From positions 1 to 64,000 of the forward strand of contig QEVF01000008.1 of assembly GCA_003576915.1 (NCBI GenBank): 64,000 nt of DNA, written 5' to 3'. Of this stretch, positions 1 to 64,000 are shown one piece after another. The notes under the pieces are model-generated. The model worked only from the letters and a program-made list of their open reading frames with translations, was not told the DNA's origin and made no database searches. The DNA is from Planctomycetota bacterium. Lineage in GTDB: Bacteria > Planctomycetota > UBA8742 > UBA2392. A program made the translations under genes and the position numbers. Position 1 is the stretch's first letter, and each line of letters starts with the position of its first letter.

Positions 1-51
1 GCCGGAGCGACATACAACCTGCTGAGAATGAAGAACCTGAAACTCGCCTGA
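1..51 (+). CDS. C-terminal tail of a probable DDE transposase (cut by window edge)
   Basis: Frame 1 is open from the first base and stops at 49-51. The 16 visible residues contain TYNLLRMKNLK. An (A/T)YNL(L/V)R(M/L)-N-L ending is common at the C-terminus of IS4/IS5/IS1182-type transposases. Sequence resembling an IS end lies about 110 bases downstream (159-175), which fits. Only the tail is visible, so the family and whether the gene is intact cannot be judged. Confidence 0.35.
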   Translation, partial: AGATYNLLRMKNLKLA

Positions 52-252
52 CGCAAGAAGCAAAACCGCCGCCCAAGACACGGGCGGCGACAAGAAAACA
101 CAAAGGACCAAGCCAGAAAACAATCAGAGAGCAATCATCAAGATACTTCCAGAATCTATTTCAACGGCCTGCTAGTGGCCGCGCTCCCCGTTGCCATGAT
201 TCGTCGCCGTCGCCTGTTGGCATAGTTATTGTGCGACGGGCGTAGTGTGACA

Positions 253-280
253 CCGGGGGCCCCGATCACGGGGCCCCCGG
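253..280. terminator. Perfect 12-bp hairpin with ATCA loop
   Basis: The arms 253-264 and 269-280 pair perfectly around the four-base loop ATCA. No T-tract follows on either side, so strict Rho-independent termination is uncertain. The same ATCA loop, with equally long GC-rich arms, recurs in the terminator after nrdJ at 25057-25084. Confidence 0.4.
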
Positions 281-429
281 CGCATAAACGGGCAACGAAT
301 TGGGGCTACTGCGCGGACCAATGCGGTGCGATTGAGAGCCTGTTAAAAAGCTGGTGTCAGCCTGCCTATCATCAGATACGTCATCCAGCAGGCTGCTGAA
401 AAAGTGGCATCCGGCCGCTCTTTCAGCCC

Positions 430-492
430 GGTCGGGACAAAGTGAATCTGGCCCGACCTTCATTTCAAGCGGCTTTTCAGCCGCTTGAAATG
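430..492. repeat. Two adjacent inverted repeats
   Basis: A 7-bp inverted repeat (430-436 with 452-458) is followed at once by a perfect 13-bp hairpin (461-473 with 480-492, six-base loop TTTTCA). The second is strong enough to form a stable stem but has no following T-tract. They may be IS-derived or a small mobile palindrome. Confidence 0.5.
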
Positions 493-949
493 CGCAAGCC
501 ATCCATGGCATGCGTCCGCAGGCCGTAATACAGCGGCCTGCTACGTTTCACGCGAACTTGTGCAGAGCCTCGGCTCGTTCAAGGGCGTCCGGCCCAAGCA
601 CGAATATGAGAACGACTTCGGAGTTGGTCCGCAGGCTCTCGCTCGCAGTGAAGATCGCGAGCCTGATTTCGCCTCGCCGCACCTGGCTCCTGCCATGCTA
701 ATGGCTCGGCTGCCTTGCATCGGTCGTTCGGCCCATCGCGTTGGCTCTGCGGACCTACTCCGTCACCGCCCCGACGCTTGAAAAGCATTTCTGTGCGGGA
801 GAGCAATCCCCAGCAATTCCCCCTCGCTTTGGCCATTGATCAACGAGCGCAAACCAGTGACTCTCCAATGCCTGTCCGTACCGACGGTTCGTTTGGCGGG
901 GGCCATCTGCCTGGTTGCGACGGGTGTACAACCTGCTGGTCGGTCGGGG

Positions 950-2260
950 TCAGACTTCGGCGGTGTCGCCCTTGCTGGGGGCGAGGTAAAGGACCTGGTG
1001 GCGCAGGTCGTCTGCTTCCAGCGAGGCCCGAAGGCCTGGGAGAAACTCCGGCCCGTAGAAATCGAGATAGTGCAGCAGGCTCACCACGTGCTGCTGAGGC
1101 TGGCCCACGGGCAGCATGTAATGAAACAGCTTGGCCAATTGTCGGCGGTTAATCTCTTCTTCTCTCTGAGACTCTGTCATGGCCCGCTGCCGGAGCCGGT
1201 CGCAGCCCATGTCGAAGTTGTCGAGGCCGCGCTTGACGTCGGCTACGGGGGCAAAGCCGAGTTCATTGAGGCTCAGCTCGGCGCGCAGCATGGCGCCCAG
1301 CACACCCTCCTTGAAGCGCGAAAACACGGCGGAGAGATCCCGCGGCAGATGCCGCAGGGCCAGGGCCTCGGGCTTGGCTTCCCGGGCCAGCACCTCTTCA
1401 GCGCTGATGCCGAACTTGGTCAGCCACTGCTCGACCTTGCCCTCGACCATCGTGGCGCTGATGGAAGGAAAGGACAGGGGCGGCGACTTGGCCGATGGGC
1501 CCGTCATGCCGTCGCGGATTACACCCAACAGCGGAATCTGCCCGCCCAGACGTTCCAGCCGCCTTTCAAAGGGCTCCTGTTCGCCGCCCTGGGCCGCATG
1601 GGGCGTCAGCACGGTCAGGCTGTCATCTTCAAACAGCCGCAGCAGAAGCCGCGCCTTGAAGCGGTCGGCGTCGTCGCTGGCGGCGCGCGCAAGCTGGTCA
1701 ATGAGCCAAGCGGAAAAGCCGGTGCCGGGCAGGGTTGTGCGCAGGCGTTCGAGGTAAGCCTGGGGATCGCCCCCGGTGAAGTTGATGTCCTCGAGGTCGC
1801 CCGAGCGCTGCACGATGGCGCTGCCGCCGGCCTCGGCCTCATCGGTGGCCGAGAGCACCGGCCAGGCCAGCACCGTGACGTTCTCAACCTGGCGCTTGCG
1901 CAGCAGTTTGGCCAATTGAAGACCCGTCAGCAGGCGCAGGACTTCATCCATGCGCGGGGCTGCGGCTCCCTTGAGCATGGGCACGACAATGGCGAGGCTG
2001 TCCCGACGCTGCACGGCGCGCAGGGATTCCACATGGCGCCGCCCGCCCCCGGCCTGCCGCAACCAGTCGTGCCAGGAATCGTCGGTCAGGGGCGAAACCC
2101 GCTGCCGCTCCAGCTTGCGGGCAAGCGTCACGAAGGCCGCAAAGACCCGCGAAGGCAACTTGGTGCGTCGGCGGGAAAGACGAGCCAACGTGCTGGCGCG
2201 CGAGCCGCTGCCGCGCACAGCCGTGAGGGGGAGTCTTTCGACGCGATAGGCCATGGCCAT
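950..2260 (-). CDS. BshC-like protein (bacillithiol cysteine-adding enzyme family), shortened and divergent
   Basis: The product is 436 residues. Its C-terminal half looks like BshC, the enzyme proposed to add cysteine to GlcN-malate in bacillithiol synthesis: residues about 259-285 (PLSFPSISATMVE.KVEQWLTKFG) and the ending near 385-425 (SLLHYLDFYGPEFL...HQVLYL) match the family pattern. BshC proteins are usually near 540 residues, so about 100 are missing, mostly N-terminal. The expected GQQ-G-L-GGP and EDHD-EE motifs are absent; their region (about 90-145) reads VVPMLKGAAAP and SATDEAEAG. No bshA or bshB is visible. A second ATG at 2254 has better AGG spacing and could be the true start. 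Catalytic function is doubtful; it may be a paralogue with another role. Confidence 0.6.
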   Translation of the reverse strand: MAMAYRVERLPLTAVRGSGSRASTLARLSRRRTKLPSRVFAAFVTLARKLERQRVSPLTDDSWHDWLRQAGGGRRHVESLRAVQRRDSLAIVVPMLKGAAAPRMDEVLRLLTGLQLAKLLRKRQVENVTVLAWPVLSATDEAEAGGSAIVQRSGDLEDINFTGGDPQAYLERLRTTLPGTGFSAWLIDQLARAASDDADRFKARLLLRLFEDDSLTVLTPHAAQGGEQEPFERRLERLGGQIPLLGVIRDGMTGPSAKSPPLSFPSISATMVEGKVEQWLTKFGISAEEVLAREAKPEALALRHLPRDLSAVFSRFKEGVLGAMLRAELSLNELGFAPVADVKRGLDNFDMGCDRLRQRAMTESQREEEINRRQLAKLFHYMLPVGQPQQHVVSLLHYLDFYGPEFLPGLRASLEADDLRHQVLYLAPSKGDTAEV

Positions 2261-2682
2261 ACCTGTAGGTCCGCCGGTGCGGGCGGGGGAAGCACCCCGC
2301 GAAGCGCCATCTTATAAACGCGGTGGGACAGTGCTGACATCTACAAGAATCGGCCGCCTTGATAATCAGTCGTAAGTCTTTGTGAATAAACCATTTACAC
2401 AGGCGCCGAAAATCCGGCGCGGCTACAGACCCGGGAAGTTGGGCGGAGCTACATAACCCGTGTTTTATCAATGACTTATGGCATTGCGCTTGAAGATGAC
2501 CTTTGAAGTGGCGGCCTCGTGGCACTTCCTGAACGAAACGGGGGCAGGGCGATGTGTCGCGGGTTTTTTGGCCGCTCCCAAGCTATCTCGAATCAGTGAA
2601 GAAAAGTTCCCGGAAGTCCGGCAAGTTGTCATGAGCGGGGTATATTCACTGGGCACCCCGATTGCCCGCCCCTTGGACAATC
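2261..2682. other. Intergenic region between divergent genes
   Basis: About 420 bases separate the BshC-like gene from the first secreted repeat protein. It contains a small perfect hairpin (2403-2408 with 2415-2420, loop AAAATC) and the AT-rich hexamer TATATT at 2641, about 40 bases before the downstream start, which could be a -10 element. No -35 at correct spacing and no gene is evident. Confidence 0.4.
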
Positions 2683-5511
2683 ATGCCAGGCAAGCTTCGC
2701 GGTTCTCTGCTCACACTTGCTGCGATCGTATTCTTCTGCAGTCATTGGACGGTTCGGGCCGCTGACAAGCCCGAGTCTGCGGGCGAGACCGTGGCGTCAG
2801 AGGCCGACGTGAAGGAGGCCCGGGCCTTGCTCGACAAGGCCGATCGCAAGCAATTGGCGGTCGTCAGCGGGTTGCGCTACCTGTTGCGCAGCCAGTTCGA
2901 GGACGACATTTTTGAGGGCCGGTGGCGTGAAACGGCGCCCATTGCGCCATTTGACGGCTCCCTGACCGGTCCGCTGGACCTTGCTGAGCAACTGCGGCTT
3001 TGGGCGGTGCTGGAAACAGGGCTGGCACGCAGCCCCTCGATGGACGAAGCCTTCAAGCGTTTGGCCGTCACACCCGTGCCCGAGGTCAAGCATGAGCTGG
3101 CCCCAGTGGGCCTATACCTGCTTGTCACGCGCTCGGCCTTGGCGAGGCTTACGGGCGCTGAAAGCGGCAAACTGATGGAGAATGCCCGCAAGGCGGCCGC
3201 GGCGGCCAAGTCCGCTACGAACGCCTGCGCGCCGCAATCCTACTGGGCTTCGGATTCCGTGGTGACGGTGGAGTGGTTCTCCAACCACTTCTGGCGTGCA
3301 GTAGCGAATCGCTGCACGGCGGACATGGGTCTGGGCGCGGAATACAAGCAATGGGGCCGCGACCTGGACTTTCTCAATCGCGCCTACGTGGAAGGGCTGG
3401 GCTGGGTCTGCCAGCGAAAGCAGGCTGCGCACGTCGATGAAGACCTGCACGCCAACCTGCTGGCCATGGCGGCCTTCGGCCTGGCGGCGGGTGCGCCCGC
3501 GGGGCAGTTTTCCAAGTCGGACCTCAAGGAAATCGAGAAAGCTCAGGCGCGCATGCCGGCCGTGCTGGCCCGGCTGGAAGCGACCTATACGCAAGAACCC
3601 CTGCACGGCGGCCGTCTGGCCCTGGTGCAGGCCTTTGGGGCGGCTCCCAAGGACCACAGGGACCCCGTGGGCTGGCGCAACGCCCTGAACCTCAAGAGCC
3701 GCGAGACGCTTCTGGCCATGCCGTCGCGAGCGTTTGCGACCAACTTGCCCTATGCATTCAGCTTCAATGCGCCGCAGGGCGCCGTGGACCCCCTGGCGGT
3801 CATTGCCGAGGCGGCTTTGGGGCTGGCGGCGGAATGCGGCGGCTTTGTGCGCGCGGGCGAAGGCCCCCTGGCGAAGATGGGCCTGCCCGAAGTCGGAAGG
3901 CTGATTCACGCCCTGGCGCTGGTGGAAGCCGCCCAGGCGCCCAGAGAGCGCCCCCTGCCCCCGGCGCTGGCCAAGGCCAAAGCGTCCCTGGCCAAGGCCC
4001 GCGAGTTTCTGGTGAAAGCACAGAACCCCGACGGCAGTTTCGGCCCTGAGAAAAACACGGGCGGCAAGCTTGGCACGGGCCCGCAGTGCCTGGCCCTGCT
4101 GGCGCTGCTGCACGCGGGGGAGCCCCGCGAAAGCCAGGCGGTCAAGCGCGCGATGAAGTATCTCGAGGGCGAGAACTTCTCCATGCGCTACGAAACTTAC
4201 GAGGCCAGCGTGCAGCTCATGCTGCTGGAAAAGTACTTCGAGAAAGAGCTCGTCGAGGCCGGAATGTACGAGGTCACCAACATGACCGAGTACAACCGCG
4301 CGCGCGACAAGGTCGTGGGGTTGATGCCCAGGTCTTACCGCGAACTGGCCCGCAGCCGCGCCAAGCTGATTCAGTCCAAGCGCCAGTTCGAGCTGGATGG
4401 CTTTGATTACGCCTGCGGCGGCATGCCTCGCCCCGCGCCCAAGCCCAAGACGCCGCCGCCCTCGACGCCGGGGTCCCTGCCGCCGCCGCGCAAGAACCCC
4501 AACCCCGCGCCGGCGCGGCCGGTTTCGGGAGAGCGGCGTCCCAAGCCCTGGAACCCGCAGTCAGGCTGGGACAACTCCAACAGCCAGTTCGCCATGCTGG
4601 GGCTCAAGGCGGCCTGCATGCTGGCCATTGACGTGCCCATCAGTTTCTTCCGCAACGAGGTGGAACGGCTCATCGGCGACGCCGAGGAAGACCACGAACT
4701 GCCGCACATGCCCCTGCAGCGCCCCTGGAAGGCCCCGCCGCCGCCGGCGGCCAAGCGGGGCCCCAAGTCTTCCGTGGCGCCGCAGGAGACGGCCCACCCC
4801 TACAAGTTTCAGTACCGGCCGGACTGGAGCAGCTACCTCGAAGAGAAGAAAACGGACGCCGACAGCGGCTCCTTTGGCTGCACGGCGGGCTGCGTCTCAT
4901 CTATGGCCTTGTGCTTTGACGAACTCAAGCTGCGCGGCGAGTGGGGCAAGGAAGAGATGGACGGCGAACTGGAGAAATTCTCCGATCACGTGCTCTGGGG
5001 CGGCCTGGGCTGGCTGGCCCAGCGGTTCCTCAAGCCATCGGCCAAGTACTCCAATCGCTGGCACGACGAGCTGACGGCCCCGGCGTCTGCCAGCGTGGAC
5101 GGCGTCGGCTTTTACTACGATGCCTGGTCCCTGGAGCGTGCCTGCGTGATGACGGGCGCAACGGTGCTGGCCGGGGGCGTGAACTGGTACGAAGTCCTCG
5201 TGGACATGATCTGCGAGCGCCAGCTTGGAAACGGTGCCTGGGGCCTGATGACGGGCGTGCCCCAGGCCCGCGACGCGCGAAACAACCCCATTCCTGCCCC
5301 GGCGCAGGAGCGCGGCACTGTCGCGCTGGTGAACACGGCCTTTGCGGTTCTGACACTGGCCAAGGCGGCGCCGACGGTGCTTTCGCCCTCGCGGCGCGGG
5401 CCGGAGGCGGCGCCGCGCGTTACACCTTCTCCCAGGGGGCCGACTTCGAGCCCCGGTGAGGGCAAGCCTGATACGGGTGAGCCCCGCAAGGGACCCGCTA
5501 CAGGGCAGTAG
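2683..5511 (+). CDS. Secreted protein with prenyltransferase/squalene-cyclase-like repeats (first of a tandem pair)
   Basis: The start chosen is ATG 2683; an in-frame TTG lies 21 bases upstream. This gives 942 residues with a signal peptide ending near residue 26 (TVRA then ADK). The body carries alpha/alpha-toroid repeats of the prenyltransferase/squalene-oxidase kind: QNPDGSFG near residue 446, the helix MLLEKYFEKE, and a last repeat RQLGNGAWGL with VNTAFAVLTLAKA near residue 850. A proline-rich insert sits near 582-625, and a low-complexity tail ends GEPRKGPATGQ. The DXDD cyclase motif was not seen, so an enzymatic terpene role is unlikely; such proteins are common, secreted and uncharacterised in Planctomycetota. 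The downstream gene is a paralogue. Confidence 0.75.
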   Translation: MPGKLRGSLLTLAAIVFFCSHWTVRAADKPESAGETVASEADVKEARALLDKADRKQLAVVSGLRYLLRSQFEDDIFEGRWRETAPIAPFDGSLTGPLDLAEQLRLWAVLETGLARSPSMDEAFKRLAVTPVPEVKHELAPVGLYLLVTRSALARLTGAESGKLMENARKAAAAAKSATNACAPQSYWASDSVVTVEWFSNHFWRAVANRCTADMGLGAEYKQWGRDLDFLNRAYVEGLGWVCQRKQAAHVDEDLHANLLAMAAFGLAAGAPAGQFSKSDLKEIEKAQARMPAVLARLEATYTQEPLHGGRLALVQAFGAAPKDHRDPVGWRNALNLKSRETLLAMPSRAFATNLPYAFSFNAPQGAVDPLAVIAEAALGLAAECGGFVRAGEGPLAKMGLPEVGRLIHALALVEAAQAPRERPLPPALAKAKASLAKAREFLVKAQNPDGSFGPEKNTGGKLGTGPQCLALLALLHAGEPRESQAVKRAMKYLEGENFSMRYETYEASVQLMLLEKYFEKELVEAGMYEVTNMTEYNRARDKVVGLMPRSYRELARSRAKLIQSKRQFELDGFDYACGGMPRPAPKPKTPPPSTPGSLPPPRKNPNPAPARPVSGERRPKPWNPQSGWDNSNSQFAMLGLKAACMLAIDVPISFFRNEVERLIGDAEEDHELPHMPLQRPWKAPPPPAAKRGPKSSVAPQETAHPYKFQYRPDWSSYLEEKKTDADSGSFGCTAGCVSSMALCFDELKLRGEWGKEEMDGELEKFSDHVLWGGLGWLAQRFLKPSAKYSNRWHDELTAPASASVDGVGFYYDAWSLERACVMTGATVLAGGVNWYEVLVDMICERQLGNGAWGLMTGVPQARDARNNPIPAPAQERGTVALVNTAFAVLTLAKAAPTVLSPSRRGPEAAPRVTPSPRGPTSSPGEGKPDTGEPRKGPATGQ

Positions 5512-5589
5512 CAGGGTTGTTCCGGACGGGTCAATGGGTAGTAGGCTTGTAACCTGAATCCCCGCGGTGCTTTCTCAGGGCGGCTGAAC

Positions 5590-8160
5590 GTGAATATGCG
5601 CATCCTTTCCACCACGATGATGGCGGGCGTCCTGCTTCTGGCGGCCATGGCGGCCCCCGTGGACGCACAGAAGGCCAGGCGCGCCCAGGCCCAGGAAAAG
5701 CCGGCCGAGAATCCGGCTCCCGAAAAGCCCGCCGAGACCAAGCCCGTCGAACTCGATAAAGAAGAAGTCAACGAGGCCCGGGCCCTGGCCGCCGGCCTTC
5801 CGGCGCGCGAGCGCGCTTTGCTTGATGCCTTGAGATTTCTCATGCGTCCCGAGTTCCAGGAAGAGCTTCTGCGCGGCCGCAAGCATCGTATCTGTGTGTT
5901 GGAACCCATGGAGGTCTCAAAGCCCGGCCCCATGTTGATCACCGAGGCCCTGCGCCTCTGGGCTGTGCTGGAAAGCGGCATGCCCCTCTCTCCCCCCGTG
6001 GAAGAGCAGGTGCGCCGCCTGCGAACTTCGCCCTTGGCCAAGCCCGACAACTCCCTGGCCGAAGTGGCGGTGCATCTGGCGGTGCTGCGCGCGGCTTTGA
6101 GCCGGCCGGCCATGGGCGAACGCGGTCTGCTGCTGGAGCGCGCGGGCGAACTCTGCAAGCTCATGGACAGCGCCAAGGACGCCTGCAGCACGACTTCGGT
6201 CCATGTGGTCCAGGGCGCCTTGATGGCTCCGTGGTTTGCCAACCAGTTCTGGCGGGCCCTGGGTACGCGCTGCGCGGCCGCCATGGGCGTGGCGGTGGAC
6301 GGCAAGCAGTGGTCGCGCGACCTGGACGCCCTGGGCCGCGCTTACAGCGCCCCCAACGGTTACACCTCGCAGAAGAACCGTGCCGTCTACAGCGTCAGCC
6401 TTGACCTGCACAGCAACCTGTTCTCCCTGGCGGCGTTGGCCCTGGCGGCAAGCGCCCCGGAGACCCTGCTTTCGAAAACAGACATCAAGGCGGCCAACAG
6501 CCAGCTCTCCCGCGCACCGGCCATACTCAAGCGCCTGCAGGACACCTACGTGATGGGGGCAGGGCCCTTTGCCGGGGCGCGGCTCTTGCCCGTGGTCCTC
6601 ATGGGCCAGCTCGCAGCACCGCAGGGGCTGACGGCCGGGGCCTGGGTGGCCAGCCTGACAGACGCCGCAGCCCTGAGCCAAGGGGCCAGCGGCAACTTTA
6701 CGGCCACCGAAAATCTGGCCAGGGACCTGGGCCTGGCCGACAGCCGCACCGGCAATGATCCCGCCGGGGTGGCCGTTGAAACGGCGTTGCTGGCGGTGGC
6801 TTTCAGCGGCGGGCCCCTGGAGGGCGCCAAGCCCTTGGCCGCACGGGGGCTCATGGAAACAGGCATGGCCATGCACGCCCTGGCCCTGGTGGAGGCTGCC
6901 GCCGCCCGCGTTTATGGGGGAGATCCGGCCAACATGGTCAACCAGGCCATCGATTCCGGCGTTGCCTACCTGCGCACGGTCCAGCAGCCCGACGGTTCCT
7001 TCAAGGGCAGCCACGACAATTATTGCGGCCAGGCGGCGCTGTGCCTTCTGGCCATGCTTCACGGCGGCCTTCCCCGCACGGACAAGTCCATCGTTCAGGG
7101 CATGGCCTACCTTGACAGCAAGAAGTGGATGGTAAGCACCTATCCCTACGAGTGCGGCATCATGCTCATGCTGCTGCAGAAGTATTTCGAGAAGGAAGCC
7201 CAGGAGGCCGGGGTGCTCACGGCCGTGACGGCGGAGGGCTACCGCCGCGCGCGCCAGACACTGCGCAGTTCCCTGCCCGCGGACCGCGTGCGGCTCATTG
7301 ACCAGCTCGTGAAGAATCTCGATGCTTCGTTCTCTCCGAGCACGGATTGCTACCAGTATTCGCCGCGCAACCAGGGCGGCAATTTCGGCGGCGACAACTC
7401 GTGCACGCAGTACGCCATGCTGGGTTACCGGGCCGCCAGCCTGCTGGGGGCTGAGGTCAGCGCGGAGACCTTCAAGCGCGAGGTTCGGCGCCTGGTCGAG
7501 AATTACAAGGACGACACCAGGCTCAAACCCGTGCCCTACGAGTCGGAGGACAGCTCCGGCCGCAAGACCGGCACCAAGAACACGGTGCAGCCGGGCGGCT
7601 GGGGTTACAGCCCGGGCAAGAGCGCCCCGGTGCTGCAGTTCGCGGCGGCGGGCGTGGGGACGTTGGCCCTGTGCCTCGACGAGTTGCGGCTGCGCGGCGA
7701 GATGCAGCCCGATATGGAGGACAATATCGAGCGCCGCATCCACGGCGCGCTGGTATTCATGGCCGACAAGTACGTCTCGACGGAGTCCGGCAACTACGAT
7801 GGCATCGGCTCCCTCGATCAATCCAGCGACGGCAGCGGCGCCTATTACAACCTCTATTCCGTCGAGCGCGGCTGCTCCCTGGCCCGGGTGCGCATGCTTA
7901 ACGGCTCCGTGGATTGGTACAGGCTGGGCGCCAATCTGCTCATCGACGCCCAGCAGGACGACGGCAGTTGGGGCCGCACAGCCTGGATGGGCCGCCAGAC
8001 TACGCCCCAACTTGTGAACACCTGCATGGCTATACTGTTTTTGAAGCGTGCGAGCCTGCCCGTGCTCACGGAACACCGCAATCGGGAGAAGAACCCGCCG
8101 CCTCCGGAACCCGGCAAGAAAGAAGGCCCCATCACCGGTGAGCCGAAGAAGAAGGAGTAG
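5590..8160 (+). CDS. Secreted protein with prenyltransferase/squalene-cyclase-like repeats (second of a tandem pair)
   Basis: 856 residues from GTG 5590; ATG 5596 is an equally good start. The N-terminus is a clear signal peptide (MMAGVLLLAAMAAPVDA then QKA) followed by a Glu/Pro/Lys-rich linker. It parallels its upstream neighbour throughout: LRLWAVLESGM near residue 120, the repeat QQPDGSFKG near 465, LMLLQKYFEKE, and a final repeat QQDDGSWG with LVNTCMAILFLKRA near 790. The C-terminus is low complexity (PPPPEPGKKEGPITGEP). The two genes are 78 bases apart on the same strand and probably arose by duplication. Exported structural or binding protein; function unknown. Confidence 0.75.
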   Translation: MNMRILSTTMMAGVLLLAAMAAPVDAQKARRAQAQEKPAENPAPEKPAETKPVELDKEEVNEARALAAGLPARERALLDALRFLMRPEFQEELLRGRKHRICVLEPMEVSKPGPMLITEALRLWAVLESGMPLSPPVEEQVRRLRTSPLAKPDNSLAEVAVHLAVLRAALSRPAMGERGLLLERAGELCKLMDSAKDACSTTSVHVVQGALMAPWFANQFWRALGTRCAAAMGVAVDGKQWSRDLDALGRAYSAPNGYTSQKNRAVYSVSLDLHSNLFSLAALALAASAPETLLSKTDIKAANSQLSRAPAILKRLQDTYVMGAGPFAGARLLPVVLMGQLAAPQGLTAGAWVASLTDAAALSQGASGNFTATENLARDLGLADSRTGNDPAGVAVETALLAVAFSGGPLEGAKPLAARGLMETGMAMHALALVEAAAARVYGGDPANMVNQAIDSGVAYLRTVQQPDGSFKGSHDNYCGQAALCLLAMLHGGLPRTDKSIVQGMAYLDSKKWMVSTYPYECGIMLMLLQKYFEKEAQEAGVLTAVTAEGYRRARQTLRSSLPADRVRLIDQLVKNLDASFSPSTDCYQYSPRNQGGNFGGDNSCTQYAMLGYRAASLLGAEVSAETFKREVRRLVENYKDDTRLKPVPYESEDSSGRKTGTKNTVQPGGWGYSPGKSAPVLQFAAAGVGTLALCLDELRLRGEMQPDMEDNIERRIHGALVFMADKYVSTESGNYDGIGSLDQSSDGSGAYYNLYSVERGCSLARVRMLNGSVDWYRLGANLLIDAQQDDGSWGRTAWMGRQTTPQLVNTCMAILFLKRASLPVLTEHRNREKNPPPPEPGKKEGPITGEPKKKE

Positions 8161-8204
8161 GCCCGGGGCGCTGCGTGCCAAGGCGTCGCGGCACTGGGCG
8201 GCGC

Positions 8205-8771
8205 CTAGCGCACGCTCAAGACCTGGCTGATCTGCTCGACGGCCTGCCACAGGCTGCTGACCTGGACGTCTCCCAGGCCCTTGTTGTAGCCGCTGGGCAG
8301 GGCAAAGGTCAGAAGGTCTTTGTGGGCGTCCTTGGCGGCCTGGTGGTCGATGTCGGCGTCACCCACCATGAAGCTGTTGGCCAGGTCGATGCCGAATTCG
8401 TCGGCGGCGCGCCGCAGCATGCCGCCGCGGGGTTTGCGGCAGTCGCAATCGCGGGTGAAGGGCCCCTGGCCTTCGCTGGGGTGATGGGGGCAGTAATAGA
8501 AGGCGTCAATGCGCGCCCCGGCCGCCTTGGCCAGTTGCAGTGCGACCTCGGCGTTGACGCGTCGCACCTGCGCTTCGGTCACCAGGCCCCGCGCCACGGC
8601 ACTCTGGTTGGTGACGACCACGGCCAGCAGGCCCATTTCATTGATGCGGGTGACGGCGCGGGCCACGTTTTCGATGAGTTCAATGCGGGCGGGATCGCCG
8701 CAGTAACCCACCTGCCTGTTCAGGGTGCCGTCACGATCCAGAAACACGGCCCGTCTCGGGAATGCCGCCAT
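8205..8771 (-). CDS. gmhB: D-glycero-D-manno-heptose-1,7-bisphosphate 7-phosphatase-like HAD phosphatase
   Basis: 188 residues, the usual GmhB length. HAD motif I is LDRDGTLN with the nucleophile and acid/base aspartates at residues 12 and 14. Motif II is VVTNQSAVARG. The zinc-loop region contains YYCPHHP and DCDCRKPRGGM, characteristic of GmhB-type histidinol/heptose phosphatases. The end motif is MVGDADIDHQAAKDA. The family removes the 7-phosphate during ADP-heptose synthesis for lipopolysaccharide or glycan. No other heptose gene is nearby; it is convergent with the secreted protein upstream, so its substrate here is inferred from family only. Confidence 0.85.
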   Translation of the reverse strand: MAAFPRRAVFLDRDGTLNRQVGYCGDPARIELIENVARAVTRINEMGLLAVVVTNQSAVARGLVTEAQVRRVNAEVALQLAKAAGARIDAFYYCPHHPSEGQGPFTRDCDCRKPRGGMLRRAADEFGIDLANSFMVGDADIDHQAAKDAHKDLLTFALPSGYNKGLGDVQVSSLWQAVEQISQVLSVR

Positions 8772-8871
8772 GAGGGCCGCAGGTTAACAAAAGGCGGGTG
8801 ATTCGGGCTTGAAATCGCGCCAACACTCGCTAGGACTACGCGGCGCAAAACCATCGCGAGGCAACACTGCC

Positions 8872-9381
8872 ATGATGAAGGACCATATCTTTCTGAAACT
8901 CGGCAGCGTCAAAGACGCCGAGGCCGACGCGATTATCAGCGAAATCAACAACGATCTCATCTTCTCGGCCGAGAACTCATGCTCCCTGGGGCCGGACGTT
9001 GACTATGAAATCGTCCGCCAGTGCCTGGCCATCGGCAAGCTGGACCTCGGCGATGCCGTCACGACGGACGCCGGCAACCTCAAGGCCCGCTGGGTCATCC
9101 ACGCCGCGAGCATGGATTACGACGAGCACAGCACGGAAGACAGCATCGTCAATTCCATGCGGGCCGCCCTGAACCGCGCCAACGAGATCGGAGCGCGCAC
9201 GGTGGCGGTGCCGCCCATCGGCGTGGCCACGAGCGAGATTCCGGTCAAGCGCGTGGCGGAGCTGTTGCTCTCCGAATGCCTGCGCCACAACGACCGCGAA
9301 AGCAGCGTGGAGGAAGCGACCTTCTACCTGCCCAACGCCCAGATGATGCGCATCTTCGAGGAGTGCCTCAAGCAGATCTGA
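8872..9381 (+). CDS. Divergent macro-domain protein
   Basis: ATG 8872 is chosen because GAGG lies about 10 bases upstream; a longer frame from 8809 lacks such a site. The 169 residues follow the macro-domain plan: DAIISEINNDL takes the place of the usual DAIVNAANNDL, WVIHAAS the place of VIHTVGP, and TVAVPPIGVATSEIPVKRVAELLL matches the phosphate-loop helix. Macro domains bind or hydrolyse ADP-ribose derivatives. The canonical NAAN is replaced by SEIN, although one conserved Asn remains. It lies 82 bases upstream of the cystathionine beta-synthase gene on the same strand and may be co-transcribed. Ligand and activity are unknown. Confidence 0.7.
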   Translation: MMKDHIFLKLGSVKDAEADAIISEINNDLIFSAENSCSLGPDVDYEIVRQCLAIGKLDLGDAVTTDAGNLKARWVIHAASMDYDEHSTEDSIVNSMRAALNRANEIGARTVAVPPIGVATSEIPVKRVAELLLSECLRHNDRESSVEEATFYLPNAQMMRIFEECLKQI

Positions 9382-9463
9382 TTCCGGGCCGCGCCCGGCA
9401 CATTACTCGTCCCCCGTGGCCGCTTCGGGGGACGCAATCCGGACGCGGCTTGCGGAATCCGTC

Positions 9464-10828
9464 ATGGACATTCGTGAGTCGATTCTCGACTGCATCGGCC
9501 ACACGCCGATGGTGAAACTCTCCCGCTACTCGCGGGGTCTCTCCTGCAACCTTCTGGGCAAGCTGGACCACCGCAATCCTGGCGGCAGCGTCAAGGACCG
9601 CATCGGCATTGCCATGATCCGCGACGCCGAGCAAAGGGGCCTGATCAAGCCCGGAGGCACCCTGACCGAGGGCACAGCGGGAAACACCGGCCTGGGTCTG
9701 GCCATTGCCGCCAACGTGCTGGGCTACAGGTGCGTGTTCTGCCTGCCGGACAAAATGAGCAAGGAAAAGATCGACCTGCTCCGCGCCTATGGCGCAAAGG
9801 TCATCGTTACGCCCACGGCCGTGGGCAAGGACGACCCCCGCCACTACCTCAATGTGGCCAAACGCATCGCCAAGGAAACGCCCAACGGCCTGTATGTGGG
9901 CCAGTTCGAAAACCCGGCCAACCCCAAAGTTCACTACGAAACCACCGCCCGCGAAATCTGGGACCAGACGGACGGCAAGATCACCCATTTCTTCGCCGGC
10001 GCCGGCACGGGCGGCACCATCAACGGCGTGGCCCGCTTCCTCAAGGAAAACAACCCCAAGGTCAAGGTCATCCTCTGCGACCCCATGGGCAGCTACTACC
10101 TGCACTACTTCCGCGACAAGAACGCTGTTGCGCCCAACCGGCAATACACCGTCGAGGGTGTGGGCCTGGACTACGTGCCCAAGACCATGGACTTCACCCA
10201 CATCGACGACGTGGTTGAGGTCAGCGACAAGGAGGCCTATGCCGCGGCGCGCAAGCTCACGCGCATCGAGGGCATTTTCACCGGTGGCAGCACGGGCATG
10301 ACCCTGGCCGGGGCCACCAAGTGGGTCAAGCTCAATACGCCGGCCTCCAGCGCGCTGCCCGTCGTGTTCCTCTGCGACGTCGGAGACCGCTACCTGTCCA
10401 AGATGTACAACGACGACTGGATGCGCGACACCGGCATGCTCGACGAAACAGACCTCTCCGCCGGCGAGGTCCTCTCCAGCCATGGCCGCAGGCAGCAGCT
10501 TGTAACCACCACGCCCGATGCCAAGCTCTCGGACGTGTTCAAGCAGATCAAGAGCATGGACCTCAGCCAGATCCCCGTGCTCGACAACGGGCAGCCCGTG
10601 GGCGCGCTCTATGACCACGAAGTCATCGAACTGCTGCTCAAAGGCCGCAAACTGACCGAGATCACCGTGCGCGAGGTCATGGGCGAGCCCCTGCCCATCG
10701 TCCATGAAGACACTGCCGGCACCGAACTGCTCGCCCTATTCGAGTCCGGCAAGCCTGCCGCGCTCGTCAAGAAGGCCAGCGGGGACTGGGGCATCATCAC
10801 CAAAACCGACCTGCTGGCGGCCCTCTGA
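9464..10828 (+). CDS. cbs: Cystathionine beta-synthase (PLP enzyme with C-terminal CBS domains)
   Basis: Start ATG 9464 (MDIRESILDCIGHTPMV) fits the family's N-terminus; an in-frame GTG at 9416 would add 16 unconserved residues. The 454-residue product has the PLP-lysine motif NPGGSVKDR (Lys45), the substrate loop TEGTAGNTG, the phosphate-binding glycine loop GAGTGGTING, and GGSTGMTLAGA. Residues about 325-454 form a pair of CBS domains (QIPVLDNG, PLPIVHED). The enzyme condenses serine with homocysteine to cystathionine in transsulfuration. Cysteine synthase is related, but the CBS tail and length favour CBS. A terminator hairpin follows. Confidence 0.88.
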   Translation: MDIRESILDCIGHTPMVKLSRYSRGLSCNLLGKLDHRNPGGSVKDRIGIAMIRDAEQRGLIKPGGTLTEGTAGNTGLGLAIAANVLGYRCVFCLPDKMSKEKIDLLRAYGAKVIVTPTAVGKDDPRHYLNVAKRIAKETPNGLYVGQFENPANPKVHYETTAREIWDQTDGKITHFFAGAGTGGTINGVARFLKENNPKVKVILCDPMGSYYLHYFRDKNAVAPNRQYTVEGVGLDYVPKTMDFTHIDDVVEVSDKEAYAAARKLTRIEGIFTGGSTGMTLAGATKWVKLNTPASSALPVVFLCDVGDRYLSKMYNDDWMRDTGMLDETDLSAGEVLSSHGRRQQLVTTTPDAKLSDVFKQIKSMDLSQIPVLDNGQPVGALYDHEVIELLLKGRKLTEITVREVMGEPLPIVHEDTAGTELLALFESGKPAALVKKASGDWGIITKTDLLAAL

Positions 10829-10857
10829 ACGCCGGCAGATCCTCCGCTGCAAACCGG

Positions 10858-10886
10858 GGAAGCGCGGCATGGCCGCGCTTCCTTTG
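10858..10886 (+). terminator. Rho-independent terminator after cystathionine beta-synthase
   Basis: Perfect 11-bp stem (10858-10868 with 10872-10882), three-base loop, followed by TTTGCTATT. It sits 30 bases beyond the cbs stop codon. Confidence 0.75.
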
Positions 10887-10966
10887 CTATTGTGAAGTGT
10901 CTCCCTGGGAGCCGGAGACGGGCCTCCAAGGCCCTGTTTGGCGGCGAAACCTGAATCGAGGTCAAC

Positions 10967-12412
10967 ATGAAGCGCGCGGCATATGCCTTGTTGCTGGCGT
11001 TGTTCCTGCATTCTGCGGTGGTGGCGCAGGCGGCCTTTGACTTTCAGGCCGAGCGGGAAAAGCTGCTCGAGCTTCTGGCCGATGAACACACCGATATCGG
11101 CCGCGAGTTCGCCAAGGCCACGATTTATTCCGATGCCCGCTTTCACTTCAGCCGCGCCGTGGTGCTCGTGCGGGAATTCGACAAGGCGATGAAGGCCCAG
11201 GGCTACGAGAAGAAGGATGGCCGCTGGGTGCTCAACCCCAAGGACGCCCTGCCCCAGAAGGACGGCCTTTCCGGCGACAAGCTCACGGCCGAGCGCGAGC
11301 GCCTGGGCAAAAAGCGCGACGCGGCCTACAAGCGCCTGGCCGACAAGATCCGCGCGGCGGCCCGTCGCGCGCGCGACGCCCAGGCTGCGGAGGATGCCCT
11401 GGTGCTGGAGAGCTTCCTGAATTACTACGCGCCCGATGACGCCGAAGCCCGCAAGGCCCGCGGCCACGTCAAGATCGGCGAGGAGTGGGGTCCGTCCTTT
11501 GCCAAAGCCGCGCGCGAAGCGGGCGCCATACACCTGCAGGAAGCGGGCGAGGGCGAGAAGGTGGCCGAGGAAGACCCCCAGGGCAAGGTCATAGGGGCCA
11601 GGCTGTGGGTGCGAAAGGGTACTCACATCGTGGCCCGTGCCGTGGAGAGTGACGATCGTGCAGCGCGCCTGCACCGCGTCCTGGAGGGCATCGTCCGGCT
11701 CGGCCGCGACACGCTGAAGATCGAGGGCCCGGTGTTCAATGGGCGGCAGTTCACGGGCACGGTGGTTCAGCGCCAGGAGCAGTATCTCGCCATGGTCGAG
11801 AAGCTCTCCGGCAAGACCGGCTCAGACCTTGAACTCGCGCGCAAACTGGCGGGCAGCAGTCAGAAAGACCCCTGGGGCTTCTTCTGCCGCGAAGGCGGTT
11901 GGCCCAGCGGCGACGACATGCTGGGCAACACCGTCGCCATCAACGTGCTTTACTCCTGCCGCGGCGGCGGCAGTGAACCCTGGATCAACACGGGCTTTTC
12001 CTACCTGATGACGGGGCGGCTGCTGGGCACCACGAACACCGTGCGCTACACGGTCAAGGAAGAAGGCCAGACGGCCGTCGGCGGTGGCGCCGAGGAGCCG
12101 GACCTCAAGAAGAAGTCGGAGGGCCCCCAGAAACTGCGCGCCCTGGCCCTGTTCCAGGCCCAGACGCAGACCGACACCTCCCTGCGGGCACTGGCGGTGC
12201 TGGACCTCAACTCCCTGAACATGGAGCACGCAGCCAAGGCCTTTTCCTTCTTCGAGTTCCTGTTCGAAAAGCACCCGGACAAGGCCCGCCAGTGGCTCAA
12301 ACTCAAGCCGGGACAGAAGGCCGCCGAAATTGCCAACCTGGAGAAAGCCCTGGGCGTCACCGTGGAGGAGCTGGACAGCCAGTGGCGCCGCTGGGTTCTG
12401 ACCTCCTACTGA
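10967..12412 (+). CDS. Secreted protein of unknown function (Planctomycete DUF1570-like)
   Basis: 481 residues starting at ATG 10967, with a signal peptide ending near residue 22 (VVAQA then AFDF). The first half is helical and charged, with FLNYYAPDDAEARKARGHV and IGEEWGPSF, a pattern typical of planctomycete secreted proteins. The second half (about residues 330-481) resembles a gluzincin-like region ending in FFEFLFEKHPDKARQWL and a terminal LDSQWRRWV. I find no HEXXH zinc motif, so it is probably not an active metallopeptidase. It stands between two terminators or short gaps and has no obvious partner. Function unknown. Confidence 0.55.
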   Translation: MKRAAYALLLALFLHSAVVAQAAFDFQAEREKLLELLADEHTDIGREFAKATIYSDARFHFSRAVVLVREFDKAMKAQGYEKKDGRWVLNPKDALPQKDGLSGDKLTAERERLGKKRDAAYKRLADKIRAAARRARDAQAAEDALVLESFLNYYAPDDAEARKARGHVKIGEEWGPSFAKAAREAGAIHLQEAGEGEKVAEEDPQGKVIGARLWVRKGTHIVARAVESDDRAARLHRVLEGIVRLGRDTLKIEGPVFNGRQFTGTVVQRQEQYLAMVEKLSGKTGSDLELARKLAGSSQKDPWGFFCREGGWPSGDDMLGNTVAINVLYSCRGGGSEPWINTGFSYLMTGRLLGTTNTVRYTVKEEGQTAVGGGAEEPDLKKKSEGPQKLRALALFQAQTQTDTSLRALAVLDLNSLNMEHAAKAFSFFEFLFEKHPDKARQWLKLKPGQKAAEIANLEKALGVTVEELDSQWRRWVLTSY

Positions 12413-12437
12413 CTCCTGCCATAGCCGGGACATCGCC

Positions 12438-12707
12438 ATGTGCCGCAGCATCAAAACTCTCTTCAACTTCGAGCCCCCCGCCACCGACGAGGAAATCCGC
12501 GCGGCATCGTTGCAGTTCGTGCGCAAGCTTTCAGGTTTCGCGCAGCCGTCGCAGGCAAATGATGCAACGTTTGCGCAGGCTGTGGATGAAGTCGCGACCG
12601 CGGCAAGAAAGCTGATTCGATCGCTGAAAACCCAAGCTTCGCCGCGCAACCGCGAAGTCGAAGCGGCCAAAGCCCGCGAGCGCGCGAAGCTGCGTTTCCA
12701 GGCCTAG
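12438..12707 (+). CDS. DUF2277 family protein
   Basis: 89 residues beginning MCRSIKTLFNFEPPATDEEI and ending REVEAAKARERAKLRF, the hallmark of the small conserved DUF2277 family. The family has no established biochemical function. It begins 25 bases after the preceding gene, on the same strand, and faces the MoaD-like gene; the 20-base gap between them is filled by an inverted repeat at 12709-12726. Confidence 0.85.
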   Translation: MCRSIKTLFNFEPPATDEEIRAASLQFVRKLSGFAQPSQANDATFAQAVDEVATAARKLIRSLKTQASPRNREVEAAKARERAKLRFQA

Positions 12708-12708
12708 G

Positions 12709-12726
12709 GGCGCAGCATGCTGTGCC
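12709..12726. terminator. Inverted repeat between two convergent genes
   Basis: The 18-base sequence is a near-perfect palindrome (one G-T wobble) that fills almost the whole gap between the convergent DUF2277 and MoaD-like genes. It has no T-tract; a bidirectional terminator is plausible but unproven. Confidence 0.35.
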
Positions 12727-12727
12727 T

Positions 12728-12985
12728 CTACCCCCCGCTGAGCGCCTGCACGATGGAGATCTCATCAGTCGGGGCCAGTGCTCGCCCAAGGCTGAACTCC
12801 TGCTCACCGTTGATGAAGATGCGCATATGCGGGCGCACGCGGTCTTGCTCGTCGATCATGCGGAAGCGGATGCCGGGGAACTGCCGCTCGAGGTCCGAAA
12901 GCAACTCGCCCAGGGTGGCGCCATGGGCCTCGACGTATTTTTTGCGCGTGTACGAAATCAGGGGGCTGGGAATGAGTACCTGCAT
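12728..12985 (-). CDS. MoaD/ThiS-like small ubiquitin-fold protein
   Basis: 85 residues from ATG 12985 (MQVLIPSPLISYT); an upstream in-frame ATG at 13006 is less likely. It has the beta-grasp pattern of MoaD/ThiS proteins (LLSDLERQFPGIRFR, FINGEQEFS, LAPTDEISIVQALSGG) and ends exactly in GG, the residues that are adenylated and thiocarboxylated in sulfur-carrier members. No moaE, moeB, thiF or thiS partner is nearby; instead it sits upstream of a BNR-repeat protein on the same strand. Sulfur-carrier role is inferred from family and the free GG end. Confidence 0.8.
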   Translation of the reverse strand: MQVLIPSPLISYTRKKYVEAHGATLGELLSDLERQFPGIRFRMIDEQDRVRPHMRIFINGEQEFSLGRALAPTDEISIVQALSGG

Positions 12986-13174
12986 GGTGATCACCCAATG
13001 GCTCACGGACGAGCGTCACTGTAAGGGAAGTTTCTGCAACCACACAGGTGGACACCCGGCCGCAGCGGCCTGAAGGGTGCGGATCATGAAATTCACAGGC
13101 GTTGATGCGTGGGTCCCGCCTTGGTGGACCCTGGTGCCTTTCCGTTGATCCCCTGTCGCTCGGGTCGACCGCCG

Positions 13175-14338
13175 TCAGACCAACGCAGCCTCCACCGCAA
13201 AGATGTGCGGAAGATGCTGCGCGATGCATGCCCACTTCCCGCCCTCATCGCGGCTGGCCCAGACTTCGCCCTGCGTGGTGCCGAAGTAGAGGCCCAAGGG
13301 GTCCAGCGCGTCAGCGCACATCGCCTGGCGCTTGACGGTCCACCAGGCCTGCTCGCGCGGCATGCCCTTGTCCTGGCGCTGCCAGGTCTTGCCCCCGTTG
13401 CGCGTGACAAACACGGCGGGCTTGCCTCCGGGGCTGGTGCGGGGCCAGACACCGCTGCCATCCATGGGGAAGACCCAGCAGGTGGTGTCGCTGCGCGGGT
13501 GAACGACCATGGGAAAGCCCACATCGCCCACACTCTTGGGCATGGCGCGTCCAATACGCGTCCATTTCGTGCCCGGCCGGTCAATGCGGTAGATGCCGCA
13601 GTGATTCTGCTGGTAGAGCCGATCAGGGTTGGACGGGCACATGCGCACGCAGTGGGGGTCGTGGAACATGGGGTTCTTGACGTCAAAGCCGAATCCTTCC
13701 ACCACCTCCATGCCGTCGATCAGCGGCTTCCACGTCTTGCCCTGGTCGAACGACTCGTGCACGCCGCCGCCGCTCATGCCGAAGTAGAGGTGGTTCTTGT
13801 CGCGCGGGTCCACGATGATTGAGTGCAGCTTCGGGCCGTCGGGCGTGCCGTCCTGCTCAGTGCCGAACCAGGGGCGCATGGTGGCGTTGTCGTTCACGCC
13901 GGGTAAAGGCTCCCAGGTCACGCCGCCGTCGTTGCTTCGGAACAGGCCCTGCGGCGAAGTGCCGGCATACCAGGCATCGGGTTCATCGGCATGGCAGGGT
14001 GTCAGCCAGAACGTGTGGTTGACCGTGCGTCCCGACTGGCCTTCGGGAGCCTTGGCGAAGGCCGGCGGCTTCCTGGCCTCCTTCCAGGTCTTGCCGAAGT
14101 CCGTCGAGCGAAACACCGTAGGTCCCAGGTGGCCGGTGCGGGCGGCCGCCAGCAGCGTCTTGCCGTCGCGCGGGTCCAGCACCATGTGGTGAACCATGTG
14201 CCCCAGGAAGTGCGGACCGTTCACGGACCACTTCCTGCGCGAAGCCTCGCTGGTGAAAATCCACGCGCCTTTGCGTGTGGAGACAAGCAGCGCCACAGTC
14301 TTCGATCGGGCGGAGCCTCTCTTCGACGTCTTCTTCAT
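13175..14338 (-). CDS. BNR/Asp-box repeat protein (sialidase-like beta-propeller)
   Basis: 387 residues from ATG 14338 (MKKTSKRGS), preceded by GAGG. At least four Asp-box motifs of the form S/T-x-D/N-x-G-x-T-W are visible (STDFGKTW, SNDGGVTW, FDQGKTW, TRNGGKTW) plus a degenerate SRDEGGKW, spaced as in a beta-propeller. No signal peptide is evident, so it looks cytoplasmic. The sialidase catalytic Arg triad and FRIP motif were not recognised, so glycosidase activity is not supported. It is followed on the same strand by the MoaD-like gene, a pairing also met in other phyla, and preceded by DUF1428. Confidence 0.72.
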   Translation of the reverse strand: MKKTSKRGSARSKTVALLVSTRKGAWIFTSEASRRKWSVNGPHFLGHMVHHMVLDPRDGKTLLAAARTGHLGPTVFRSTDFGKTWKEARKPPAFAKAPEGQSGRTVNHTFWLTPCHADEPDAWYAGTSPQGLFRSNDGGVTWEPLPGVNDNATMRPWFGTEQDGTPDGPKLHSIIVDPRDKNHLYFGMSGGGVHESFDQGKTWKPLIDGMEVVEGFGFDVKNPMFHDPHCVRMCPSNPDRLYQQNHCGIYRIDRPGTKWTRIGRAMPKSVGDVGFPMVVHPRSDTTCWVFPMDGSGVWPRTSPGGKPAVFVTRNGGKTWQRQDKGMPREQAWWTVKRQAMCADALDPLGLYFGTTQGEVWASRDEGGKWACIAQHLPHIFAVEAALV

Positions 14339-14354
14339 GGGAACCCGTTCCTCG

Positions 14355-14720
14355 CTATTTGCACTCGACCAGACTCGCAAAGCCGCCTACCCACATGCGC
14401 TTGAGGTCAAAGGGCATTTTCTTGCCCGCCATGGCCGCCATGCGCGGGTCGTTCATGACCCTGGCGTTGATCTTGTCACGGGCCGCGCGGGACTTGTACA
14501 CGATGAATGCGAAGATGACCGTTTCGTCCTTCCTGCACTTGAGCAGGTCCGTGTACGAGTTGCCGCAGCCCGGCGACGCCTTGAGGTCCTCGCCCGTGCA
14601 CTCTTTGTAGTCGAGCGCGCCGTGTTCGCGCCAAACCTTGCACGCCACGGCGGCCAGGGCTTTGTAGGCCTTCAGGTTCTTTTTCCTGATCACGAGCAGA
14701 AATCCGTCCACGTAGCTCAA
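14355..14720 (-). CDS. DUF1428 family protein
   Basis: 121 residues. The start is TTG at 14720, chosen because a textbook GGAGGTG lies five bases upstream and the protein then begins SYVDGFLLVIRKKNLKAYK, the conserved DUF1428 N-terminus. Other family marks are GCGNSYTDLLKCRKDETVIFAF and RVMNDPRMAA, and the ending KRMWVGGF. The fold is dimeric alpha/beta-barrel-like; the function is unknown. It lies 16 bases upstream of the BNR-repeat gene and is probably co-transcribed with it. Confidence 0.85.
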   Translation of the reverse strand: MSYVDGFLLVIRKKNLKAYKALAAVACKVWREHGALDYKECTGEDLKASPGCGNSYTDLLKCRKDETVIFAFIVYKSRAARDKINARVMNDPRMAAMAGKKMPFDLKRMWVGGFASLVECK

Positions 14721-14801
14721 AGTTCACCTCCGGGCCAAAGTTGGTCCGCGAGTTTGCCTCGTTCAATGTAGAACGTCCAGCCGTGACTCCAGGGAGCCGC
14801 C

Positions 14802-15275
14802 TCAGGCGATGTTGAGCTGAAGCTTGGCGGCTTCGCTCATCATGTCCTTGTTCCACGGCGGCTGCCACACCAGGTTGACCTTGGCGTTGTTTACGCCGGG
14901 CGTGGCCTTGATCTTGTTCTGGACTTCGCCCGGCAGGCTGCCGGCAACGGGGCAGGCAGGGCTGGTCAGCGTCATGATGACTTCAACGTTTGCCTGCAGG
15001 TCCACGCTGATGTTGTAGACCATGCCCAGCTCATAGATGTTGACGGGGATCTCGGGGTCAAAGATGGTCTTCATTACCGCGATCACGCGCTCCTTCAGGT
15101 TGCGCGCTTCCACCAGCGTCAGAGGGCGTCCCGGCGCCGCGGCCGCTTCCGGCGCGGCAGCAACCGGAGTGTCGGGGGTCTGCGATGCCGCTACGGAGTG
15201 AACGGGCCCCCCGGCCTGGGCCACCAGCGCCGCCGCCCCTACGGGCTGGGGCGTGTCTGACTTTGTGTCTGCCAT
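14802..15275 (-). CDS. sufT: SufT-like MIP18/DUF59 iron-sulfur assembly factor
   Basis: 157 residues from ATG 15275 (MADTKSDTP); the frame is open further upstream, but that part is low-complexity repeat DNA. Residues about 1-50 are an Ala/Pro-rich leader; the rest is a MIP18/DUF59 domain with IFDPEIPVNIYELGMVY and MTLTSPACPVAGSLPGEV containing the conserved Cys. Such proteins help deliver or mature Fe-S clusters. It is the last gene of sufB-C-D-S-T, separated from sufS by about 100 bases containing a 7-nt-period repeat. The Ala/Pro leader is an unusual addition. Confidence 0.85.
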   Translation of the reverse strand: MADTKSDTPQPVGAAALVAQAGGPVHSVAASQTPDTPVAAAPEAAAAPGRPLTLVEARNLKERVIAVMKTIFDPEIPVNIYELGMVYNISVDLQANVEVIMTLTSPACPVAGSLPGEVQNKIKATPGVNNAKVNLVWQPPWNKDMMSEAAKLQLNIA

Positions 15276-15332
15276 GATGATTTCCGATTGCTTCGCGTGT
15301 GCCGATTCACGTGTCGCGTGCCAGATTCCTGT

Positions 15333-15370
15333 GACCCGGGACACGCGACACGCGACACGCGACCCGGGAC
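15333..15370. repeat. 7-nt-period repeat between sufS and sufT
   Basis: Five consecutive 7-base units read GACCCGG, GACACGC, GACACGC, GACACGC, GACCCGG, followed by GAC. Part of the array (15342-15352) is also the inverted complement of 15310-15320, so a hairpin can form. It lies in the gap between two genes of one operon. Confidence 0.8.
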
Positions 15371-15378
15371 GGTTTCTC

Positions 15379-16623
15379 CTACGCAAACATCCTGCGCACC
15401 TTCTGTAATCCTTCCGCCAGCGCGTCGATTTCTTCCTTCGTGTTGTACATGGCAAAGCTGGCTCGTGCCGTGGCCGCCACCTTGAAGCGATCCATCACCG
15501 GCTGCGCGCAGTGGTGGCCCGTGCGCACCGCAATGCCGAACTGGTCGAGAATCATGGCCGCATCCGTTGCGTGAATTCTGTCGAGCACAAACGAAATCAC
15601 CCCCGCCTTCTCGTGCGCGGTGCCGAGGATGCGCAGGCCGGGAATCTCACTCAGCTTGTTCGTTCCATAGAGCAACAGCTCATGCTCGTGAGCGGCGATC
15701 CTGTCCAGGCCCACTCCCAAGACGTACTCGAGTGCCAGGCCCAGCGCGATGCCGTCAGCGATGCTGGGCGTGCCGGCCTCGAACCTGGCTGGGATATCGG
15801 CGTACTCCGTCTTCTCAAACGTCACACTTCTGATCATGTCGCCACCACCCTGCCACGGCGGCATCTTCTCGAGAACCTCAGCGCGGCCATAAAGCGCGCC
15901 CACGCCGCTTGGCCCGTAGACCTTGTGGCCCGAGAACGCATAGAAGTCGCAGCCCAGAGCCTGAACGTCAACGGCCAGGTGCGGCACGGCCTGAGCCCCA
16001 TCGATGACGGTAACGATGCCGCGCTGCTTGCAGGCGGCGGTCATGGGCGCCACGGGGTTGATGGTGCCCAGGGCGTTGGAAACGTGCGAAAACGCGGCGA
16101 GCTTTACGCGCGGCGTGAGCAGCCGTTCGAACTCCTCGAAGGGCACCTCGCCGGCGTCGTTGATGGCCGCGACTTTGAGTTTCGCGCCTTTTTCCTCGCA
16201 CAGCATCTGCCAGGGCACGATGTTGCTGTGGTGTTCGAGGCCCGTAATCACGACTTCGTCGCCGGCCTTGACGTTGGCGCGGCCCCAGCTCTGCATCACA
16301 AGGTTGATGCTCTCCGTGGTGCCGCGGGTGAAGACGATCTCCCGGCCGTCGGCGGCGTTGAGAAAGCGCTGCACCGTGCGGCGGGCGTTTTCGTAACGCT
16401 CCGTGGCCTGCTGGGAAAGTTCATGCACGGCGCGGTGAATGTTGGCGTATTCGTTGGCGTAGAAGTCGCGCAGGCCGTTGATGACGCAATTCGGCTTTTG
16501 CGCGCTGGCCGCGTTGTCCAGGTAGACCAGCGGCCGCCCGTTGACCTTGCGGGCCAGAATGGGGAACTCCGCGCGGACAGCGCGTACGTCGAATGCGGGC
16601 GCGGCGGCCTTCGTCGCGGTCAT
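15379..16623 (-). CDS. sufS: Cysteine desulfurase SufS
   Basis: 414 residues, the normal SufS/CsdA length. The PLP lysine is Lys234 in AFSGHKVYGPSGVGALYG; the catalytic sulfur-accepting cysteine is Cys372 in RTGHHCAQP, the short-loop arrangement of group II desulfurases. EHHSN at about 130 and VIDGAQAVPH at about 207 are the usual cofactor contacts. It takes sulfur from cysteine and passes it to SufE for SUF cluster assembly. Its start overlaps the sufD stop by four bases (ATGA), so the two are translationally coupled. Confidence 0.95.
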   Translation of the reverse strand: MTATKAAAPAFDVRAVRAEFPILARKVNGRPLVYLDNAASAQKPNCVINGLRDFYANEYANIHRAVHELSQQATERYENARRTVQRFLNAADGREIVFTRGTTESINLVMQSWGRANVKAGDEVVITGLEHHSNIVPWQMLCEEKGAKLKVAAINDAGEVPFEEFERLLTPRVKLAAFSHVSNALGTINPVAPMTAACKQRGIVTVIDGAQAVPHLAVDVQALGCDFYAFSGHKVYGPSGVGALYGRAEVLEKMPPWQGGGDMIRSVTFEKTEYADIPARFEAGTPSIADGIALGLALEYVLGVGLDRIAAHEHELLLYGTNKLSEIPGLRILGTAHEKAGVISFVLDRIHATDAAMILDQFGIAVRTGHHCAQPVMDRFKVAATARASFAMYNTKEEIDALAEGLQKVRRMFA

Positions 16624-17957
16624 TGGAACCTTTCCTGCACTCGGCGCGCCAAGGCCTCGCGCAAGGCACGGGGTCTGACGGCCTCGATCAGCTCGGCGCA
16701 GAATGCGTATGTCAGCAGCGAGCGTGCCTGGGCCTGACTCAGGCCGCGCGAGCGCAGGAAAAACAGGGCCTCGTCATCAAGGCGGCCGCTGGTGGCGCCG
16801 TGGCTGCACTGGACGTCGTCGGCGTAGATCTCGAGTTGGGGCTTGGTGTCGATCTGTGCGTCGTCGCTCAAGAGCAGGTTGTTGTTCTGCTGCCGGGCGT
16901 CGGTTTTCCGTGCTCCCGGCTGCACCACGACCTTGCCCGAGAACACGCCGCGGGATTTTCCGTCCAGTACGCCGCGGAAGAGCTGGCGAGAGGTGCCAAG
17001 CGGGCTGGCATGCTCGACTTCAATGTGCTGGTCCAGGTGCTCGCGGCCACGACCCAGAAACAGGCCGCTCAGGCCCGCGTTTGCGCCCTCGCCCTTCAGC
17101 AGGCAGCGCAGGTTGTTGCGCGTGAGCGCGGCACCGAGGGAAAACACGCGGGAATCAAGCTCTCCCTGTCGCCCGACCGCGGCCGTGACATGGATGATCT
17201 GCGAGGCTGCCTCATCTTCCGGTTGCAGCAGGGTGTGTGCCAGATGCGCACGCTCACCCACGACGACCTCGGTCACGTGATTGCACAGGGCGGGAGCCTC
17301 GCCCAGGCGCGCATGAATCTCGACCACGGAAGCGCGGCTGCCTTCCTCCAGCACGAGCAGGGAGCGGGGCTGCACCAGGGCGGGCTGGCGCCCGACGGCG
17401 ATATAGAGCAGTTGCAGGGGCTGATCGAGGGAATGCCCACGCTCCAGGTGAAGCAGGGCGCCGTCCTCGAAGAAGGCCATGTTCAGGGCCGCCAGGGCGT
17501 CTGCGGACACGTCGGCATGGCGGCCGAGGTGGGCCTGAACGACGGATGCGCCGGCCTTGTCTTCGAGGGCCCGGCTGAGGGAGCTCATGCGCAGGCCTGC
17601 GGCCAGCCGCCCCTGAGTGGATAGCCGGGTGCAAAGCCGACCGTTGATGAAGACCAGGCGGGGCGAATCCATGCCTGCCGCCAGCAGCGGCTCGATGTCC
17701 ACGAGCCGGAGGTGGGCGCCGCAAGAAGGGTCCGGCACGCGCCAGGCCTGCTTGAGCAGGGGCGCGAGCGAAGTGTAGCGCCATTCCTCATGGCGGATTG
17801 TGGGCAATCCCAGGGAGCGGTAGGCTTCGAGGCCCTCGGCGCGCAATACATGAAGCCAGGTGGGCCCGGCCGAGCCGCGGGAGGCCTCGTAAGCGTCGAG
17901 CAGGACGTCGGATTGTGCAAGCGTCTGGTTCATGGTGTATTCGCGGGCCAGGGCCAT
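16620..17957 (-). CDS. sufD: SufD, SUF scaffold subunit
   Basis: 445 residues from ATG 17957; an in-frame ATG at 17933 (MNQTLAQ) is an alternative, neither having a strong ribosome site. The C-terminal half shows SufD marks: LFRGVLDGKSRGVFSGKVVV, the run QQNNNLLLS, PQLEIYADDVQCSHGATSG, and LLTYAFCAELIEAV. SufD pairs with SufB on the SufC ATPase to form the SufBC2D scaffold that builds 4Fe-4S clusters. The N-terminal third is more divergent, as usual. It overlaps sufS by four bases and lies 33 bases after sufC. Confidence 0.93.
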   Translation of the reverse strand: MALAREYTMNQTLAQSDVLLDAYEASRGSAGPTWLHVLRAEGLEAYRSLGLPTIRHEEWRYTSLAPLLKQAWRVPDPSCGAHLRLVDIEPLLAAGMDSPRLVFINGRLCTRLSTQGRLAAGLRMSSLSRALEDKAGASVVQAHLGRHADVSADALAALNMAFFEDGALLHLERGHSLDQPLQLLYIAVGRQPALVQPRSLLVLEEGSRASVVEIHARLGEAPALCNHVTEVVVGERAHLAHTLLQPEDEAASQIIHVTAAVGRQGELDSRVFSLGAALTRNNLRCLLKGEGANAGLSGLFLGRGREHLDQHIEVEHASPLGTSRQLFRGVLDGKSRGVFSGKVVVQPGARKTDARQQNNNLLLSDDAQIDTKPQLEIYADDVQCSHGATSGRLDDEALFFLRSRGLSQAQARSLLTYAFCAELIEAVRPRALREALARRVQERFQ

Positions 17958-17990
17958 CGCGGTGGTGACGGGGGCCGCAGGACCCGGCCC

Positions 17991-18779
17991 CTATACTTTC
18001 ACGCTGCCCGGGTTGGCGGCCGCGATTTCTTCTTCGATCCAGCCATAGCCCTTCTTTTCAAGCTCGAGGGCCAGGTCCTTGGGACCGCTCTTGGCAATGC
18101 GCCCGTTGAACAGCACGTGCACGAAGTCCGGGACGATGTAGTCCAGCAGGCGCTGATAGTGGGTGACCACGACAAAGCCGCGCTCCTTTGAGCGCAGGGA
18201 GTTGACGCCCTGGGCCACGATTTTCAGGGCGTCGATGTCCAGCCCGCTGTCGGTTTCGTCCAGCAGGCCCAGGGTGGGCTCCAGCAGCAGCATCTGGAGA
18301 ATCTCGTTGCGCTTCTTCTCCCCGCCGGAGAATCCTTCATTGATCGGGCGCGACAACAACGCAGGGTCAACGTCCACGAGCTTGGCCTTGGCCTTGACCA
18401 GTTCGAGAAACGGCGCGGCTTCCATCTCCGGCTGGCCGCGGTGTTTGCGGTGGGCGTTGAGCGCGGCACGCAGGAAATAGGTGTTGCTCACTCCGGGGAT
18501 TTCGAGCGGATACTGGAAGGCGAGGAACATCCCCTCGCGCGCGCGAATCTCGGGCTCAAGGGCGAGCAGGTCTTTGCCCTTGTAAAGCACGGAGCCCGCC
18601 GTGACCTGATAGGCCTCGTGGCCGGCGAGCACTTTGGTAAGCGTGCTCTTGCCGCTGCCGTTGGGGCCCATAATCGCGTGAACTTCGCCAGCGTTGACGG
18701 TCAAGGACAGGCCGTGAAGGATTTCATTGCCCTCAACGGAGACGTGAAGGTCTTTGATTTCAAGGAGTGCTGTTGGCAT
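17991..18779 (-). CDS. sufC: SufC, ABC-type ATPase of the SUF system
   Basis: 262 residues. Walker A is GPNGSGKST (about residues 38-46), the Q-loop region [12 protein letters not shown] is typical of SufC, the signature is [14 protein letters not shown], and Walker B is [12 protein letters not shown]. SufC is a soluble ABC ATPase that drives the SufB-SufD scaffold, not a transporter. It lies between sufB and sufD on the same strand, 107 bases after sufB. Identity is secure. Confidence 0.96.
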
Positions 18780-18816
18780 TTGTCCGATCTCAGGTACTTC
18801 TTCTGTCTTCTCTCTA

Positions 18817-18882
18817 GGTATCTGGTGTCGGGTATCAGGTTTCGGGCGGAAACGGAGTTCCTGATGCCCGGAACCCGATACC
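18817..18882. repeat. 7-nt-period repeat between sufB and sufC
   Basis: Four degenerate 7-base units (GGTATCT, GGTGTCG, GGTATCA, GGTTTCG) occupy 18817-18844. A partly complementary stretch follows to about 18882 (ATGCCCGGAACCCGATACC), so the gap could fold as an imperfect hairpin. Its core GTRTCG recalls the array between sufS and sufT read on the opposite strand. Confidence 0.7.
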
Positions 18883-18886
18883 CGGC

Positions 18887-20371
18887 CTAGCCTACCGCGC
18901 CTTCGAGCTTCAATCCGAGCAGTTTCTGCGCCTCGACAGCGAACTCCATGGGCAGTTCGCTGAGCACCTGCTTGCAGAACCCGTTCACGATCAGGTTCAC
19001 GGCGTCTTCCTCGCTGATGCCGCGCTGGCGGAAGAAGAAAATCTGGTCGTCGGATATCTTGCTGGTGCTGGCCTCGTGCTCGACCACGGCGCCGGAGTTC
19101 TGGCTTTCAATATAGGGGAAGGTGTGCGCCCCGCACTGGTCGCCCAGCAACAGGCTGTCGCACTGGCTGAAGTTGCGGGCGCCTATTGCGCTCTTGAGAA
19201 TCTTCACCAGCCCGCGGTAGCTCTGGTCGCCGCGGCCCGCACTGATGCCCTTGCTGACGATCGTGCTCTTCGTGTTCTTGCCGATGTGGATCATCTTGGT
19301 GCCGGTGTCGGCGAGCTGGCGGTCGCGCGTCATGGCTACGCTGTAGAACTCGCCCACGCTATTGTCGCCCTTCAGGACACACGACGGATACTTCCAGGTA
19401 ATCGCGCTGCCCGTTTCCACCTGCGTCCAGGAAATGCGCGCGTTCTTGTGCGCGATGCCGCGCTTGGTGACGAAATTGTAGATGCCGCCCTTGCCGTCCT
19501 TGTCGCCGGGATACCAGTTCTGGACGGTGGAATACTTGATCGTGGCGTGATCAAGCGCCACGAGTTCGACCACGGCGGCATGGAGCTGGTTTTCATCGCG
19601 TTGGGGCGCGGTGCAGCCTTCGAGATAGCTGACGTAGGCGCCTTCATCGGCGATGATCAGCGTGCGTTCGAACTGCCCCGTGCCAGCGGTGTTGATTCTG
19701 AAGTAGGTGCTCAGCTCCATGGGGCAGCGCACGCCCCGGGGGATGTAGCAGAAGCTGCCGTCAGAGAACACGGCGCTGTTGAGCGCGGCAAAGTAGTTGT
19801 CCGTAAACGGCACGACCGAGCCCAGATACTTCTGTACAAGGTCCGGATGCTCACGGATGGCCTCGCTCATGGAGCAGAAGATGATGCCCTGTTCCTTCAG
19901 AGTGGCCTGAAAGGTCGTCTTGACACTGACGCTGTCGAACACGGCATCGACGGCAATGGCAGGGGCAGGGCTGGCGCTTGTGGCGCTGTCGAGGCCGCCT
20001 GCGACGCCGGCGAGGCGCTTTTGCTCATCCAGCGATATGCCCAGCTTCTCGAAGGTGGCCAACAGCTCCGGATCCACCTGCTCGAGGCTTTCGAGCTGCT
20101 TCTTGGGCTTGGGCGAGGAGTAGTAAATGATCTTCTGGTAGTCGATGGGCGGATACTTGGGCTTCTGCCAGTTGGGCTCGGCCATGGTCAGCCAGTGGCG
20201 ATAGGCCTTGAGCCGCCACTGCAGCATGAACTCAGGCTCTTGCTTCCTGGCTGAGATGAAGCGGATGATCTCCTCGTTCAGGCCGGGGGGGGCCTGGTCG
20301 GCCTCGATGTCGGTCACGAAGCCGTACTTGTATTCCTGCTCGGCCAGCGTCTGGAGTTCTTTGTCGGACAT
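18887..20371 (-). CDS. sufB: SufB, SUF scaffold subunit
   Basis: 494 residues, typical length. It begins [18 protein letters not shown] and contains the conserved core [40 protein letters not shown], and the C-terminal [13 protein letters not shown] with [21 protein letters not shown]. It is the cluster-building scaffold subunit and the first gene of sufB-C-D-S-T. Its promoter region is shared with the divergent sufE and contains an IscR-like palindrome at 20424-20440. An about 10-residue Ala/Ser-rich insert near residue 130 is the only oddity. Confidence 0.96.
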
Positions 20372-20423
20372 AGGGTGGTCGGATGGAGGCTAAGGCCAAA
20401 GTCCGCGGGAGGCAAGGCCAAAC

Positions 20424-20440
20424 TGGACAAAACTAGTCCA
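20424..20440. promoter_or_regulatory. Palindromic operator candidate in the sufB-sufE divergent region (IscR type 1-like)
   Basis: TGGAC-AAAACTA-GTCCA is a perfect 5-bp inverted repeat with a 7-base spacer. The half-sites GAC-N7-GTC have the same spacing as the IscR type 1 site of proteobacteria, and the spacer is AT-rich as there. It lies 52 bases upstream of sufB and 88 bases upstream of sufE. An Rrf2-family repressor is inferred; none is encoded in the window. Confidence 0.45.
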
Positions 20441-20528
20441 ATTAGATGACTACCGCATTCAGGATAGCATGGAGGGTAGCTGAGGTCTGCGTCCGGCCCT
20501 TCGCAGGTCGGGTCCTTCGTGGTAAGCC

Positions 20529-20981
20529 ATGGCCATGACCATCGACGAAAAGCAGGCACAGATCGTTGCCGAGTTTGCAACGCTGACCGACTGGGAGGCG
20601 CGCTACCAGCGCATCATCGAAATGGGCAAGGCCATGGCCCCCATGCCCGAGCCATACAAGACGGAGAAGGACAAGGTCAAGGGTTGCCAGAGCACAGTGT
20701 GGCTCCATGCGGAGCTGGAGGGCGACAAAGTGCGCTTCTGGGGAGACAGCGACGCGGTGATTGTGCGGGGGCTGGTGGCCCTGGTGTTGAAGGTCTACTC
20801 GGAGGAAACGCCGGCGGCGATCTTGGCAACGGCCCCGGACTTTGTTGCAAAGACGGGCCTGGCCTCCCATCTGTCGCAGACGCGGGCCAACGGTCTGGCG
20901 GCGATGATAAAGCAGATCAAGAACTACGCCGTGGCCTTTGATTTCCTGCTCAAGAAGAGATCGGGGAAAGGGAGTTCCTGA
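20529..20981 (+). CDS. sufE: SufE sulfur-transfer protein
   Basis: 150 residues from ATG 20529 (an internal ATG at 20535 is also possible). The family pattern is clear: LTDWEARYQRIIEMGK, the sulfur-accepting cysteine Cys53 in VKGCQSTVWL, and a C-terminal TGLASHLSQTRANGLAAM. SufE accepts persulfide from SufS and stimulates it. It is transcribed away from the sufBCDST operon, with the two starts 157 bases apart. A hairpin terminator follows at 21019. Confidence 0.94.
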   Translation: MAMTIDEKQAQIVAEFATLTDWEARYQRIIEMGKAMAPMPEPYKTEKDKVKGCQSTVWLHAELEGDKVRFWGDSDAVIVRGLVALVLKVYSEETPAAILATAPDFVAKTGLASHLSQTRANGLAAMIKQIKNYAVAFDFLLKKRSGKGSS

Positions 20982-21484
20982 CGGCAGGAAGTCAGCAACT
21001 TGGGTACAACCCCTAGCGTGTGGTGGTCCAGCAGGCCACCACAATTATCCACTTTTTCATAAATATTGTGTGCGCGTCATCCCGATATACACCCTGTAGG
21101 GTGCTAACATGCCTTGTGGAGAAACTGGACGTTGAGTTCCTGACAGGCCGATGTTTAGGGCCTGTGGCTAGGGTGGACAAGAGTTGAAAACGCCTGAAAC
21201 ACCGCGGCTGGTGTGAACATGATTCTGACACCCAATATTTTGCGGTCAAACCTTGACGGGCCACTTGCGCAATGTATCTTCCCTCACGCTGGCGCGGGGG
21301 TCACCAGCGGCTGTCCAACTTCGACCAATAGACTACCAGCCATAGAGTGCAGCGGCCCATTGGGGGCCTTGACTTCGTTTCGCCTACACCAGACCTTTCG
21401 GCCTGCCGGCTTCAAACCTCCCGCGCCCATTTTCATCCGAAGACCGATTTCCCGGCAAATTGCCGAACAGGGAGAGCTTTCACA
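20982..21484. other. Long leader between sufE and nrdJ
   Basis: About 500 gene-free bases. The left part holds the sufE terminator, then a locally AT-rich segment (21041-21070) with CACAAT and ATTGTG half-sites, a small hairpin (21090-21094 with 21099-21103), and another at about 21138-21160 (ACAGGCC with GGCCTGT). The right part ends in a strong AGGGAG ribosome site for nrdJ. I looked for a cobalamin riboswitch and did not find its conserved boxes. Confidence 0.5.
21019..21058 (+). terminator. Terminator after sufE
   Basis: Perfect 8-bp stem (21019-21026 with 21036-21043) with a nine-base loop; a TTTTT run follows at 21053-21057. It lies about 40 bases beyond the sufE stop. Confidence 0.55.
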
Positions 21485-24400
21485 ATGGAGAATAGAACCC
21501 GCGATGCGCGCGAGGGCGCGCAAGCATCTTCTCGTCGCAAGCGCACCGGAAACACCGGCCGCCGCGAGACCAAATCCGTGAACCATGCCATGGCAAACGT
21601 CACCTGCCCCAGCGGCCTCAGCTTCACCCGCCTCTTCACCAAACCCGGCGAAGACGTCTACGCCACGGTGAAGTACGCCCGCCGCTCCTGCAAGATCACC
21701 AACCCCGACGGCAGCGTTGTCTTCTCCATGGACGGCGCCGAAATACCCGCCGACTGGAGCCAGCTCGCCACCGACATCATGGTCAGCAAGTACTTCCGCA
21801 AGGCCCAGGTGCCCCAGTTCGCCGAAGGCGTTGACCCCTTGCGCGGCAAGCCCCTGACCGACGAAGAGGGCAACATCAAGTACGGACCCGAGCGCAGTGC
21901 GCGCCAGGTGGTGCACCGCCTTGCCGGCTGCTGGCGTTACTGGGGCGAGAAGTACGGCTACTTCCGCACCAGCGAAGACGCCCAGGCGTTTTACGACGAG
22001 CTGGCCTACATGCTGCTGCACCAGATGTGCGCGCCCAACAGCCCGCAGTGGTTCAACACGGGCCTGAATTGGGCCTACGGCATCACCGGCCCCTCGCAGG
22101 GCCACTACTACGTTGATCCTGAAACCGACGTGATGACCAAGTCCACCGACAGCTACACCCGGCCCCAGCCACACGCCTGCTTCATCCAGGCCGTTCGCGA
22201 CGACCTCGTGGGCGAGGGCGGCATCATGGACCTCTGGACGCGCGAGGCGCGCCTCTTCAAGTACGGCAGCGGCACGGGCACGAACTTTTCCCAGTTGCGC
22301 GGCGAGGGTGAACCCCTCTCCGGCGGCGGCCAGAGTTCGGGCCTCATGAGCTTCCTGCGCGTGGGCGACCGCGCGGCGGGGGCCATCAAGTCCGGCGGTA
22401 CCACCCGCCGCGCCGCCAAGATGGTCTGCCTGGACCTCGACCACCCGGATGTCGAACAGTTCATCAACTGGAAGGTCAACGAGGAGAAGAAGGTTGCGGC
22501 CCTGATTGCCGCCGGCTACGACAGCGACTTCAACGGCGAGGCCTACGCCACCGTAAGCGGCCAGAACAGCAACAACAGCGTGCGCGTGCCGCGCGAGTTC
22601 ATTGACTCCGTGCGCAAGGACGGCGACTGGCACCTGCGCTGGCGCACGGACAGGAACCACATTGCCAAGACGGTAAAGGCCAAGGACCTGTGGCAGCAGA
22701 TTGCCTATGCTGCCTGGGCCTGCGCCGATCCCGGCGTGCAGTACGACACCATCATCAATGACTGGCACACCTGCCCGGCTTCGGGGCGCATCAACGCCTC
22801 CAACCCCTGCAGCGAGTACATGTTCCTGGATGACACGGCCTGCAACCTGGCGTCCCTGAACCTGACCAAGTTCTTCGAGGTCAAGACCGGCAAGTTCGAC
22901 CTTCCGGCCATCAAGCATGCCGTGCGCCTGTGGACCACCGTGCTTGAAATCAGCGTGGCCATGGCCCAGTATCCGAGCGAGGCCATCGCGCGAGGCTCCC
23001 ACGAGTTCCGCACCCTGGGACTGGGCTATGCCAACCTCGGCACCTGCCTGATGCTCAGCGGCGTGCCCTACGATTCGGCCGAGGCGCGCGCCATTTGCGG
23101 CGCCGTCACCGCCCTCATGACCGGCGAAAGCTATGCCGCCAGCGCCGAACTGGCGGCCGCCCACGGCCCCTTCCCGCGCTACAAGGAAAACGCCAGGCAC
23201 ATGCTGCGCGTGATGCGCAACCACCGCCGCGCGGCCTACAACGCCAGGCCCGAGGAGTACGAGGGTCTGAGCGTGGCTCCCGTCGGTATTGACAGTGAGT
23301 ACTGTCCCGACGATCTGCTCAAGGGCGCCCGCGACGCCTGGGACCGCGCCGTGGACCTCGGCAAGCAGTTCGGCTACCGCAACGCCCAGACCACGGTGAT
23401 TGCGCCCACAGGCACCATTGGCCTGCTGATGGACTGTGACACCACGGGCATCGAACCCGACTTTGCGCTGGTGAAGTTCAAGAAGCTGGCCGGCGGCGGC
23501 TACTTCAAGATTGTCAACCAGAGCGTGGAGCCCGCCCTGCGCCAGCTGGGCTACGATGAAAAGCAGACCCGGGCCGTCATCCAGTACATCGTGGGCTCGC
23601 TGAGCCTCAAGGGCGCCCCGGTCATCAATGAAGCCTCGCTCAAGCAGAAGGGCTTCACAGATGTCGATCTCTCGCGCGTGGAGAGCGCCCTGCACGGCGC
23701 CCTGGAACTCAAGCAGGCCCTCTCGCCCTGGGTGCTGGGCGAAGAGGCCCTCAAGCGCCTGGGCCTGGACGTGGAGGCCAGCCGCAAGAAGGGCTTCAAC
23801 CTGGCCGTTGCGCTGGGTTTCTCACAGCAGGATTACCTGGAGGCCAACGACTTCATCTGCGGCCGCCAGACCATCGAGGGCGCGCCCTACCTCAAGGCCG
23901 AGCATCTGCCGGTGTTCGACTGCGCCAACCGCTGCGGGCCCAAGGGCCAGCGTTTCATCCACTACATGGGCCACGTCAAGATGATGGCCGCGGCTCAGCC
24001 CTTTGTTTCGGGCGCCATTTCCAAGACCATCAACATGCCCAACGAGGTCAGCGTCGAGGACGTGAAGGAAGCCTACCTCAAGTCCTACGACCTGGGGCTC
24101 AAGGCCGTTGCCCTGTATCGCGACGGCTGCAAGCTTTCCCAGCCTTTGAGCGTGTCCAAGAAGGAAGAGAAGGCCGAGCCGGCCAAGGCCGAAATCAAGC
24201 TGCCGCCCACGGACACCCAGCCCGTGGAGATCATGCCCAAGGCACAGCCTGCCACCCTTCTCAACCGCAAGCCCATGCCCAAGCACCGGCGCGGCAGCAC
24301 CTACGAGGTCAAGATCGGCGGGCAGAAGATGTACCTGCGCACCGGCGAGTACGAGAACGGCCAGTTGGGCGAGATCTTCCTGGATATGAGCAAGGAAGGC

Positions 24401-25030
24401 GCCACCCTGCGCAGTATTCTCAACTGCTTTGCCATTGCGGTTTCCAAGGGCCTGCAGTACGGCGTGCCCCTGGACGAGTTCGTGAACACCTTCATCTTCT
24501 CGCGCTTTGAGCCCCAGGGCATTGTCAGCGGCCATCCGTACATCAAGACCGCGACCAGCGTGGTGGACCTGGTGTTCCGCATCCTGGGTTACCAGTATGG
24601 CGGCCGCACCGACTTCCTGCACATCAAGCCCGAGGAGTCGGCCCAAGGCGTCGAAGGCCCGGCCCTGCTGGCGGACAAGGGCGTGGGGGCGGACCTGGGC
24701 GTGGCCGGTGACGCCAACCCCGAGCAGCAGGAGATTGACTTCAACCCTAAGACGCCCGCCGCGAGCGCTGCCAGCGCGGCGGGAGAAGTTGCCCAGTCCC
24801 GCCCCGAGGTCCGGGGCGGGGAAGTGCGGAACGCCTCGGGAGCCGCGCCGGCGCCCAGGGTTGGCAAGCCCTCATTGCTCAAGAACGCCAAGCCGGGCAA
24901 CGCATTGAGCGAGCACCTGGAAAGCATGATGGGCGATGCGCCCATGTGCGACGTATGCGGGCACATCACGGTGAGAAACGGCGCCTGCTACAAGTGTTTG
25001 AACTGCGGCAACAGCATGGGCTGCAGTTGA
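21485..25030 (+). CDS. nrdJ: Adenosylcobalamin-dependent (class II) ribonucleotide reductase
   Basis: Start ATG 21485 has AGGGAG ten bases upstream; the frame is open further 5' but without such a site. The 1181-residue product is a class II reductase: NTGLNWAYGI, GSGTGTNFSQLRGEGE, SNPCSEYMFLDDTACNLASLNL (NPCSE at 440-444), and IAPTGTIGLLMDCDTTGIEPDF. Residues about 930-1050 form a TSCPD domain (YEVKIGGQKMYLRTGEYENGQ). After an Ala/Gly-rich linker the end is a cysteine-rich knuckle, CDVCGH and CYKCLNCGNSMGC, likely the redox-active tail. It makes deoxyribonucleotides with B12 and no oxygen requirement. No nrdR is visible. Confidence 0.95.
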   Translation: MENRTRDAREGAQASSRRKRTGNTGRRETKSVNHAMANVTCPSGLSFTRLFTKPGEDVYATVKYARRSCKITNPDGSVVFSMDGAEIPADWSQLATDIMVSKYFRKAQVPQFAEGVDPLRGKPLTDEEGNIKYGPERSARQVVHRLAGCWRYWGEKYGYFRTSEDAQAFYDELAYMLLHQMCAPNSPQWFNTGLNWAYGITGPSQGHYYVDPETDVMTKSTDSYTRPQPHACFIQAVRDDLVGEGGIMDLWTREARLFKYGSGTGTNFSQLRGEGEPLSGGGQSSGLMSFLRVGDRAAGAIKSGGTTRRAAKMVCLDLDHPDVEQFINWKVNEEKKVAALIAAGYDSDFNGEAYATVSGQNSNNSVRVPREFIDSVRKDGDWHLRWRTDRNHIAKTVKAKDLWQQIAYAAWACADPGVQYDTIINDWHTCPASGRINASNPCSEYMFLDDTACNLASLNLTKFFEVKTGKFDLPAIKHAVRLWTTVLEISVAMAQYPSEAIARGSHEFRTLGLGYANLGTCLMLSGVPYDSAEARAICGAVTALMTGESYAASAELAAAHGPFPRYKENARHMLRVMRNHRRAAYNARPEEYEGLSVAPVGIDSEYCPDDLLKGARDAWDRAVDLGKQFGYRNAQTTVIAPTGTIGLLMDCDTTGIEPDFALVKFKKLAGGGYFKIVNQSVEPALRQLGYDEKQTRAVIQYIVGSLSLKGAPVINEASLKQKGFTDVDLSRVESALHGALELKQALSPWVLGEEALKRLGLDVEASRKKGFNLAVALGFSQQDYLEANDFICGRQTIEGAPYLKAEHLPVFDCANRCGPKGQRFIHYMGHVKMMAAAQPFVSGAISKTINMPNEVSVEDVKEAYLKSYDLGLKAVALYRDGCKLSQPLSVSKKEEKAEPAKAEIKLPPTDTQPVEIMPKAQPATLLNRKPMPKHRRGSTYEVKIGGQKMYLRTGEYENGQLGEIFLDMSKEGATLRSILNCFAIAVSKGLQYGVPLDEFVNTFIFSRFEPQGIVSGHPYIKTATSVVDLVFRILGYQYGGRTDFLHIKPEESAQGVEGPALLADKGVGADLGVAGDANPEQQEIDFNPKTPAASAASAAGEVAQSRPEVRGGEVRNASGAAPAPRVGKPSLLKNAKPGNALSEHLESMMGDAPMCDVCGHITVRNGACYKCLNCGNSMGCS

Positions 25031-25056
25031 CCCGCAGGGTCGGCTCCGCCAATGAA

Positions 25057-25088
25057 ACTGCCCCCGCGATCACGCGGGGGCAGTGTCT
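25057..25088. terminator. Strong bidirectional terminator between nrdJ and the RND operon
   Basis: Perfect 12-bp stem (25057-25068 with 25073-25084) around loop ATCA, followed by GTCTTT. It lies between two convergent genes. The ATCA loop is the same as in the hairpin at 253-280. Confidence 0.75.
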
Positions 25089-25097
25089 TTGGCGCGT

Positions 25098-28000
25098 TCA
25101 TGGCCGCCGGAGGTCCTGCGTCGAAGGCGGCTGCGGGGGAGGTGTCGGAACGCGGGTGTCTTCGGGCGTGTCAGCGGGCGGCGGCGGGGGTTGGGTCTTC
25201 CTGCCGCGCAGGCTGGCCTTGATGCCATCGGCCACCACGTAGAAGGCCGGCACTACCAGCAGGCTCAGCACCGTCGCCACCGAGATGCCGCCAATCACGC
25301 TCAGGGCCATGGGGCGGCGCACCTCGCCGCCGGGCCCCAGCGCCAGAGAGGCCGGCAGTGCGGCCATGAGTGTGGCGATGCTGGTCATCAGAATCGGGCG
25401 CAGGCGCACGGGTCCGGCCCTCAGCATGGCCTCGCGCGCGTTCAGGCCCGTGGCGCGCAGTTGCGTGGCGTAGTCCACCAGAATGATCGAGTTCTTCTTC
25501 ACAATGCCCATCAGCAGCAGGATGCCGATCATGCTGAAAATGTTCAGCGTCAGACCCCCGCTCCACAGGGCCAATGCCGCGCCCGCCATGGACAGCGGCA
25601 GGATGGTGAGCACGGTGACGGGGTGCAGGAAGCTGTTGAACTGGCTGGCCAGCACCATGTAGGCGACGAGCACGCCCAGCAGCATGGCGAAGATCAGGCT
25701 CTGCATGCTCTGCTGGAAGGCGACGCTGGCGCCGCCGGGCACGGCGCGGTAGGGCTTGGGCAACTCATCACCGAACTGGCGCACCTTGGCCAGGGCGTCG
25801 CTCTGGGCAAAGCCGGCCGCGACGTTGGCAAACACGGAAATGGCGCGCTCGCGGTCGCGGCGGATGATGCTCTGCAGCACCGGCCGTTCCTCGTAGCGCA
25901 CGAGTTGCGAAAGGCGCACAAGCTCGCCCTGGGCGTTGCGCACGTGCAGCGCCGAGATGTCCTCGGGGCGCGAAGGCCGCTTCGAGAGCTTGAGGCGGAT
26001 GTCCAGGCGCCGGCCGCTGCTGGAAAACTTGCCCACCCGCACGCCGCCGATGGTGGCGTTGATGGTGCCTGCGAGGTCATCCATGCTCACGCCGAGGTCG
26101 GCCGCCTTCTCTCGGTCCGGCACCACGCGCAGCTCGGGCAGGCCCACCTGGTAGTCCGTGTCGAGGTCCACGACCATGCCCGTCTCGGCCAGCTTCTCGC
26201 GCATCTGCCCGGAGTACTCGACCAGCTTCTCGAAATCCGGGCCGCGCACGGAAAACTCGACCGGAAAGCCGCGCTGGCTGGTGAAGCCCTGCTGGGAGAG
26301 GTCCTGCACCACGGCCTTGAGACCGGCAATGGCGTTGAGTTCACGGCGGAGTTCGGCGGCGACTTCGTTCTGGGTCTTGGCGCGGCTTCCGGGCGGCACC
26401 ATGGTCACGAACAGCACGCCGGTGTTGACGCCCGAGCCGCCAAAGCCTCCGACGGAGCCGAAGCAGCGGGCGATTTCAGGCTTGGACAGCACGATGGTCT
26501 CGGCGCGGGCAAAGAGCACGTCGGTTTCGCTGAGGTCGCTGCCCACGGCCGTCTGAAGGCGGATCATCAGGCGGCTCTGGTCCTGGCTGGGCACGAACTC
26601 GGCCTGCAGCGAAGACAGCAGCCAGAGGCTGCCCGCAAACAGCGCGGCGGCCAGCAGCAGCACCAGCCACGACGCCCTGAGTCCGAGTTGAAGCACGCGG
26701 GCATAGGCGCCCTTGAGCAGATCAAAGCCTCGGTCAACGAATCGCGGCGCCTGGGCGGCGGAGTGCATGTTCACCATCTGGGCGCAGCGCGCCGGCGCCA
26801 GGGTTACAGCCTCGAGGTAGCTCAGCATCACGGCCAGGGAGAGCGTGACGCCGAACTGCAGGAAGAACTTGCCGATCACGCCCTCCATGAACACCACGGG
26901 CACGAAAATGGCGATGACGGCCACGGTGGCGGCGAGGGCAGCGAAGGTGATTTCAGCCGTGCCTTCACGTGAGGCGCGCACGGGAGGCTTGCCCTCCTCG
27001 GCGTGGCGGAAGATATTTTCCATGACCATGATGGCGTCGTCCACGACGATGCCCACGGCCAGCGCCAGGGCCAGCAGCGTGAAGGTGTTCAGCGTGAAGC
27101 CCAGAAAGTAGATGATGGCCACCGTGCCCAGCAGCGACATGGGAATGGCCAGAATCACGTTGAGCGTGCTGGAAAGGGAACCCAGGAAAATCCAGCAAAC
27201 CAGCGCCGTCAGGATCACGGCCAGCACAATTTCGAACTCGATTTCGTGCACACTTTCTTCAATGAACTGGGTGCTGTCGAAATTGACGGCCAGTTCCATG
27301 TCCTTGTCCAGGGTGGGCTGGATCTCGGCCATGGCGGCCTTGACGGACTGAGCCACTTCCACGGCATTGGAGCCGCGCTGCTTGCGGATGCCGATGCCCT
27401 GGGCCGGAACGCCGTTGACGCGCGAAAGGCGCCGCTCGTCCTCAAAGCCGTCCTCGACGTCGCACACCTGGTGCAGGTAGACGGGCCTGCCCTCGACCTG
27501 CGCCACGGTGATATGGCGCAAGGACTCCAGGTCCAGAGCTTCGCCCATGATGCGCACGCTGACCTCGCGCCCCACGGTTTGAAGCTGGCCCGCCGGCATC
27601 TCCACGTGCTGGCGTGACAGCGCCCGGATCACGTCGGACACCACCAGCCCGCGCTTGTCCAGCTCATCGGCCTTGACCCAGATTCGGATGTTGCGCTCGA
27701 GATAGCCGCCCAGCGTGATTTCGCCCACGCCCGGCAGCGTCTGCAGCTTCTCCTTGATGCGGTACTTCACGGTGTCCGAGAGCACCGCGCGCGAATAGGG
27801 CCCCGAAAGCCCGATCCACATGATGGGCTGGTCTTCCGGGTTCGTCTTGCTCACGGTCGGCTCGTCAATGTCCCGCGGCAGGCGCCTGCGCGACTGGGCT
27901 ATCTTCGTCTGAACATCCTGCAGCGCGGCATCGACATTGCGCGAAAGCTCCAGCTCGATGGTGATGTTGGCGCTGCCCTGGCGTGCCGTGGAGGTCACGG

Positions 28001-28235
28001 ACTTGATGCCCTGCACCTGCGTCACGGCCTCTTCGATGATCTCGACGACGTCCTGTTCCACGGCCTCGGGCGAAGCACCTTCCCAGTTCACGCTGACGGT
28101 GATGGTGGGGAAGTCGACGTCCGGAAATTGGGACACGCCGATGCGCGAGGCCGCGACCAGACCAAACACGATTGTGGCGGCCATGATCATCCAGGCCAGC
28201 ACGGGCTTGCGAATGCAGATGTCCGTGATGTTCAT
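25098..28235 (-). CDS. RND-family efflux transporter (HAE1/AcrB-like inner-membrane pump)
   Basis: 1045 residues, the normal AcrB-family size. It starts MNITDICIRKPVLAWMIMAATIVFG, the standard first transmembrane helix, has FPDVDFPTITVSVNWEGASPEAVEQDVV, the central transmembrane block with LALAVGIVVDDAIMVMENIFRH (the proton-relay Asp pair), and FVPVVFMEGVIGKFF. The second half repeats the plan with GIVKKNSIILVDYA. The C-terminus is a cytoplasmic proline/arginine-rich tail. The pump exports drugs, dyes or lipids by proton exchange. The adaptor gene lies three bases upstream. No TolC-type outer-membrane gene is adjacent. Confidence 0.94.
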   Translation of the reverse strand: MNITDICIRKPVLAWMIMAATIVFGLVAASRIGVSQFPDVDFPTITVSVNWEGASPEAVEQDVVEIIEEAVTQVQGIKSVTSTARQGSANITIELELSRNVDAALQDVQTKIAQSRRRLPRDIDEPTVSKTNPEDQPIMWIGLSGPYSRAVLSDTVKYRIKEKLQTLPGVGEITLGGYLERNIRIWVKADELDKRGLVVSDVIRALSRQHVEMPAGQLQTVGREVSVRIMGEALDLESLRHITVAQVEGRPVYLHQVCDVEDGFEDERRLSRVNGVPAQGIGIRKQRGSNAVEVAQSVKAAMAEIQPTLDKDMELAVNFDSTQFIEESVHEIEFEIVLAVILTALVCWIFLGSLSSTLNVILAIPMSLLGTVAIIYFLGFTLNTFTLLALALAVGIVVDDAIMVMENIFRHAEEGKPPVRASREGTAEITFAALAATVAVIAIFVPVVFMEGVIGKFFLQFGVTLSLAVMLSYLEAVTLAPARCAQMVNMHSAAQAPRFVDRGFDLLKGAYARVLQLGLRASWLVLLLAAALFAGSLWLLSSLQAEFVPSQDQSRLMIRLQTAVGSDLSETDVLFARAETIVLSKPEIARCFGSVGGFGGSGVNTGVLFVTMVPPGSRAKTQNEVAAELRRELNAIAGLKAVVQDLSQQGFTSQRGFPVEFSVRGPDFEKLVEYSGQMREKLAETGMVVDLDTDYQVGLPELRVVPDREKAADLGVSMDDLAGTINATIGGVRVGKFSSSGRRLDIRLKLSKRPSRPEDISALHVRNAQGELVRLSQLVRYEERPVLQSIIRRDRERAISVFANVAAGFAQSDALAKVRQFGDELPKPYRAVPGGASVAFQQSMQSLIFAMLLGVLVAYMVLASQFNSFLHPVTVLTILPLSMAGAALALWSGGLTLNIFSMIGILLLMGIVKKNSIILVDYATQLRATGLNAREAMLRAGPVRLRPILMTSIATLMAALPASLALGPGGEVRRPMALSVIGGISVATVLSLLVVPAFYVVADGIKASLRGRKTQPPPPPADTPEDTRVPTPPPQPPSTQDLRRP

Positions 28236-28238
28236 GGC

Positions 28239-29339
28239 CTATTTGTCCTGGGGCTGCACGGGCTCGTCGATCTTCACCGCCACCCCGTCCTTCAGGGCTT
28301 CTGCGCCGCGCACTACCAGCTTTTCGCCGGGTTTGACGCCCTCGCGCACCTCGACGCGGCCGTCCTCCGTGCGCAAGCCCAAGGTCAGCAGGCGCATGCG
28401 CGCCTGGCCGTTTTCGACCACAAAGGCCACAAAGCCGCGCTCAGTGGGACGCACGGCCGTCTGGGGGATGGCGGGGGCGTTGTCGCGCGAGCCCGTGACG
28501 ATGCGGATGCGCGCGAAGGTCCCGGGCCGCACGCGCTCGCGATCCTCCGGTGCCACTTCGGCGATCACCTCGACCATGCGCGAACGCGAGGACGCCGAGG
28601 CCGCGATGTGGGTGAGGACGGCTTTCAGGGGCTGGTCCACGTCCGTGACCGTGAAAGTTGCCTGCTGCCCCTGTTTGAGGCTGCGGGCCTCGTCTTCATC
28701 AACGGTGAAGCGAAGCAACAGAGGGTCGCGGCGCAGCAGCGTGGCAATCAGCGCGCCGGGCTGCACGTAGGCCCCGCTCTGCACGCTGCGGGACTGAATG
28801 ATGCCGGCCATGGGCGCCGTGGCAAAGGCGTCACGCAGATTGAGTTGGGCGATCTTGACGTCGGCCGTCGCCTGCGAGACGTCGGCCTTGGCGCTGTTGA
28901 CGCGGTTGCGCCAGCTCTCGACTTCGTCGGGGCTGAAGATGCCGGGCGTCTGGCGGTTGGCGTCTTCGCGCCGTTTCAGGCCTGCCTGGGCATCTTTGAG
29001 TGAGGCGTCGGCCTTGTCCAGGCGGGCCTGTGCGGCTTCGAGTTCGTTTCTGTAGCGCTGGGGCTCGATTTCCACAAGGATGTCGCCGGGGTTCACCTCC
29101 TGCCCTTCGCGGAAGTTGACCTTTTCGATTACGCCGCGAACGCGGGCCGTCACCAGCACCTGCTCGAAGGCCTCCACGCTGCCCGTCGAACTGATGGCGT
29201 ACTCCACGGTTCCGCCCTGCACTTCCAGCACCTGAACGGGAAACACCGGCTTGCGTCCGCCCTTTTGGGCATCCTGGCCGCCGCCTGCGCCGCAGGCCGT
29301 GAGGAGTAACGCAAGGAGGGTCAAAGCGGTCAGTCGCAT
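28239..29339 (-). CDS. RND efflux periplasmic adaptor lipoprotein (membrane fusion protein)
   Basis: 366 residues from ATG 29339 (MRLTALTLLALLLTAC); the lipobox LTAC gives a lipidated Cys16. Following a glycine-rich stretch are the barrel-sandwich halves (VTARVRGVIEKVNFREGQEVNPGDILVEIEP and DAFATAPMAGIIQSRSVQSGAYVQPGALIATL) around an alpha-helical hairpin at about 95-165. The rest is the beta-barrel and membrane-proximal domain. It links the inner-membrane RND pump to an outer-membrane channel. It is the first gene of the pair, with only three bases to the pump start. Confidence 0.92.
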   Translation of the reverse strand: MRLTALTLLALLLTACGAGGGQDAQKGGRKPVFPVQVLEVQGGTVEYAISSTGSVEAFEQVLVTARVRGVIEKVNFREGQEVNPGDILVEIEPQRYRNELEAAQARLDKADASLKDAQAGLKRREDANRQTPGIFSPDEVESWRNRVNSAKADVSQATADVKIAQLNLRDAFATAPMAGIIQSRSVQSGAYVQPGALIATLLRRDPLLLRFTVDEDEARSLKQGQQATFTVTDVDQPLKAVLTHIAASASSRSRMVEVIAEVAPEDRERVRPGTFARIRIVTGSRDNAPAIPQTAVRPTERGFVAFVVENGQARMRLLTLGLRTEDGRVEVREGVKPGEKLVVRGAEALKDGVAVKIDEPVQPQDK

Positions 29340-29661
29340 GGCAGTTCCAGAGCGGCACATTCAAGGGTTGGCGATATTACGCCCACCTCGAACGTTCTGT
29401 TCCCAAAACCCGGCGGTCGCCATGCCTGACAGATTTCTGGCAGGAGGCCCGGCGGCGCAATTTTGGTCACCGCGCGCTTGACAGGCCGTCCGCGCCATCC
29501 CGCCAGCGCAGGCCCTGGAAACATGCCGCGCCCCATATTGATATGGAACAATCCGTCGAAGATGCCATGATCTGCGGCCGACAGGCACCCCCGTTGAGGG
29601 TGCCTGAAATCCACATCCGGGCCCTGCCAATGATGTCCGGCGTCGTTCAACAGGAATGCCT
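29340..29661. other. Divergent intergenic region, about 320 bases
   Basis: Between the efflux adaptor and the methyltransferase gene. It contains a 14-base palindrome at 29533-29546 (CCATAT-TG-ATATGG) and a 9-bp hairpin (29582-29590 with 29598-29606). A TTGACA at 29478-29483 resembles a -35 element but no matching -10 was found. No gene is supported here. Confidence 0.45.
29582..29606. terminator. Hairpin upstream of the methyltransferase gene
   Basis: A perfect 9-bp stem with a seven-base loop, 56 bases before the start codon at 29662. There is no T-tract. It could be a leader hairpin or attenuator of the downstream gene. Confidence 0.35.
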
Positions 29662-30270
29662 ATGAAACGCGGTGGCACGCTGCTGTTTCTCAAGGAAGGT
29701 CTCAAGCACTACCGCGAGTGCGGCACGTTGCTGCCCAGCAGCCCCAAGCTGGCCAAAGCGATCACCAATGCCGTACCGCCGCTGAAGCCGGATGACGTTC
29801 TGATCGAACTGGGAGCGGGCACGGGCGTGGTCACACGTGAGCTTCGCGCGCGCTTTCCCCGGAACCGGATCATCAGCATCGAGATCAACGGGGAATTCGT
29901 GAAGAAGCTGCGCTACGAGTTTCCGGATGTCGAGATCGTCGAGGCCTGCGCCTCGACCATGCTGCGCATTCTGAAGGATCGCGGCATCTCGAACCAGCGC
30001 GTGGCGGCTGTCGTCAGCGGCATTCCCTTTGTCAGCATTCCTGACGAATTGAAGCCCAAGATCTGGGGCGCCATGGCCGAAGTGCTTGAGCCGGGCAAGC
30101 CCTACATCCAGTTCTCGTACATCGCGGCCTACTGGACCAAGAAGCGCGTGCCGGGCTTTGAGCGCGACAAACGCAAGCGGGTCTGGACAAACATTCCGCC
30201 GGCCAACGTTTTCACCTTCAAGCGCCAGGCGGCGCCGCAGGAAAGCCGCAAGACGGCGCACGCGCGCTGA
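29662..30270 (+). CDS. SAM-dependent methyltransferase, phospholipid N-methyltransferase (PmtA)-like
   Basis: ATG 29662 is preferred over ATG 29656 because AGGA lies eight bases upstream. The 202-residue product begins with a basic helix (FLKEGLKHYRECGTLLPSS), typical of PmtA-like membrane-surface enzymes, then SAM motif I VLIELGAGTGVVTREL (about 46-61), the acidic loop ISIEINGEF, and the family-specific VSGIPFVSIP. The tail is basic. Bacterial PmtA-type enzymes methylate phosphatidylethanolamine; rRNA dimethyladenosine transferases share motif I but not the FVSIP block. Substrate is inferred. The following gene begins 17 bases later. Confidence 0.75.
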   Translation: MKRGGTLLFLKEGLKHYRECGTLLPSSPKLAKAITNAVPPLKPDDVLIELGAGTGVVTRELRARFPRNRIISIEINGEFVKKLRYEFPDVEIVEACASTMLRILKDRGISNQRVAAVVSGIPFVSIPDELKPKIWGAMAEVLEPGKPYIQFSYIAAYWTKKRVPGFERDKRKRVWTNIPPANVFTFKRQAAPQESRKTAHAR

Positions 30271-30287
30271 CCGCGCCTGGAGGCCCC

Positions 30288-31145
30288 ATGGGTCTGGCCC
30301 TGAGCAGGGACCTGCAGCCTCCCCGTGATTTCCGCGCCGTCTGCATCACCGTGGCCCGCGAAGTTACGGCTTCCACCATTCCCTACGTTCAGGCCCTGGC
30401 TGAAAGCATGGGCCTGCCGCGCTTTCCCGGCCACCGCATCCTGCATGCGTCGCAGGTGGAGCAGTGCGATTCGTCGGCCGTCGCGGCCATGATGACGATC
30501 ATGCGTGGGGCGCAGTCCATGGGGTATGAGTTCGTGGTATGCAACCCCTCACCCATCGTGCGGCGCTACCTGGAGATCTACGGCGCGGCCACCTACCTGC
30601 AGGGCCGGATCCTCTACTCTGACGACAACGGCTTTCTGCGCTCGCCGCTGCTGCCTTTTGTGCCGCCCTATGTGCCGGCGCCCCGGGGCCGCTGGGACAT
30701 CTACGATAACGGCAAGGTTCGCTCTATCATCCCGGCGGCGGAGGGAGCCGTGGATATCGCCCCCGTTGACCTGAGCCAGTACGCCATTCCCACCGTGCGC
30801 GAGGTGGTGCACCAGGGCGGCAAGACCCGCGTGCTGGCCCGCGTGCCCAAGCAGCACGAGGCCTTCCTGCAGGTGCTGCGCTACAGGTTCAGCACCGAAG
30901 AAGCGGCCGGCAAACTGGATATGCTCAACCGCCTCCATGACTGGTACCGCGCCAAGGGATTTGATTTCCGCGGCCTCTATCTGTGGCAGGCCGAGCATCA
31001 CCCCGGCGAGCTGACTTGCGTGCTGGCCTTCCGCGATCGTGCCCACTTCGACCAGTTCCAGACCCTGCTCAAAGTGGACAAGGGCTGGATGGAGCTGACC
31101 CGGCCCTTGGGCGAGCCCAGCGTCGAATTCCACCGCCTGTTCTGA
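30288..31145 (+). CDS. STAS-like domain protein with an unrecognised C-terminal domain
   Basis: 285 residues from ATG 30288, with GGAGG five bases upstream. Residues about 15-100 look like a STAS/anti-sigma-antagonist domain: HASQVEQCDSSAVAAMMTIMRGAQSMGYEFVVCNPSPIVRRYLEIYG fits the Asp-Ser and loop pattern. The usual regulatory Ser may be in DSS. Residues about 105-285 form a separate domain I do not recognise, with EAFLQVLRYRFSTEEAAGKLD and AEHHPGELTCVLAFRDRAHFDQFQ, somewhat like dimeric alpha-beta barrel domains. It follows the methyltransferase gene closely and meets the DNA methyltransferase gene head-on. Probably a regulator; partner unknown. Confidence 0.5.
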   Translation: MGLALSRDLQPPRDFRAVCITVAREVTASTIPYVQALAESMGLPRFPGHRILHASQVEQCDSSAVAAMMTIMRGAQSMGYEFVVCNPSPIVRRYLEIYGAATYLQGRILYSDDNGFLRSPLLPFVPPYVPAPRGRWDIYDNGKVRSIIPAAEGAVDIAPVDLSQYAIPTVREVVHQGGKTRVLARVPKQHEAFLQVLRYRFSTEEAAGKLDMLNRLHDWYRAKGFDFRGLYLWQAEHHPGELTCVLAFRDRAHFDQFQTLLKVDKGWMELTRPLGEPSVEFHRLF

Positions 31146-31152
31146 CGCCGCC

Positions 31153-32568
31153 CTACTCGCCGAAGTAGGCTCGGGTCACCGCGGCCTCCAGTGCGTTGAG
31201 CAAGGCGGGGTCGGCCCCCTTCTTGGCCTGCAACGCCTGGCTGATCTTGATGATCTCGTCGTACACCGATCTGGCCGCGCGCCGCGAGGGTACGGGCAGC
31301 GCGCGCAGGGCTTCGATCTTGATCTGGGGAAAGGCACGCTGCCTCGCGTCGCGGAAGCTGTTGCGGTAAAGCCGGGCGACGTACTCGCTGTTGAGCACGC
31401 CGATCAGGTAATCGTCATCGTGGTCGGGCGCGCCGAAGCAGGCCAGCACGCTGTTGCGGAAAAGGGCAAAGGGATGGTGGCGGGCCGCGATGGGCCGGTT
31501 GGCTGTCTGCCTCAGCAGAATGCGTGCGGCCGCATAGCGCTGAGGCTGGGCCATTCGCGCGTAATGCCCCGTGCCCTGGAAGTCGGGCCGGCGCATGAAC
31601 AGGCGCGGCATGTCCAGCGCAAAGGGCCGCACGTCCTTGCCTTCGCGCACGGGCAGGGCGCCGGGCTCTGCCTTGTCGGTCAGCAGAAGTTCCGCGGCAT
31701 TGCCGGTGTGGACGCCGATGTCGCCGAAGCTTTCCGGCGGCAGGGGCTGGTGCCTCATGGAAGCCTTGATGGTGAGGCCCACATCCGCCCTGGCCTCCCA
31801 GGGCTGGCCTGAAACATCTCCCTTGCCCGCCGCAAAGACAAACAGGCCGCAGGGCTCCGTCACGCCCGCAAAGGCGTTCTCGCCCAGATCGATGATGCGT
31901 TCGACGCTGACCAGTTGGGCAAGGGCGCGGCGCAGGGGAGCATAGCCTTCGAGGTCCGCCACCTGGTGTGGCAACAGCAGACCCATGCGCCCGCCCTGCC
32001 GCTTCATGAGCCTGGCGCTTTGCTCGGCAAAAGCGGTGTGTGTGGCGGGCCAGCCTGCAAACGCGCCGAACTTCTTCGCATACAGCGCCCGCAGCATGGG
32101 GTCGATTTCCTGCGCCTGCCTGCCGGAAAAACTCTTCCAGGGCGGGTTTCCGAGGATCACGTCATAGCTCTCGCGCTCATCTGAAAGCAGGCCGTCTCGG
32201 CAGGACACAAGGCTGGCGACCCGCGCGCCCAGGCACTTGCCTGCTGCCTGAAGCACGTGGCGCGCCCCTTCGGCGATGCCGCGCTCGATTTCCCAGCCGT
32301 GGAGTTTTCCGCCCAGCAGCGGGGCGACCCAGCTGGGCCGCTCCTTCATGGAATATTCCAGGGCGCCGAGCAGCAGCGCCCCCGCCCCGCAGGCGGGGTC
32401 GAGGATCACGGGGACCGTGCCGTGGGGGAAGCGCTGGAGCACTTCCGTGGCCACGCGCAACGCCACCTCTCTCGGAGTGAAGTAGGCGCCCAGCGTGCCC
32501 CGCATGACCTGAGGAACGCTGCGGGCCACGCGTTCGTGTTCCTGCCATGCCGGTGTCAGGTCAGCCAT
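31153..32568 (-). CDS. Solitary N6-adenine-type DNA methyltransferase (Eco57I/type IIG-like)
   Basis: 471 residues. N-terminal GTLGAYFTPREVALRVA, SAM motif I DPACGAGALLL (57-67) and catalytic motif IV NPPW (141-144) define a gamma-class N6-adenine methylase. The C-terminal part has the pattern seen in target-recognition regions of type IIG/Eco57I enzymes, ending SYDEIIKISQALQ-like helices. No endonuclease domain is present and no restriction gene is adjacent; the neighbours are a STAS-like protein and a small membrane protein. It may be an orphan regulatory methylase or the remnant of a restriction-modification unit. Confidence 0.8.
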   Translation of the reverse strand: MADLTPAWQEHERVARSVPQVMRGTLGAYFTPREVALRVATEVLQRFPHGTVPVILDPACGAGALLLGALEYSMKERPSWVAPLLGGKLHGWEIERGIAEGARHVLQAAGKCLGARVASLVSCRDGLLSDERESYDVILGNPPWKSFSGRQAQEIDPMLRALYAKKFGAFAGWPATHTAFAEQSARLMKRQGGRMGLLLPHQVADLEGYAPLRRALAQLVSVERIIDLGENAFAGVTEPCGLFVFAAGKGDVSGQPWEARADVGLTIKASMRHQPLPPESFGDIGVHTGNAAELLLTDKAEPGALPVREGKDVRPFALDMPRLFMRRPDFQGTGHYARMAQPQRYAAARILLRQTANRPIAARHHPFALFRNSVLACFGAPDHDDDYLIGVLNSEYVARLYRNSFRDARQRAFPQIKIEALRALPVPSRRAARSVYDEIIKISQALQAKKGADPALLNALEAAVTRAYFGE

Positions 32569-32595
32569 GGGGACCAGAATAAGGCGCGGCCACGG

Positions 32596-33081
32596 CTAGC
32601 GGTACTGGCTGTTGAGATTGTTGGCAGAACCCGTCAGTTCGGCCACCACTCGTTCGCGGGTGGGAAATCCGACTCCGATCCAGACCAGAAGAGGCAGAAA
32701 GCCCGGCAGGGCCATGAGGGGCTTTCCTTCCAGCATCGTCACAACGCCGGCCAGGATGGCCGCGCCCTCGGCCAAGGCCGTGACGACAACCGTTCTGGCG
32801 CGCAGGCGCGCCAGCTTGAGCTGCAACTCGGACTCGGCGGCGATGGCCGCGCTGTGCTGGCGGTGTACCGCAAACATGGCCCCAAGGACGCCCAGGGAGA
32901 AGGCCCACATCACCCAACGCAGGATTTGATAGGGGCTCTGACTGCCGTCGGCCGGGGGCGGAGTCAAGGGCCCCAGAAAGCTGGCAACAGCCATCAAGAG
33001 AACGGGGGCCACTGACATGGCCAGGAAGACGACTGTCATGCCGTGCAGGTTCTGATCCAGGTCGGGGGGTAGGTCGTTCAT
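32596..33081 (-). CDS. Small membrane protein of unknown function
   Basis: 161 residues with four predicted membrane-spanning stretches: MTVVFLAMSVAPVLLMAVASFLG (about 15-37), RWVMWAFSLGVLGAMFAV (about 55-72), TALAEGAAILAGVVTML (about 101-117) and ALPGFLPLLVWIGVGF (about 123-139). The ends are hydrophilic. No family recognised. It ends 27 bases upstream of the DNA methyltransferase start on the same strand, so the two could be co-transcribed. It is divergent from pstS. Confidence 0.65.
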   Translation of the reverse strand: MNDLPPDLDQNLHGMTVVFLAMSVAPVLLMAVASFLGPLTPPPADGSQSPYQILRWVMWAFSLGVLGAMFAVHRQHSAAIAAESELQLKLARLRARTVVVTALAEGAAILAGVVTMLEGKPLMALPGFLPLLVWIGVGFPTRERVVAELTGSANNLNSQYR

Positions 33082-33202
33082 GGCGGCCAGTATAGAGCGG
33101 GCGCGAGGATTTAAGGAATCTTCATAGTTGCTTTAACCGGGGTTCACCGCCTGCCCCTAGTGTCTTGGGCAACGAATGGGGACCACTTACGGAGACCGCG
33201 CA

Positions 33203-34198
33203 ATGAAAGTGAACAAGGGACTGTTGCTGGCGGGCGTAGCCGCGCTGGCGCTGGGTGTGAGCACCTTCGGTTTTTCGGCCAGGGCCGCGCAGGCGGACGT
33301 GAAGGTGGAAGACGCGATTGAAAAGTACAAGCCCGTGGCCGGTGTTTCGGGCACGCTCTCGAGCGTAGGTTCAGACACCCTGAACAACCTGATGACCTTC
33401 TGGGCGGAGGGTTTCAAGAAGCAGTATCCCAACGTGACCTTTGCCGTTGAGGGCAAGGGATCAAGCACGGCCCCGCCGGCGCTGATTGACGGTACGGCGG
33501 ACATCGGCCCCATGTCGCGCGAGATGAAGGCCGAAGAAATCAAGAAGTTCGAGGACAAGTTCGGTTACAAGCCCAGCGTAGTGGGCGTGGCCGTGGACGC
33601 ACTTGCGGTATTCGTGCACAAGGACAACCCGATCAAGGGTCTCTCGCTCCCGCAGGTGGACGCGATCTTCTCGGCCAACCGCAAGGGCGGCTATAAGGAA
33701 GATGTCACCAAGTGGGGCCAGGTGGGACTGGAGGGCGAGTGGTCCAACCTGAGCATCACGCTGTACGGTCGCAACAGCGCCTCGGGCACCTACGGCTTCT
33801 TCAAGGAGAACGCGCTGTTCAAGGGCGACTTCAAGAGCACCGTCAAGGAGCAGCCGGGTTCCAGCACTGTGGTGCAGCTCATCAGCGAGGATCGCTCGGC
33901 GGCCGGCTACTCGGGCATCGGCTACAAGACGGCGGGCGTGAAGACCGTGCCGATCTCCAAGAAGGACGGCGACACGGCCTACGACGCGACGCCGGAGAAC
34001 TGCTACGCGGGCAAGTATCCGCTGTCGCGCTATCTCTGGATTTACTTCAACCGTGCGCCGGGCAAGGACGTCAGCCCCGTGGTCAAGGAGTTCCTGAGTT
34101 TCATTCTCAGCCGGGAAGGCCAGGAGATCGTTCTCAAGGACGGTTTCATCCCCCTGACCAAGAAGATGATTGACAAGAACCGCGAAGTGTTGAAGTAA
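33203..34198 (+). CDS. pstS: Phosphate-binding periplasmic protein PstS
   Basis: 331 residues from ATG 33203 with GGAGA nine bases upstream. A signal peptide ends near residue 29 (FSARA then AQA). The mature part has the PstS ligand-loop patterns: VSGTLSSVGSDTLNNL, FAVEGKGSSTAPPALIDGTADIGPMSR and GRNSASGTYGFFKE, ending RPGKDV..VKEFLSFILSREGQ. It captures phosphate for the PstCAB importer encoded immediately downstream. A 71-base gap with a weak hairpin separates it from pstC, an arrangement that usually lets the binding protein be made in excess. Confidence 0.95.
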   Translation: MKVNKGLLLAGVAALALGVSTFGFSARAAQADVKVEDAIEKYKPVAGVSGTLSSVGSDTLNNLMTFWAEGFKKQYPNVTFAVEGKGSSTAPPALIDGTADIGPMSREMKAEEIKKFEDKFGYKPSVVGVAVDALAVFVHKDNPIKGLSLPQVDAIFSANRKGGYKEDVTKWGQVGLEGEWSNLSITLYGRNSASGTYGFFKENALFKGDFKSTVKEQPGSSTVVQLISEDRSAAGYSGIGYKTAGVKTVPISKKDGDTAYDATPENCYAGKYPLSRYLWIYFNRAPGKDVSPVVKEFLSFILSREGQEIVLKDGFIPLTKKMIDKNREVLK

Positions 34199-34216
34199 GC
34201 AGCGTTCAGGTGTAAG

Positions 34217-34244
34217 GGGTGCGGGGCGCTCAGGCTCCGCACCC
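34217..34244 (+). terminator. Weak hairpin between pstS and pstC
   Basis: An 8-bp stem (34217-34224 with 34237-34244) with a 12-base loop sits in the short gap after pstS. No T-tract follows. It may act as an attenuator or 3' stabilising structure favouring pstS mRNA. Confidence 0.4.
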
Positions 34245-34269
34245 GTTGCGTCCCCTGCTCTGGCGCCCC

Positions 34270-37200
34270 ATGGCTGAAGACACAAGGCAGATTGCGAAGC
34301 TCTCCAAGGCCAGGGTGCACTGGTCGGTGCATGTCATCGACAAGGTCACCAACATCGGCATTCGCATCGGCGGCCTGCTGGTGATTTTCGCTGTGCTGGG
34401 CCTGGTGTTCTTCATCTTCAGCCAGGTGCTGCCCCTGTTTCAGGACTCTGAGCACGGCGAATTCGAGAGCAAGGCTGCAGCCGACGCGGCCGCTCCCGTA
34501 GCCCTGCACGCCGACGAATATCGCCGCGTGGCGCTGCGCATCAATGAAGACGCTCGCCTCCAGCTTTACGCCGTGCCCACGGGCGAGGTCATGTTGTCCT
34601 GGAAGCTCGCCGAGGCCAAAGACGCCCGCATCACCTCGGCCCACATCTCCCTGCGGCCTTACACCCATGTCACGGTGGCCGGCATTCAGAACGTGCCGCG
34701 CTATTCGCTCACGCTGGGGCTTTCCGACGGTCGCGTGCTGCAGGGTTACGTGAGCTATGTGCACGGCTTCAAGCGCTTTGGCCTCAACCAGGATCCCGAA
34801 GCCTGGCGCAAGCTGAAGATGCCCGAGAAGCAGGAGATGTCCAGGCCCGACTACCGCCCCGATGTGCTCATCGACCGCGAGAAGGACGACTCAGGCGAGC
34901 AGATCTGGCTTGTCGAGCACCTCAACGAGTTCGGGTTCTATCGCCGCGTGCGCGCCATCGTGGCCATCGAGCGCGAACTGGAGCTTGCCGCCGGCGGCGA
35001 GGCTGTGACCCGTGTCTACTCCTCGCTGCATAAGGCGCCGCAGGATGCCGAGCGCGAGGCGCTGACGGCCGCGATCACGGAAAAGGGCCGCACCCTGCTG
35101 CTGCTGGAGAAGCTTGAAGTCAACGCCATGACCGACGAGTTGCAGGCCGAGACCCTGTTCAGCGCCGACGTCTCGGCGGACATCAAGGGCAAGCCCCTGC
35201 GCCTGGCCTGCCACGAGCTGCAGACCGAAGCCTGGGTGGCAACCGAAGAGGGCCTGCTCTATGTGTTCCGGCGCGCCGAAGGTTCAGGCGGGCAGCCCCT
35301 GCTGGCGCGCCCGGCGGATTACCCGGCTATCGACGTATTCAGCTTTCATACCGAGGACGGCCGCAAGTGGGGTGAAACCGTGGCGGCCATGCGCGAGGAT
35401 CAGGATCTGGGCGCGCCCGCGGGACCCCTGCGCCTCACGGCGCTTGACTATCTGCTGGGCGGCACGTCGCTGCTGGTGGGAGACAGTCACGGCGGCGTGC
35501 AGAGCTGGTTTGCCGTGCGTGAGACGCCCGAAGACAACAACCCGCGCCTGCGCCGCATTCACGTTCATCAGCCGGGCGCCGGTGCCATTCTCGGTTTCTG
35601 CTCCTGTGAGGCCAACAAGAGCTTCGCCGTCTGGGACGAAGGCGGCATGGTGCGCGGCATCCACAACACCAGTGAACGCGTGATATTTGAGGAGCGCGTG
35701 GCGGCGCCCGGGGCCACGAAGGTCTACTACGCGGGCAACGCGGGCGGCACGCTGGGCCTGGATGCCTCGGGCAAGCTGCGGCACTGGTGGGTGGACGCGC
35801 GTCACGCCGAAGTCAGCTTCAAGGCTCTGTTCGGACGGGTCTGGTACGAGGGCTTCATGGCGCCCCGGCACGAGTGGCAGACCTCCAGCGGCACCGATGA
35901 CGTCGAGCCGAAATACAGCCTCATGCCCCTGGTGATCGGGTCGCTCAAGGGCGGCCTGTATGCGCTCCTGTTTGCCATTCCCCTGGCGGTACTGGGCGCG
36001 ATCTACACCAGCGAGTTCATGCACCGCAACGTCCGCGCCGTGGTCAAGCCCACCATGGAGGTCATGGCCAGCCTGCCCAGTGTGGTGCTTGGCTTTCTGG
36101 GGGCGCTTTACTTTGCACCCATGGCAGCACCCATCATGCCGACGCTGCTGGCAGGCCTGGTCATCTGTCCCGGCCTCTTCATGTTCTTCGGCTGGGTGTG
36201 GCAGCAGCTTCCGCCGACCCTGACGGGCCGTGTCGGCCCGCGTTTGACGCTGGTCATCCTGCTGGCCCTGCTTCTGGTGGGGGCCTTTGCCGCTACGGCG
36301 GTGGGACCTCGGGCCGAGGCCTTGCTGTTTCCGGCCACGGAAGGCGCCGACCCGGCCCTGCTGGACCCCAGAACCTTCCAGCCGGTCAACGAAGAGGCGG
36401 CGCGCAAGCTTGATGCCGGCAACTTCCGCATCTGGACCAACGGCGGAGCAGAGCTGGCGCGGGCTACCAACACGCCCCAGGGTCTCCTGCCCAAGGGCTG
36501 GTGGATTCCCGGCGGCCACAATCTCTTCAAGGCCCTGATGTGGCTGCCCTTTGCGCTGCTGGCCGCCTGGTGCCTGCGCTCCCTGGCCGCCGTCATGTTT
36601 GGCGGCAGCGGCTTCTGGCGCGAGTGGCGCGGCCTGCTTTCCGGCGGCAACCCGCTGACGGCCCTGCGGCACCGCATCGCCGGTGGCAGCCGCACGGGCG
36701 TCTGGCCGGTCATGGTCGACGTGTCTTTCTCGCTGGGATTTGCGGTCATCGCCGGCCTGCTGGGCCTTGGACTTTCGTGGTTGCTCGCACCGGGCATTGA
36801 GGGCCTGCTGTTCAGCTACCAGCATCCAACCGCCGAGCGCGTGGCCGACTTCCGCCGCTTCCTGACGGGGCCCGAGGGCTGGAAATTCAACCAGACCAAC
36901 TCGCTCATCGTCGGCTTCTCCATGGGATTTGCGGTCATCCCCATCATTTACTCCATCGCCGAGGACGCGCTCTCGACCGTGCCCAACCAGTTGCGCGCGG
37001 CCAGCCTGGCCTGCGGCGCTTCACGCTGGCAGACGACCATTACCGTGGTGGCGCCCGCCGCCGCCAGCGGCATCTTCTCGGCCATTGTGATCGGGCTGGG
37101 GCGCGCGCTGGGTGAAACCATGATCGTGGTCATGGCAGCGGGCGGCACCCCCGTCATGGAACTGGAGCCCCTGAGCGGCTTTCGCAGCCTCTCCGCGGCT

Positions 37201-37353
37201 ATCGCCATTGAGATGCCCGAGGCGCCCCATGGCGGCACCCTCTACCGCACGCTGTTTCTGGGCGGCCTGTTGCTGTTTGCCGTGACCTTTGTGATCAGCA
37301 CTCTGGCAGAACTGGTGCGCATGAGACTGCGCAGGAAACTCTCGAGGATGTAG
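34270..37353 (+). CDS. pstC: PstC, phosphate ABC permease with very large extracytoplasmic domain
   Basis: Start ATG 34270 (MAEDTRQIAKLSKARVHW); a frame open from GTG 34219 is less likely. The product is 1027 residues, about three times the usual PstC (near 300). A first membrane helix lies at about 33-55, then some 490 residues outside the membrane with beta-propeller-like repeats (LQGYVSYVHG, VATEEGLLYVFR, LLVGDSHGGVQSWFAV, GTLGLDASGKLRHW). The permease core resumes near residue 550 (LVIGSLKGGLYALLFAIPLAVLGAIY), is interrupted again at about 680-890, and ends with the EAA-type loop LRAASLACGASRWQT. Enlarged PstC forms are known; this is an extreme one. Confidence 0.88.
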   Translation: MAEDTRQIAKLSKARVHWSVHVIDKVTNIGIRIGGLLVIFAVLGLVFFIFSQVLPLFQDSEHGEFESKAAADAAAPVALHADEYRRVALRINEDARLQLYAVPTGEVMLSWKLAEAKDARITSAHISLRPYTHVTVAGIQNVPRYSLTLGLSDGRVLQGYVSYVHGFKRFGLNQDPEAWRKLKMPEKQEMSRPDYRPDVLIDREKDDSGEQIWLVEHLNEFGFYRRVRAIVAIERELELAAGGEAVTRVYSSLHKAPQDAEREALTAAITEKGRTLLLLEKLEVNAMTDELQAETLFSADVSADIKGKPLRLACHELQTEAWVATEEGLLYVFRRAEGSGGQPLLARPADYPAIDVFSFHTEDGRKWGETVAAMREDQDLGAPAGPLRLTALDYLLGGTSLLVGDSHGGVQSWFAVRETPEDNNPRLRRIHVHQPGAGAILGFCSCEANKSFAVWDEGGMVRGIHNTSERVIFEERVAAPGATKVYYAGNAGGTLGLDASGKLRHWWVDARHAEVSFKALFGRVWYEGFMAPRHEWQTSSGTDDVEPKYSLMPLVIGSLKGGLYALLFAIPLAVLGAIYTSEFMHRNVRAVVKPTMEVMASLPSVVLGFLGALYFAPMAAPIMPTLLAGLVICPGLFMFFGWVWQQLPPTLTGRVGPRLTLVILLALLLVGAFAATAVGPRAEALLFPATEGADPALLDPRTFQPVNEEAARKLDAGNFRIWTNGGAELARATNTPQGLLPKGWWIPGGHNLFKALMWLPFALLAAWCLRSLAAVMFGGSGFWREWRGLLSGGNPLTALRHRIAGGSRTGVWPVMVDVSFSLGFAVIAGLLGLGLSWLLAPGIEGLLFSYQHPTAERVADFRRFLTGPEGWKFNQTNSLIVGFSMGFAVIPIIYSIAEDALSTVPNQLRAASLACGASRWQTTITVVAPAAASGIFSAIVIGLGRALGETMIVVMAAGGTPVMELEPLSGFRSLSAAIAIEMPEAPHGGTLYRTLFLGGLLLFAVTFVISTLAELVRMRLRRKLSRM

Positions 37354-37357
37354 CCCC

Positions 37358-39694
37358 ATGGCCGAGCGCGCCCCAGCGGTTTCCGAAAGTCCCAGGCCCG
37401 CACGCCAGAGGCGCGTGCAGAAGGGCGAACCCTTCGTCTGGCTTTCGGGCGGCGCGATCATGACCGGCATCGTGCTCATCGTGCTGGTCGTGGGGCTGAT
37501 CGTGTACGAGGGCAGCCGCACGTTCTGGCCCCGCGGGCTCGAGGTCATTGCGCTGGGCGAGTCGCGCTACCTGCTTCAGACCAGCGACGGCCGGCAGGCC
37601 TTCCTTGACCCCGAAGATCGCCTGCTGCTGCCCCAGGGTGAAGCTTATGCCTACGCCGATGGCCGCCGGTATGCGTCAACGCTGCCGCCGCGCAAGGCGG
37701 GCATCGCCGACTTCCGCCGCGCCCCCGGAGCCTTTGCGGGATTCCAGTGGCAACTTGCGGGTGCAGGCGGCGTGCTCAAGACGCCGGCCGGCGCTCCTGT
37801 AACGCCCGAACAGTACCTGAAGGACGCCGGGACATTCGCCTCGCCCTACAGCGTCGTGGACGACACCGGCCGCTTTGTTCCCGCCGAAAAACTGCTGGGC
37901 GATGACCGCTTCCGCGACCACGTCATGCTGCTGGGGGCTGTGCGCGCCGACCGCCCCCTCGACCTGCGGGACCTGCCGCGCAAGGCCGACGGCACTCCCT
38001 GGCAGGCCTACGAACTGGACACCGAGCCCACCGAGCTTCTGGTGCGCCAGGGCAACAAGGGCGAAGGGCTGCAGCCTGACAGCATGTATTTCCGCTGGGT
38101 CAAGACCGATGTGCCGGACGTGGACGGCTACCGGCGCGGCAACCCCGGCGGCTTTGAAGCCTATGTGCTGGGCCGGGCCCCGGCGCGGCACGTGTGTGAG
38201 ATCGAGCGCCTGGAGAAGGGGGTGCTGGTCGGTTATGTCGTGGAAGTCAAGGACGGCGAGAAAACCCTGGCCTCGATCGAGAAGGACGGCCTGGAGCGTG
38301 TGTGGGAGGTGTTTCTCGAACAGCAGGCCGCGATGCACGCCGAGTATCTGCGACGCGTGGAAATCGAGAAGGATGATATCGGCGACGTGAACTATGAGAT
38401 CAAGCAGCTCGAGCTGCGCGTCGCGCGCATCCGACATGATTTCCGCAAGTCCGGCGAGATGGTCACGGCCATCGAGAAACTCGCGGAGGCCTACACCGCC
38501 TGGTCGCGCCTTGAACCACCTTCCCGGCCTGACACCAAACCCGAAGAATACGCCCAGGCTTGCGGCACCTGGCGCGCCCAGCTTGATGAATCCCTGAGGG
38601 CCTGGGACCGTGAGATCGCCGCCTACAAGCTGGATGACAGTCAGCGCGAAGCACTGGCCGAGGCGCGCGCGGCGCAGCTCGAGCGCGCGGACTTCCAGAG
38701 CGGCGCCTACTCCAGACTACGCCTGGAAGTGACGCGGCTGCGCGAGCATGAGAAAACCGTGACCTATACGCTGCGCGCCCTCAACGGCCAGACGGCCGTA
38801 TTGCCCGTGGCCCAGGTGGTACGGGCGATCTTGCCCAACGAGCTGGGCTTCTTCGGCAAGCTGGGCGTCTACCTCGACCGCTTCCGGGAGTTCCTGTGGG
38901 AGAACCCCCGCGAGTCCAATACCGAGGGCGGCATCTTTCCGGTCATCGTCGGCACCCTGCTCATGACCCTTCTGATGAGCCTGGCCGTGGTGCCTTTTGG
39001 CGTGATCGCCGCGCTGTATCTGCGGGAGTACGCCAAGCAGGGCCCGCTGGTTTCTGCGGTGCGCATTGCGGTCAACAACCTGGCGGGGGTGCCCAGCATC
39101 GTGTTCGGCATCTTCGGACTGGGTTTCTTCTGCGTGATCATGGGCGGAACGGTGGACAGCCTGTTCTACCCCGAGAGGCTGCCGAGCCCGACCTTCGGCG
39201 GCGGCGGTCTGATGTGGGCCTCCCTCACTCTTGCGCTCATGACCGTGCCCGTGGTGATCGTGGCTACGGAAGAAGCGCTGATCGCCGTGCCTTCAAGCCA
39301 GCGTGAGGCCAGTCTCGCGGCGGGCGCGTCGCGCTTCCAGACGGTGTGGCGGGTGATCCTGCCCCAGGCCATGCCCGGCATCCTCACGGGCATGATCCTG
39401 GCCATGGCGCGCGGCGCGGGCGAAGTGGCCCCGCTGATGCTGGTGGGCGTTGTGAAGTCGGCCGAGACGCTGCCCGTGGACGGCAACTTCCCGTTCATTC
39501 ATCTCGAACGCAAGTTCATGCACCTGGGTTTCCACATCTATGATGTCGGCTTCCAGAGCCCTGACATTGACAACACCAAACCCCTGGTCTTCACGACCAC
39601 GCTGGTGCTCATTCTCGTCATTGCCGTGCTGAACATCGCCGCCATCCGCATGCGCAACAGGCTGCGCAGGCGCCTGGCCTCGAGTCACGTGTAA
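37358..39694 (+). CDS. pstA: PstA, phosphate ABC permease with large extracytoplasmic coiled-coil domain
   Basis: 778 residues, against about 280 normally. A membrane helix at about 27-48 is followed by some 475 extracytoplasmic residues, including a charged coiled-coil stretch at about 320-480 ([29 protein letters not shown] and [16 protein letters not shown]). The permease core follows: [26 protein letters not shown] and the EAA loop [24 protein letters not shown], ending in [23 protein letters not shown]. It starts four bases after pstC stops. The matching enlargement of both permeases suggests the two outer domains work together, perhaps contacting PstS or the envelope. Confidence 0.88.
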
Positions 39695-39716
39695 TATGAG
39701 GAACAAGGAGCAGGAA

Positions 39717-40583
39717 ATGGCTAACATGACCGCCCCTGAGGCGCTCCCCGCCGGGGAAAAGTCTGACCCTCGTGGAGCCTTGCGCGTGACCATGCAGGAC
39801 ACCGGCAAGCTGGAAAAGCCCGAGGCCCTCGAGACCATTGTCCGTATCGAGAACTTCAACCTTTTCTACGGCAAGCACCACGCCCTGAAGAACATCAACC
39901 TCGACATTCCCAAGAACCGCGTCACCGCGCTGATTGGACCCTCCGGCTGCGGCAAGAGCACGCTTCTGCGCAGCATCAACCGCATGAACGACCTGATCGA
40001 CGGCATCAGCTATCAGGGTTCGATTTATCTCGGCGGCAACGACATCTACGCGCCGGACCAGGACGTCATTGCCCTGCGCAAGCACTGCGGCATGGTGTTC
40101 CAGAAGACCAATCCCTTTCCCAAGTCCATCTTCGAGAACGTGATTTATCCCAACCGCATCAGCGGCGAGCGCAACCGCAAAAAGCTCGCGGAGATTGTGG
40201 AGCGCTGCCTCAAGCGCACCGCCCTGTGGGACGAGGTCAGCCACCGCCTTCACGACAACGCCACCGCACTTTCCGGCGGCCAGCAACAGCGCCTGTGCAT
40301 CGCACGCGGCATCGCCAACGAGCCCGACGTGCTGCTGATGGACGAGCCATGCAGCGCCCTGGACCCCATTGCCACGGCCAAGATTGAAGAGCTGATTCTT
40401 GACCTGCGCGAGAACTACACCGTGGTCATCGTGACCCACAACATGCAGCAGGCGGCGCGCGTGGCCGACTACACGGCCTTCATGTATCTGGGCGAAATCA
40501 TCGAGTTCGGAGCCACCAGCGAGATGTTCCTCAAGCCGCGTCTCAAGCAGACGGAAGACTACATCACCGGCCGCTTCGGCTAG
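39717..40583 (+). CDS. pstB: PstB, phosphate importer ATPase
   Basis: 288 residues from ATG 39717, chosen because GGAG lies six bases upstream; the frame also contains ATG 39696. An N-terminal extension of about 40 residues precedes the standard PstB: Walker [10 protein letters not shown] with the PstB-specific [10 protein letters not shown], signature [16 protein letters not shown], and Walker [14 protein letters not shown]. It powers phosphate import through PstC-PstA. It ends the operon with a terminator 53 bases downstream. No phoU follows, unusual but not unique for pst operons. Confidence 0.95.
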
Positions 40584-40635
40584 CCGATGGCCGAAAACGG
40601 ACCCTGCGGCGGCCGGTCAGGGTCGCGTACAGCGC

Positions 40636-40664
40636 AAGCGGCACGGCCAGGGGCCGTGCCGCTT
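40636..40664. terminator. Terminator after pstB
   Basis: A perfect 13-bp stem (40636-40648 with 40652-40664) with a three-base loop, lying between pstB and a convergent gene, so it probably serves both. No long T-tract is present. Confidence 0.65.
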
Positions 40665-40681
40665 CGGATTCATGCCCTGTG

Positions 40682-41326
40682 CTACTGCTTGTTGTCTTCG
40701 GCGGGGCTTTCCTTGGAGCCTTCCCTGGGCGCCTTGGGTGCGTCGCCGGAACGGCTGATCTTGCGCACGATCTTGATTTTGCCGCCGCCCGGCAGATCCT
40801 TCTCGATGATCTCTTCAATGCCTTCGGCGCCGTCCTCAAGCTGCTTGCGGATGCGCTCTTCCATTTCCCGTTCAAGCTTGGCGATTTCCTCCTTCAGCTT
40901 GCGCACGGACTCGGGCAGCTCGGCGCCGTGATCGGCCTTTCCTTCAGTCTTGCCTTCGCGGGACTCGACCTTGCTCGACCTGCGCACGGTGCGGCGAACG
41001 ACTTTCGTGCCGTCGGGCAGGGTCTCGACCACGGTTTCGTCGATGTCGCCCTCGGCGTTTTCTCCGGCGTCCGTCTTGGCGCCTTCGCGGGCCTTTTCCA
41101 GCTCCTTCCTCACGCGATCGAAGACTTCGCGGCTCTCCTTGCGGAACTTCTCAAGGGCCTCCCTGATCTCCGCGGGCAGGTCCTTCTCCAGGACCTCCTC
41201 CAGGGCTTCGTCCATCTCCTTTTCCACGGCTTCCCTGGCGCCTTCGGCACCCTTGGGCGCCTCCTGGGCCGCGAGCGGGCAGGCGCCCAGCAGTCCCGCC
41301 GCCAGCATCGCAATCAGCAGCTTCAT
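40682..41326 (-). CDS. Secreted, highly charged coiled-coil protein
   Basis: 214 residues from ATG 41326, with GGAA nearby upstream. The N-terminus is a signal sequence (MKLLIAMLAAGLLGACPLAAQ); LGAC could be a lipobox with Cys16, or cleavage could follow LAA. The rest is strongly Glu/Lys/Arg-rich and predicted coiled coil, with two short similar motifs, LPDGTKVVRRTVRRS and LPGGGKIKIVRKISRS. No family recognised. It is 42 bases downstream of the beta-helix protein on the same strand. Probable envelope-associated protein. Confidence 0.6.
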   Translation of the reverse strand: MKLLIAMLAAGLLGACPLAAQEAPKGAEGAREAVEKEMDEALEEVLEKDLPAEIREALEKFRKESREVFDRVRKELEKAREGAKTDAGENAEGDIDETVVETLPDGTKVVRRTVRRSSKVESREGKTEGKADHGAELPESVRKLKEEIAKLEREMEERIRKQLEDGAEGIEEIIEKDLPGGGKIKIVRKISRSGDAPKAPREGSKESPAEDNKQ

Positions 41327-41368
41327 ATTCGTTCCTCGCAAGGGTTGTTCGGGGTTCCTTCACTGGCT

Positions 41369-43033
41369 TTACCGGCCGATACCCGCCCTCGTTACAAGAA
41401 ATTGCCGCAGCAGCAAAAGGCCCGCCAGCGCCGCCAGTGCCCAGAGTCGGCCGCCCTCCCGTGCCGAGCAGCCGCCTCCTCCTCCGCTTCCGCCGCCCCC
41501 TGAAGGCGCGCTGCTGGTGGCGGTGGCAGTAGCGGTGTTGGAAGCCGCGCTGTCTCCCACGGTGTTGGTGGCAATCACGCGATAGCTGTAGGGCACGCCT
41601 TCAGTCAGTCCGGTGTCGAGGTGGCTGGTGGCGTTGGCGGCCGCAGTGGTCAGGGTGGTGAATGCGCCGCCTGAAACACTTCGCTCGATGCGGAATCCTG
41701 TCTCGTTGCTGCTGGTGTCGGTCCAGGACACGCTGATCCGGAGGCCAGCTTGCGCGACGGCGGCGCAGTTCGTGGGTGCGCTGGGCGTCGTTGGCGTCGG
41801 CGGCGTGGCGTTGTTCTCGCAGGCGCCCATGTCCGGCGCGGGGCCGGCGGGGCGCGCGTTGCCGTCGTAATCATCGGATACGCTGGCGTGGGAAGCGGCG
41901 GCGTCCACCACGCCGGCGGGAGCGGAAGCGTTCAGGCGCAGATTGCCGCTGCCGGGCGCGACGAACCACGATGCCTGCGCGTTGATCACGTTGTTGCCTA
42001 CGGTGTTGGCGCTCGTGCCGCTGCCGCGGTCCGTGATGGCGCAATCCAGCAGGTTGTAGCGGATCTCCGCGCCGGTCGTGGAAAAGCGGTACTCGATGCC
42101 GTTGGCGTAGCTGCCGCTCTGGACGATCGTGTTATTGAGGCACTTGGTGTTGGGTGAGTCCCAGATGAGGATGGAGCAGTCCGGCGTATCCACGCCCGCG
42201 GGCGTGCCCGAGGCGCGATAAATGAAGTTGTTGCGGATGACGCCGCCCGCGTGGTCTGTTTGCGGCGCGGCACGGTCAATCAGGCCAAAGGCGATGGCGG
42301 TTTCGCAGTTGATGAAGGTGTTGCCCTCGCAGACGGTGTTGCTGCATCCGTTCCACATGAGGACCGCCGGGCCAATTCCGCCGGGGATGAGGTTGACGAG
42401 TTCGAAGCGATTGTGGCGGATGATCCAGTTGTCGCCGCCGTGGATGTCCACTCCGTTGGTGTAGGTGGTTCCCTGAGTCGTGTACTTCATCAGCGTGTAC
42501 TCGACGATGCCGTTGTCGCTGCCGCCGCCGAAGCCCGACGCGCTGCCCTTGATGAACTGTTCGCCCGTATCCAGCAGGCGGCAATTGTAGATGCGGACAC
42601 CGGTGACGCCCGTTTCGCCGGCCAGCTGGATGGCGTGATAGTAGACGTTGCGGATCGTCAGGTCGGCGATCAGCATGCCGCTGGTCTTGCTGACGTGAAT
42701 GCCGTGAGGGATGGTGCCCGTGCTGCTGCTCATGCCGTTGCCCTGGATGATGCAGGCCGCGGGGTTGCGCGAAGCTGAGCGTATTCCGATGTTGGTGCGC
42801 GTGACGGTCGCGCCGGCGTTGAAGAACAGGCTCTGCGTCAACGTGTAGGTGCCGTCGGCCAACTCGATGATCTGGTTGTCGGCGATATTGCTGACGGCGT
42901 TTTGCAGTTGCGCGGCGGTGCTGACGCTCACGACGGTAACGCCGCCCGGATTGGCCAGGGCGGGAGCAGCCGTGTAGTCCCTGGCGGGCAGGGTGCCGCA
43001 AAGGCAAAGCAATACCAGGGTCATTCTCAGCAT
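41369..43033 (-). CDS. Secreted right-handed beta-helix protein with FN3 domain and C-terminal sorting signal
   Basis: 554 residues. A signal peptide (TLVLLCLCGTLPA) leads into a pectate-lyase/PL6-like beta-helix: VSTAAQLQNAVSNIADNQIIELADGTYTL then repeated N-x-I/F rungs. A fibronectin type III domain follows at about 415-500 (APTNCAAVAQAGLRISVSWTDTSSNETGFRIERS). The C-terminus is GGGGSGGGGGC, a hydrophobic helix ([13 protein letters not shown]) and a basic end RQFLVTRAGIGR, the pattern of MYXO-CTERM/GlyGly-CTERM-type sorting signals. It is exported and probably surface-anchored; polysaccharide-lyase activity is possible but no catalytic residues could be assigned. Confidence 0.75.
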   Translation of the reverse strand: MLRMTLVLLCLCGTLPARDYTAAPALANPGGVTVVSVSTAAQLQNAVSNIADNQIIELADGTYTLTQSLFFNAGATVTRTNIGIRSASRNPAACIIQGNGMSSSTGTIPHGIHVSKTSGMLIADLTIRNVYYHAIQLAGETGVTGVRIYNCRLLDTGEQFIKGSASGFGGGSDNGIVEYTLMKYTTQGTTYTNGVDIHGGDNWIIRHNRFELVNLIPGGIGPAVLMWNGCSNTVCEGNTFINCETAIAFGLIDRAAPQTDHAGGVIRNNFIYRASGTPAGVDTPDCSILIWDSPNTKCLNNTIVQSGSYANGIEYRFSTTGAEIRYNLLDCAITDRGSGTSANTVGNNVINAQASWFVAPGSGNLRLNASAPAGVVDAAASHASVSDDYDGNARPAGPAPDMGACENNATPPTPTTPSAPTNCAAVAQAGLRISVSWTDTSSNETGFRIERSVSGGAFTTLTTAAANATSHLDTGLTEGVPYSYRVIATNTVGDSAASNTATATATSSAPSGGGGSGGGGGCSAREGGRLWALAALAGLLLLRQFLVTRAGIGR

Positions 43034-43082
43034 GACTTTCTCCTTGGAACGATGTCGTCAAGCTCATCCGCGCGCAGGCGCG

Positions 43083-44552
43083 CTATTCCTCGACGCGCAC
43101 GATTTCAATCCAGTCGATCTCCAGCAGCGCATCCTGCGCGCCCTCAATATGGAACTGGAAATTGACGAACTCCGTGCCGACGTCTGGCTTTACCTTGCCG
43201 CTGCCCCGGTCCAGCATGGCCGCGGGCCTGAACTCCAGCGTCTGCCACTGGCCGTCCTTCCAGCTTGAGACTTCGTGGCCGAAGTTGTCGTTGCGCTTTT
43301 CGTCGAACATCTGGACCAGCAGCGACTTCGCCTTGCTCGCGCGAAAGCGCACCCGGATGACTTCGCCCGGCAGCAGCGCGTGAAGCGGCCTGAACTTGAA
43401 GGCCACGGCGTCATTGCCGCCCCTCGATACCGCCAGGCCCGCCTTGATCAACCCGCTGTACAGCCCCCCCGCCGGTTCCGTCTCAAGTTCTTCGCGCAGC
43501 ACCAGGCGTGACGGCAACTCCTTGAACAGCCGGGCGTCGCGCATGAAGGCGCGCCGCGTCAGACCGCGGCGGGTCAGCAGGGCGGCCGAGTTCTCGCTCA
43601 CGGCGCCCCGTGCCGTGTCAACACGTCCGTGCAGCACGTCCAGGCGCAAACCGCTGGAAGAGACGGAGAACGTTGCCACGCCCGCCAGCCGCGCGCGCAG
43701 TTCGCCGGCGGTGATCTCCAGCTGCAAATCCAGCGCAAGATTGTCGGCGTAGAGCGAATCCTCCAACAGCTCGACGCGGCAGCCGCCGTCCTGGGCGTGA
43801 AGGACGATTTCCCCCTCAAAGCGCAGCAGGGCCCGGCCCAGGTTGAAGGCTACGGGCGCGGCGGCCTGCAGTTGCGCACCGTCCAGCAGTTTTTCGCCGG
43901 GCGTGAACTCGCGCCAGCTTTCCGTGTCGCCGTAACGAACTTTCCCTCGCGCCGCCCTGTCGAGGGAAAGAACGGCGCCCAGTTCCTTTCGCTCCCTGGG
44001 CGCTGTCTTGGGCGGGGGCTCCGTGGCCGGATCAGGCTTCTCAACCTCCGCGGGCTTGACGGGCGGCTCCTCGGTTCCGGGCTGAGGCGTCTGTCGGGGA
44101 CCGGGACCGGGTTCGGGCTTTACGTCAGGCGCGGGCTGGGGCCGCTCTCTGATTTCGGGCAGGGGGCCATCGGGTGTGCGTTCACCGGGTGTCTGCGTCG
44201 GGGAGTGGGCCGGCGGGCGCGGTTCCGGTTGGGTATCGGGACGGGGCTGGGCGTGCTCGCCCTTGGGACCGTCCTTGGGGGCCGGAACCTCACGCGCCGG
44301 CAGACCAGCCTGGGTTGAGGCCTTCGGCACAGGCCTCGACCAATTCACAGTAAGCACCAGCACGAGCACCACACTGGCGGCAAGAGCAGTGATGGTGGAG
44401 CCCGCAATCAACCTTGTCCTGCGGCGGCGAGCTGCCGCTTGCTCTCCCTGGATGCGCAGGCGCAGCCGCGTGCCGAAGGCAAGGCTTGCCCCGGGTTCAC
44501 GCGCAAAGGCGCGGCGGGCGAGGTCATCGATCTGGTCTGTGGAGTGGCGCAT
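43083..44552 (-). CDS. FecR-like membrane protein, probable anti-sigma or sigma-partner
   Basis: 489 residues. A short cytoplasmic start with basic residues precedes one membrane helix at about 48-70. A proline/glutamate-rich spacer fills about 75-195, then a FecR-like domain: VLSLDRAARGKVRYGD, KLLDGAQLQ, LEITAGELRARLAGVATFSVSSSGLRLDVLHGRVD. The C-terminal 130 residues look like a beta-sandwich (SLLVQMFDEKRNDNFGHEVSSWKDGQWQTLEF). It follows the ECF sigma gene by 35 bases on the same strand, the classic sigma/FecR-like arrangement. It may sense an envelope signal and control the sigma factor. Confidence 0.68.
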   Translation of the reverse strand: MRHSTDQIDDLARRAFAREPGASLAFGTRLRLRIQGEQAAARRRRTRLIAGSTITALAASVVLVLVLTVNWSRPVPKASTQAGLPAREVPAPKDGPKGEHAQPRPDTQPEPRPPAHSPTQTPGERTPDGPLPEIRERPQPAPDVKPEPGPGPRQTPQPGTEEPPVKPAEVEKPDPATEPPPKTAPRERKELGAVLSLDRAARGKVRYGDTESWREFTPGEKLLDGAQLQAAAPVAFNLGRALLRFEGEIVLHAQDGGCRVELLEDSLYADNLALDLQLEITAGELRARLAGVATFSVSSSGLRLDVLHGRVDTARGAVSENSAALLTRRGLTRRAFMRDARLFKELPSRLVLREELETEPAGGLYSGLIKAGLAVSRGGNDAVAFKFRPLHALLPGEVIRVRFRASKAKSLLVQMFDEKRNDNFGHEVSSWKDGQWQTLEFRPAAMLDRGSGKVKPDVGTEFVNFQFHIEGAQDALLEIDWIEIVRVEE

Positions 44553-44587
44553 GGTTCAAGTTCAGAACACCGCGGGGCAGCCCCGGG

Positions 44588-45121
44588 TCAGGAGGATTCA
44601 GCGAATTTCTCTCGGAGCTTCCTGCGGGCGCTCAGCACGGCCTGCTTGACGGCCGCGGCGGTGGTGCCCAAGGCCTGCGCGACCTCGGACTGGTCCATGC
44701 CCTCGACGGCATAGAGCAGCAGGGCGGCCCGTTCCTGTTCGGGCAGGGTGTCGATGAAGGCACGAACCCGGGCGAGGTGTTCGCGGTCGGAGGCCTTCTG
44801 GGGCGGAGGGGTGGCTCGCCCCTCCGGGCGTGACTCCTGGCGCCGGGCCCGGCGCCTGGCAGACCGCAGGTCGTTGAGTGCGACATTGCGCGCCACGGCG
44901 CAAAGCCAGGCCCGCAGCGACCCGCCGGCCAAGGCACGTGGATTGCGCCAGAGACGAACGAATGCTTCCTGAGCGGCGTCGTGGGCGGCGGAGTCGTCTA
45001 GGGTGACGATGCGTGCAAAGCGCACCACGATGTCCTGGTAAGCGGTGACCAGCGCGTCCAGGGCGCCCAGGTCGCCGCCGTGGAGGCGCTGCAACAGCGT
45101 GAGGTCGTCCTCGCCGGGCAT
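44588..45121 (-). CDS. ECF-type RNA polymerase sigma factor
   Basis: 177 residues from ATG 45121; a longer frame from 45139 has a poorer start. Sigma region 2 is clear at about residues 10-75 (LTLLQRLHGGDLGALDALV, AQEAFVRLWRNP, LRAWLCAVARNVALNDLRSARRR). After a short linker, region 4 is at about 120-170 (LPEQERAALLLYAVEGMDQSEVAQALGTTAAAVKQAVLSARRKLREKF). It resembles planctomycete and other environmental ECF groups. Its likely regulator is the FecR-like protein encoded just downstream. Confidence 0.9.
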   Translation of the reverse strand: MPGEDDLTLLQRLHGGDLGALDALVTAYQDIVVRFARIVTLDDSAAHDAAQEAFVRLWRNPRALAGGSLRAWLCAVARNVALNDLRSARRRARRQESRPEGRATPPPQKASDREHLARVRAFIDTLPEQERAALLLYAVEGMDQSEVAQALGTTAAAVKQAVLSARRKLREKFAESS

Positions 45122-45159
45122 GGTGAACCTGTCGCGCACCCTGCGCGAAGACCTCGGCG

Positions 45160-45714
45160 CTACTTTTCGAGGGACATCTTGAGGTCGTTGAGCCCGCGCT
45201 CAAAGTAAGGGCCGATCATGCCCGGCATGGCCACGGCGAACCACTTGCCGACAAAGTCCTCATTGCGGCCGCGCATGGACCAGGTCACCTTCACCATGCC
45301 GCCCCCGGCATCCGAATAGGTGATGGCGCCCTTGCTGAAGTATTTGTCGTCAAAGGCCATGTCGTATTCGACGCCCTTTTCCGGATCGCAGGACGTAAAG
45401 GTGACCTTGCCGCTGCCGTCCTTGCCTGTCCAGTGCTGGTGGGCGCCCACGCCGGTGTCCTTGACGATCGTAGTCGAGATTGTGGGGTCTTCCTTGGTCC
45501 ATGGTTGCCACTTGGGCCAGTTCTTGAGCTCGCCGCACATGGCGTGAATGTCGTCCACGTCGGCCTTGACGGTCACGCTGCGCGAGACTTCGTATCTGCC
45601 GTCGAGCACAAAGAAAGTCACTCCCATCACGCCGGCCACGGCCAGCAGCACCAGCAGCACAAAGGCCTTGAAGAGCTTTCCCGGCAGCGAGCCGGACTTT
45701 TTGGGTTCTGCCAT
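45160..45714 (-). CDS. SRPBCC (START/polyketide-cyclase-like) protein with membrane anchor
   Basis: 184 residues. An N-terminal helix (LFKAFVLLVLLAVAGVMGVTFFVL) anchors the protein. The remainder has the SRPBCC pattern: YEVSRSVTVKADVDDIHAMCGELKNWPKWQPW, then alternating strands to MVKVTWSMRGRNEDFVGKW and the final helix GPYFERGLNDLKMSLEK. These domains bind hydrophobic ligands. It precedes the sigma-factor gene by 38 bases on the same strand and may share its transcript. Function not known. Confidence 0.8.
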   Translation of the reverse strand: MAEPKKSGSLPGKLFKAFVLLVLLAVAGVMGVTFFVLDGRYEVSRSVTVKADVDDIHAMCGELKNWPKWQPWTKEDPTISTTIVKDTGVGAHQHWTGKDGSGKVTFTSCDPEKGVEYDMAFDDKYFSKGAITYSDAGGGMVKVTWSMRGRNEDFVGKWFAVAMPGMIGPYFERGLNDLKMSLEK

Positions 45715-45760
45715 GACCGATGCCTCCCTTGTGTGGCCGACATCATAGTTCGACGTGCAA

Positions 45761-46588
45761 TTACTTCACCATGCGTTTGCGCATGCGGCGCGGAACGGCC
45801 CAGAGCAACAGCGCGCAGACGGCGAGCATGTAGCCTGTGTGGCCTAGGTGGCGCAGTTCCAGGGGCCCCTGGCAAAGGCCGCGCACGAGTTCCACGCCGT
45901 GGAACAGAGGGGTGAACCAGGCAACGGTGGTGCCGCCGGGTATATCGCTCACGGGAAAGAAGATGCCGCTGAACAGGAACATGGGGGTGAGGAAGAGTGT
46001 CCAGTAGTAGCTGTAGAGGTCGATGGTGTTGATGAGTGTGGTGTACCATTGGCCCATGAGGCTGAAGATGGCGCCGATCAGGGCCAGGGCCAGGGGCACC
46101 AGCAGCGTCCACCAGCTTGTGAGGATGGGACGCTCGGCGAGTGTGAAGCCCAGCAGCACCACGAGAAAACCCGCACCGTAAATCAGCGCGCGCGTGGTAC
46201 CCCAGAGCAGTTCGCCAAATGCGATGTCCTGCATCTGCGCGGGGGTGGCGAGGTAGGCGTCATAGAGCTTGGAAAAATACATCTTGATGTACATGTTCCA
46301 GCTGGCCTCGAACGAAGCGCCGTTCATGGCAGCACTGGCCATCAGTCCCGGGGCGATGAAGGCCACGTAGTCCTGGCCCTGCATGTTGCGGCCGACGTAA
46401 ACACCGAGCCCCAGGCCCATGCCCACGAGAAAGAGCACCGGTTCAAAGAAGTTGGGCAGGATGTTCGTGACCCAGGTGTGCTTGTAGACCGTGAAGTTGC
46501 GCCGCCAGACGCAAAGCGCCATGGAAAGATTGATGTCGCCGGGCAGGTTCATGCCTGATTCACTTTCGCCGATTCGCGGCAGCCTCAT
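45761..46588 (-). CDS. ABC-2 type exporter permease (NodJ/DrrB-like)
   Basis: 275 residues with about six membrane helices in the ABC-2 plan: a cytoplasmic start, ILPNFFEPVLFLVGMGLGLGVYV, the conserved YDAYLATPAQMQDIAFGELLWG coupling region, then LFLTPMFLFSGIFFPVSDIP and GLCQGPLELRHLGHTGYMLAVCALLLWA. It is the membrane half of the exporter whose ATPase is encoded immediately upstream with a four-base ATGA overlap. The substrate is unknown; NodIJ/DrrAB relatives export lipids, lipo-oligosaccharides or antibiotics. Confidence 0.88.
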   Translation of the reverse strand: MRLPRIGESESGMNLPGDINLSMALCVWRRNFTVYKHTWVTNILPNFFEPVLFLVGMGLGLGVYVGRNMQGQDYVAFIAPGLMASAAMNGASFEASWNMYIKMYFSKLYDAYLATPAQMQDIAFGELLWGTTRALIYGAGFLVVLLGFTLAERPILTSWWTLLVPLALALIGAIFSLMGQWYTTLINTIDLYSYYWTLFLTPMFLFSGIFFPVSDIPGGTTVAWFTPLFHGVELVRGLCQGPLELRHLGHTGYMLAVCALLLWAVPRRMRKRMVK

Positions 46589-47532
46589 TCGTCCAGCTTG
46601 CGGCCTGTGATCTTCAGAAACACGTCCTCGAGCGTGCTGCGGCGCAGGCGCGTTTCGAGGTTGGGCCAGTGGCGCGCGGCGGCCGCGATGGCGGCCTCGC
46701 CGTCGTCCACATACAGCAGCAGCCGGTCGCTCAGAGTCTCGCTTCGCCGCGTCAGGGGCTGCATCTCGGGGGGCAGGGCAGGGGCCGCGGCTTCGCCGTG
46801 CCAGACCTCAACGACGTGGCGCGTGACCTCGCGCTCGATCAGCTCCCGCGGTTTGCCCTGGGCCACGATCTTGCCCTTGTCCATGATTACCAGGCGATCG
46901 CAAAGCTGTTCGGCCTCGTCCATGTAATGCGTGGTGAGCAGAAGCGTCGCCTGCTTGCGCTTGAGGGCAAAGAGGCGCTCCCACAGGTTGTGGCGGGCCT
47001 GGGGGTCGAGGCCCGTGGTAGGCTCGTCCAGCACCAGGAGCTGGGGGCTTCCCGCGAGCCCGCGGGCAATGAGGGCGCGGCGCTTCATGCCCCCAGAAAG
47101 CTCCATGACTTTGGCGTTGGCCTTTTCTGACAGGTTGACGAAATCGAGCAGTTCGCTGCTGCGGGCGCGGGCTTCGCTCTTGCTCAGTCCATAGAAGCGG
47201 CAGAAGATCTCAAGGTTCTCGCGCACCGAGAGTTCGCCGTCGAGGTTGTCCTCCTGGGGCACGACGCCGACGACGCGCTTGATCTCGCGGTCGGCCATCG
47301 GGCGTCCGGCCTCGTGGCCCAGCACCGCCAGGGAACCCCCGCTGACGGGCACAGCGCGGTAAATCATGCGCATGGTCGTAGTCTTGCCCGCGCCGTTGGG
47401 TCCCAGGAAGCCGAAGCACTCGCCGCGCTGAATGTCGAATTCGATGCCGTCAACGGCCACAAAATCCCGGTAGGACTTGCGCAGGCTGCGGGCGGTGACG
47501 GCGGCTTGAGACACGCGCGGCTCCGGGGCCAT
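46585..47532 (-). CDS. ABC-2 type exporter ATPase (NodI/DrrA-like)
   Basis: 315 residues. Walker A GPNGAGKTTTMRMIY, signature LSGGMKRRALIARGLAGSP, Walker B LLVLDEPTTGLDPQARH and the His-switch TTHYMDEAEQLCDR are all intact. About 80 extra C-terminal residues (WHGEAAAPALPPEM) match DrrA-type ATPases. It powers the permease encoded next in the operon. It lies nine bases after the cdsA gene stop. Identity as a transporter ATPase is secure; the substrate is not known. Confidence 0.92.
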   Translation of the reverse strand: MAPEPRVSQAAVTARSLRKSYRDFVAVDGIEFDIQRGECFGFLGPNGAGKTTTMRMIYRAVPVSGGSLAVLGHEAGRPMADREIKRVVGVVPQEDNLDGELSVRENLEIFCRFYGLSKSEARARSSELLDFVNLSEKANAKVMELSGGMKRRALIARGLAGSPQLLVLDEPTTGLDPQARHNLWERLFALKRKQATLLLTTHYMDEAEQLCDRLVIMDKGKIVAQGKPRELIEREVTRHVVEVWHGEAAAPALPPEMQPLTRRSETLSDRLLLYVDDGEAAIAAAARHWPNLETRLRRSTLEDVFLKITGRKLDE

Positions 47533-47541
47533 GGCGGCCGG

Positions 47542-48453
47542 CTAGGCCGGCCAGAGGGCAAGAATCACGAGCAGCAGGGGGCCGGTCAGCATGAAGTTGT
47601 CGATGATGTCGAGCACGCCGCCGAAGGCCGGAACGAGGTTGCCCGAGTCCTTGACTCCCGCGGCCCGCTTCAAGGCGCTCTTGACCAGGTCGCCGCTTTG
47701 GGCCATCACGCCCGTGAACGCCCCCACGATGCCGCCGTACCACCACTGGCTGAACAGGGGGCGCAGGGCCGTGCCGGCCTCCTGCGCCCAGTAAACGATG
47801 CCCGCGCCTGCGGCCGCGCTGAACAGCAGGCCGAACAGCGCGCCCTCGATGGTCTTGCCGGGGCTGAGGTGGGGGATGAGCTTGTGGCGGCCCAGGGCAC
47901 GGCCCATGAGATAGGCGCCCACGTCGCCCATGCGGCTTGCCGCCAGCAGGAAATAGAGCAGCCAGGCCCCGGCCGAGGGCACGCGCCGAAGCCAGAGAAT
48001 GCAGGCCACGGAAAACACGAGGTAAACGTACACCGCGACGTTGTTCAGGATGCGCGCCGAAATCTGCCCCACATCACGCGCGCGCAGGCCCACCAGGCAG
48101 CACACCAGCAGGGCCATCAGGGGCAGCAGCAGCGTCAATCCGCGGTACTGCGCCGGAACATGAAAGAAGTAGCGCACCTGACCGGAGTCCAGCAGGTCCA
48201 GCACGCCCAGGGCAGGCGGTGCGGCTACAAACTGCACATAGGCCAGGGAAGCGAGGTTGAGAAGGATCAGCAGGTTGCGGTCAAAGGGCAGGCCGCGGAA
48301 CTTCAGCAGGCGGTCCATTTCGATGATGCCCACGCTCACCACCACCGCGCAGAGGAAGAACAGGCCGTAGGTCTCGCCCGCGAAGTGGTCCACGGCCAGA
48401 ATGCCCACGAGGGCAAAGACCATTGTAAAGCCGTAGAAGAATCGCGTGCCCAT
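47542..48453 (-). CDS. cdsA: Phosphatidate cytidylyltransferase CdsA
   Basis: 303 residues with about eight membrane helices. The conserved CTP-binding/catalytic block reads SRMGDVGAYLMGRALGRHKLIPHLSPGKTIEGALFGL and the signature continues QSGDLVKSALKRAAGVKDSGNLVPAFGGVLDIIDNF, matching the CdsA motif S-x-x-K-R-x-x-x-x-K-D-x-G-x-x-x-P-x-x-G-x-x-D-x-x-D. It makes CDP-diacylglycerol from phosphatidate and CTP for phospholipid synthesis. It is upstream of the ABC exporter and divergent from the CHAD-HD gene. Confidence 0.93.
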   Translation of the reverse strand: MGTRFFYGFTMVFALVGILAVDHFAGETYGLFFLCAVVVSVGIIEMDRLLKFRGLPFDRNLLILLNLASLAYVQFVAAPPALGVLDLLDSGQVRYFFHVPAQYRGLTLLLPLMALLVCCLVGLRARDVGQISARILNNVAVYVYLVFSVACILWLRRVPSAGAWLLYFLLAASRMGDVGAYLMGRALGRHKLIPHLSPGKTIEGALFGLLFSAAAGAGIVYWAQEAGTALRPLFSQWWYGGIVGAFTGVMAQSGDLVKSALKRAAGVKDSGNLVPAFGGVLDIIDNFMLTGPLLLVILALWPA

Positions 48454-48566
48454 GGTGTCCGCCGCCGTGAGGCAGGCACAATATCGAAAGCGCGGGCTTA
48501 TTTAAGGGCCTTGCCGAATTGCTGATGCAGCCTCCGCCCCCCGTCGCTAAAGTTACTGACACACCC

Positions 48567-50051
48567 ATGGACGCTCTCCGCGCCGAGCCCGTCAGCGAGC
48601 CCCTTGCCCGTCCTCAAGGTCTGGACGAGCAGATGGCCCGTGTGCTGCGCTGCCACAAGGCCGCCCGGGACAAGCTTTCGGGCAGGAACGTACACGAGTT
48701 GCGCGTGGCCTTGCGCTCCTGCCTTTCATTGGCGGACGGTCTGCGGGAGTTCGACGACCACGCCGCCTGGGCCACACTGCGCGAGCAGGGGCGCCGCCTG
48801 TTCAAGCGCGTCGGTTTGCTGCGCGACATTCACATGCTGGAGGCCCGGGTCAAAAAGCTCTCCGCCGTGCGCGACAGTGTCAGCCGCCGCCTTCTGCGCC
48901 TGCTGGAAGAACGCATCCAGGGCGCGCAGAAGGACGCGCGCCAGGCGCTGGCGGCCTTCAACCGCAAGGCCTGGCGGCGCCTTGCCTCGCTCTTGCCCCG
49001 CCGCGCTGCGCGCCTGGCTTTGGATGACCCGGCCTTTGAGCAACTTGCGCTGCAGCGCTGGACGGAGGCCGAGGACCTGCACTACAAGGCCCTTGAGGGG
49101 CGCTCGCGTGAGGGCTACCACGAGCTGCGCATTGCCATCAAGCGCTTCAGGTATACGGTGGCCGCCTTCCTGCCCGGGTTTCACGCCCGTTGGGGCCGCG
49201 ATTTGCGCCGCCTGCAGAGTCTGCTGGGCCAGGTTCATGACCTGGACCTCGTGGACGACCTGCTCAAGGCCGCGCCCGGAGTTTCGCGCGGGGCCCGCAA
49301 GCGCTGGCGCCAGCACATCGAGAAGGAAATCCAGGATCGCCTTCAGCGCTACCGCAAGCTGACCATGGGCGAGCGCTCTCTGTGGTCCGCATGGCGCGCC
49401 GGCCTGCCCGGCGATTCGCGCTTGCAGGAGTCGGCCGTGGCGCGCCTGGCGGCCTGGGCCACCTTCCACGACCGCGACTACGAACACACAGCCCACGTGG
49501 CGCGCCTGGCCCTGCAGCTCTTTGACGCCCTGCGCGCGGCCAGAGTGCGCGAGCCCTTCAGCGAAGAAAAGGCCCGCCACAAACTGGAGGCCGCCGTGTT
49601 CCTGCACAATGTCGCGGCGCGGGCGGGCAAGCCGCACAAGGAGGCCGCGCGCGTGGTGCGTGCCCTGCCTGCGCCCCTGGGCTGGTCGCGCTTTGAAATG
49701 GACTACGTCGCGGACATCGTTCGCTACCACCGCGGCAAGGAGCCGCAGGCAAGGCATCGGCGATTTGCTTCGCGCCCGCCGGAGCAGCAGCAGGCCATTC
49801 GCGTGCTGGCGGGCCTGCTGCGTCTGGCTGTGGCGCTGGATGCCGCGCATACGGGGGCCGTGAAGGGGCTGAGCCTGGAAGTCAGCCCCGAGGCCGTGAT
49901 CGTGCGCGCGGAGGGCTTTGATGAAACGGGCCCCTCGGCGGCGGCCGTGTCCGAGGGCAAGGCGCTGCTGGAAGCCGCGCTGGACCGGCTGGTGCTCGTC
50001 AAGTCGGCTGATTTCGCGGCAGCGCCGGCGCGGCACAGCGAAGAGGAGTAG
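48567..50051 (+). CDS. CHAD domain fused to a Ppx/GppA-like HD domain
   Basis: 494 residues from ATG 48567 (an earlier in-frame ATG at 48525 is possible). Residues about 20-280 form a CHAD domain: VHELRVALRSCLSLADGL and YHELRIAIKRFRYTVAAFLPGF carry its histidine/lysine/arginine pattern for polyphosphate. Residues about 300-480 resemble the C-terminal HD domain of exopolyphosphatase Ppx/GppA (HDRDYEHTAHVARLALQLFDAL, FEMDYVADIVRYHRGKEP). The metal-binding His-Asp of HD domains reads His-Asn here (VFLHNV), so hydrolysis is doubtful. A polyphosphate-binding or sensing role is inferred. Confidence 0.78.
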   Translation: MDALRAEPVSEPLARPQGLDEQMARVLRCHKAARDKLSGRNVHELRVALRSCLSLADGLREFDDHAAWATLREQGRRLFKRVGLLRDIHMLEARVKKLSAVRDSVSRRLLRLLEERIQGAQKDARQALAAFNRKAWRRLASLLPRRAARLALDDPAFEQLALQRWTEAEDLHYKALEGRSREGYHELRIAIKRFRYTVAAFLPGFHARWGRDLRRLQSLLGQVHDLDLVDDLLKAAPGVSRGARKRWRQHIEKEIQDRLQRYRKLTMGERSLWSAWRAGLPGDSRLQESAVARLAAWATFHDRDYEHTAHVARLALQLFDALRAARVREPFSEEKARHKLEAAVFLHNVAARAGKPHKEAARVVRALPAPLGWSRFEMDYVADIVRYHRGKEPQARHRRFASRPPEQQQAIRVLAGLLRLAVALDAAHTGAVKGLSLEVSPEAVIVRAEGFDETGPSAAAVSEGKALLEAALDRLVLVKSADFAAAPARHSEEE

Positions 50052-50059
50052 CAGCGGGC

Positions 50060-50437
50060 TCAGGCGGGGGCGGCCACCACCAGCACGTAGCCATCGGGGT
50101 CAAGGAAGTAGGCCGCGTGGTCGCCCCAATCCCGGCGGGCCAGGGGCGAGGTGCAGGTCGCGCCGAGCCTTTGCAGGCGGGTGACGGCCGCTTGCAGGTC
50201 GGGTACGTGCAGATAGATTTCGCCACGCGGACAGCCGTCGGCGGGCTTCATGGCGCCGAGCCTGTCACCGAGAAAGTGCCGGGTGTTGGCCTGAGGCATG
50301 AGGCCGAGCCGCGCGCCGCTGTTGACGCGGTACTCGACGTAAACGGGCACATCGACGGTTTTTTCCAGCGCCAAGGCAGCGTCGTAGAAAGCCCGTGCCC
50401 GCGGGAGATCCGTAACGTAGAGAATGGTCAGCAACAC
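50060..50437 (-). CDS. Glyoxalase/VOC-fold protein
   Basis: 125 residues from GTG 50437, chosen because GGAG lies six bases upstream and the frame further 5' is unlike a protein. It begins VLLTILYVTDLPRARAFYDAAL, the first beta-alpha unit of the vicinal-oxygen-chelate family, and ends GDHAAYFLDPDGYVLVVAAPA. A full set of metal ligands (two His, two Glu) is not evident, so it may be a binding or resistance-type member. It ends nine bases from the convergent CHAD-HD stop. Confidence 0.85.
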   Translation of the reverse strand: MLLTILYVTDLPRARAFYDAALALEKTVDVPVYVEYRVNSGARLGLMPQANTRHFLGDRLGAMKPADGCPRGEIYLHVPDLQAAVTRLQRLGATCTSPLARRDWGDHAAYFLDPDGYVLVVAAPA

Positions 50438-50462
50438 GGAGGTTCTCCGGGAGCGTGCTTGC

Positions 50463-52721
50463 CTACTGGATGCCCAGTTCGATCTTCTGCAGGGCCTTGA
50501 TCTCGTCGCGCAGCAGGGCGGCTCGCTCAAAGTCCAGGGCCTTGGCCGCCGCGTACATTTCCTTTTCGATCTGTGCGATCAGCTTGGGAACTTCGCCAGG
50601 GCTCACCTCCCGGGCTACGGCCCCCGCGGGCGCCTCGCCCCCGCCCTCCAGAAGTTTCATGCGCGCCTTGCGCCCTTCCAGGGCGCCCGCCTCCTCGGCG
50701 GCGCGCAGGGCGCGTTTGGTCGCGTAGTTGCGCCCCTGATTGCCGGGGTCAAAACTGCCGGGTGCGTTGCCGTGGCCGTGGGCGTAGGCGCGCTCGCTGT
50801 GGAGGGCCTTCTTGCCGCCCTTGCCGGACTTCTCGCCCACCTTCAGGCCGCCCTTGGTGTTGCTCCAGTCCCAGATGCTGGGCAGGTTCTTGTCCACCGT
50901 GACGTAGTCCGCCTCGAACACACTCTGCAGCACGTCGTCGATGCGGTTGATGATGGTCGTGGGCGTGATGTTGTTCTGTCGGTTGTACTCCTGCTGCAGG
51001 CGGCGCCGGCGGTTGGTTTCTTCGATGGTGTGCTTCATGGAGTCGGTCATGGTGTCGGCGTAGAAGATCACGCGGCCATGCACGTTGCGCGCGGCACGGC
51101 CCACCATCTGGATCAGGGAGCGCTGGGAGCGCAGGTAGCCTTCCTTGTCGGCGTCGAGGATGGCCATGAGGCTGACCTCCGGCAGGTCGAGGCCTTCGCG
51201 CAGCAGGTTGATGCCCACCAGCACGTCGAACTCGCCCTTGCGCAGGTCGCGCAGGATTTCCGTGCGCTCCAGCGTGTCGATGTCGCTGTGGAGGTAGCGC
51301 ACACGGATGTCCAGGGACTTCAGGTAGTCGCTCAGCTCTTCGGCCATGCGCTTGGTCAGCGTGCAGACCAGGGCGCGCTCGTTGCGCGCGATCACGGGCC
51401 TGAGTTCGTCCAGCACATCGTCAATCTGCCCCCGGGCGGGCTTGACCGTGATTTCAGGGTCGATCAGACCCGTGGGCCGCACAATCTGCTCGACGACGCG
51501 GCCCACGCTCTTTTCGAGTTCGTAGGGTCCGGGCGTGGCGCTGACAAAGATCGTCTGGCGCTCGATCTGCTCAAACTCCTGGAAGGTCAGGGGACGGTTA
51601 TCCAGGGCACTGGGCATCCGGAATCCGAACTCCACCAGTGTCTCCTTGCGTGCACGGTCGCCGCGGTACATGCCGCCGATCTGCGGCACCGTCACGTGGC
51701 TCTCATCCAGCACGATCAGCGCATTCTTGGGCAGGTAATTCATCAGGGTGGGGGGTGTGCTGCCGGCCGGCCGCCGCTCAAAGTGCCTCGAGTAGTTCTC
51801 GATGCCCTTGCAGGTGCCGATCTCCTCCAGCAGCTCGAGGTCGTACTTCGTGCGCTGCTCCAGCCGCTGCGCCTCCAGCAGTTTCCCCTTTGTCTTGAAG
51901 TACTCCACCTGCTGCGCCAGCTCCGCCCGGATGTCCGCGAGCGCGGCATCGAACTTCTTCTTGGGTGTCACGTAGTGGGTGGCCGGATAAACCGTGACCT
52001 TGTCCAGCGTGCCCAGCACTTCGCCCGTGAGGGGGTCGATTTCGTAGATGCCGTCGAGTTCCTCGCCGAAGAACTCGAAGCGCAGGACCTTGCTGTCTTC
52101 ATAGACGGGAAAGACGTCCAGCACGTCGCCGCGCGTGCGGTAGGTGCCGCGCCCGAGGTCCATGTCGTTGCGGGTGTACTGGATTTCCGTGAGCTTGCGT
52201 ATGGCCTCCTTGCGCGTGAGGGGGACGCCCTTTTCGGCGTAGAGCAGGGCGCCCTCGTAGGCCTCGGGCGAGCCCAGGCCGAAGATGCAGGAGACGCTGG
52301 CCACGATGATGACATCCTGGCGGTCGAGCAGGCTGCGCGTGGCGCTGTGGCGCAGGCGGTCAATGCGGTCATTGATGGCGCTGTCTTTCTCGATGTAGAC
52401 GTCGGTCTGCGGCACGTAGGCCTCGGGCCGGTAGTAGTCGTAGTAGCTGACGAAGTACTCGACAGCGTTCTCGGGAAACAGCTTCTTGAACTCTCCGAAA
52501 AGCTGCGCGGCCAGAGTCTTGTTGGGCGCCATGATCAGCGTGGGGCGGTTGACGCGCGCGATCACGCTGGCCACGGAAAACGTCTTGCCCGAGCCCGTTA
52601 CGCCCAACAGGGTCTGGTATCGGGCGCCCTCGTTGAGGCCTTGCACAAGCTGCTCAATGGCGCGGGGCTGGTCGCCGCGCGGCACCTGATCGGTGACGAG
52701 TTTGAAGGGTCGCTGGGGCAT
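50463..52721 (-). CDS. uvrB: UvrB, excinuclease ABC subunit B
   Basis: 752 residues; UvrB is normally about 670, the excess being a basic linker near 640-700. Walker A is GVTGSGKT, the damage-checking beta-hairpin [21 protein letters not shown], helicase motifs [16 protein letters not shown] and [18 protein letters not shown] are intact, and the C-terminal UVR domain ([24 protein letters not shown]) that contacts UvrC is present. UvrB verifies damage and loads UvrC in nucleotide excision repair. No uvrA or uvrC is adjacent. Confidence 0.96.
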
Positions 52722-52797
52722 GGGGTGGTTCCTGTCGGGCGAACCATGTTAGCCGCGCCTGCGACAAAAACGACCGCATGGCGGGGCTGTGTCCCCG

Positions 52798-54876
52798 CTA
52801 CTTGTTGTCACGCTCGAAATACTTGCGGGCCGCGTCACGGTAGCGGCGGGGCAGACGGTCGAGCTCTTCCCTGGTGTTTACGTCGTCGGCGCTGCCCTTG
52901 CGGCCCGTGGCTTCGCGGCGTGCCCGTTCTTCCTCGGCGCGTTTGGTGTCGAGGTCCTTCTCTTTGCTGTTGGGGTCCTTCTCGCCCATGCCCGTGTCTT
53001 TGACGTCCACGCCTTCCTTGCGGATGCCGTGGTCACCGACGCCCTTGCCTTCGCTGGAGCCTCCGCCACGGCCTCGGTCGGGGCCGCTGCCTTCGCCGGG
53101 CTTGCCTTCGCCGGGTTTGCCTTCGCCGGGCGTGCCTTCACGGGGTTGACCCTCGCCGGGTTGGCCTTCGCCGGGCGTGCCTTCACGGGGTTGACCCTCG
53201 CCGGGCGTGCCTTCACGGGGTTGACCCTCGCCGGGCGTGCCTTCACGGGGTTGACCCTCGCCGGGCTTGCCTTCGCCGGGCGTGCCTTCACGGGGTTGAC
53301 CCTCGCCGGGCTTGCCTTCACGGGGTTTGCCTTCGCCGGGTTTGCCCTCACGTGGCTGGCCCTGTCGGCCGGCTTCTCGGGCCAATTCCTCAGCCGCTTT
53401 GCGCCACTCCTCAGGAATGGCGTTCTTGGCCCACTCCGGCACGTCCTCGGGCCTCATGCCTTCTGCGCGCGCTTCCTCCACAATGCGCTTGGCCGCCTCT
53501 TCCATGCCTTCGAATTCCTTGCCGCGCCGGATCATCTCGCGCAGAGTTTCGGCGTCGATCTTGTTCTTGCGAGCCAGTTCCCGCGCAAGTTCCACCAGTT
53601 CCTTGGCCTGCTCGGGGGTGATCTCGCCTTTTTCGAGCTGCTTGCGCAGTTCTTCGGCGCGCTTGCCGCTGGGGTCGATGTCGCGCTTGGGGTCGGCAGC
53701 CTTGGCCAGTTCTTCAAGGGCCTTGCGCAGTTCCTGGGTGTCTACGGCTGACTGCTCGCGGAATTCCTTCTGAAGTTCTTCAAGCGCCTTGCGGATATCC
53801 GCATCGTCGGCGCCGCTTCTTTCCATGCGCTCGCGCAGCGCCTTTTCTTCGGCCAACTGGCGCTCCTGGGCTGACTTCGCGTCCTTGCGCGCCTTGCCCA
53901 GTTCGGCCTGCACAGCTTCAGCGGCGCGTTTGAGCCAGGGATCATTGGGGGCCTTGGCGCGGGCCCTTTCGATGGCGTCGCTCAGCTCCTTGGCGGCCGC
54001 GGGGTCCACGTCGCCGTCAGGACGGTGGACTTCTTCAGCGGCGCGCCGCGCGGCTTCCTCAATGCGGCGCGGGTCGTTGCTCTCGATGGCCTCCGCCAGC
54101 TCGCGGGTGGCCTCGCTGGATTTCAAGGCGTCGCGGGCGGCCTGGCGGTCCTTCTGGCCGTCGGCTTGCGCCTTGGCGCGGTCGGCCAGGGCGTTGGCGT
54201 CGCGCATGGCCCGTTCTTTGTCGTCGGCGCCGCTCTGGGCGCGGCGGGCCGCTTCCTCAATGTCTTCGGCCAGCTTTTCCTGCTGGCGGGCCCCGGCCTC
54301 CTTCGATTTCTCGGCCGTACTGCCGGCGGACTTCGCGATCTTCTCGGCGTCCTGGGGTTTGACCTCGGGCTTTCTGGCCTGCTTTTCCTTTTCGGCTTCC
54401 TTGCGGCTCTCCTCGAACTGGGCATGGGCCCAGCGCGAAAGCGGCGTCAGCAGAAGCAGCAGCACCATGGCCGCCAGCACGCGCCTCAGCCAGCGGGGCT
54501 CGGGCAGGGGCCGGTCGTGCATGAGGCTTCGCGCCTGGCGGCTCACCGGTTCAACAAAGGGGTCGCCGGGTCGTGCGCGTTCAAGCTCATAGGCGCTCAC
54601 AATGGCCCCGGTGCGTCCAAACCAGTGGTCGGCGGCCAGCACCTGCTCGCGCTCAGGCGGCTTGATGAAAAGCACGATGGCCGCGTACAGCGCCGGCAGC
54701 GCCACGGGAATGGCCATGGTCGTCCAGTAGTCCGGAAAGCCGTACCAATCCCTCAGCCAGGGCGCGGCAATAACGACCGGCAGTGCCAGCACCAGGCCCC
54801 AGAGCGCCGCATAGCTCGCCGTGCGCAGCGAAAGCCGCAGGTAGAAGCGCTTGAGTTCCCGTTGCAGCGGCGTCAT
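52798..54876 (-). CDS. Large membrane protein with coiled coils and a Gly/Pro/Glu repeat (DUF4175-like)
   Basis: 692 residues from ATG 54876 (MTPLQRELKRFYLRL). Two adjacent membrane helices at about 25-75 and a third near 135-150 give a double-membrane-helix N-terminus. Residues about 160-490 are Ala/Glu/Lys-rich coiled coil. At about 505-595 is a 10-residue repeat of the type GEGQPREGTP. The end LDRLPRRYRDAARKYFERDNK carries the LPxxYRDAVxxYF-like motif of DUF4175 proteins. These often accompany VWA/MoxR gene sets in Planctomycetota, but none is adjacent here. Function unknown; an envelope scaffold is plausible. Confidence 0.6.
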   Translation of the reverse strand: MTPLQRELKRFYLRLSLRTASYAALWGLVLALPVVIAAPWLRDWYGFPDYWTTMAIPVALPALYAAIVLFIKPPEREQVLAADHWFGRTGAIVSAYELERARPGDPFVEPVSRQARSLMHDRPLPEPRWLRRVLAAMVLLLLLTPLSRWAHAQFEESRKEAEKEKQARKPEVKPQDAEKIAKSAGSTAEKSKEAGARQQEKLAEDIEEAARRAQSGADDKERAMRDANALADRAKAQADGQKDRQAARDALKSSEATRELAEAIESNDPRRIEEAARRAAEEVHRPDGDVDPAAAKELSDAIERARAKAPNDPWLKRAAEAVQAELGKARKDAKSAQERQLAEEKALRERMERSGADDADIRKALEELQKEFREQSAVDTQELRKALEELAKAADPKRDIDPSGKRAEELRKQLEKGEITPEQAKELVELARELARKNKIDAETLREMIRRGKEFEGMEEAAKRIVEEARAEGMRPEDVPEWAKNAIPEEWRKAAEELAREAGRQGQPREGKPGEGKPREGKPGEGQPREGTPGEGKPGEGQPREGTPGEGQPREGTPGEGQPREGTPGEGQPGEGQPREGTPGEGKPGEGKPGEGSGPDRGRGGGSSEGKGVGDHGIRKEGVDVKDTGMGEKDPNSKEKDLDTKRAEEERARREATGRKGSADDVNTREELDRLPRRYRDAARKYFERDNK
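53091..53362. repeat. 30-bp tandem repeat coding for a Gly/Pro/Glu-rich decapeptide
   Basis: About nine near-identical 30-bp units (with a 15-bp sub-period) lie inside the DUF4175-like gene; units 53191-53220 and 53221-53250 are identical. On the minus strand they code GEGQPREGTP-type decapeptides. High identity between units suggests recent expansion by slippage or unequal recombination. Confidence 0.9.
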
Positions 54877-55037
54877 GGCCTGTGATTCCTTGTGCGGCGC
54901 CCGCAATTGCAGCTTGGATTATAACGCAGGCCAGGGCGGCCTTGTTGCCGCAAATCCGGCTTTGGCGCGGCCGCTCAATTGCATCTGCCTGAACGCTCGG
55001 CATACTCGCGCCGGTTTACGGCTACGGAGCCACGCCC

Positions 55038-56192
55038 ATGGTCATCAAGCCTCGCGTGCTGACGCCCGGTCCCACCGCCCTGTTGCCTGAGGCTGCATTG
55101 GCGCAGGCGGCGGCGTCCATGCATCACCGCACCGACGCCTTCATCGAGCTGTTCAAGCAGGTGCGCGAGGGCCTCAAGCACCTGTTCCAGACGCGGCGCG
55201 ACGTGCTCATGTTCTCGGCTTCGGGCACGGGCGGCCTGGAGGCCTGCGTGGTCAACCTGGTGCGGCCGGGCGACGAGGTGATCTGCGTCAACGCGGGCAA
55301 GTTCGGCGAGCGCTGGACGAAAATGAACCGCACCTTCGGCGCGAAGGTCCACGAACTCAAGCTGGCCGACGGGCAAGCGGTCAGCGTTTCAGCCGTAAAG
55401 CAGGCGCTGGATCAAGCGCCCCAGTGCCGCGCCGTTTTTGTTCAGGGCAGCGAAAGCAGCACGGCGACGGTACATCCGGTGCGCGAGATTGCGGCGCTGG
55501 TGCGCGAGCGGCCGCAGTGTGTGATCTGTGTGGATGCGATTACCTGGATCGGCGCCCACGAAGTCCGCACCGATGACTGGGGGCTGGACCTCGTGGTGTG
55601 CGGCAGCCAGAAGGCACTGGCCATGCCGCCGGGCCTGGCCTTCGTGAGCATCAGCGAGAAGGCGGAAAGGCTGATGCAGGGAGTGAGTACGCCGCGCTAC
55701 TACTTTGACTTCGCGCGCGAGGCCAAGGCCCAGAAGGAATTCCAGACGGCGTTCACGCCGGCCATCAGCCTGGTGGCTGCGCTGGCTGCGAGCCTTGCCT
55801 GGGTGCGGCAGATGGGTGTGGAGAACCTTTGGCGCAATGCTGCGGTACTGGCGTCGATGACGCGCGAGGCGATGAAGGCCATCGGGCTGGAGATTTTCTC
55901 GCAGGCGCCCTCGGACAGTGTGACGGCAGTCTGCGCGCCGGCGGCGCTGGGCAGCGGGAAAATCATCAAGCGCATGAAGGAGCGTCACGGAGCCATCATC
56001 GCCGACGGACAAGATGATTTAAAGAATCGTGTGTTCCGCTTGGCTCATCTCGGCTATTACGATTACATGGAGGCGCTGGGATTGATCGGCGCCCTGGAAG
56101 ACGTACTCCTGGGGCTGGGGCACAGCTTCGAGTCAGGAAAGGCGCTGGCGGCAGCGCAGGCGCAATACCGCAAACTTACGGCCACACACTGA
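55038..56192 (+). CDS. Class V aminotransferase (alanine-glyoxylate/serine aminotransferase family), likely in serine biosynthesis
   Basis: 384 residues from ATG 55038. It starts KPRVLTPGPTALLPEAAL and HHRTDAF, typical of the SPT/AGT subgroup of class V enzymes. FSASGTGGLEACVVNLVRPGD binds the PLP phosphate; the Schiff-base lysine is Lys192 in VCGSQKALAMPPGLAFV. The family moves amino groups between serine, alanine, glyoxylate and similar acids. It lies in the same direction just before a small gene, serA, and a phosphatase, so a role as the phosphohydroxypyruvate aminotransferase in place of SerC is inferred. Confidence 0.8.
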   Translation: MVIKPRVLTPGPTALLPEAALAQAAASMHHRTDAFIELFKQVREGLKHLFQTRRDVLMFSASGTGGLEACVVNLVRPGDEVICVNAGKFGERWTKMNRTFGAKVHELKLADGQAVSVSAVKQALDQAPQCRAVFVQGSESSTATVHPVREIAALVRERPQCVICVDAITWIGAHEVRTDDWGLDLVVCGSQKALAMPPGLAFVSISEKAERLMQGVSTPRYYFDFAREAKAQKEFQTAFTPAISLVAALAASLAWVRQMGVENLWRNAAVLASMTREAMKAIGLEIFSQAPSDSVTAVCAPAALGSGKIIKRMKERHGAIIADGQDDLKNRVFRLAHLGYYDYMEALGLIGALEDVLLGLGHSFESGKALAAAQAQYRKLTATH

Positions 56193-56204
56193 GAAGGCAC
56201 ACCG

Positions 56205-56564
56205 ATGAGCGAGCAGACCAACATCTACATTGACGGCGAACTGGCGGGCACGATCAACGACTTGAAGCGTGACGACCCCTGGCACTACGGCATCCTAGTG
56301 CCGGGAGACGCGTTTGAGGAATTGAAGAAGTCGCTCGACGTGGCGCCCTACGCCAAAGACAGCCCCGGCGTGACGGAACTGGTCGCGCGCCAGGACACTG
56401 TCGAACGCGTGAGCTGGGGCGCCGACCTTGAGTCTTCGGCCATGATCGAGAAGCTCACCCTGGCCCAGTACGGCGAGGGCGAGCCCTGGGAGCTGGAATT
56501 CACCACGGCGCAGGATTCCGAGGCCGGGGCCGAGGCCGAGGAAGCGGCCAACGGCGCGAATTAG
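56205..56564 (+). CDS. Small acidic protein of unknown function in the serine locus
   Basis: 119 residues starting 12 bases after the aminotransferase stop. It is acidic with a conserved-looking N-terminal part (NIYIDGELAGTINDLKRDDPWHYGILVPGDAFEELKKSL) and a low-complexity Glu/Ala tail. No family recognised. Tight spacing suggests co-transcription with the aminotransferase; a terminator hairpin then separates it from serA. Confidence 0.6.
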   Translation: MSEQTNIYIDGELAGTINDLKRDDPWHYGILVPGDAFEELKKSLDVAPYAKDSPGVTELVARQDTVERVSWGADLESSAMIEKLTLAQYGEGEPWELEFTTAQDSEAGAEAEEAANGAN

Positions 56565-56581
56565 TTACGCGCGGGCATCGG

Positions 56582-56617
56582 GCGCGGCGGCAGGCTTCCT
56601 GCCGCCGCGCGCCTTTT
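56582..56617 (+). terminator. Rho-independent terminator upstream of serA
   Basis: A perfect 13-bp GC-rich stem (56582-56594 with 56598-56610) with a three-base loop, followed by GCCTTTTGCT. It lies between the small acidic gene and serA, 42 bases before the serA start, so it may end one transcript or attenuate read-through into serA. Confidence 0.7.
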
Positions 56618-56658
56618 GCTAACCTCGGCGCCGCGACTTCAGCGACAGGGGATGGTGC

Positions 56659-58254
56659 ATGGCCTACCGCATTTTCGTTTCCGCCGCGCTGGACAGGGGC
56701 GGACTGGACCTGCTGCGGCGGCAGCCGCAGTTTGACGTGGCGGTCAGCGAGCCCCTCAACGGCGAGGCGCTGGTCAAGGCGCTGGCCGGCGCCGATGCCG
56801 TGATCGTGCGCAGCGAGAGCAAACTTACGCGCGAGGTGCTCGAGCACACCCGCGGCCTGCGCGTGATCGGGCGCGCGGGGTCAGGCGTGGACAACATTGA
56901 CGTCGAGGCCGCCACCGCAAGCGGCATTGCCGTGCTCAACGCCCCCGGCGGCAACACGGTGACGGCCGCGGAGCACACCCTGGCCTTGATGTTTGCCCTG
57001 GCGCGCCACGTGCCGCAGGCCAACGCGCGCCTGGTGCAGGGCGTGTTCGACCGCAAGAGCTTCGTGGGCGTGGAGCTGGCCGGCAAAACGCTGGGCATCG
57101 TGGGCCTGGGCCAGATCGGCGCCGTCGTGGCCGAGCGCGCCCGCGGGCTGCACATGCAGGTGCTGGCCTTCGACCCCTTCGTGACTGAGGAGCGCGCCCG
57201 CGCCCTGGGCCTGAAGCTGGCCTCCCTCGACGAGGTCATTGCCGCGTCGGATTTCCTGACCGTGCACACGCCGCTGAACGAGAAAACCCGGGGCATCATC
57301 GGCCGTCGCGCCTTTGAGCTGGCCAAGCATGGCGTGCGCGTCATCAATTGCGCGCGGGGCGGGCTGATCGATGAAGCCGCGCTGCTCGACGCGCTGAACA
57401 GCGGCAAGTGCGCGGGCGCGGCCCTGGATGTCTTTGAGCAGGAGCCGCCGGCGAAAGATCACCCGCTGGTGCGCCACCCCCGCGTGGTGTGCACGCCGCA
57501 CCTCGGGGCCAGCACCGTGGACGCGCAGGAGCACGTCGCGGAGATCATCTGCAAGGCCGTGAGCGACTATCTTCTGACCGGGGCGATCTCCGGGGCGGTC
57601 AACCTGCCCTCGCTGAGCGCCGAGCGCTTCGCCCAGATCAAGCCCTGGCTCACATTGGCGCGGCGCTTTGGCGAGGTGCTGGCGGCCACCTGCGAAAACG
57701 CCCTCGACCAGGTGGCGCTGAGCTACGACGGCGAGGTGGCCCGCTTCGAAACCGACATGCTCAGCCGCGCCCTGATGGCGGGCCTGCTTTCGCGTGAGAC
57801 GGACAGCGCGAACATGATCAATGCCCTGGATGTCGCCAGGCGGCGCGGCATCTCCGTGACGGAGCAGCGCTGCGATACGCCGCGCGACTTTGCCAGCTCC
57901 ATCAGTGTGCGCCTGGGGCAGGGGCAGGCCAGCCTTGAGGCCACGGCCACGCTGTACGGCAACAACGATCCGCGCATCGTTGCCTTTGGCGGCGTGCGTG
58001 TGGAGGCCCTGCTGGAGGGGCACATGCTGTGGCTGACCAACAACGACAAGCCGGGTGTGATCGGCCGCATCGGAACGCTGATCGGCGAGAGCGGGGTCAA
58101 CATCGCGCGCTTTCACCTCGGGCGCGGCCAGTCGCGCGAGCGCGCCCTGGCCGTGGTGGCCGTGGACAGCGCGCCTTCGCCTGAACTGGTGGCCCGGCTG
58201 CGCGCGCTGCAGGATGTGAACAGCGTGCACGCCGTGGACCTGACGAGGGCCTGA
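56659..58254 (+). CDS. serA: D-3-phosphoglycerate dehydrogenase (long form with ACT domain)
   Basis: 531 residues, the length of the long (type I-like) enzymes. The NAD loop is GIVGLGQIGAVVAERA, and the catalytic Arg, Glu and His lie in NCARGGLIDEAALL, DVFEQEPP and CTPHLGAST. The intervening domain occupies about 320-450 and an ACT domain about 455-531 (LTNNDKPGVIGRIGTLIGESGVNIARF). It oxidises 3-phosphoglycerate to phosphohydroxypyruvate, the first step of serine synthesis; ACT domains commonly give serine feedback. The phosphatase gene begins one base after the stop. Confidence 0.96.
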   Translation: MAYRIFVSAALDRGGLDLLRRQPQFDVAVSEPLNGEALVKALAGADAVIVRSESKLTREVLEHTRGLRVIGRAGSGVDNIDVEAATASGIAVLNAPGGNTVTAAEHTLALMFALARHVPQANARLVQGVFDRKSFVGVELAGKTLGIVGLGQIGAVVAERARGLHMQVLAFDPFVTEERARALGLKLASLDEVIAASDFLTVHTPLNEKTRGIIGRRAFELAKHGVRVINCARGGLIDEAALLDALNSGKCAGAALDVFEQEPPAKDHPLVRHPRVVCTPHLGASTVDAQEHVAEIICKAVSDYLLTGAISGAVNLPSLSAERFAQIKPWLTLARRFGEVLAATCENALDQVALSYDGEVARFETDMLSRALMAGLLSRETDSANMINALDVARRRGISVTEQRCDTPRDFASSISVRLGQGQASLEATATLYGNNDPRIVAFGGVRVEALLEGHMLWLTNNDKPGVIGRIGTLIGESGVNIARFHLGRGQSRERALAVVAVDSAPSPELVARLRALQDVNSVHAVDLTRA

Positions 58255-58255
58255 C

Positions 58256-58909
58256 ATGACGACGACCATCATCCTGGTTCGGCACGGCGAAACCCAGTGG
58301 AACCGCGAGGGCCGCTATCAGGGCAAGCTGGACATTCCGCTCAACGACAACGGTCGCGAGCAGGCGCGGCGCCTGGCGCTGGGGCTGGCGGCCGTGGGGC
58401 TTGATGCCGCCTATGCTTCCCATCTGGCGCGGGCGCAGGAAACGGCGCGCATGGTGTGCGAGGAGCGCAAGCTCGAGGTGACGGCCTTGCCGGGGCTGGC
58501 CGAAATCAACCACGGCGACTGGGAGGGCAAGCTTGCCTCCGAGGTCGAGCAGACCTGGCCCAACGAGTTTGACGCCTGGAAGCACTGGCCGCACACGGTG
58601 CAGATGCCGGGGGGCGAGCGCCTTTCCGAGGTGCAGGCCCGCGCCGTGGCCGCGCTCACGGCCATCGCCGAGAAGCACGCGGGCCAGACCCTGCTGGTGG
58701 CGGCCCACGATGCCACCAACAAGACGCTGCTGTGCTGGGCCAGTGAGGCGCCGCTTTCCAGCTTCTGGCGCTTCAAGCAGGACCCGACAGCAGTCAATTG
58801 CCTCGAGGTCAGCCGCGTACGCGACCTCTGGGTGCCGCGCATCGTGCTGATGAACAGCGTGCAGCACACCGGCGCGCTGATTTCAGGCATCGTTCACAAG
58901 GCACTGTGA
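58256..58909 (+). CDS. Histidine phosphatase (dPGM-like), candidate phosphoserine phosphatase
   Basis: 217 residues. The catalytic phosphohistidine is His10 in LVRHGETQWNREGRYQGKLD; the second catalytic histidine is in VAAHDATNKTLL near residue 150, and the acid Glu in GLAEINHGDWEGK. This is the cofactor-dependent mutase/phosphatase superfamily. It starts one base after serA, so it is almost certainly co-expressed. Dephosphorylating phosphoserine is inferred by analogy with the dPGM-like phosphoserine phosphatases described in Hydrogenobacter; other family substrates (alpha-ribazole phosphate, sugar phosphates) remain possible. Confidence 0.8.
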   Translation: MTTTIILVRHGETQWNREGRYQGKLDIPLNDNGREQARRLALGLAAVGLDAAYASHLARAQETARMVCEERKLEVTALPGLAEINHGDWEGKLASEVEQTWPNEFDAWKHWPHTVQMPGGERLSEVQARAVAALTAIAEKHAGQTLLVAAHDATNKTLLCWASEAPLSSFWRFKQDPTAVNCLEVSRVRDLWVPRIVLMNSVQHTGALISGIVHKAL

Positions 58910-58922
58910 AAGCGCCAGCGCT

Positions 58923-59444
58923 TCAGGCATTGCCGCCCAGGCCCGGGCGCTTGGGCACGCCGGGGTTCCTGTACAGGCGGCGCGCCAGCGCGATCTGGCC
59001 TCCGTGCCATGAATCGTGGCGATTGATGGTGCGGATGAACGCGTCCACGCGCCCCGGATAGCCCGAAGACTCCGGCAACATGCGCGAAAGGTCTTCATCG
59101 TGCAGCGCGGCTATGGTGCTGCGCAGCCGCGAGTGCGCGATGCGCAGCTCGTGAAGCAGAATCGCCGCCGTGTGACGCTTGGGCTCGATGGTTTCGGGCA
59201 CCTGAAGTCCCAGGTTCTCCTGAAGAATGCGCGCGTACATCTGCTTGCACACGCAGAGGTGGGCCATCTGCCAGAGGATGCTGCCCGCGGGCGGCATGTT
59301 GGCGTCTGCGGGGACCATGGCATAGCAGGGATGCTGAAATGCTGCTTCGCCGGCGCTCACGCCCTTGAGGGCGGCAAGCACCGAATCAAACATGTGTCCG
59401 AAGTTCTCGTCGCAGGCTGCAAGCAGTTGGGAGATTTCGGACAT
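58923..59444 (-). CDS. DinB-superfamily protein
   Basis: 173 residues forming a predicted four-helix bundle. Metal-ligand candidates match the family: H in ILWQMAHLCVC near residue 62 and the pair in NRHDSWHGGQIALARRLY near 143-147. DinB-fold proteins include thiol-dependent transferases, some using bacillithiol or mycothiol. It ends 13 bases from the convergent histidine phosphatase and is preceded on its strand by the TatD-like gene. Activity unknown. Confidence 0.78.
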   Translation of the reverse strand: MSEISQLLAACDENFGHMFDSVLAALKGVSAGEAAFQHPCYAMVPADANMPPAGSILWQMAHLCVCKQMYARILQENLGLQVPETIEPKRHTAAILLHELRIAHSRLRSTIAALHDEDLSRMLPESSGYPGRVDAFIRTINRHDSWHGGQIALARRLYRNPGVPKRPGLGGNA

Positions 59445-59491
59445 GGCGTTTCGGGGCTGTCCCCCGTGCGCAGCGCGAGCGACGGTTCCTT

Positions 59492-60364
59492 CTACACGGT
59501 GACGGCCTTCTGCTTCTTGGACTTGCCGGCTTTGGCGGCGGGCAGGAATGTGTCCGCCAGTTTCCTGCGGTCGTCGTCAAGCTTGCCGCTCTGGGCAAAG
59601 AAGTTGAAGGGGTTGTCCCAGACCACCGTCTGGATCTGCGCCTCGGAGAAGCCCGCGCGGCGCATTTCGCCCACGGTCTTGGGCACGTTGAGGGGGTCCG
59701 AAACCCCCCAGTCCGCGCTGGAGTTCACCATCATGCGCTCGACGCCGAAGCGCTTGAAGATGTTCGTGGCGCGCTCGGGGGAAAGCTTGGTCACGGGGTA
59801 CACCGTGTGGCCCGCCCAGAAGCCGGCTTCCTTGGTGATGGGGATGGTCTCTTCGTTGTTGTGGTCGATCAGCAGCAAGTTGGGGTCGTTGCCCACTTCC
59901 TTGCAGATGTCGATCATGCGCCGCGTGCCCTTGAGCTTGTCTCTATGCGGGGTGTGCATGAGGACGGGCATTTTGAGCTTCTTGCCGAGTTCGAGTTGCC
60001 GGCGGAAGAACTCCTCTTCCTTGGGCGTGTGCGAATCGAGGCCTATTTCGCCGATGGCCACGCAAGTGGGATGCTTCAGCCACTGGGGCAAAATCGCCAT
60101 CACGTCCTTGTTCACGCGGTCGTCGTTAGACTCTTTGGGGTTCAGGCCGATACAGCAGACGTGCTTGATGCCGAAGTCCGCCGCGCGCTTGACCTCATAC
60201 TCCGTGATCTGCGCGAAGTAGTCGATGAACGATCCCACGTTGGTGCGCGGTTGGCCCAGCCAGAACTGGGGCTCGTTGACGTAGCAGACGCCCGCGGCGG
60301 CCATGCGTTCGTAGTCGTCGGTGACGCGGCTGATCATGTGGATGTGCGGCTCGAAGATGCGCAT
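59492..60364 (-). CDS. TatD-family metal-dependent hydrolase, EboB-like
   Basis: 290 residues. It begins MRIFEPHIHM (His7, His9) and has EIGLDSHTPKEE, LMHTPHRDKLKGTR, LLIDHNNEET and NSSADWGVSDPLNVP, giving the HxH, Glu, His, His and Asp ligands of the TatD superfamily. The pattern HMISRVTDDYERMAAAGV...FWLGQPRT is that of the hydrolase encoded in Ebo clusters (export of scytonemin-like or related lipids/metabolites). No other ebo genes are near. Substrate unknown. Confidence 0.82.
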   Translation of the reverse strand: MRIFEPHIHMISRVTDDYERMAAAGVCYVNEPQFWLGQPRTNVGSFIDYFAQITEYEVKRAADFGIKHVCCIGLNPKESNDDRVNKDVMAILPQWLKHPTCVAIGEIGLDSHTPKEEEFFRRQLELGKKLKMPVLMHTPHRDKLKGTRRMIDICKEVGNDPNLLLIDHNNEETIPITKEAGFWAGHTVYPVTKLSPERATNIFKRFGVERMMVNSSADWGVSDPLNVPKTVGEMRRAGFSEAQIQTVVWDNPFNFFAQSGKLDDDRRKLADTFLPAAKAGKSKKQKAVTV

Positions 60365-60465
60365 GGTATGCCTCGTGTGTGCGGCCCCTGTTCCGCCCCA
60401 TAAACTAACGGGGGTTGCGGGAGAGGGATTGTAGATTTTGGCGTGGCGGGCGAAACCCCGACGAA

Positions 60466-60494
60466 AAGGGGGTGACGTGAGCCGTCACCCCCTT
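60466..60494 (-). terminator. Rho-independent terminator for the VWA gene
   Basis: Perfect 12-bp stem (60466-60477 with 60483-60494) with a five-base loop. Read on the minus strand it ends in CCCCCTTTT, giving a T-tract. It lies 25 bases past the stop of the VWA gene at 60519. Confidence 0.75.
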
Positions 60495-60518
60495 CGCGCG
60501 CAAGTGACAGGCCGCGGG

Positions 60519-62243
60519 CTACTTGCCCACCATCTTCACCTCGCCGTCAATGCTGGCCTCCGCGATGCGGTTGAGCAGGCCGGCCGTGACTTCACCAATG
60601 CCGATGCACTTGATCGTGCATTTGCGGAACAGGTTCAGCCGCCTCACGTCGTCGGGCAGGTAAGTGCCCTCGTAGCGGTAGCCGTAGGGGCCGGGGAAGC
60701 GCAGCACCGGCTGGTCCGCATGCTTGACGCGGCTTTCAGGGTCGCCGGTCTGATCGTCGGGGTCGCGCTTGTCCTGGATGGCCCAGTCGTCGTCCGTGGG
60801 ATCGCCGTCCGAGAGGATGAAGATGGTGTCCGCGCCGTCAGAGAAGCCGACGGGGTCCACGTATTCATATTCCTTGCCCAGCCCGCCCTTGCGCACCTTG
60901 AAGGCGCGGTGGATGCCGCCGTGCAGGTTGGTGTTGCCCATGATCGTGCCGTGCTTGCGGTCCGTCGTGGGGGCGCCGGGCTTGATGGCGTCGAGCTCGC
61001 GGATGGTGGCCTGCACGTTCTGCGGCGTGGCCTGGACCAGGCCCTTGGTCGAGTTCATCAGCTTGGCCTCGGTCCCGAACACGATGACGCAGTAGGACTG
61101 CTCGGGAGTCAGGCCCCTGAGCGAGAGCTTGAGGTACTCGCGCGCCACATGGAAGCGGCAGGTGATCTTGTCCCAGGGCATTTCATCCTCGAGGTCCTTC
61201 TCCTTGGGCTTTTCCTCGGGCTTGGGGTCTTCCTTGGGCTGCGGGTCCTGCTTGCCGGGCTCGTCACCGCCGGTGATGGGGCCCTTGCGCGGCGGCGGCG
61301 GTTTCTTGATCTCCTCCTTTTCCTTCGCGCTGAAGGGCGTCATCATGGAGTCGGAGAGGTCGATGACGTAGGCAATGCGCGTCCCCGCGGCCTCCAGGCC
61401 CACGAACTTGGGCTTGGGCGGCTCGGCGTAGCGCCCGTCCTTACCCCCTTCACCGGCGGGCAGCGCCTTGCCGGGATTGAGCAGCATCCAGTGCCAGGGC
61501 TTGGCGTTGATGTAAAGCTTGTCGCCGCCCAGGGTCTCGCGCAGATAGCGGGCGAGCACCAGCTTGGTGCGCGGCGTCGTATCCTTGTCCTCGAGCAGGT
61601 CAATGAGCTTCATGGCCGGCTTGCGGAACTCTTCCGTGCCCAGCTTGAAAGCCTGGGACTGCAGGCAGCGGATCGCCGTCTCAGCCATGACGATGCGGTC
61701 AATGCCTTTGGTCTTCTTGACGCCCTCGGCCACGGTGTCGAGGAAGGGCAGCAGCTTGTCGCTGTTGTTCTGGGCCAGAGCTTCGAGGGCCGCCGCGCGC
61801 AGGAACAGGTCCTTGTGTTCGGTTGCCACCTTGTAGAGTTCGTCTTCTTTGCCGTTGCTGCCCTCGATGAGCATGGCGCGGTACCACAGCCAGGCCTCCT
61901 GGGCGGCGGGGTACTTCTCACGCCATTCCTTCCAGGTGGGCACCGAGGCCTCGTCGCTGAAGCTGTTGGCCGCGATGGAGGCAATCAGGTAATGCTCCTG
62001 ATCGTTGGGGTCCCACTTCTTGGCGTAGCTGTCATAGAGAATCTTCAGCGCGCGGGGGTCCTGCGTCGCCGCCAGCTTGATGCGCCCTCTCGAACGCATC
62101 TGCAAGCTGGGACGCTTGATGTAGTCTTCGTACGCCACCTTCGCCGGGCCGTAGTCCGAGCTCTGCGAACTCGACGAGGTGCCCAGCAACAGCACCAGCG
62201 CGGCACTCACGGCCGCGCCCCCAAAGAGCCTCATGGAAATCAT
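60519..62243 (-). CDS. Secreted VWA-domain protein with HEAT-like N-terminal half
   Basis: 574 residues from ATG 62243, preceded by GAGGGG eight bases upstream. Signal peptide MRLFGGAAVSAALVLLLGTSSSSQ. Residues about 40-270 are helical, HEAT-repeat-like (DPRALKILYDSYAKKW; LRAAALEALAQNNSDKLLPFLDTVAEG). A VWA domain starts near 290 with the MIDAS DLSDSM; GNTNLHGGIHRAF and FILSDGDPTDDD supply the Thr and Asp. Directly after the MIDAS strand a Pro/Lys/Glu-rich insert of about 45 residues contains KKPPPPRKGPITGG. It probably binds metal-dependent ligands in the envelope; role unknown. Confidence 0.75.
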   Translation of the reverse strand: MISMRLFGGAAVSAALVLLLGTSSSSQSSDYGPAKVAYEDYIKRPSLQMRSRGRIKLAATQDPRALKILYDSYAKKWDPNDQEHYLIASIAANSFSDEASVPTWKEWREKYPAAQEAWLWYRAMLIEGSNGKEDELYKVATEHKDLFLRAAALEALAQNNSDKLLPFLDTVAEGVKKTKGIDRIVMAETAIRCLQSQAFKLGTEEFRKPAMKLIDLLEDKDTTPRTKLVLARYLRETLGGDKLYINAKPWHWMLLNPGKALPAGEGGKDGRYAEPPKPKFVGLEAAGTRIAYVIDLSDSMMTPFSAKEKEEIKKPPPPRKGPITGGDEPGKQDPQPKEDPKPEEKPKEKDLEDEMPWDKITCRFHVAREYLKLSLRGLTPEQSYCVIVFGTEAKLMNSTKGLVQATPQNVQATIRELDAIKPGAPTTDRKHGTIMGNTNLHGGIHRAFKVRKGGLGKEYEYVDPVGFSDGADTIFILSDGDPTDDDWAIQDKRDPDDQTGDPESRVKHADQPVLRFPGPYGYRYEGTYLPDDVRRLNLFRKCTIKCIGIGEVTAGLLNRIAEASIDGEVKMVGK

Positions 62244-62418
62244 GTCATTCCCCTCGAGCCTGCCCCGACGGGCCTCCTCCATCGGGGCGCGGCTTCACCA
62301 GCCCAGTCCTATGTGAACGGTATTCTAACGTGGCAGGGTGCAAAAAGGCTCAACTTCGGGGCCGAATTCCCGGCCTGCCAGTTTCATGGCTGGTTCATCG
62401 TTTTGCCATGCCGCCGGC

Positions 62419-62796
62419 CTACCAGTCGCCTATGCCGTCAAGCAGCATGCCCAGGTCCGCCACCGTGCGCTCGTGGAGTCGCGCCATGAAGCGCGCGGCG
62501 GCGGGCTGGTCTTCGACGTCGCCCACCATCTCTGCCACACTGTGATGTTCGAGCTGGAGGTCTGCGATCAGCCGGTCCTGAGGTCGTAGGCGGTCAGGCG
62601 GCACGCGGTAGTAGCCCGCCACGAGTTGGGCTGCCTTGAGGGCGGGGTCTTCGGCATTCCAGGCAAAGGGGGCGCGGCGCAGCAAGGCCCGCCGCTTCAT
62701 GCCGCCCATAAAGATGATGAAACCAAACATCAGGGCGGGCCCGATCAGCAGGGCCCCCAGCAGCAGGGCGTTGTCGAGCGTGAAGAAGGCGCCCAT
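62419..62796 (-). CDS. Membrane-anchored acyl-carrier-protein-like protein without the carrier serine
   Basis: 125 residues from ATG 62796. An N-terminal membrane helix (ALLLGALLIGPALMFGFIIFMGG) and basic anchor precede a small helical domain resembling acyl carrier proteins: VAGYYRVPPDRLRPQDRLIADLQLEHHSVAEMVGDVED. In ACPs the corresponding DSL motif carries the phosphopantetheine serine; here it reads E-H-H, so it could not be loaded in the normal way. The start overlaps the cyclase stop by one base (TGATG), pointing to translational coupling. The assignment is tentative; a different helical fold is possible. Confidence 0.5.
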   Translation of the reverse strand: MGAFFTLDNALLLGALLIGPALMFGFIIFMGGMKRRALLRRAPFAWNAEDPALKAAQLVAGYYRVPPDRLRPQDRLIADLQLEHHSVAEMVGDVEDQPAAARFMARLHERTVADLGMLLDGIGDW

Positions 62797-64000
62797 CACT
62801 TGCTTTTCTTGATGAAGACCCCGTTCCAATCAGCGGGGGGAGGATGGTCGATGAAATGCTCGCAGCGCTCAATGTAAAGAGCGCTGGGGTTATCTGCGTC
62901 TTTGTCGGGTTCGTTCTGAAGCGATGTCTTGAACCACTCCAGAGCTCCCTCGAACTGGCGCGCCCTGAACATCTCAACGCCGCGCTCGAAGTCCCGGCGC
63001 AGATCCTGGATGAACTGGGGCACGTCTTTGGGTCCCAGCAGCTCAAAGACCTCTGTGGGCCTGGTCTTGCCCTTGACCACGATGAGGTCGAGGCGCCTTG
63101 TGGTGAACTCGCCGCGGATGAGCTTTTCGGTGTTCTCGCCGATCATGATCCAGGAGCCGTACTCCTTATTCTGTCCCTCGAGGCGGCTGGCCAGGTTCAC
63201 GGCATCGCCCATGACGGTGTAGGCAAAGCGCTTGCTCGAGCCCATGTTGCCCACGGTGACCAGCCCCGAGTTCAGGCCGGCGCGGGCGGAAAGCACCGTG
63301 CCGTCGGGCTTGATCAGTTGCGGCGCCGTGGCCCGCACGGCGTCTGCGAACAGGGGCTGCATGCGGGCCATTTCCACCTTGCAGGCCAGGGCGCCCTTGC
63401 AGGCGCGGACGGCGTGGTCTTCCATGTCGCGGGGCGCACCCCAGAAGCACATGAGGGCATCGCCGATGTACTTGTCGATCACTCCCCCGCTCTCCAGCAT
63501 GATGTCCGTCATGCGTTCGAGGTAAATGTTCAGCAGCTCCACCAGGCGGTCGGGGTGCTCGGGGCCCAGGGTTTCAGTCAGGGTCGTGAAGCCGGCCACG
63601 TCGCTGAAGTAGATGGTCATGTGCCGGTTCTCGCCGCCGAGCTTGAGGGCGTCGGGCCGGGCAATCACATGCTCGACCAGCTCCGTGCCCATGTACTGCC
63701 GCGCGAAGGCCTCGCGTTGGGCTTTCTGGCGGCCCTCGGTCAATGCCTTGGCCAGAGAGCCCCCGGCAAAGCCAATGAACAGGGAAGCCAGGGGGCCGCT
63801 GACGTGAAACCAGTGCTGCATCGAAAAGGCCAGCCAGGCGGCCGCCCCGGCCAGCAGGGCCAGGGCCGCCAGGGCCAGCAGCGAGTGCAGGGTGCGCCGC
63901 GCATAGAGCGTCACACTCACACCGAGCAGCACCGCAAGCATGGCAAAGAGCCACACCTGCCAGCGGGGTTGCTCGTGCATGACGTCGCCCCGCAGCAGAT
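62796..64000 (-). CDS. CHASE2-type class III adenylate/guanylate cyclase (N-terminus beyond window)
   Basis: The frame is open past the right edge, so the start is not visible; an internal ATG at 63980 would give 394 residues. The upstream codons read LLRGDV, as in the end of a CHASE2 sensor domain before its membrane helices. Membrane helices lie in the first 85 visible residues. The cyclase domain has MTIYFSDVAGFTTL and VIDKYIGDALMCFWGAP with the two metal-binding aspartates, and RFAYTVMGDAVNLASRLEG with the Asn/Arg pair. A TPR-like tail (EMFRARQFEGALEWFKTSL) follows. It makes cAMP or cGMP from a periplasmic signal; specificity is unclear. Confidence 0.9.
   Translation of the reverse strand, partial: LLRGDVMHEQPRWQVWLFAMLAVLLGVSVTLYARRTLHSLLALAALALLAGAAAWLAFSMQHWFHVSGPLASLFIGFAGGSLAKALTEGRQKAQREAFARQYMGTELVEHVIARPDALKLGGENRHMTIYFSDVAGFTTLTETLGPEHPDRLVELLNIYLERMTDIMLESGGVIDKYIGDALMCFWGAPRDMEDHAVRACKGALACKVEMARMQPLFADAVRATAPQLIKPDGTVLSARAGLNSGLVTVGNMGSSKRFAYTVMGDAVNLASRLEGQNKEYGSWIMIGENTEKLIRGEFTTRRLDLIVVKGKTRPTEVFELLGPKDVPQFIQDLRRDFERGVEMFRARQFEGALEWFKTSLQNEPDKDADNPSALYIERCEHFIDHPPPADWNGVFIKKSK

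Follow-up and report, generated by a model that had tools for sequence, protein, structure and literature searches.

The Pst system is the standard high-affinity importer of phosphate, and its mechanism and its part in phosphate sensing have mostly been described from the form found in E. coli, whose permease subunits have no large extracytoplasmic domains (PstC is 319 and PstA 296 amino acids long). In the maltose importer, a periplasmic loop of the permease subunit MalF has a role with the maltose-binding protein. The P. aeruginosa pst operon was reportedly the subject of a 1996 paper, and COG4590 and COG4985 may be pertinent to the large PstC and PstA proteins. Published work on Pst deals with transport and with Pho signalling: for E. 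coli it has been proposed that PhoR and PhoU sense which conformation the transporter is in (PMC5775613), and P. fluorescens pstC is regulated by phosphate and required for competitive growth (PMC2225411). We found no description of a propeller or of a large periplasmic domain in PstC or PstA in the open literature, subscription papers lying outside the search.

Here we analyze a pst operon that lies in a 64,000 nucleotide stretch (hereafter the window) of a Planctomycetota draft genome, and whose PstC and PstA proteins are 1027 and 778 amino acids long.

The pst operon of the window

The genes pstS, pstC, pstA and pstB lie in that order on the + strand. The pstS gene (33176..34198, +) encodes a phosphate-binding protein of the large-type clade (below) that scores 250.9 bits against TIGR02136 (cut-off 206.6); pstC (34270..37353, +) encodes the 1027 amino acid permease, which has a BPD_transp_1 match at residues 873-1021; pstA (37358..39694, +) encodes the 778 amino acid permease, 236.4 bits against TIGR00974 (cut-off 193.45); and pstB (39696..40583, +) encodes the ATPase, 394.5 bits against TIGR00972 (cut-off 343.2). 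The best model for PstC is TIGR02138 (E=1.3e-55), whose match is broken into two by the inserts described below and whose score of 188.5 bits is just below the cut-off of 196.45. Both permease reading frames are stop-free; the 1027 residues of PstC are counted from an ATG, and the open frame itself reaches back to a GTG at 34219. Foldseek matches the PstA core to the E. coli PstSCAB cryo-EM chains. NCBIfam models thus name all four genes, PstC by its best model, and the gene order and the PstA model mark the operon as that of a Pst phosphate importer, phosphate transport itself being predicted. It is the sole Pst importer found in this genome, whose draft contigs yielded no further PstC/PstA pair. 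Next to the operon lies a gene (41369-43033, -) for a beta-helix protein that looks secreted and has a fibronectin III domain, and further on (48519-50051, +) lies a gene for a CHAD domain protein with subsequent matches to a Ppx/GppA domain III-like region and to HD, which suggests a polyphosphate link.

The extra length lies largely between the first transmembrane segment (TM1) and the permease core, where PstC has a gap of 491 residues and PstA one of 466 (22 and 18 in E. coli), so that the PstC insertion of about 490 residues noted after the first helix in a first-pass annotation of this DNA is borne out by measurement. Could proteins of this size be artefacts of assembly or gene fusion in a draft genome of 59 contigs? 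The genome's relatives are Planctomycetota MAGs, and in one of these, an independent species-level MAG, PstC and PstA have the same lengths as in the window and are 95% and 91% identical to them; other intact operons of the window's family have the same architecture and similar length. Substitutions between the inserts of the window and of that MAG are mostly synonymous (dN/dS 0.06-0.15, with 0.01-0.04 in the cores), and the inserts are therefore kept by selection, less strictly than the core. These comparisons rule out an assembly error or fused genes and, with the architecture repeated in many independent genomes and in a complete P. aeruginosa plasmid record, make an artefact practically inconceivable.

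Structure of the PstC and PstA inserts

PstC begins with TM1 at residues about 35-56 (34372..34437, +), placed by hydropathy and contained in a helix at 18-57 in the AlphaFold2 model. Insert 1, residues about 57-545 (34438..35904, +), is modeled as an extracytoplasmic WD40-like beta-propeller plus a linker; it is followed by the first part of the core, residues 546-690 (35905..36339, +), by insert 2, residues about 691-865 (36340..36864, +), which was delimited by alignment coverage and by helices in the model, and by the second part of the core, residues 866-1027 (36865..37350, +), in which the EAA coupling region lies. The first core part is 35-50% identical to large-type relatives outside the window's family and the second 54-62% identical to those outside the family and order, while residues 57-370 of insert 1 are 13-23% identical to relatives beyond family and order.

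The AlphaFold2 model of PstC, from a run with 56 aligned Planctomycetota sequences, has a mean pLDDT of 85.7, and that of PstA 83.4; both were built from Planctomycetota sequences only, with no P. aeruginosa or Aeromonas rows. Insert 1 is nearly all beta strand in the model (about 31 strands; most blocks have a pLDDT of 80-96), and a Foldseek search of the PDB with PstC gave WD40 propellers with E down to about 1e-11 and, for single-propeller chains, TM-scores of 0.6-0.69 normalised to the target. Pfam propeller families match 23 of 58 aligned PstC sequences, the window's PstC not being among them, and no Pfam domain was found at E<=0.1 in the PstC or PstA inserts of the window. A WD40-type beta-propeller fold for insert 1 is thus strongly supported by the predicted structure, in agreement with the first-pass description of this sequence as propeller-like. 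The second PstC insertion that had been proposed is also present and is predicted to contain two extra TM helices, 750-777 and 811-848, which are separated by a stretch rich in arginine. Alignment coverage of this insertion is 90-100% for the window's family and one order-mate (L054), and 5-10% elsewhere. A group of large-type PstC proteins of 858-894 amino acids (L055, L060, L061, L062, L064 and L065) appears to have its own insert of ~100 residues near this position, with extra hydrophobic segments that are not alignable with insert 2 of the window.

The PstA insert comprises a lineage-specific front part, residues about 52-230 (37511..38047, +), which is 21-34% covered outside the family; a conserved beta domain, residues about 231-306 (38048..38275, +), in which E283 and R284 are invariant; and a coiled-coil hairpin (38291..38758, +) with AlphaFold2 helices at 312-361, 366-383, 395-420 and 427-467. 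Profile alignments of this insert start ~177 residues into it with other Planctomycetota and ~143 residues in with gammaproteobacteria. The transmembrane core, residues 521-778 (38918..39691, +), is 61-65% identical to Aeromonas and P. aeruginosa PstA. In the model a mixed beta domain precedes a long antiparallel helical hairpin (block pLDDT about 89-97), so the large PstA insert with a coiled coil proposed in the first-pass annotation is recovered, and its division into a beta domain and a long coiled-coil hairpin is strongly supported by the prediction. Searches of the PDB and of viral structures with PstA returned mainly permease cores and no credible match for the insert, and we therefore leave its fold without a name; a resemblance to HlyD-like membrane-fusion proteins, considered for the beta/coiled-coil/beta order, was not supported.

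The anatomy of the PstC and PstA inserts is thus strongly supported by sequence together with confident models. From the type I importer fold, with its N-terminal TM1 and cytoplasmic C-terminal coupling region, we infer that the TM1-TM2 loop faces outward. As judged from alignment, insert 2 of PstC and some 150 residues at the front of the PstA insert are confined to the window's family and order.

The hairpin is long, with helices of about 40-50 residues, and together with the propeller it could dock to peptidoglycan or to an outer-membrane phosphate channel that feeds phosphate or PstS to the importer, the inserts having been lengthened to suit the envelope of the family. The PstA insert length, which ranges from 172 to 712 residues and is longest in the window's family, would fit such docking. 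Against it, no outer-membrane partner came to notice, and the Foldseek search with PstA, which the TM core dominated, turned up nothing of an adaptor type for the insert; we regard docking to the envelope as unlikely.

Distribution and pairing of the large type

Large PstC proteins occur in about 130 of 292 sampled Planctomycetota genomes (a hand count of genomes with a best E <= 1e-50), and the open frames of the strong matches listed are about 740-1160 amino acids long, bar a few shorter ones that are fragments. Other Planctomycetota have short PstC and PstA proteins of about 300 residues, and at least one genome (G043) has both kinds. The sole sampled member of the window's family with a short Pst operon alone (L079, genome G011) possibly reflects a binning contaminant or a replacement. 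Outside Planctomycetota the large type is found in P. aeruginosa (a complete pstSCAB-phoU operon in a plasmid record) and in Aeromonas. The insert profiles of the window's family match those of the gammaproteobacterial inserts with hhalign E=2e-32 (PstC) and 2.6e-15 (PstA), and the inserts are therefore homologous. The annotated P. aeruginosa PstC (L049:1516-3798, WP_003123734.1, 677 amino acids) appears to start past TM1; an upstream start gives 761 amino acids and a TM1 that resembles those of other large-type PstC proteins. The window Pst can hence be assigned, by its sequence, to a distinct large type that gammaproteobacteria such as Pseudomonas also have, and the rarity implied by the first-pass annotation does not hold, since the type is common among Planctomycetota and occurs in Pseudomonas and Aeromonas as well.

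Are the two enlargements coupled? Across 57 large operons, insert lengths are 368-506 residues for PstC and 172-712 for PstA, and no large PstC without an enlarged PstA was found among them, so the paired enlargement seen in the window holds in 57 of 57 cases. Both inserts are absent from 18 of 22 other operons, and the remaining four (from Paracoccus, Sinorhizobium, Vibrio and Halomonas) have unrelated inserts of an alphaproteobacterial type in both subunits, 77-227 residues in PstC and 113-155 in PstA. DUF3708 in PstC and DUF3333 in PstA were present in all three of these four operons that were scanned. Pfam gave no DUF3708 or DUF3333 match in the window proteins, and a single large-type PstA in 50 has a weak DUF3333 match (E=0.0017); kinship between the two sorts of insert is not supported (hhalign E 0.07-0.57). 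These four loci (L124-L127), from alphaproteobacteria and some Vibrio and Halomonas, apparently represent a second, independent paired enlargement of PstC and PstA. A Bacteroides PstC of 398 amino acids (L128:3000-4196) has a match to PBP_like_2 at residues 37-97 (E=1.1e-7).

Trees were built on core columns alone. In both the PstC-core and the PstA-core tree a single branch, with an SH-aLRT of 100%, sets the large type apart. One origin of the large type is the simplest reading of these trees, whose root is not fixed. In the PstS tree all 26 large-type proteins are on one side of one branch (94% support), and they have their own N-terminal stretch and their own conserved positions, 200-207 and 224-227 for example, as well as extra segments at 38-49 and 168-173; for PstB the large type does not separate. 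Mean identities between large and other types, and within the others, are 28.6 and 32.8% for PstS, 32.1 and 39.5% for PstC, 36.4 and 40.7% for PstA, and 56.3 and 57.2% for PstB. The divergence therefore lies in the outward-facing and membrane parts of the importer and not in its ATPase, and it is strongly supported by the sequence comparisons that PstS, PstC and PstA of the large type form their own lineage. Inserts that are disordered, unconserved and unlinked, or an assembly error, any of which would have undone the first-pass idea, are all contradicted by the models, the selection, the trees and the pairing.

The same data bear on a structural or protective role, in which the inserts would serve PstC-PstA assembly or stability, or would be a scaffold for unrelated outer proteins, outside the transport cycle. 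That the inserts evolve faster than the core and that small-type transporters have none are in keeping with such a role, which we nevertheless consider quite unlikely in view of the strict pairing, the retention in two phyla and the co-divergence of PstS.

Possible function of the inserts

We give about even credence to the idea that in large-type Pst systems the two insert domains together make up an extracytoplasmic platform on which PstS is docked or gated. The PstC propeller and the PstA coiled-coil domain would sit next to each other over the translocation path, where they would dock and gate phosphate-loaded PstS as the MalF loop does for maltose-binding protein, and PstS capture or release would then depend on more contacts than those with the membrane loops. 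Later additions in the window's family and order would be the extra segment of PstA and the two extra helices of PstC. We favor this reading because it is the cheapest account of the paired gain and of the PstS co-divergence. Of the three functions that the first-pass annotation had offered, PstS capture, docking to the envelope and phosphate sensing, capture fits best because PstS diverges with PstC and PstA and PstB does not, and it is put forward here on that ground as a probable direction only. Several points speak against the platform: the inserts are by alignment less conserved than the cores, small-type importers take up phosphate without them, and the PstS co-divergence could be due to an operon-wide history instead of contact. 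PstB is, moreover, generally conserved, and its contrast with PstS, PstC and PstA is therefore weaker.

The insert domains might instead act on the outer face by signalling the loading state of PstS to a sensor of the PhoR type. The window genome has phoU, a response regulator and a PAS/HisKA kinase clustered at another locus (L132:3557-6749, contig C16), and the kinase (585 amino acids) gives a weak sCache-like match and has ~140 residues between its two TM segments, and therefore probably an outward domain that could be contacted. The phoU and kinase genes are, however, unlinked to the pst operon in this genome, and the E. coli model involves transporter conformation, PhoU and a PhoR without a periplasmic sensory domain (PMC5775613); we hold a signalling role of this kind to be very unlikely.

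If the platform reading of the inserts is true, PstS capture by them would change the picture of phosphate uptake in these bacteria. A bolder proposal, which we think doubtful, is that large-type importers differ in mechanism and form a class of Pst of their own, in which a two-part outer vestibule made of the PstC propeller and the PstA coiled coil holds a dedicated PstS lineage or couples it to an outer-membrane phosphate channel, a function that would have driven at least two independent paired enlargements.

Comparison with known systems

Large-type Pst is widespread and its insert domains are apparently uncharacterised: a lineage that includes P. aeruginosa has two big conserved outer domains for which we found no described role. 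The E. coli PstSCAB transporter (cryo-EM 9k3s, 9k3x and 9k3y) has its subunits and permease core in common with the window system, but its core is distant and, unlike the window proteins, it has no large extracytoplasmic domains. Alphaproteobacterial-type PstC and PstA (DUF3708, PF12501, and DUF3333, PF11812) are also enlarged N-terminally in both subunits, but their inserts are not detectably homologous to those of the large type and they occupy a separate tree branch. The MalF periplasmic loop of the maltose importer is likewise a permease-borne periplasmic domain, and a similar role is proposed here for the Pst inserts; the Foldseek matches to MalF are to the permease core, and no insert homology was shown.

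The closest systems are the large-type operons of P. aeruginosa and Aeromonas (L049 and L050), whose two permease subunits have homologous inserts in the corresponding position, and which have PstC and PstA cores in the same clade and, in P. aeruginosa, a PstS in the large clade. They differ from the window in having phoU inside the operon, in their shorter inserts (383 and 253 residues, compared with 491 and 466) and in lacking the second PstC insert and most of the PstA front part. What is new in the window operon is thus the set of additions specific to its family; otherwise it is a member of a widespread lineage.
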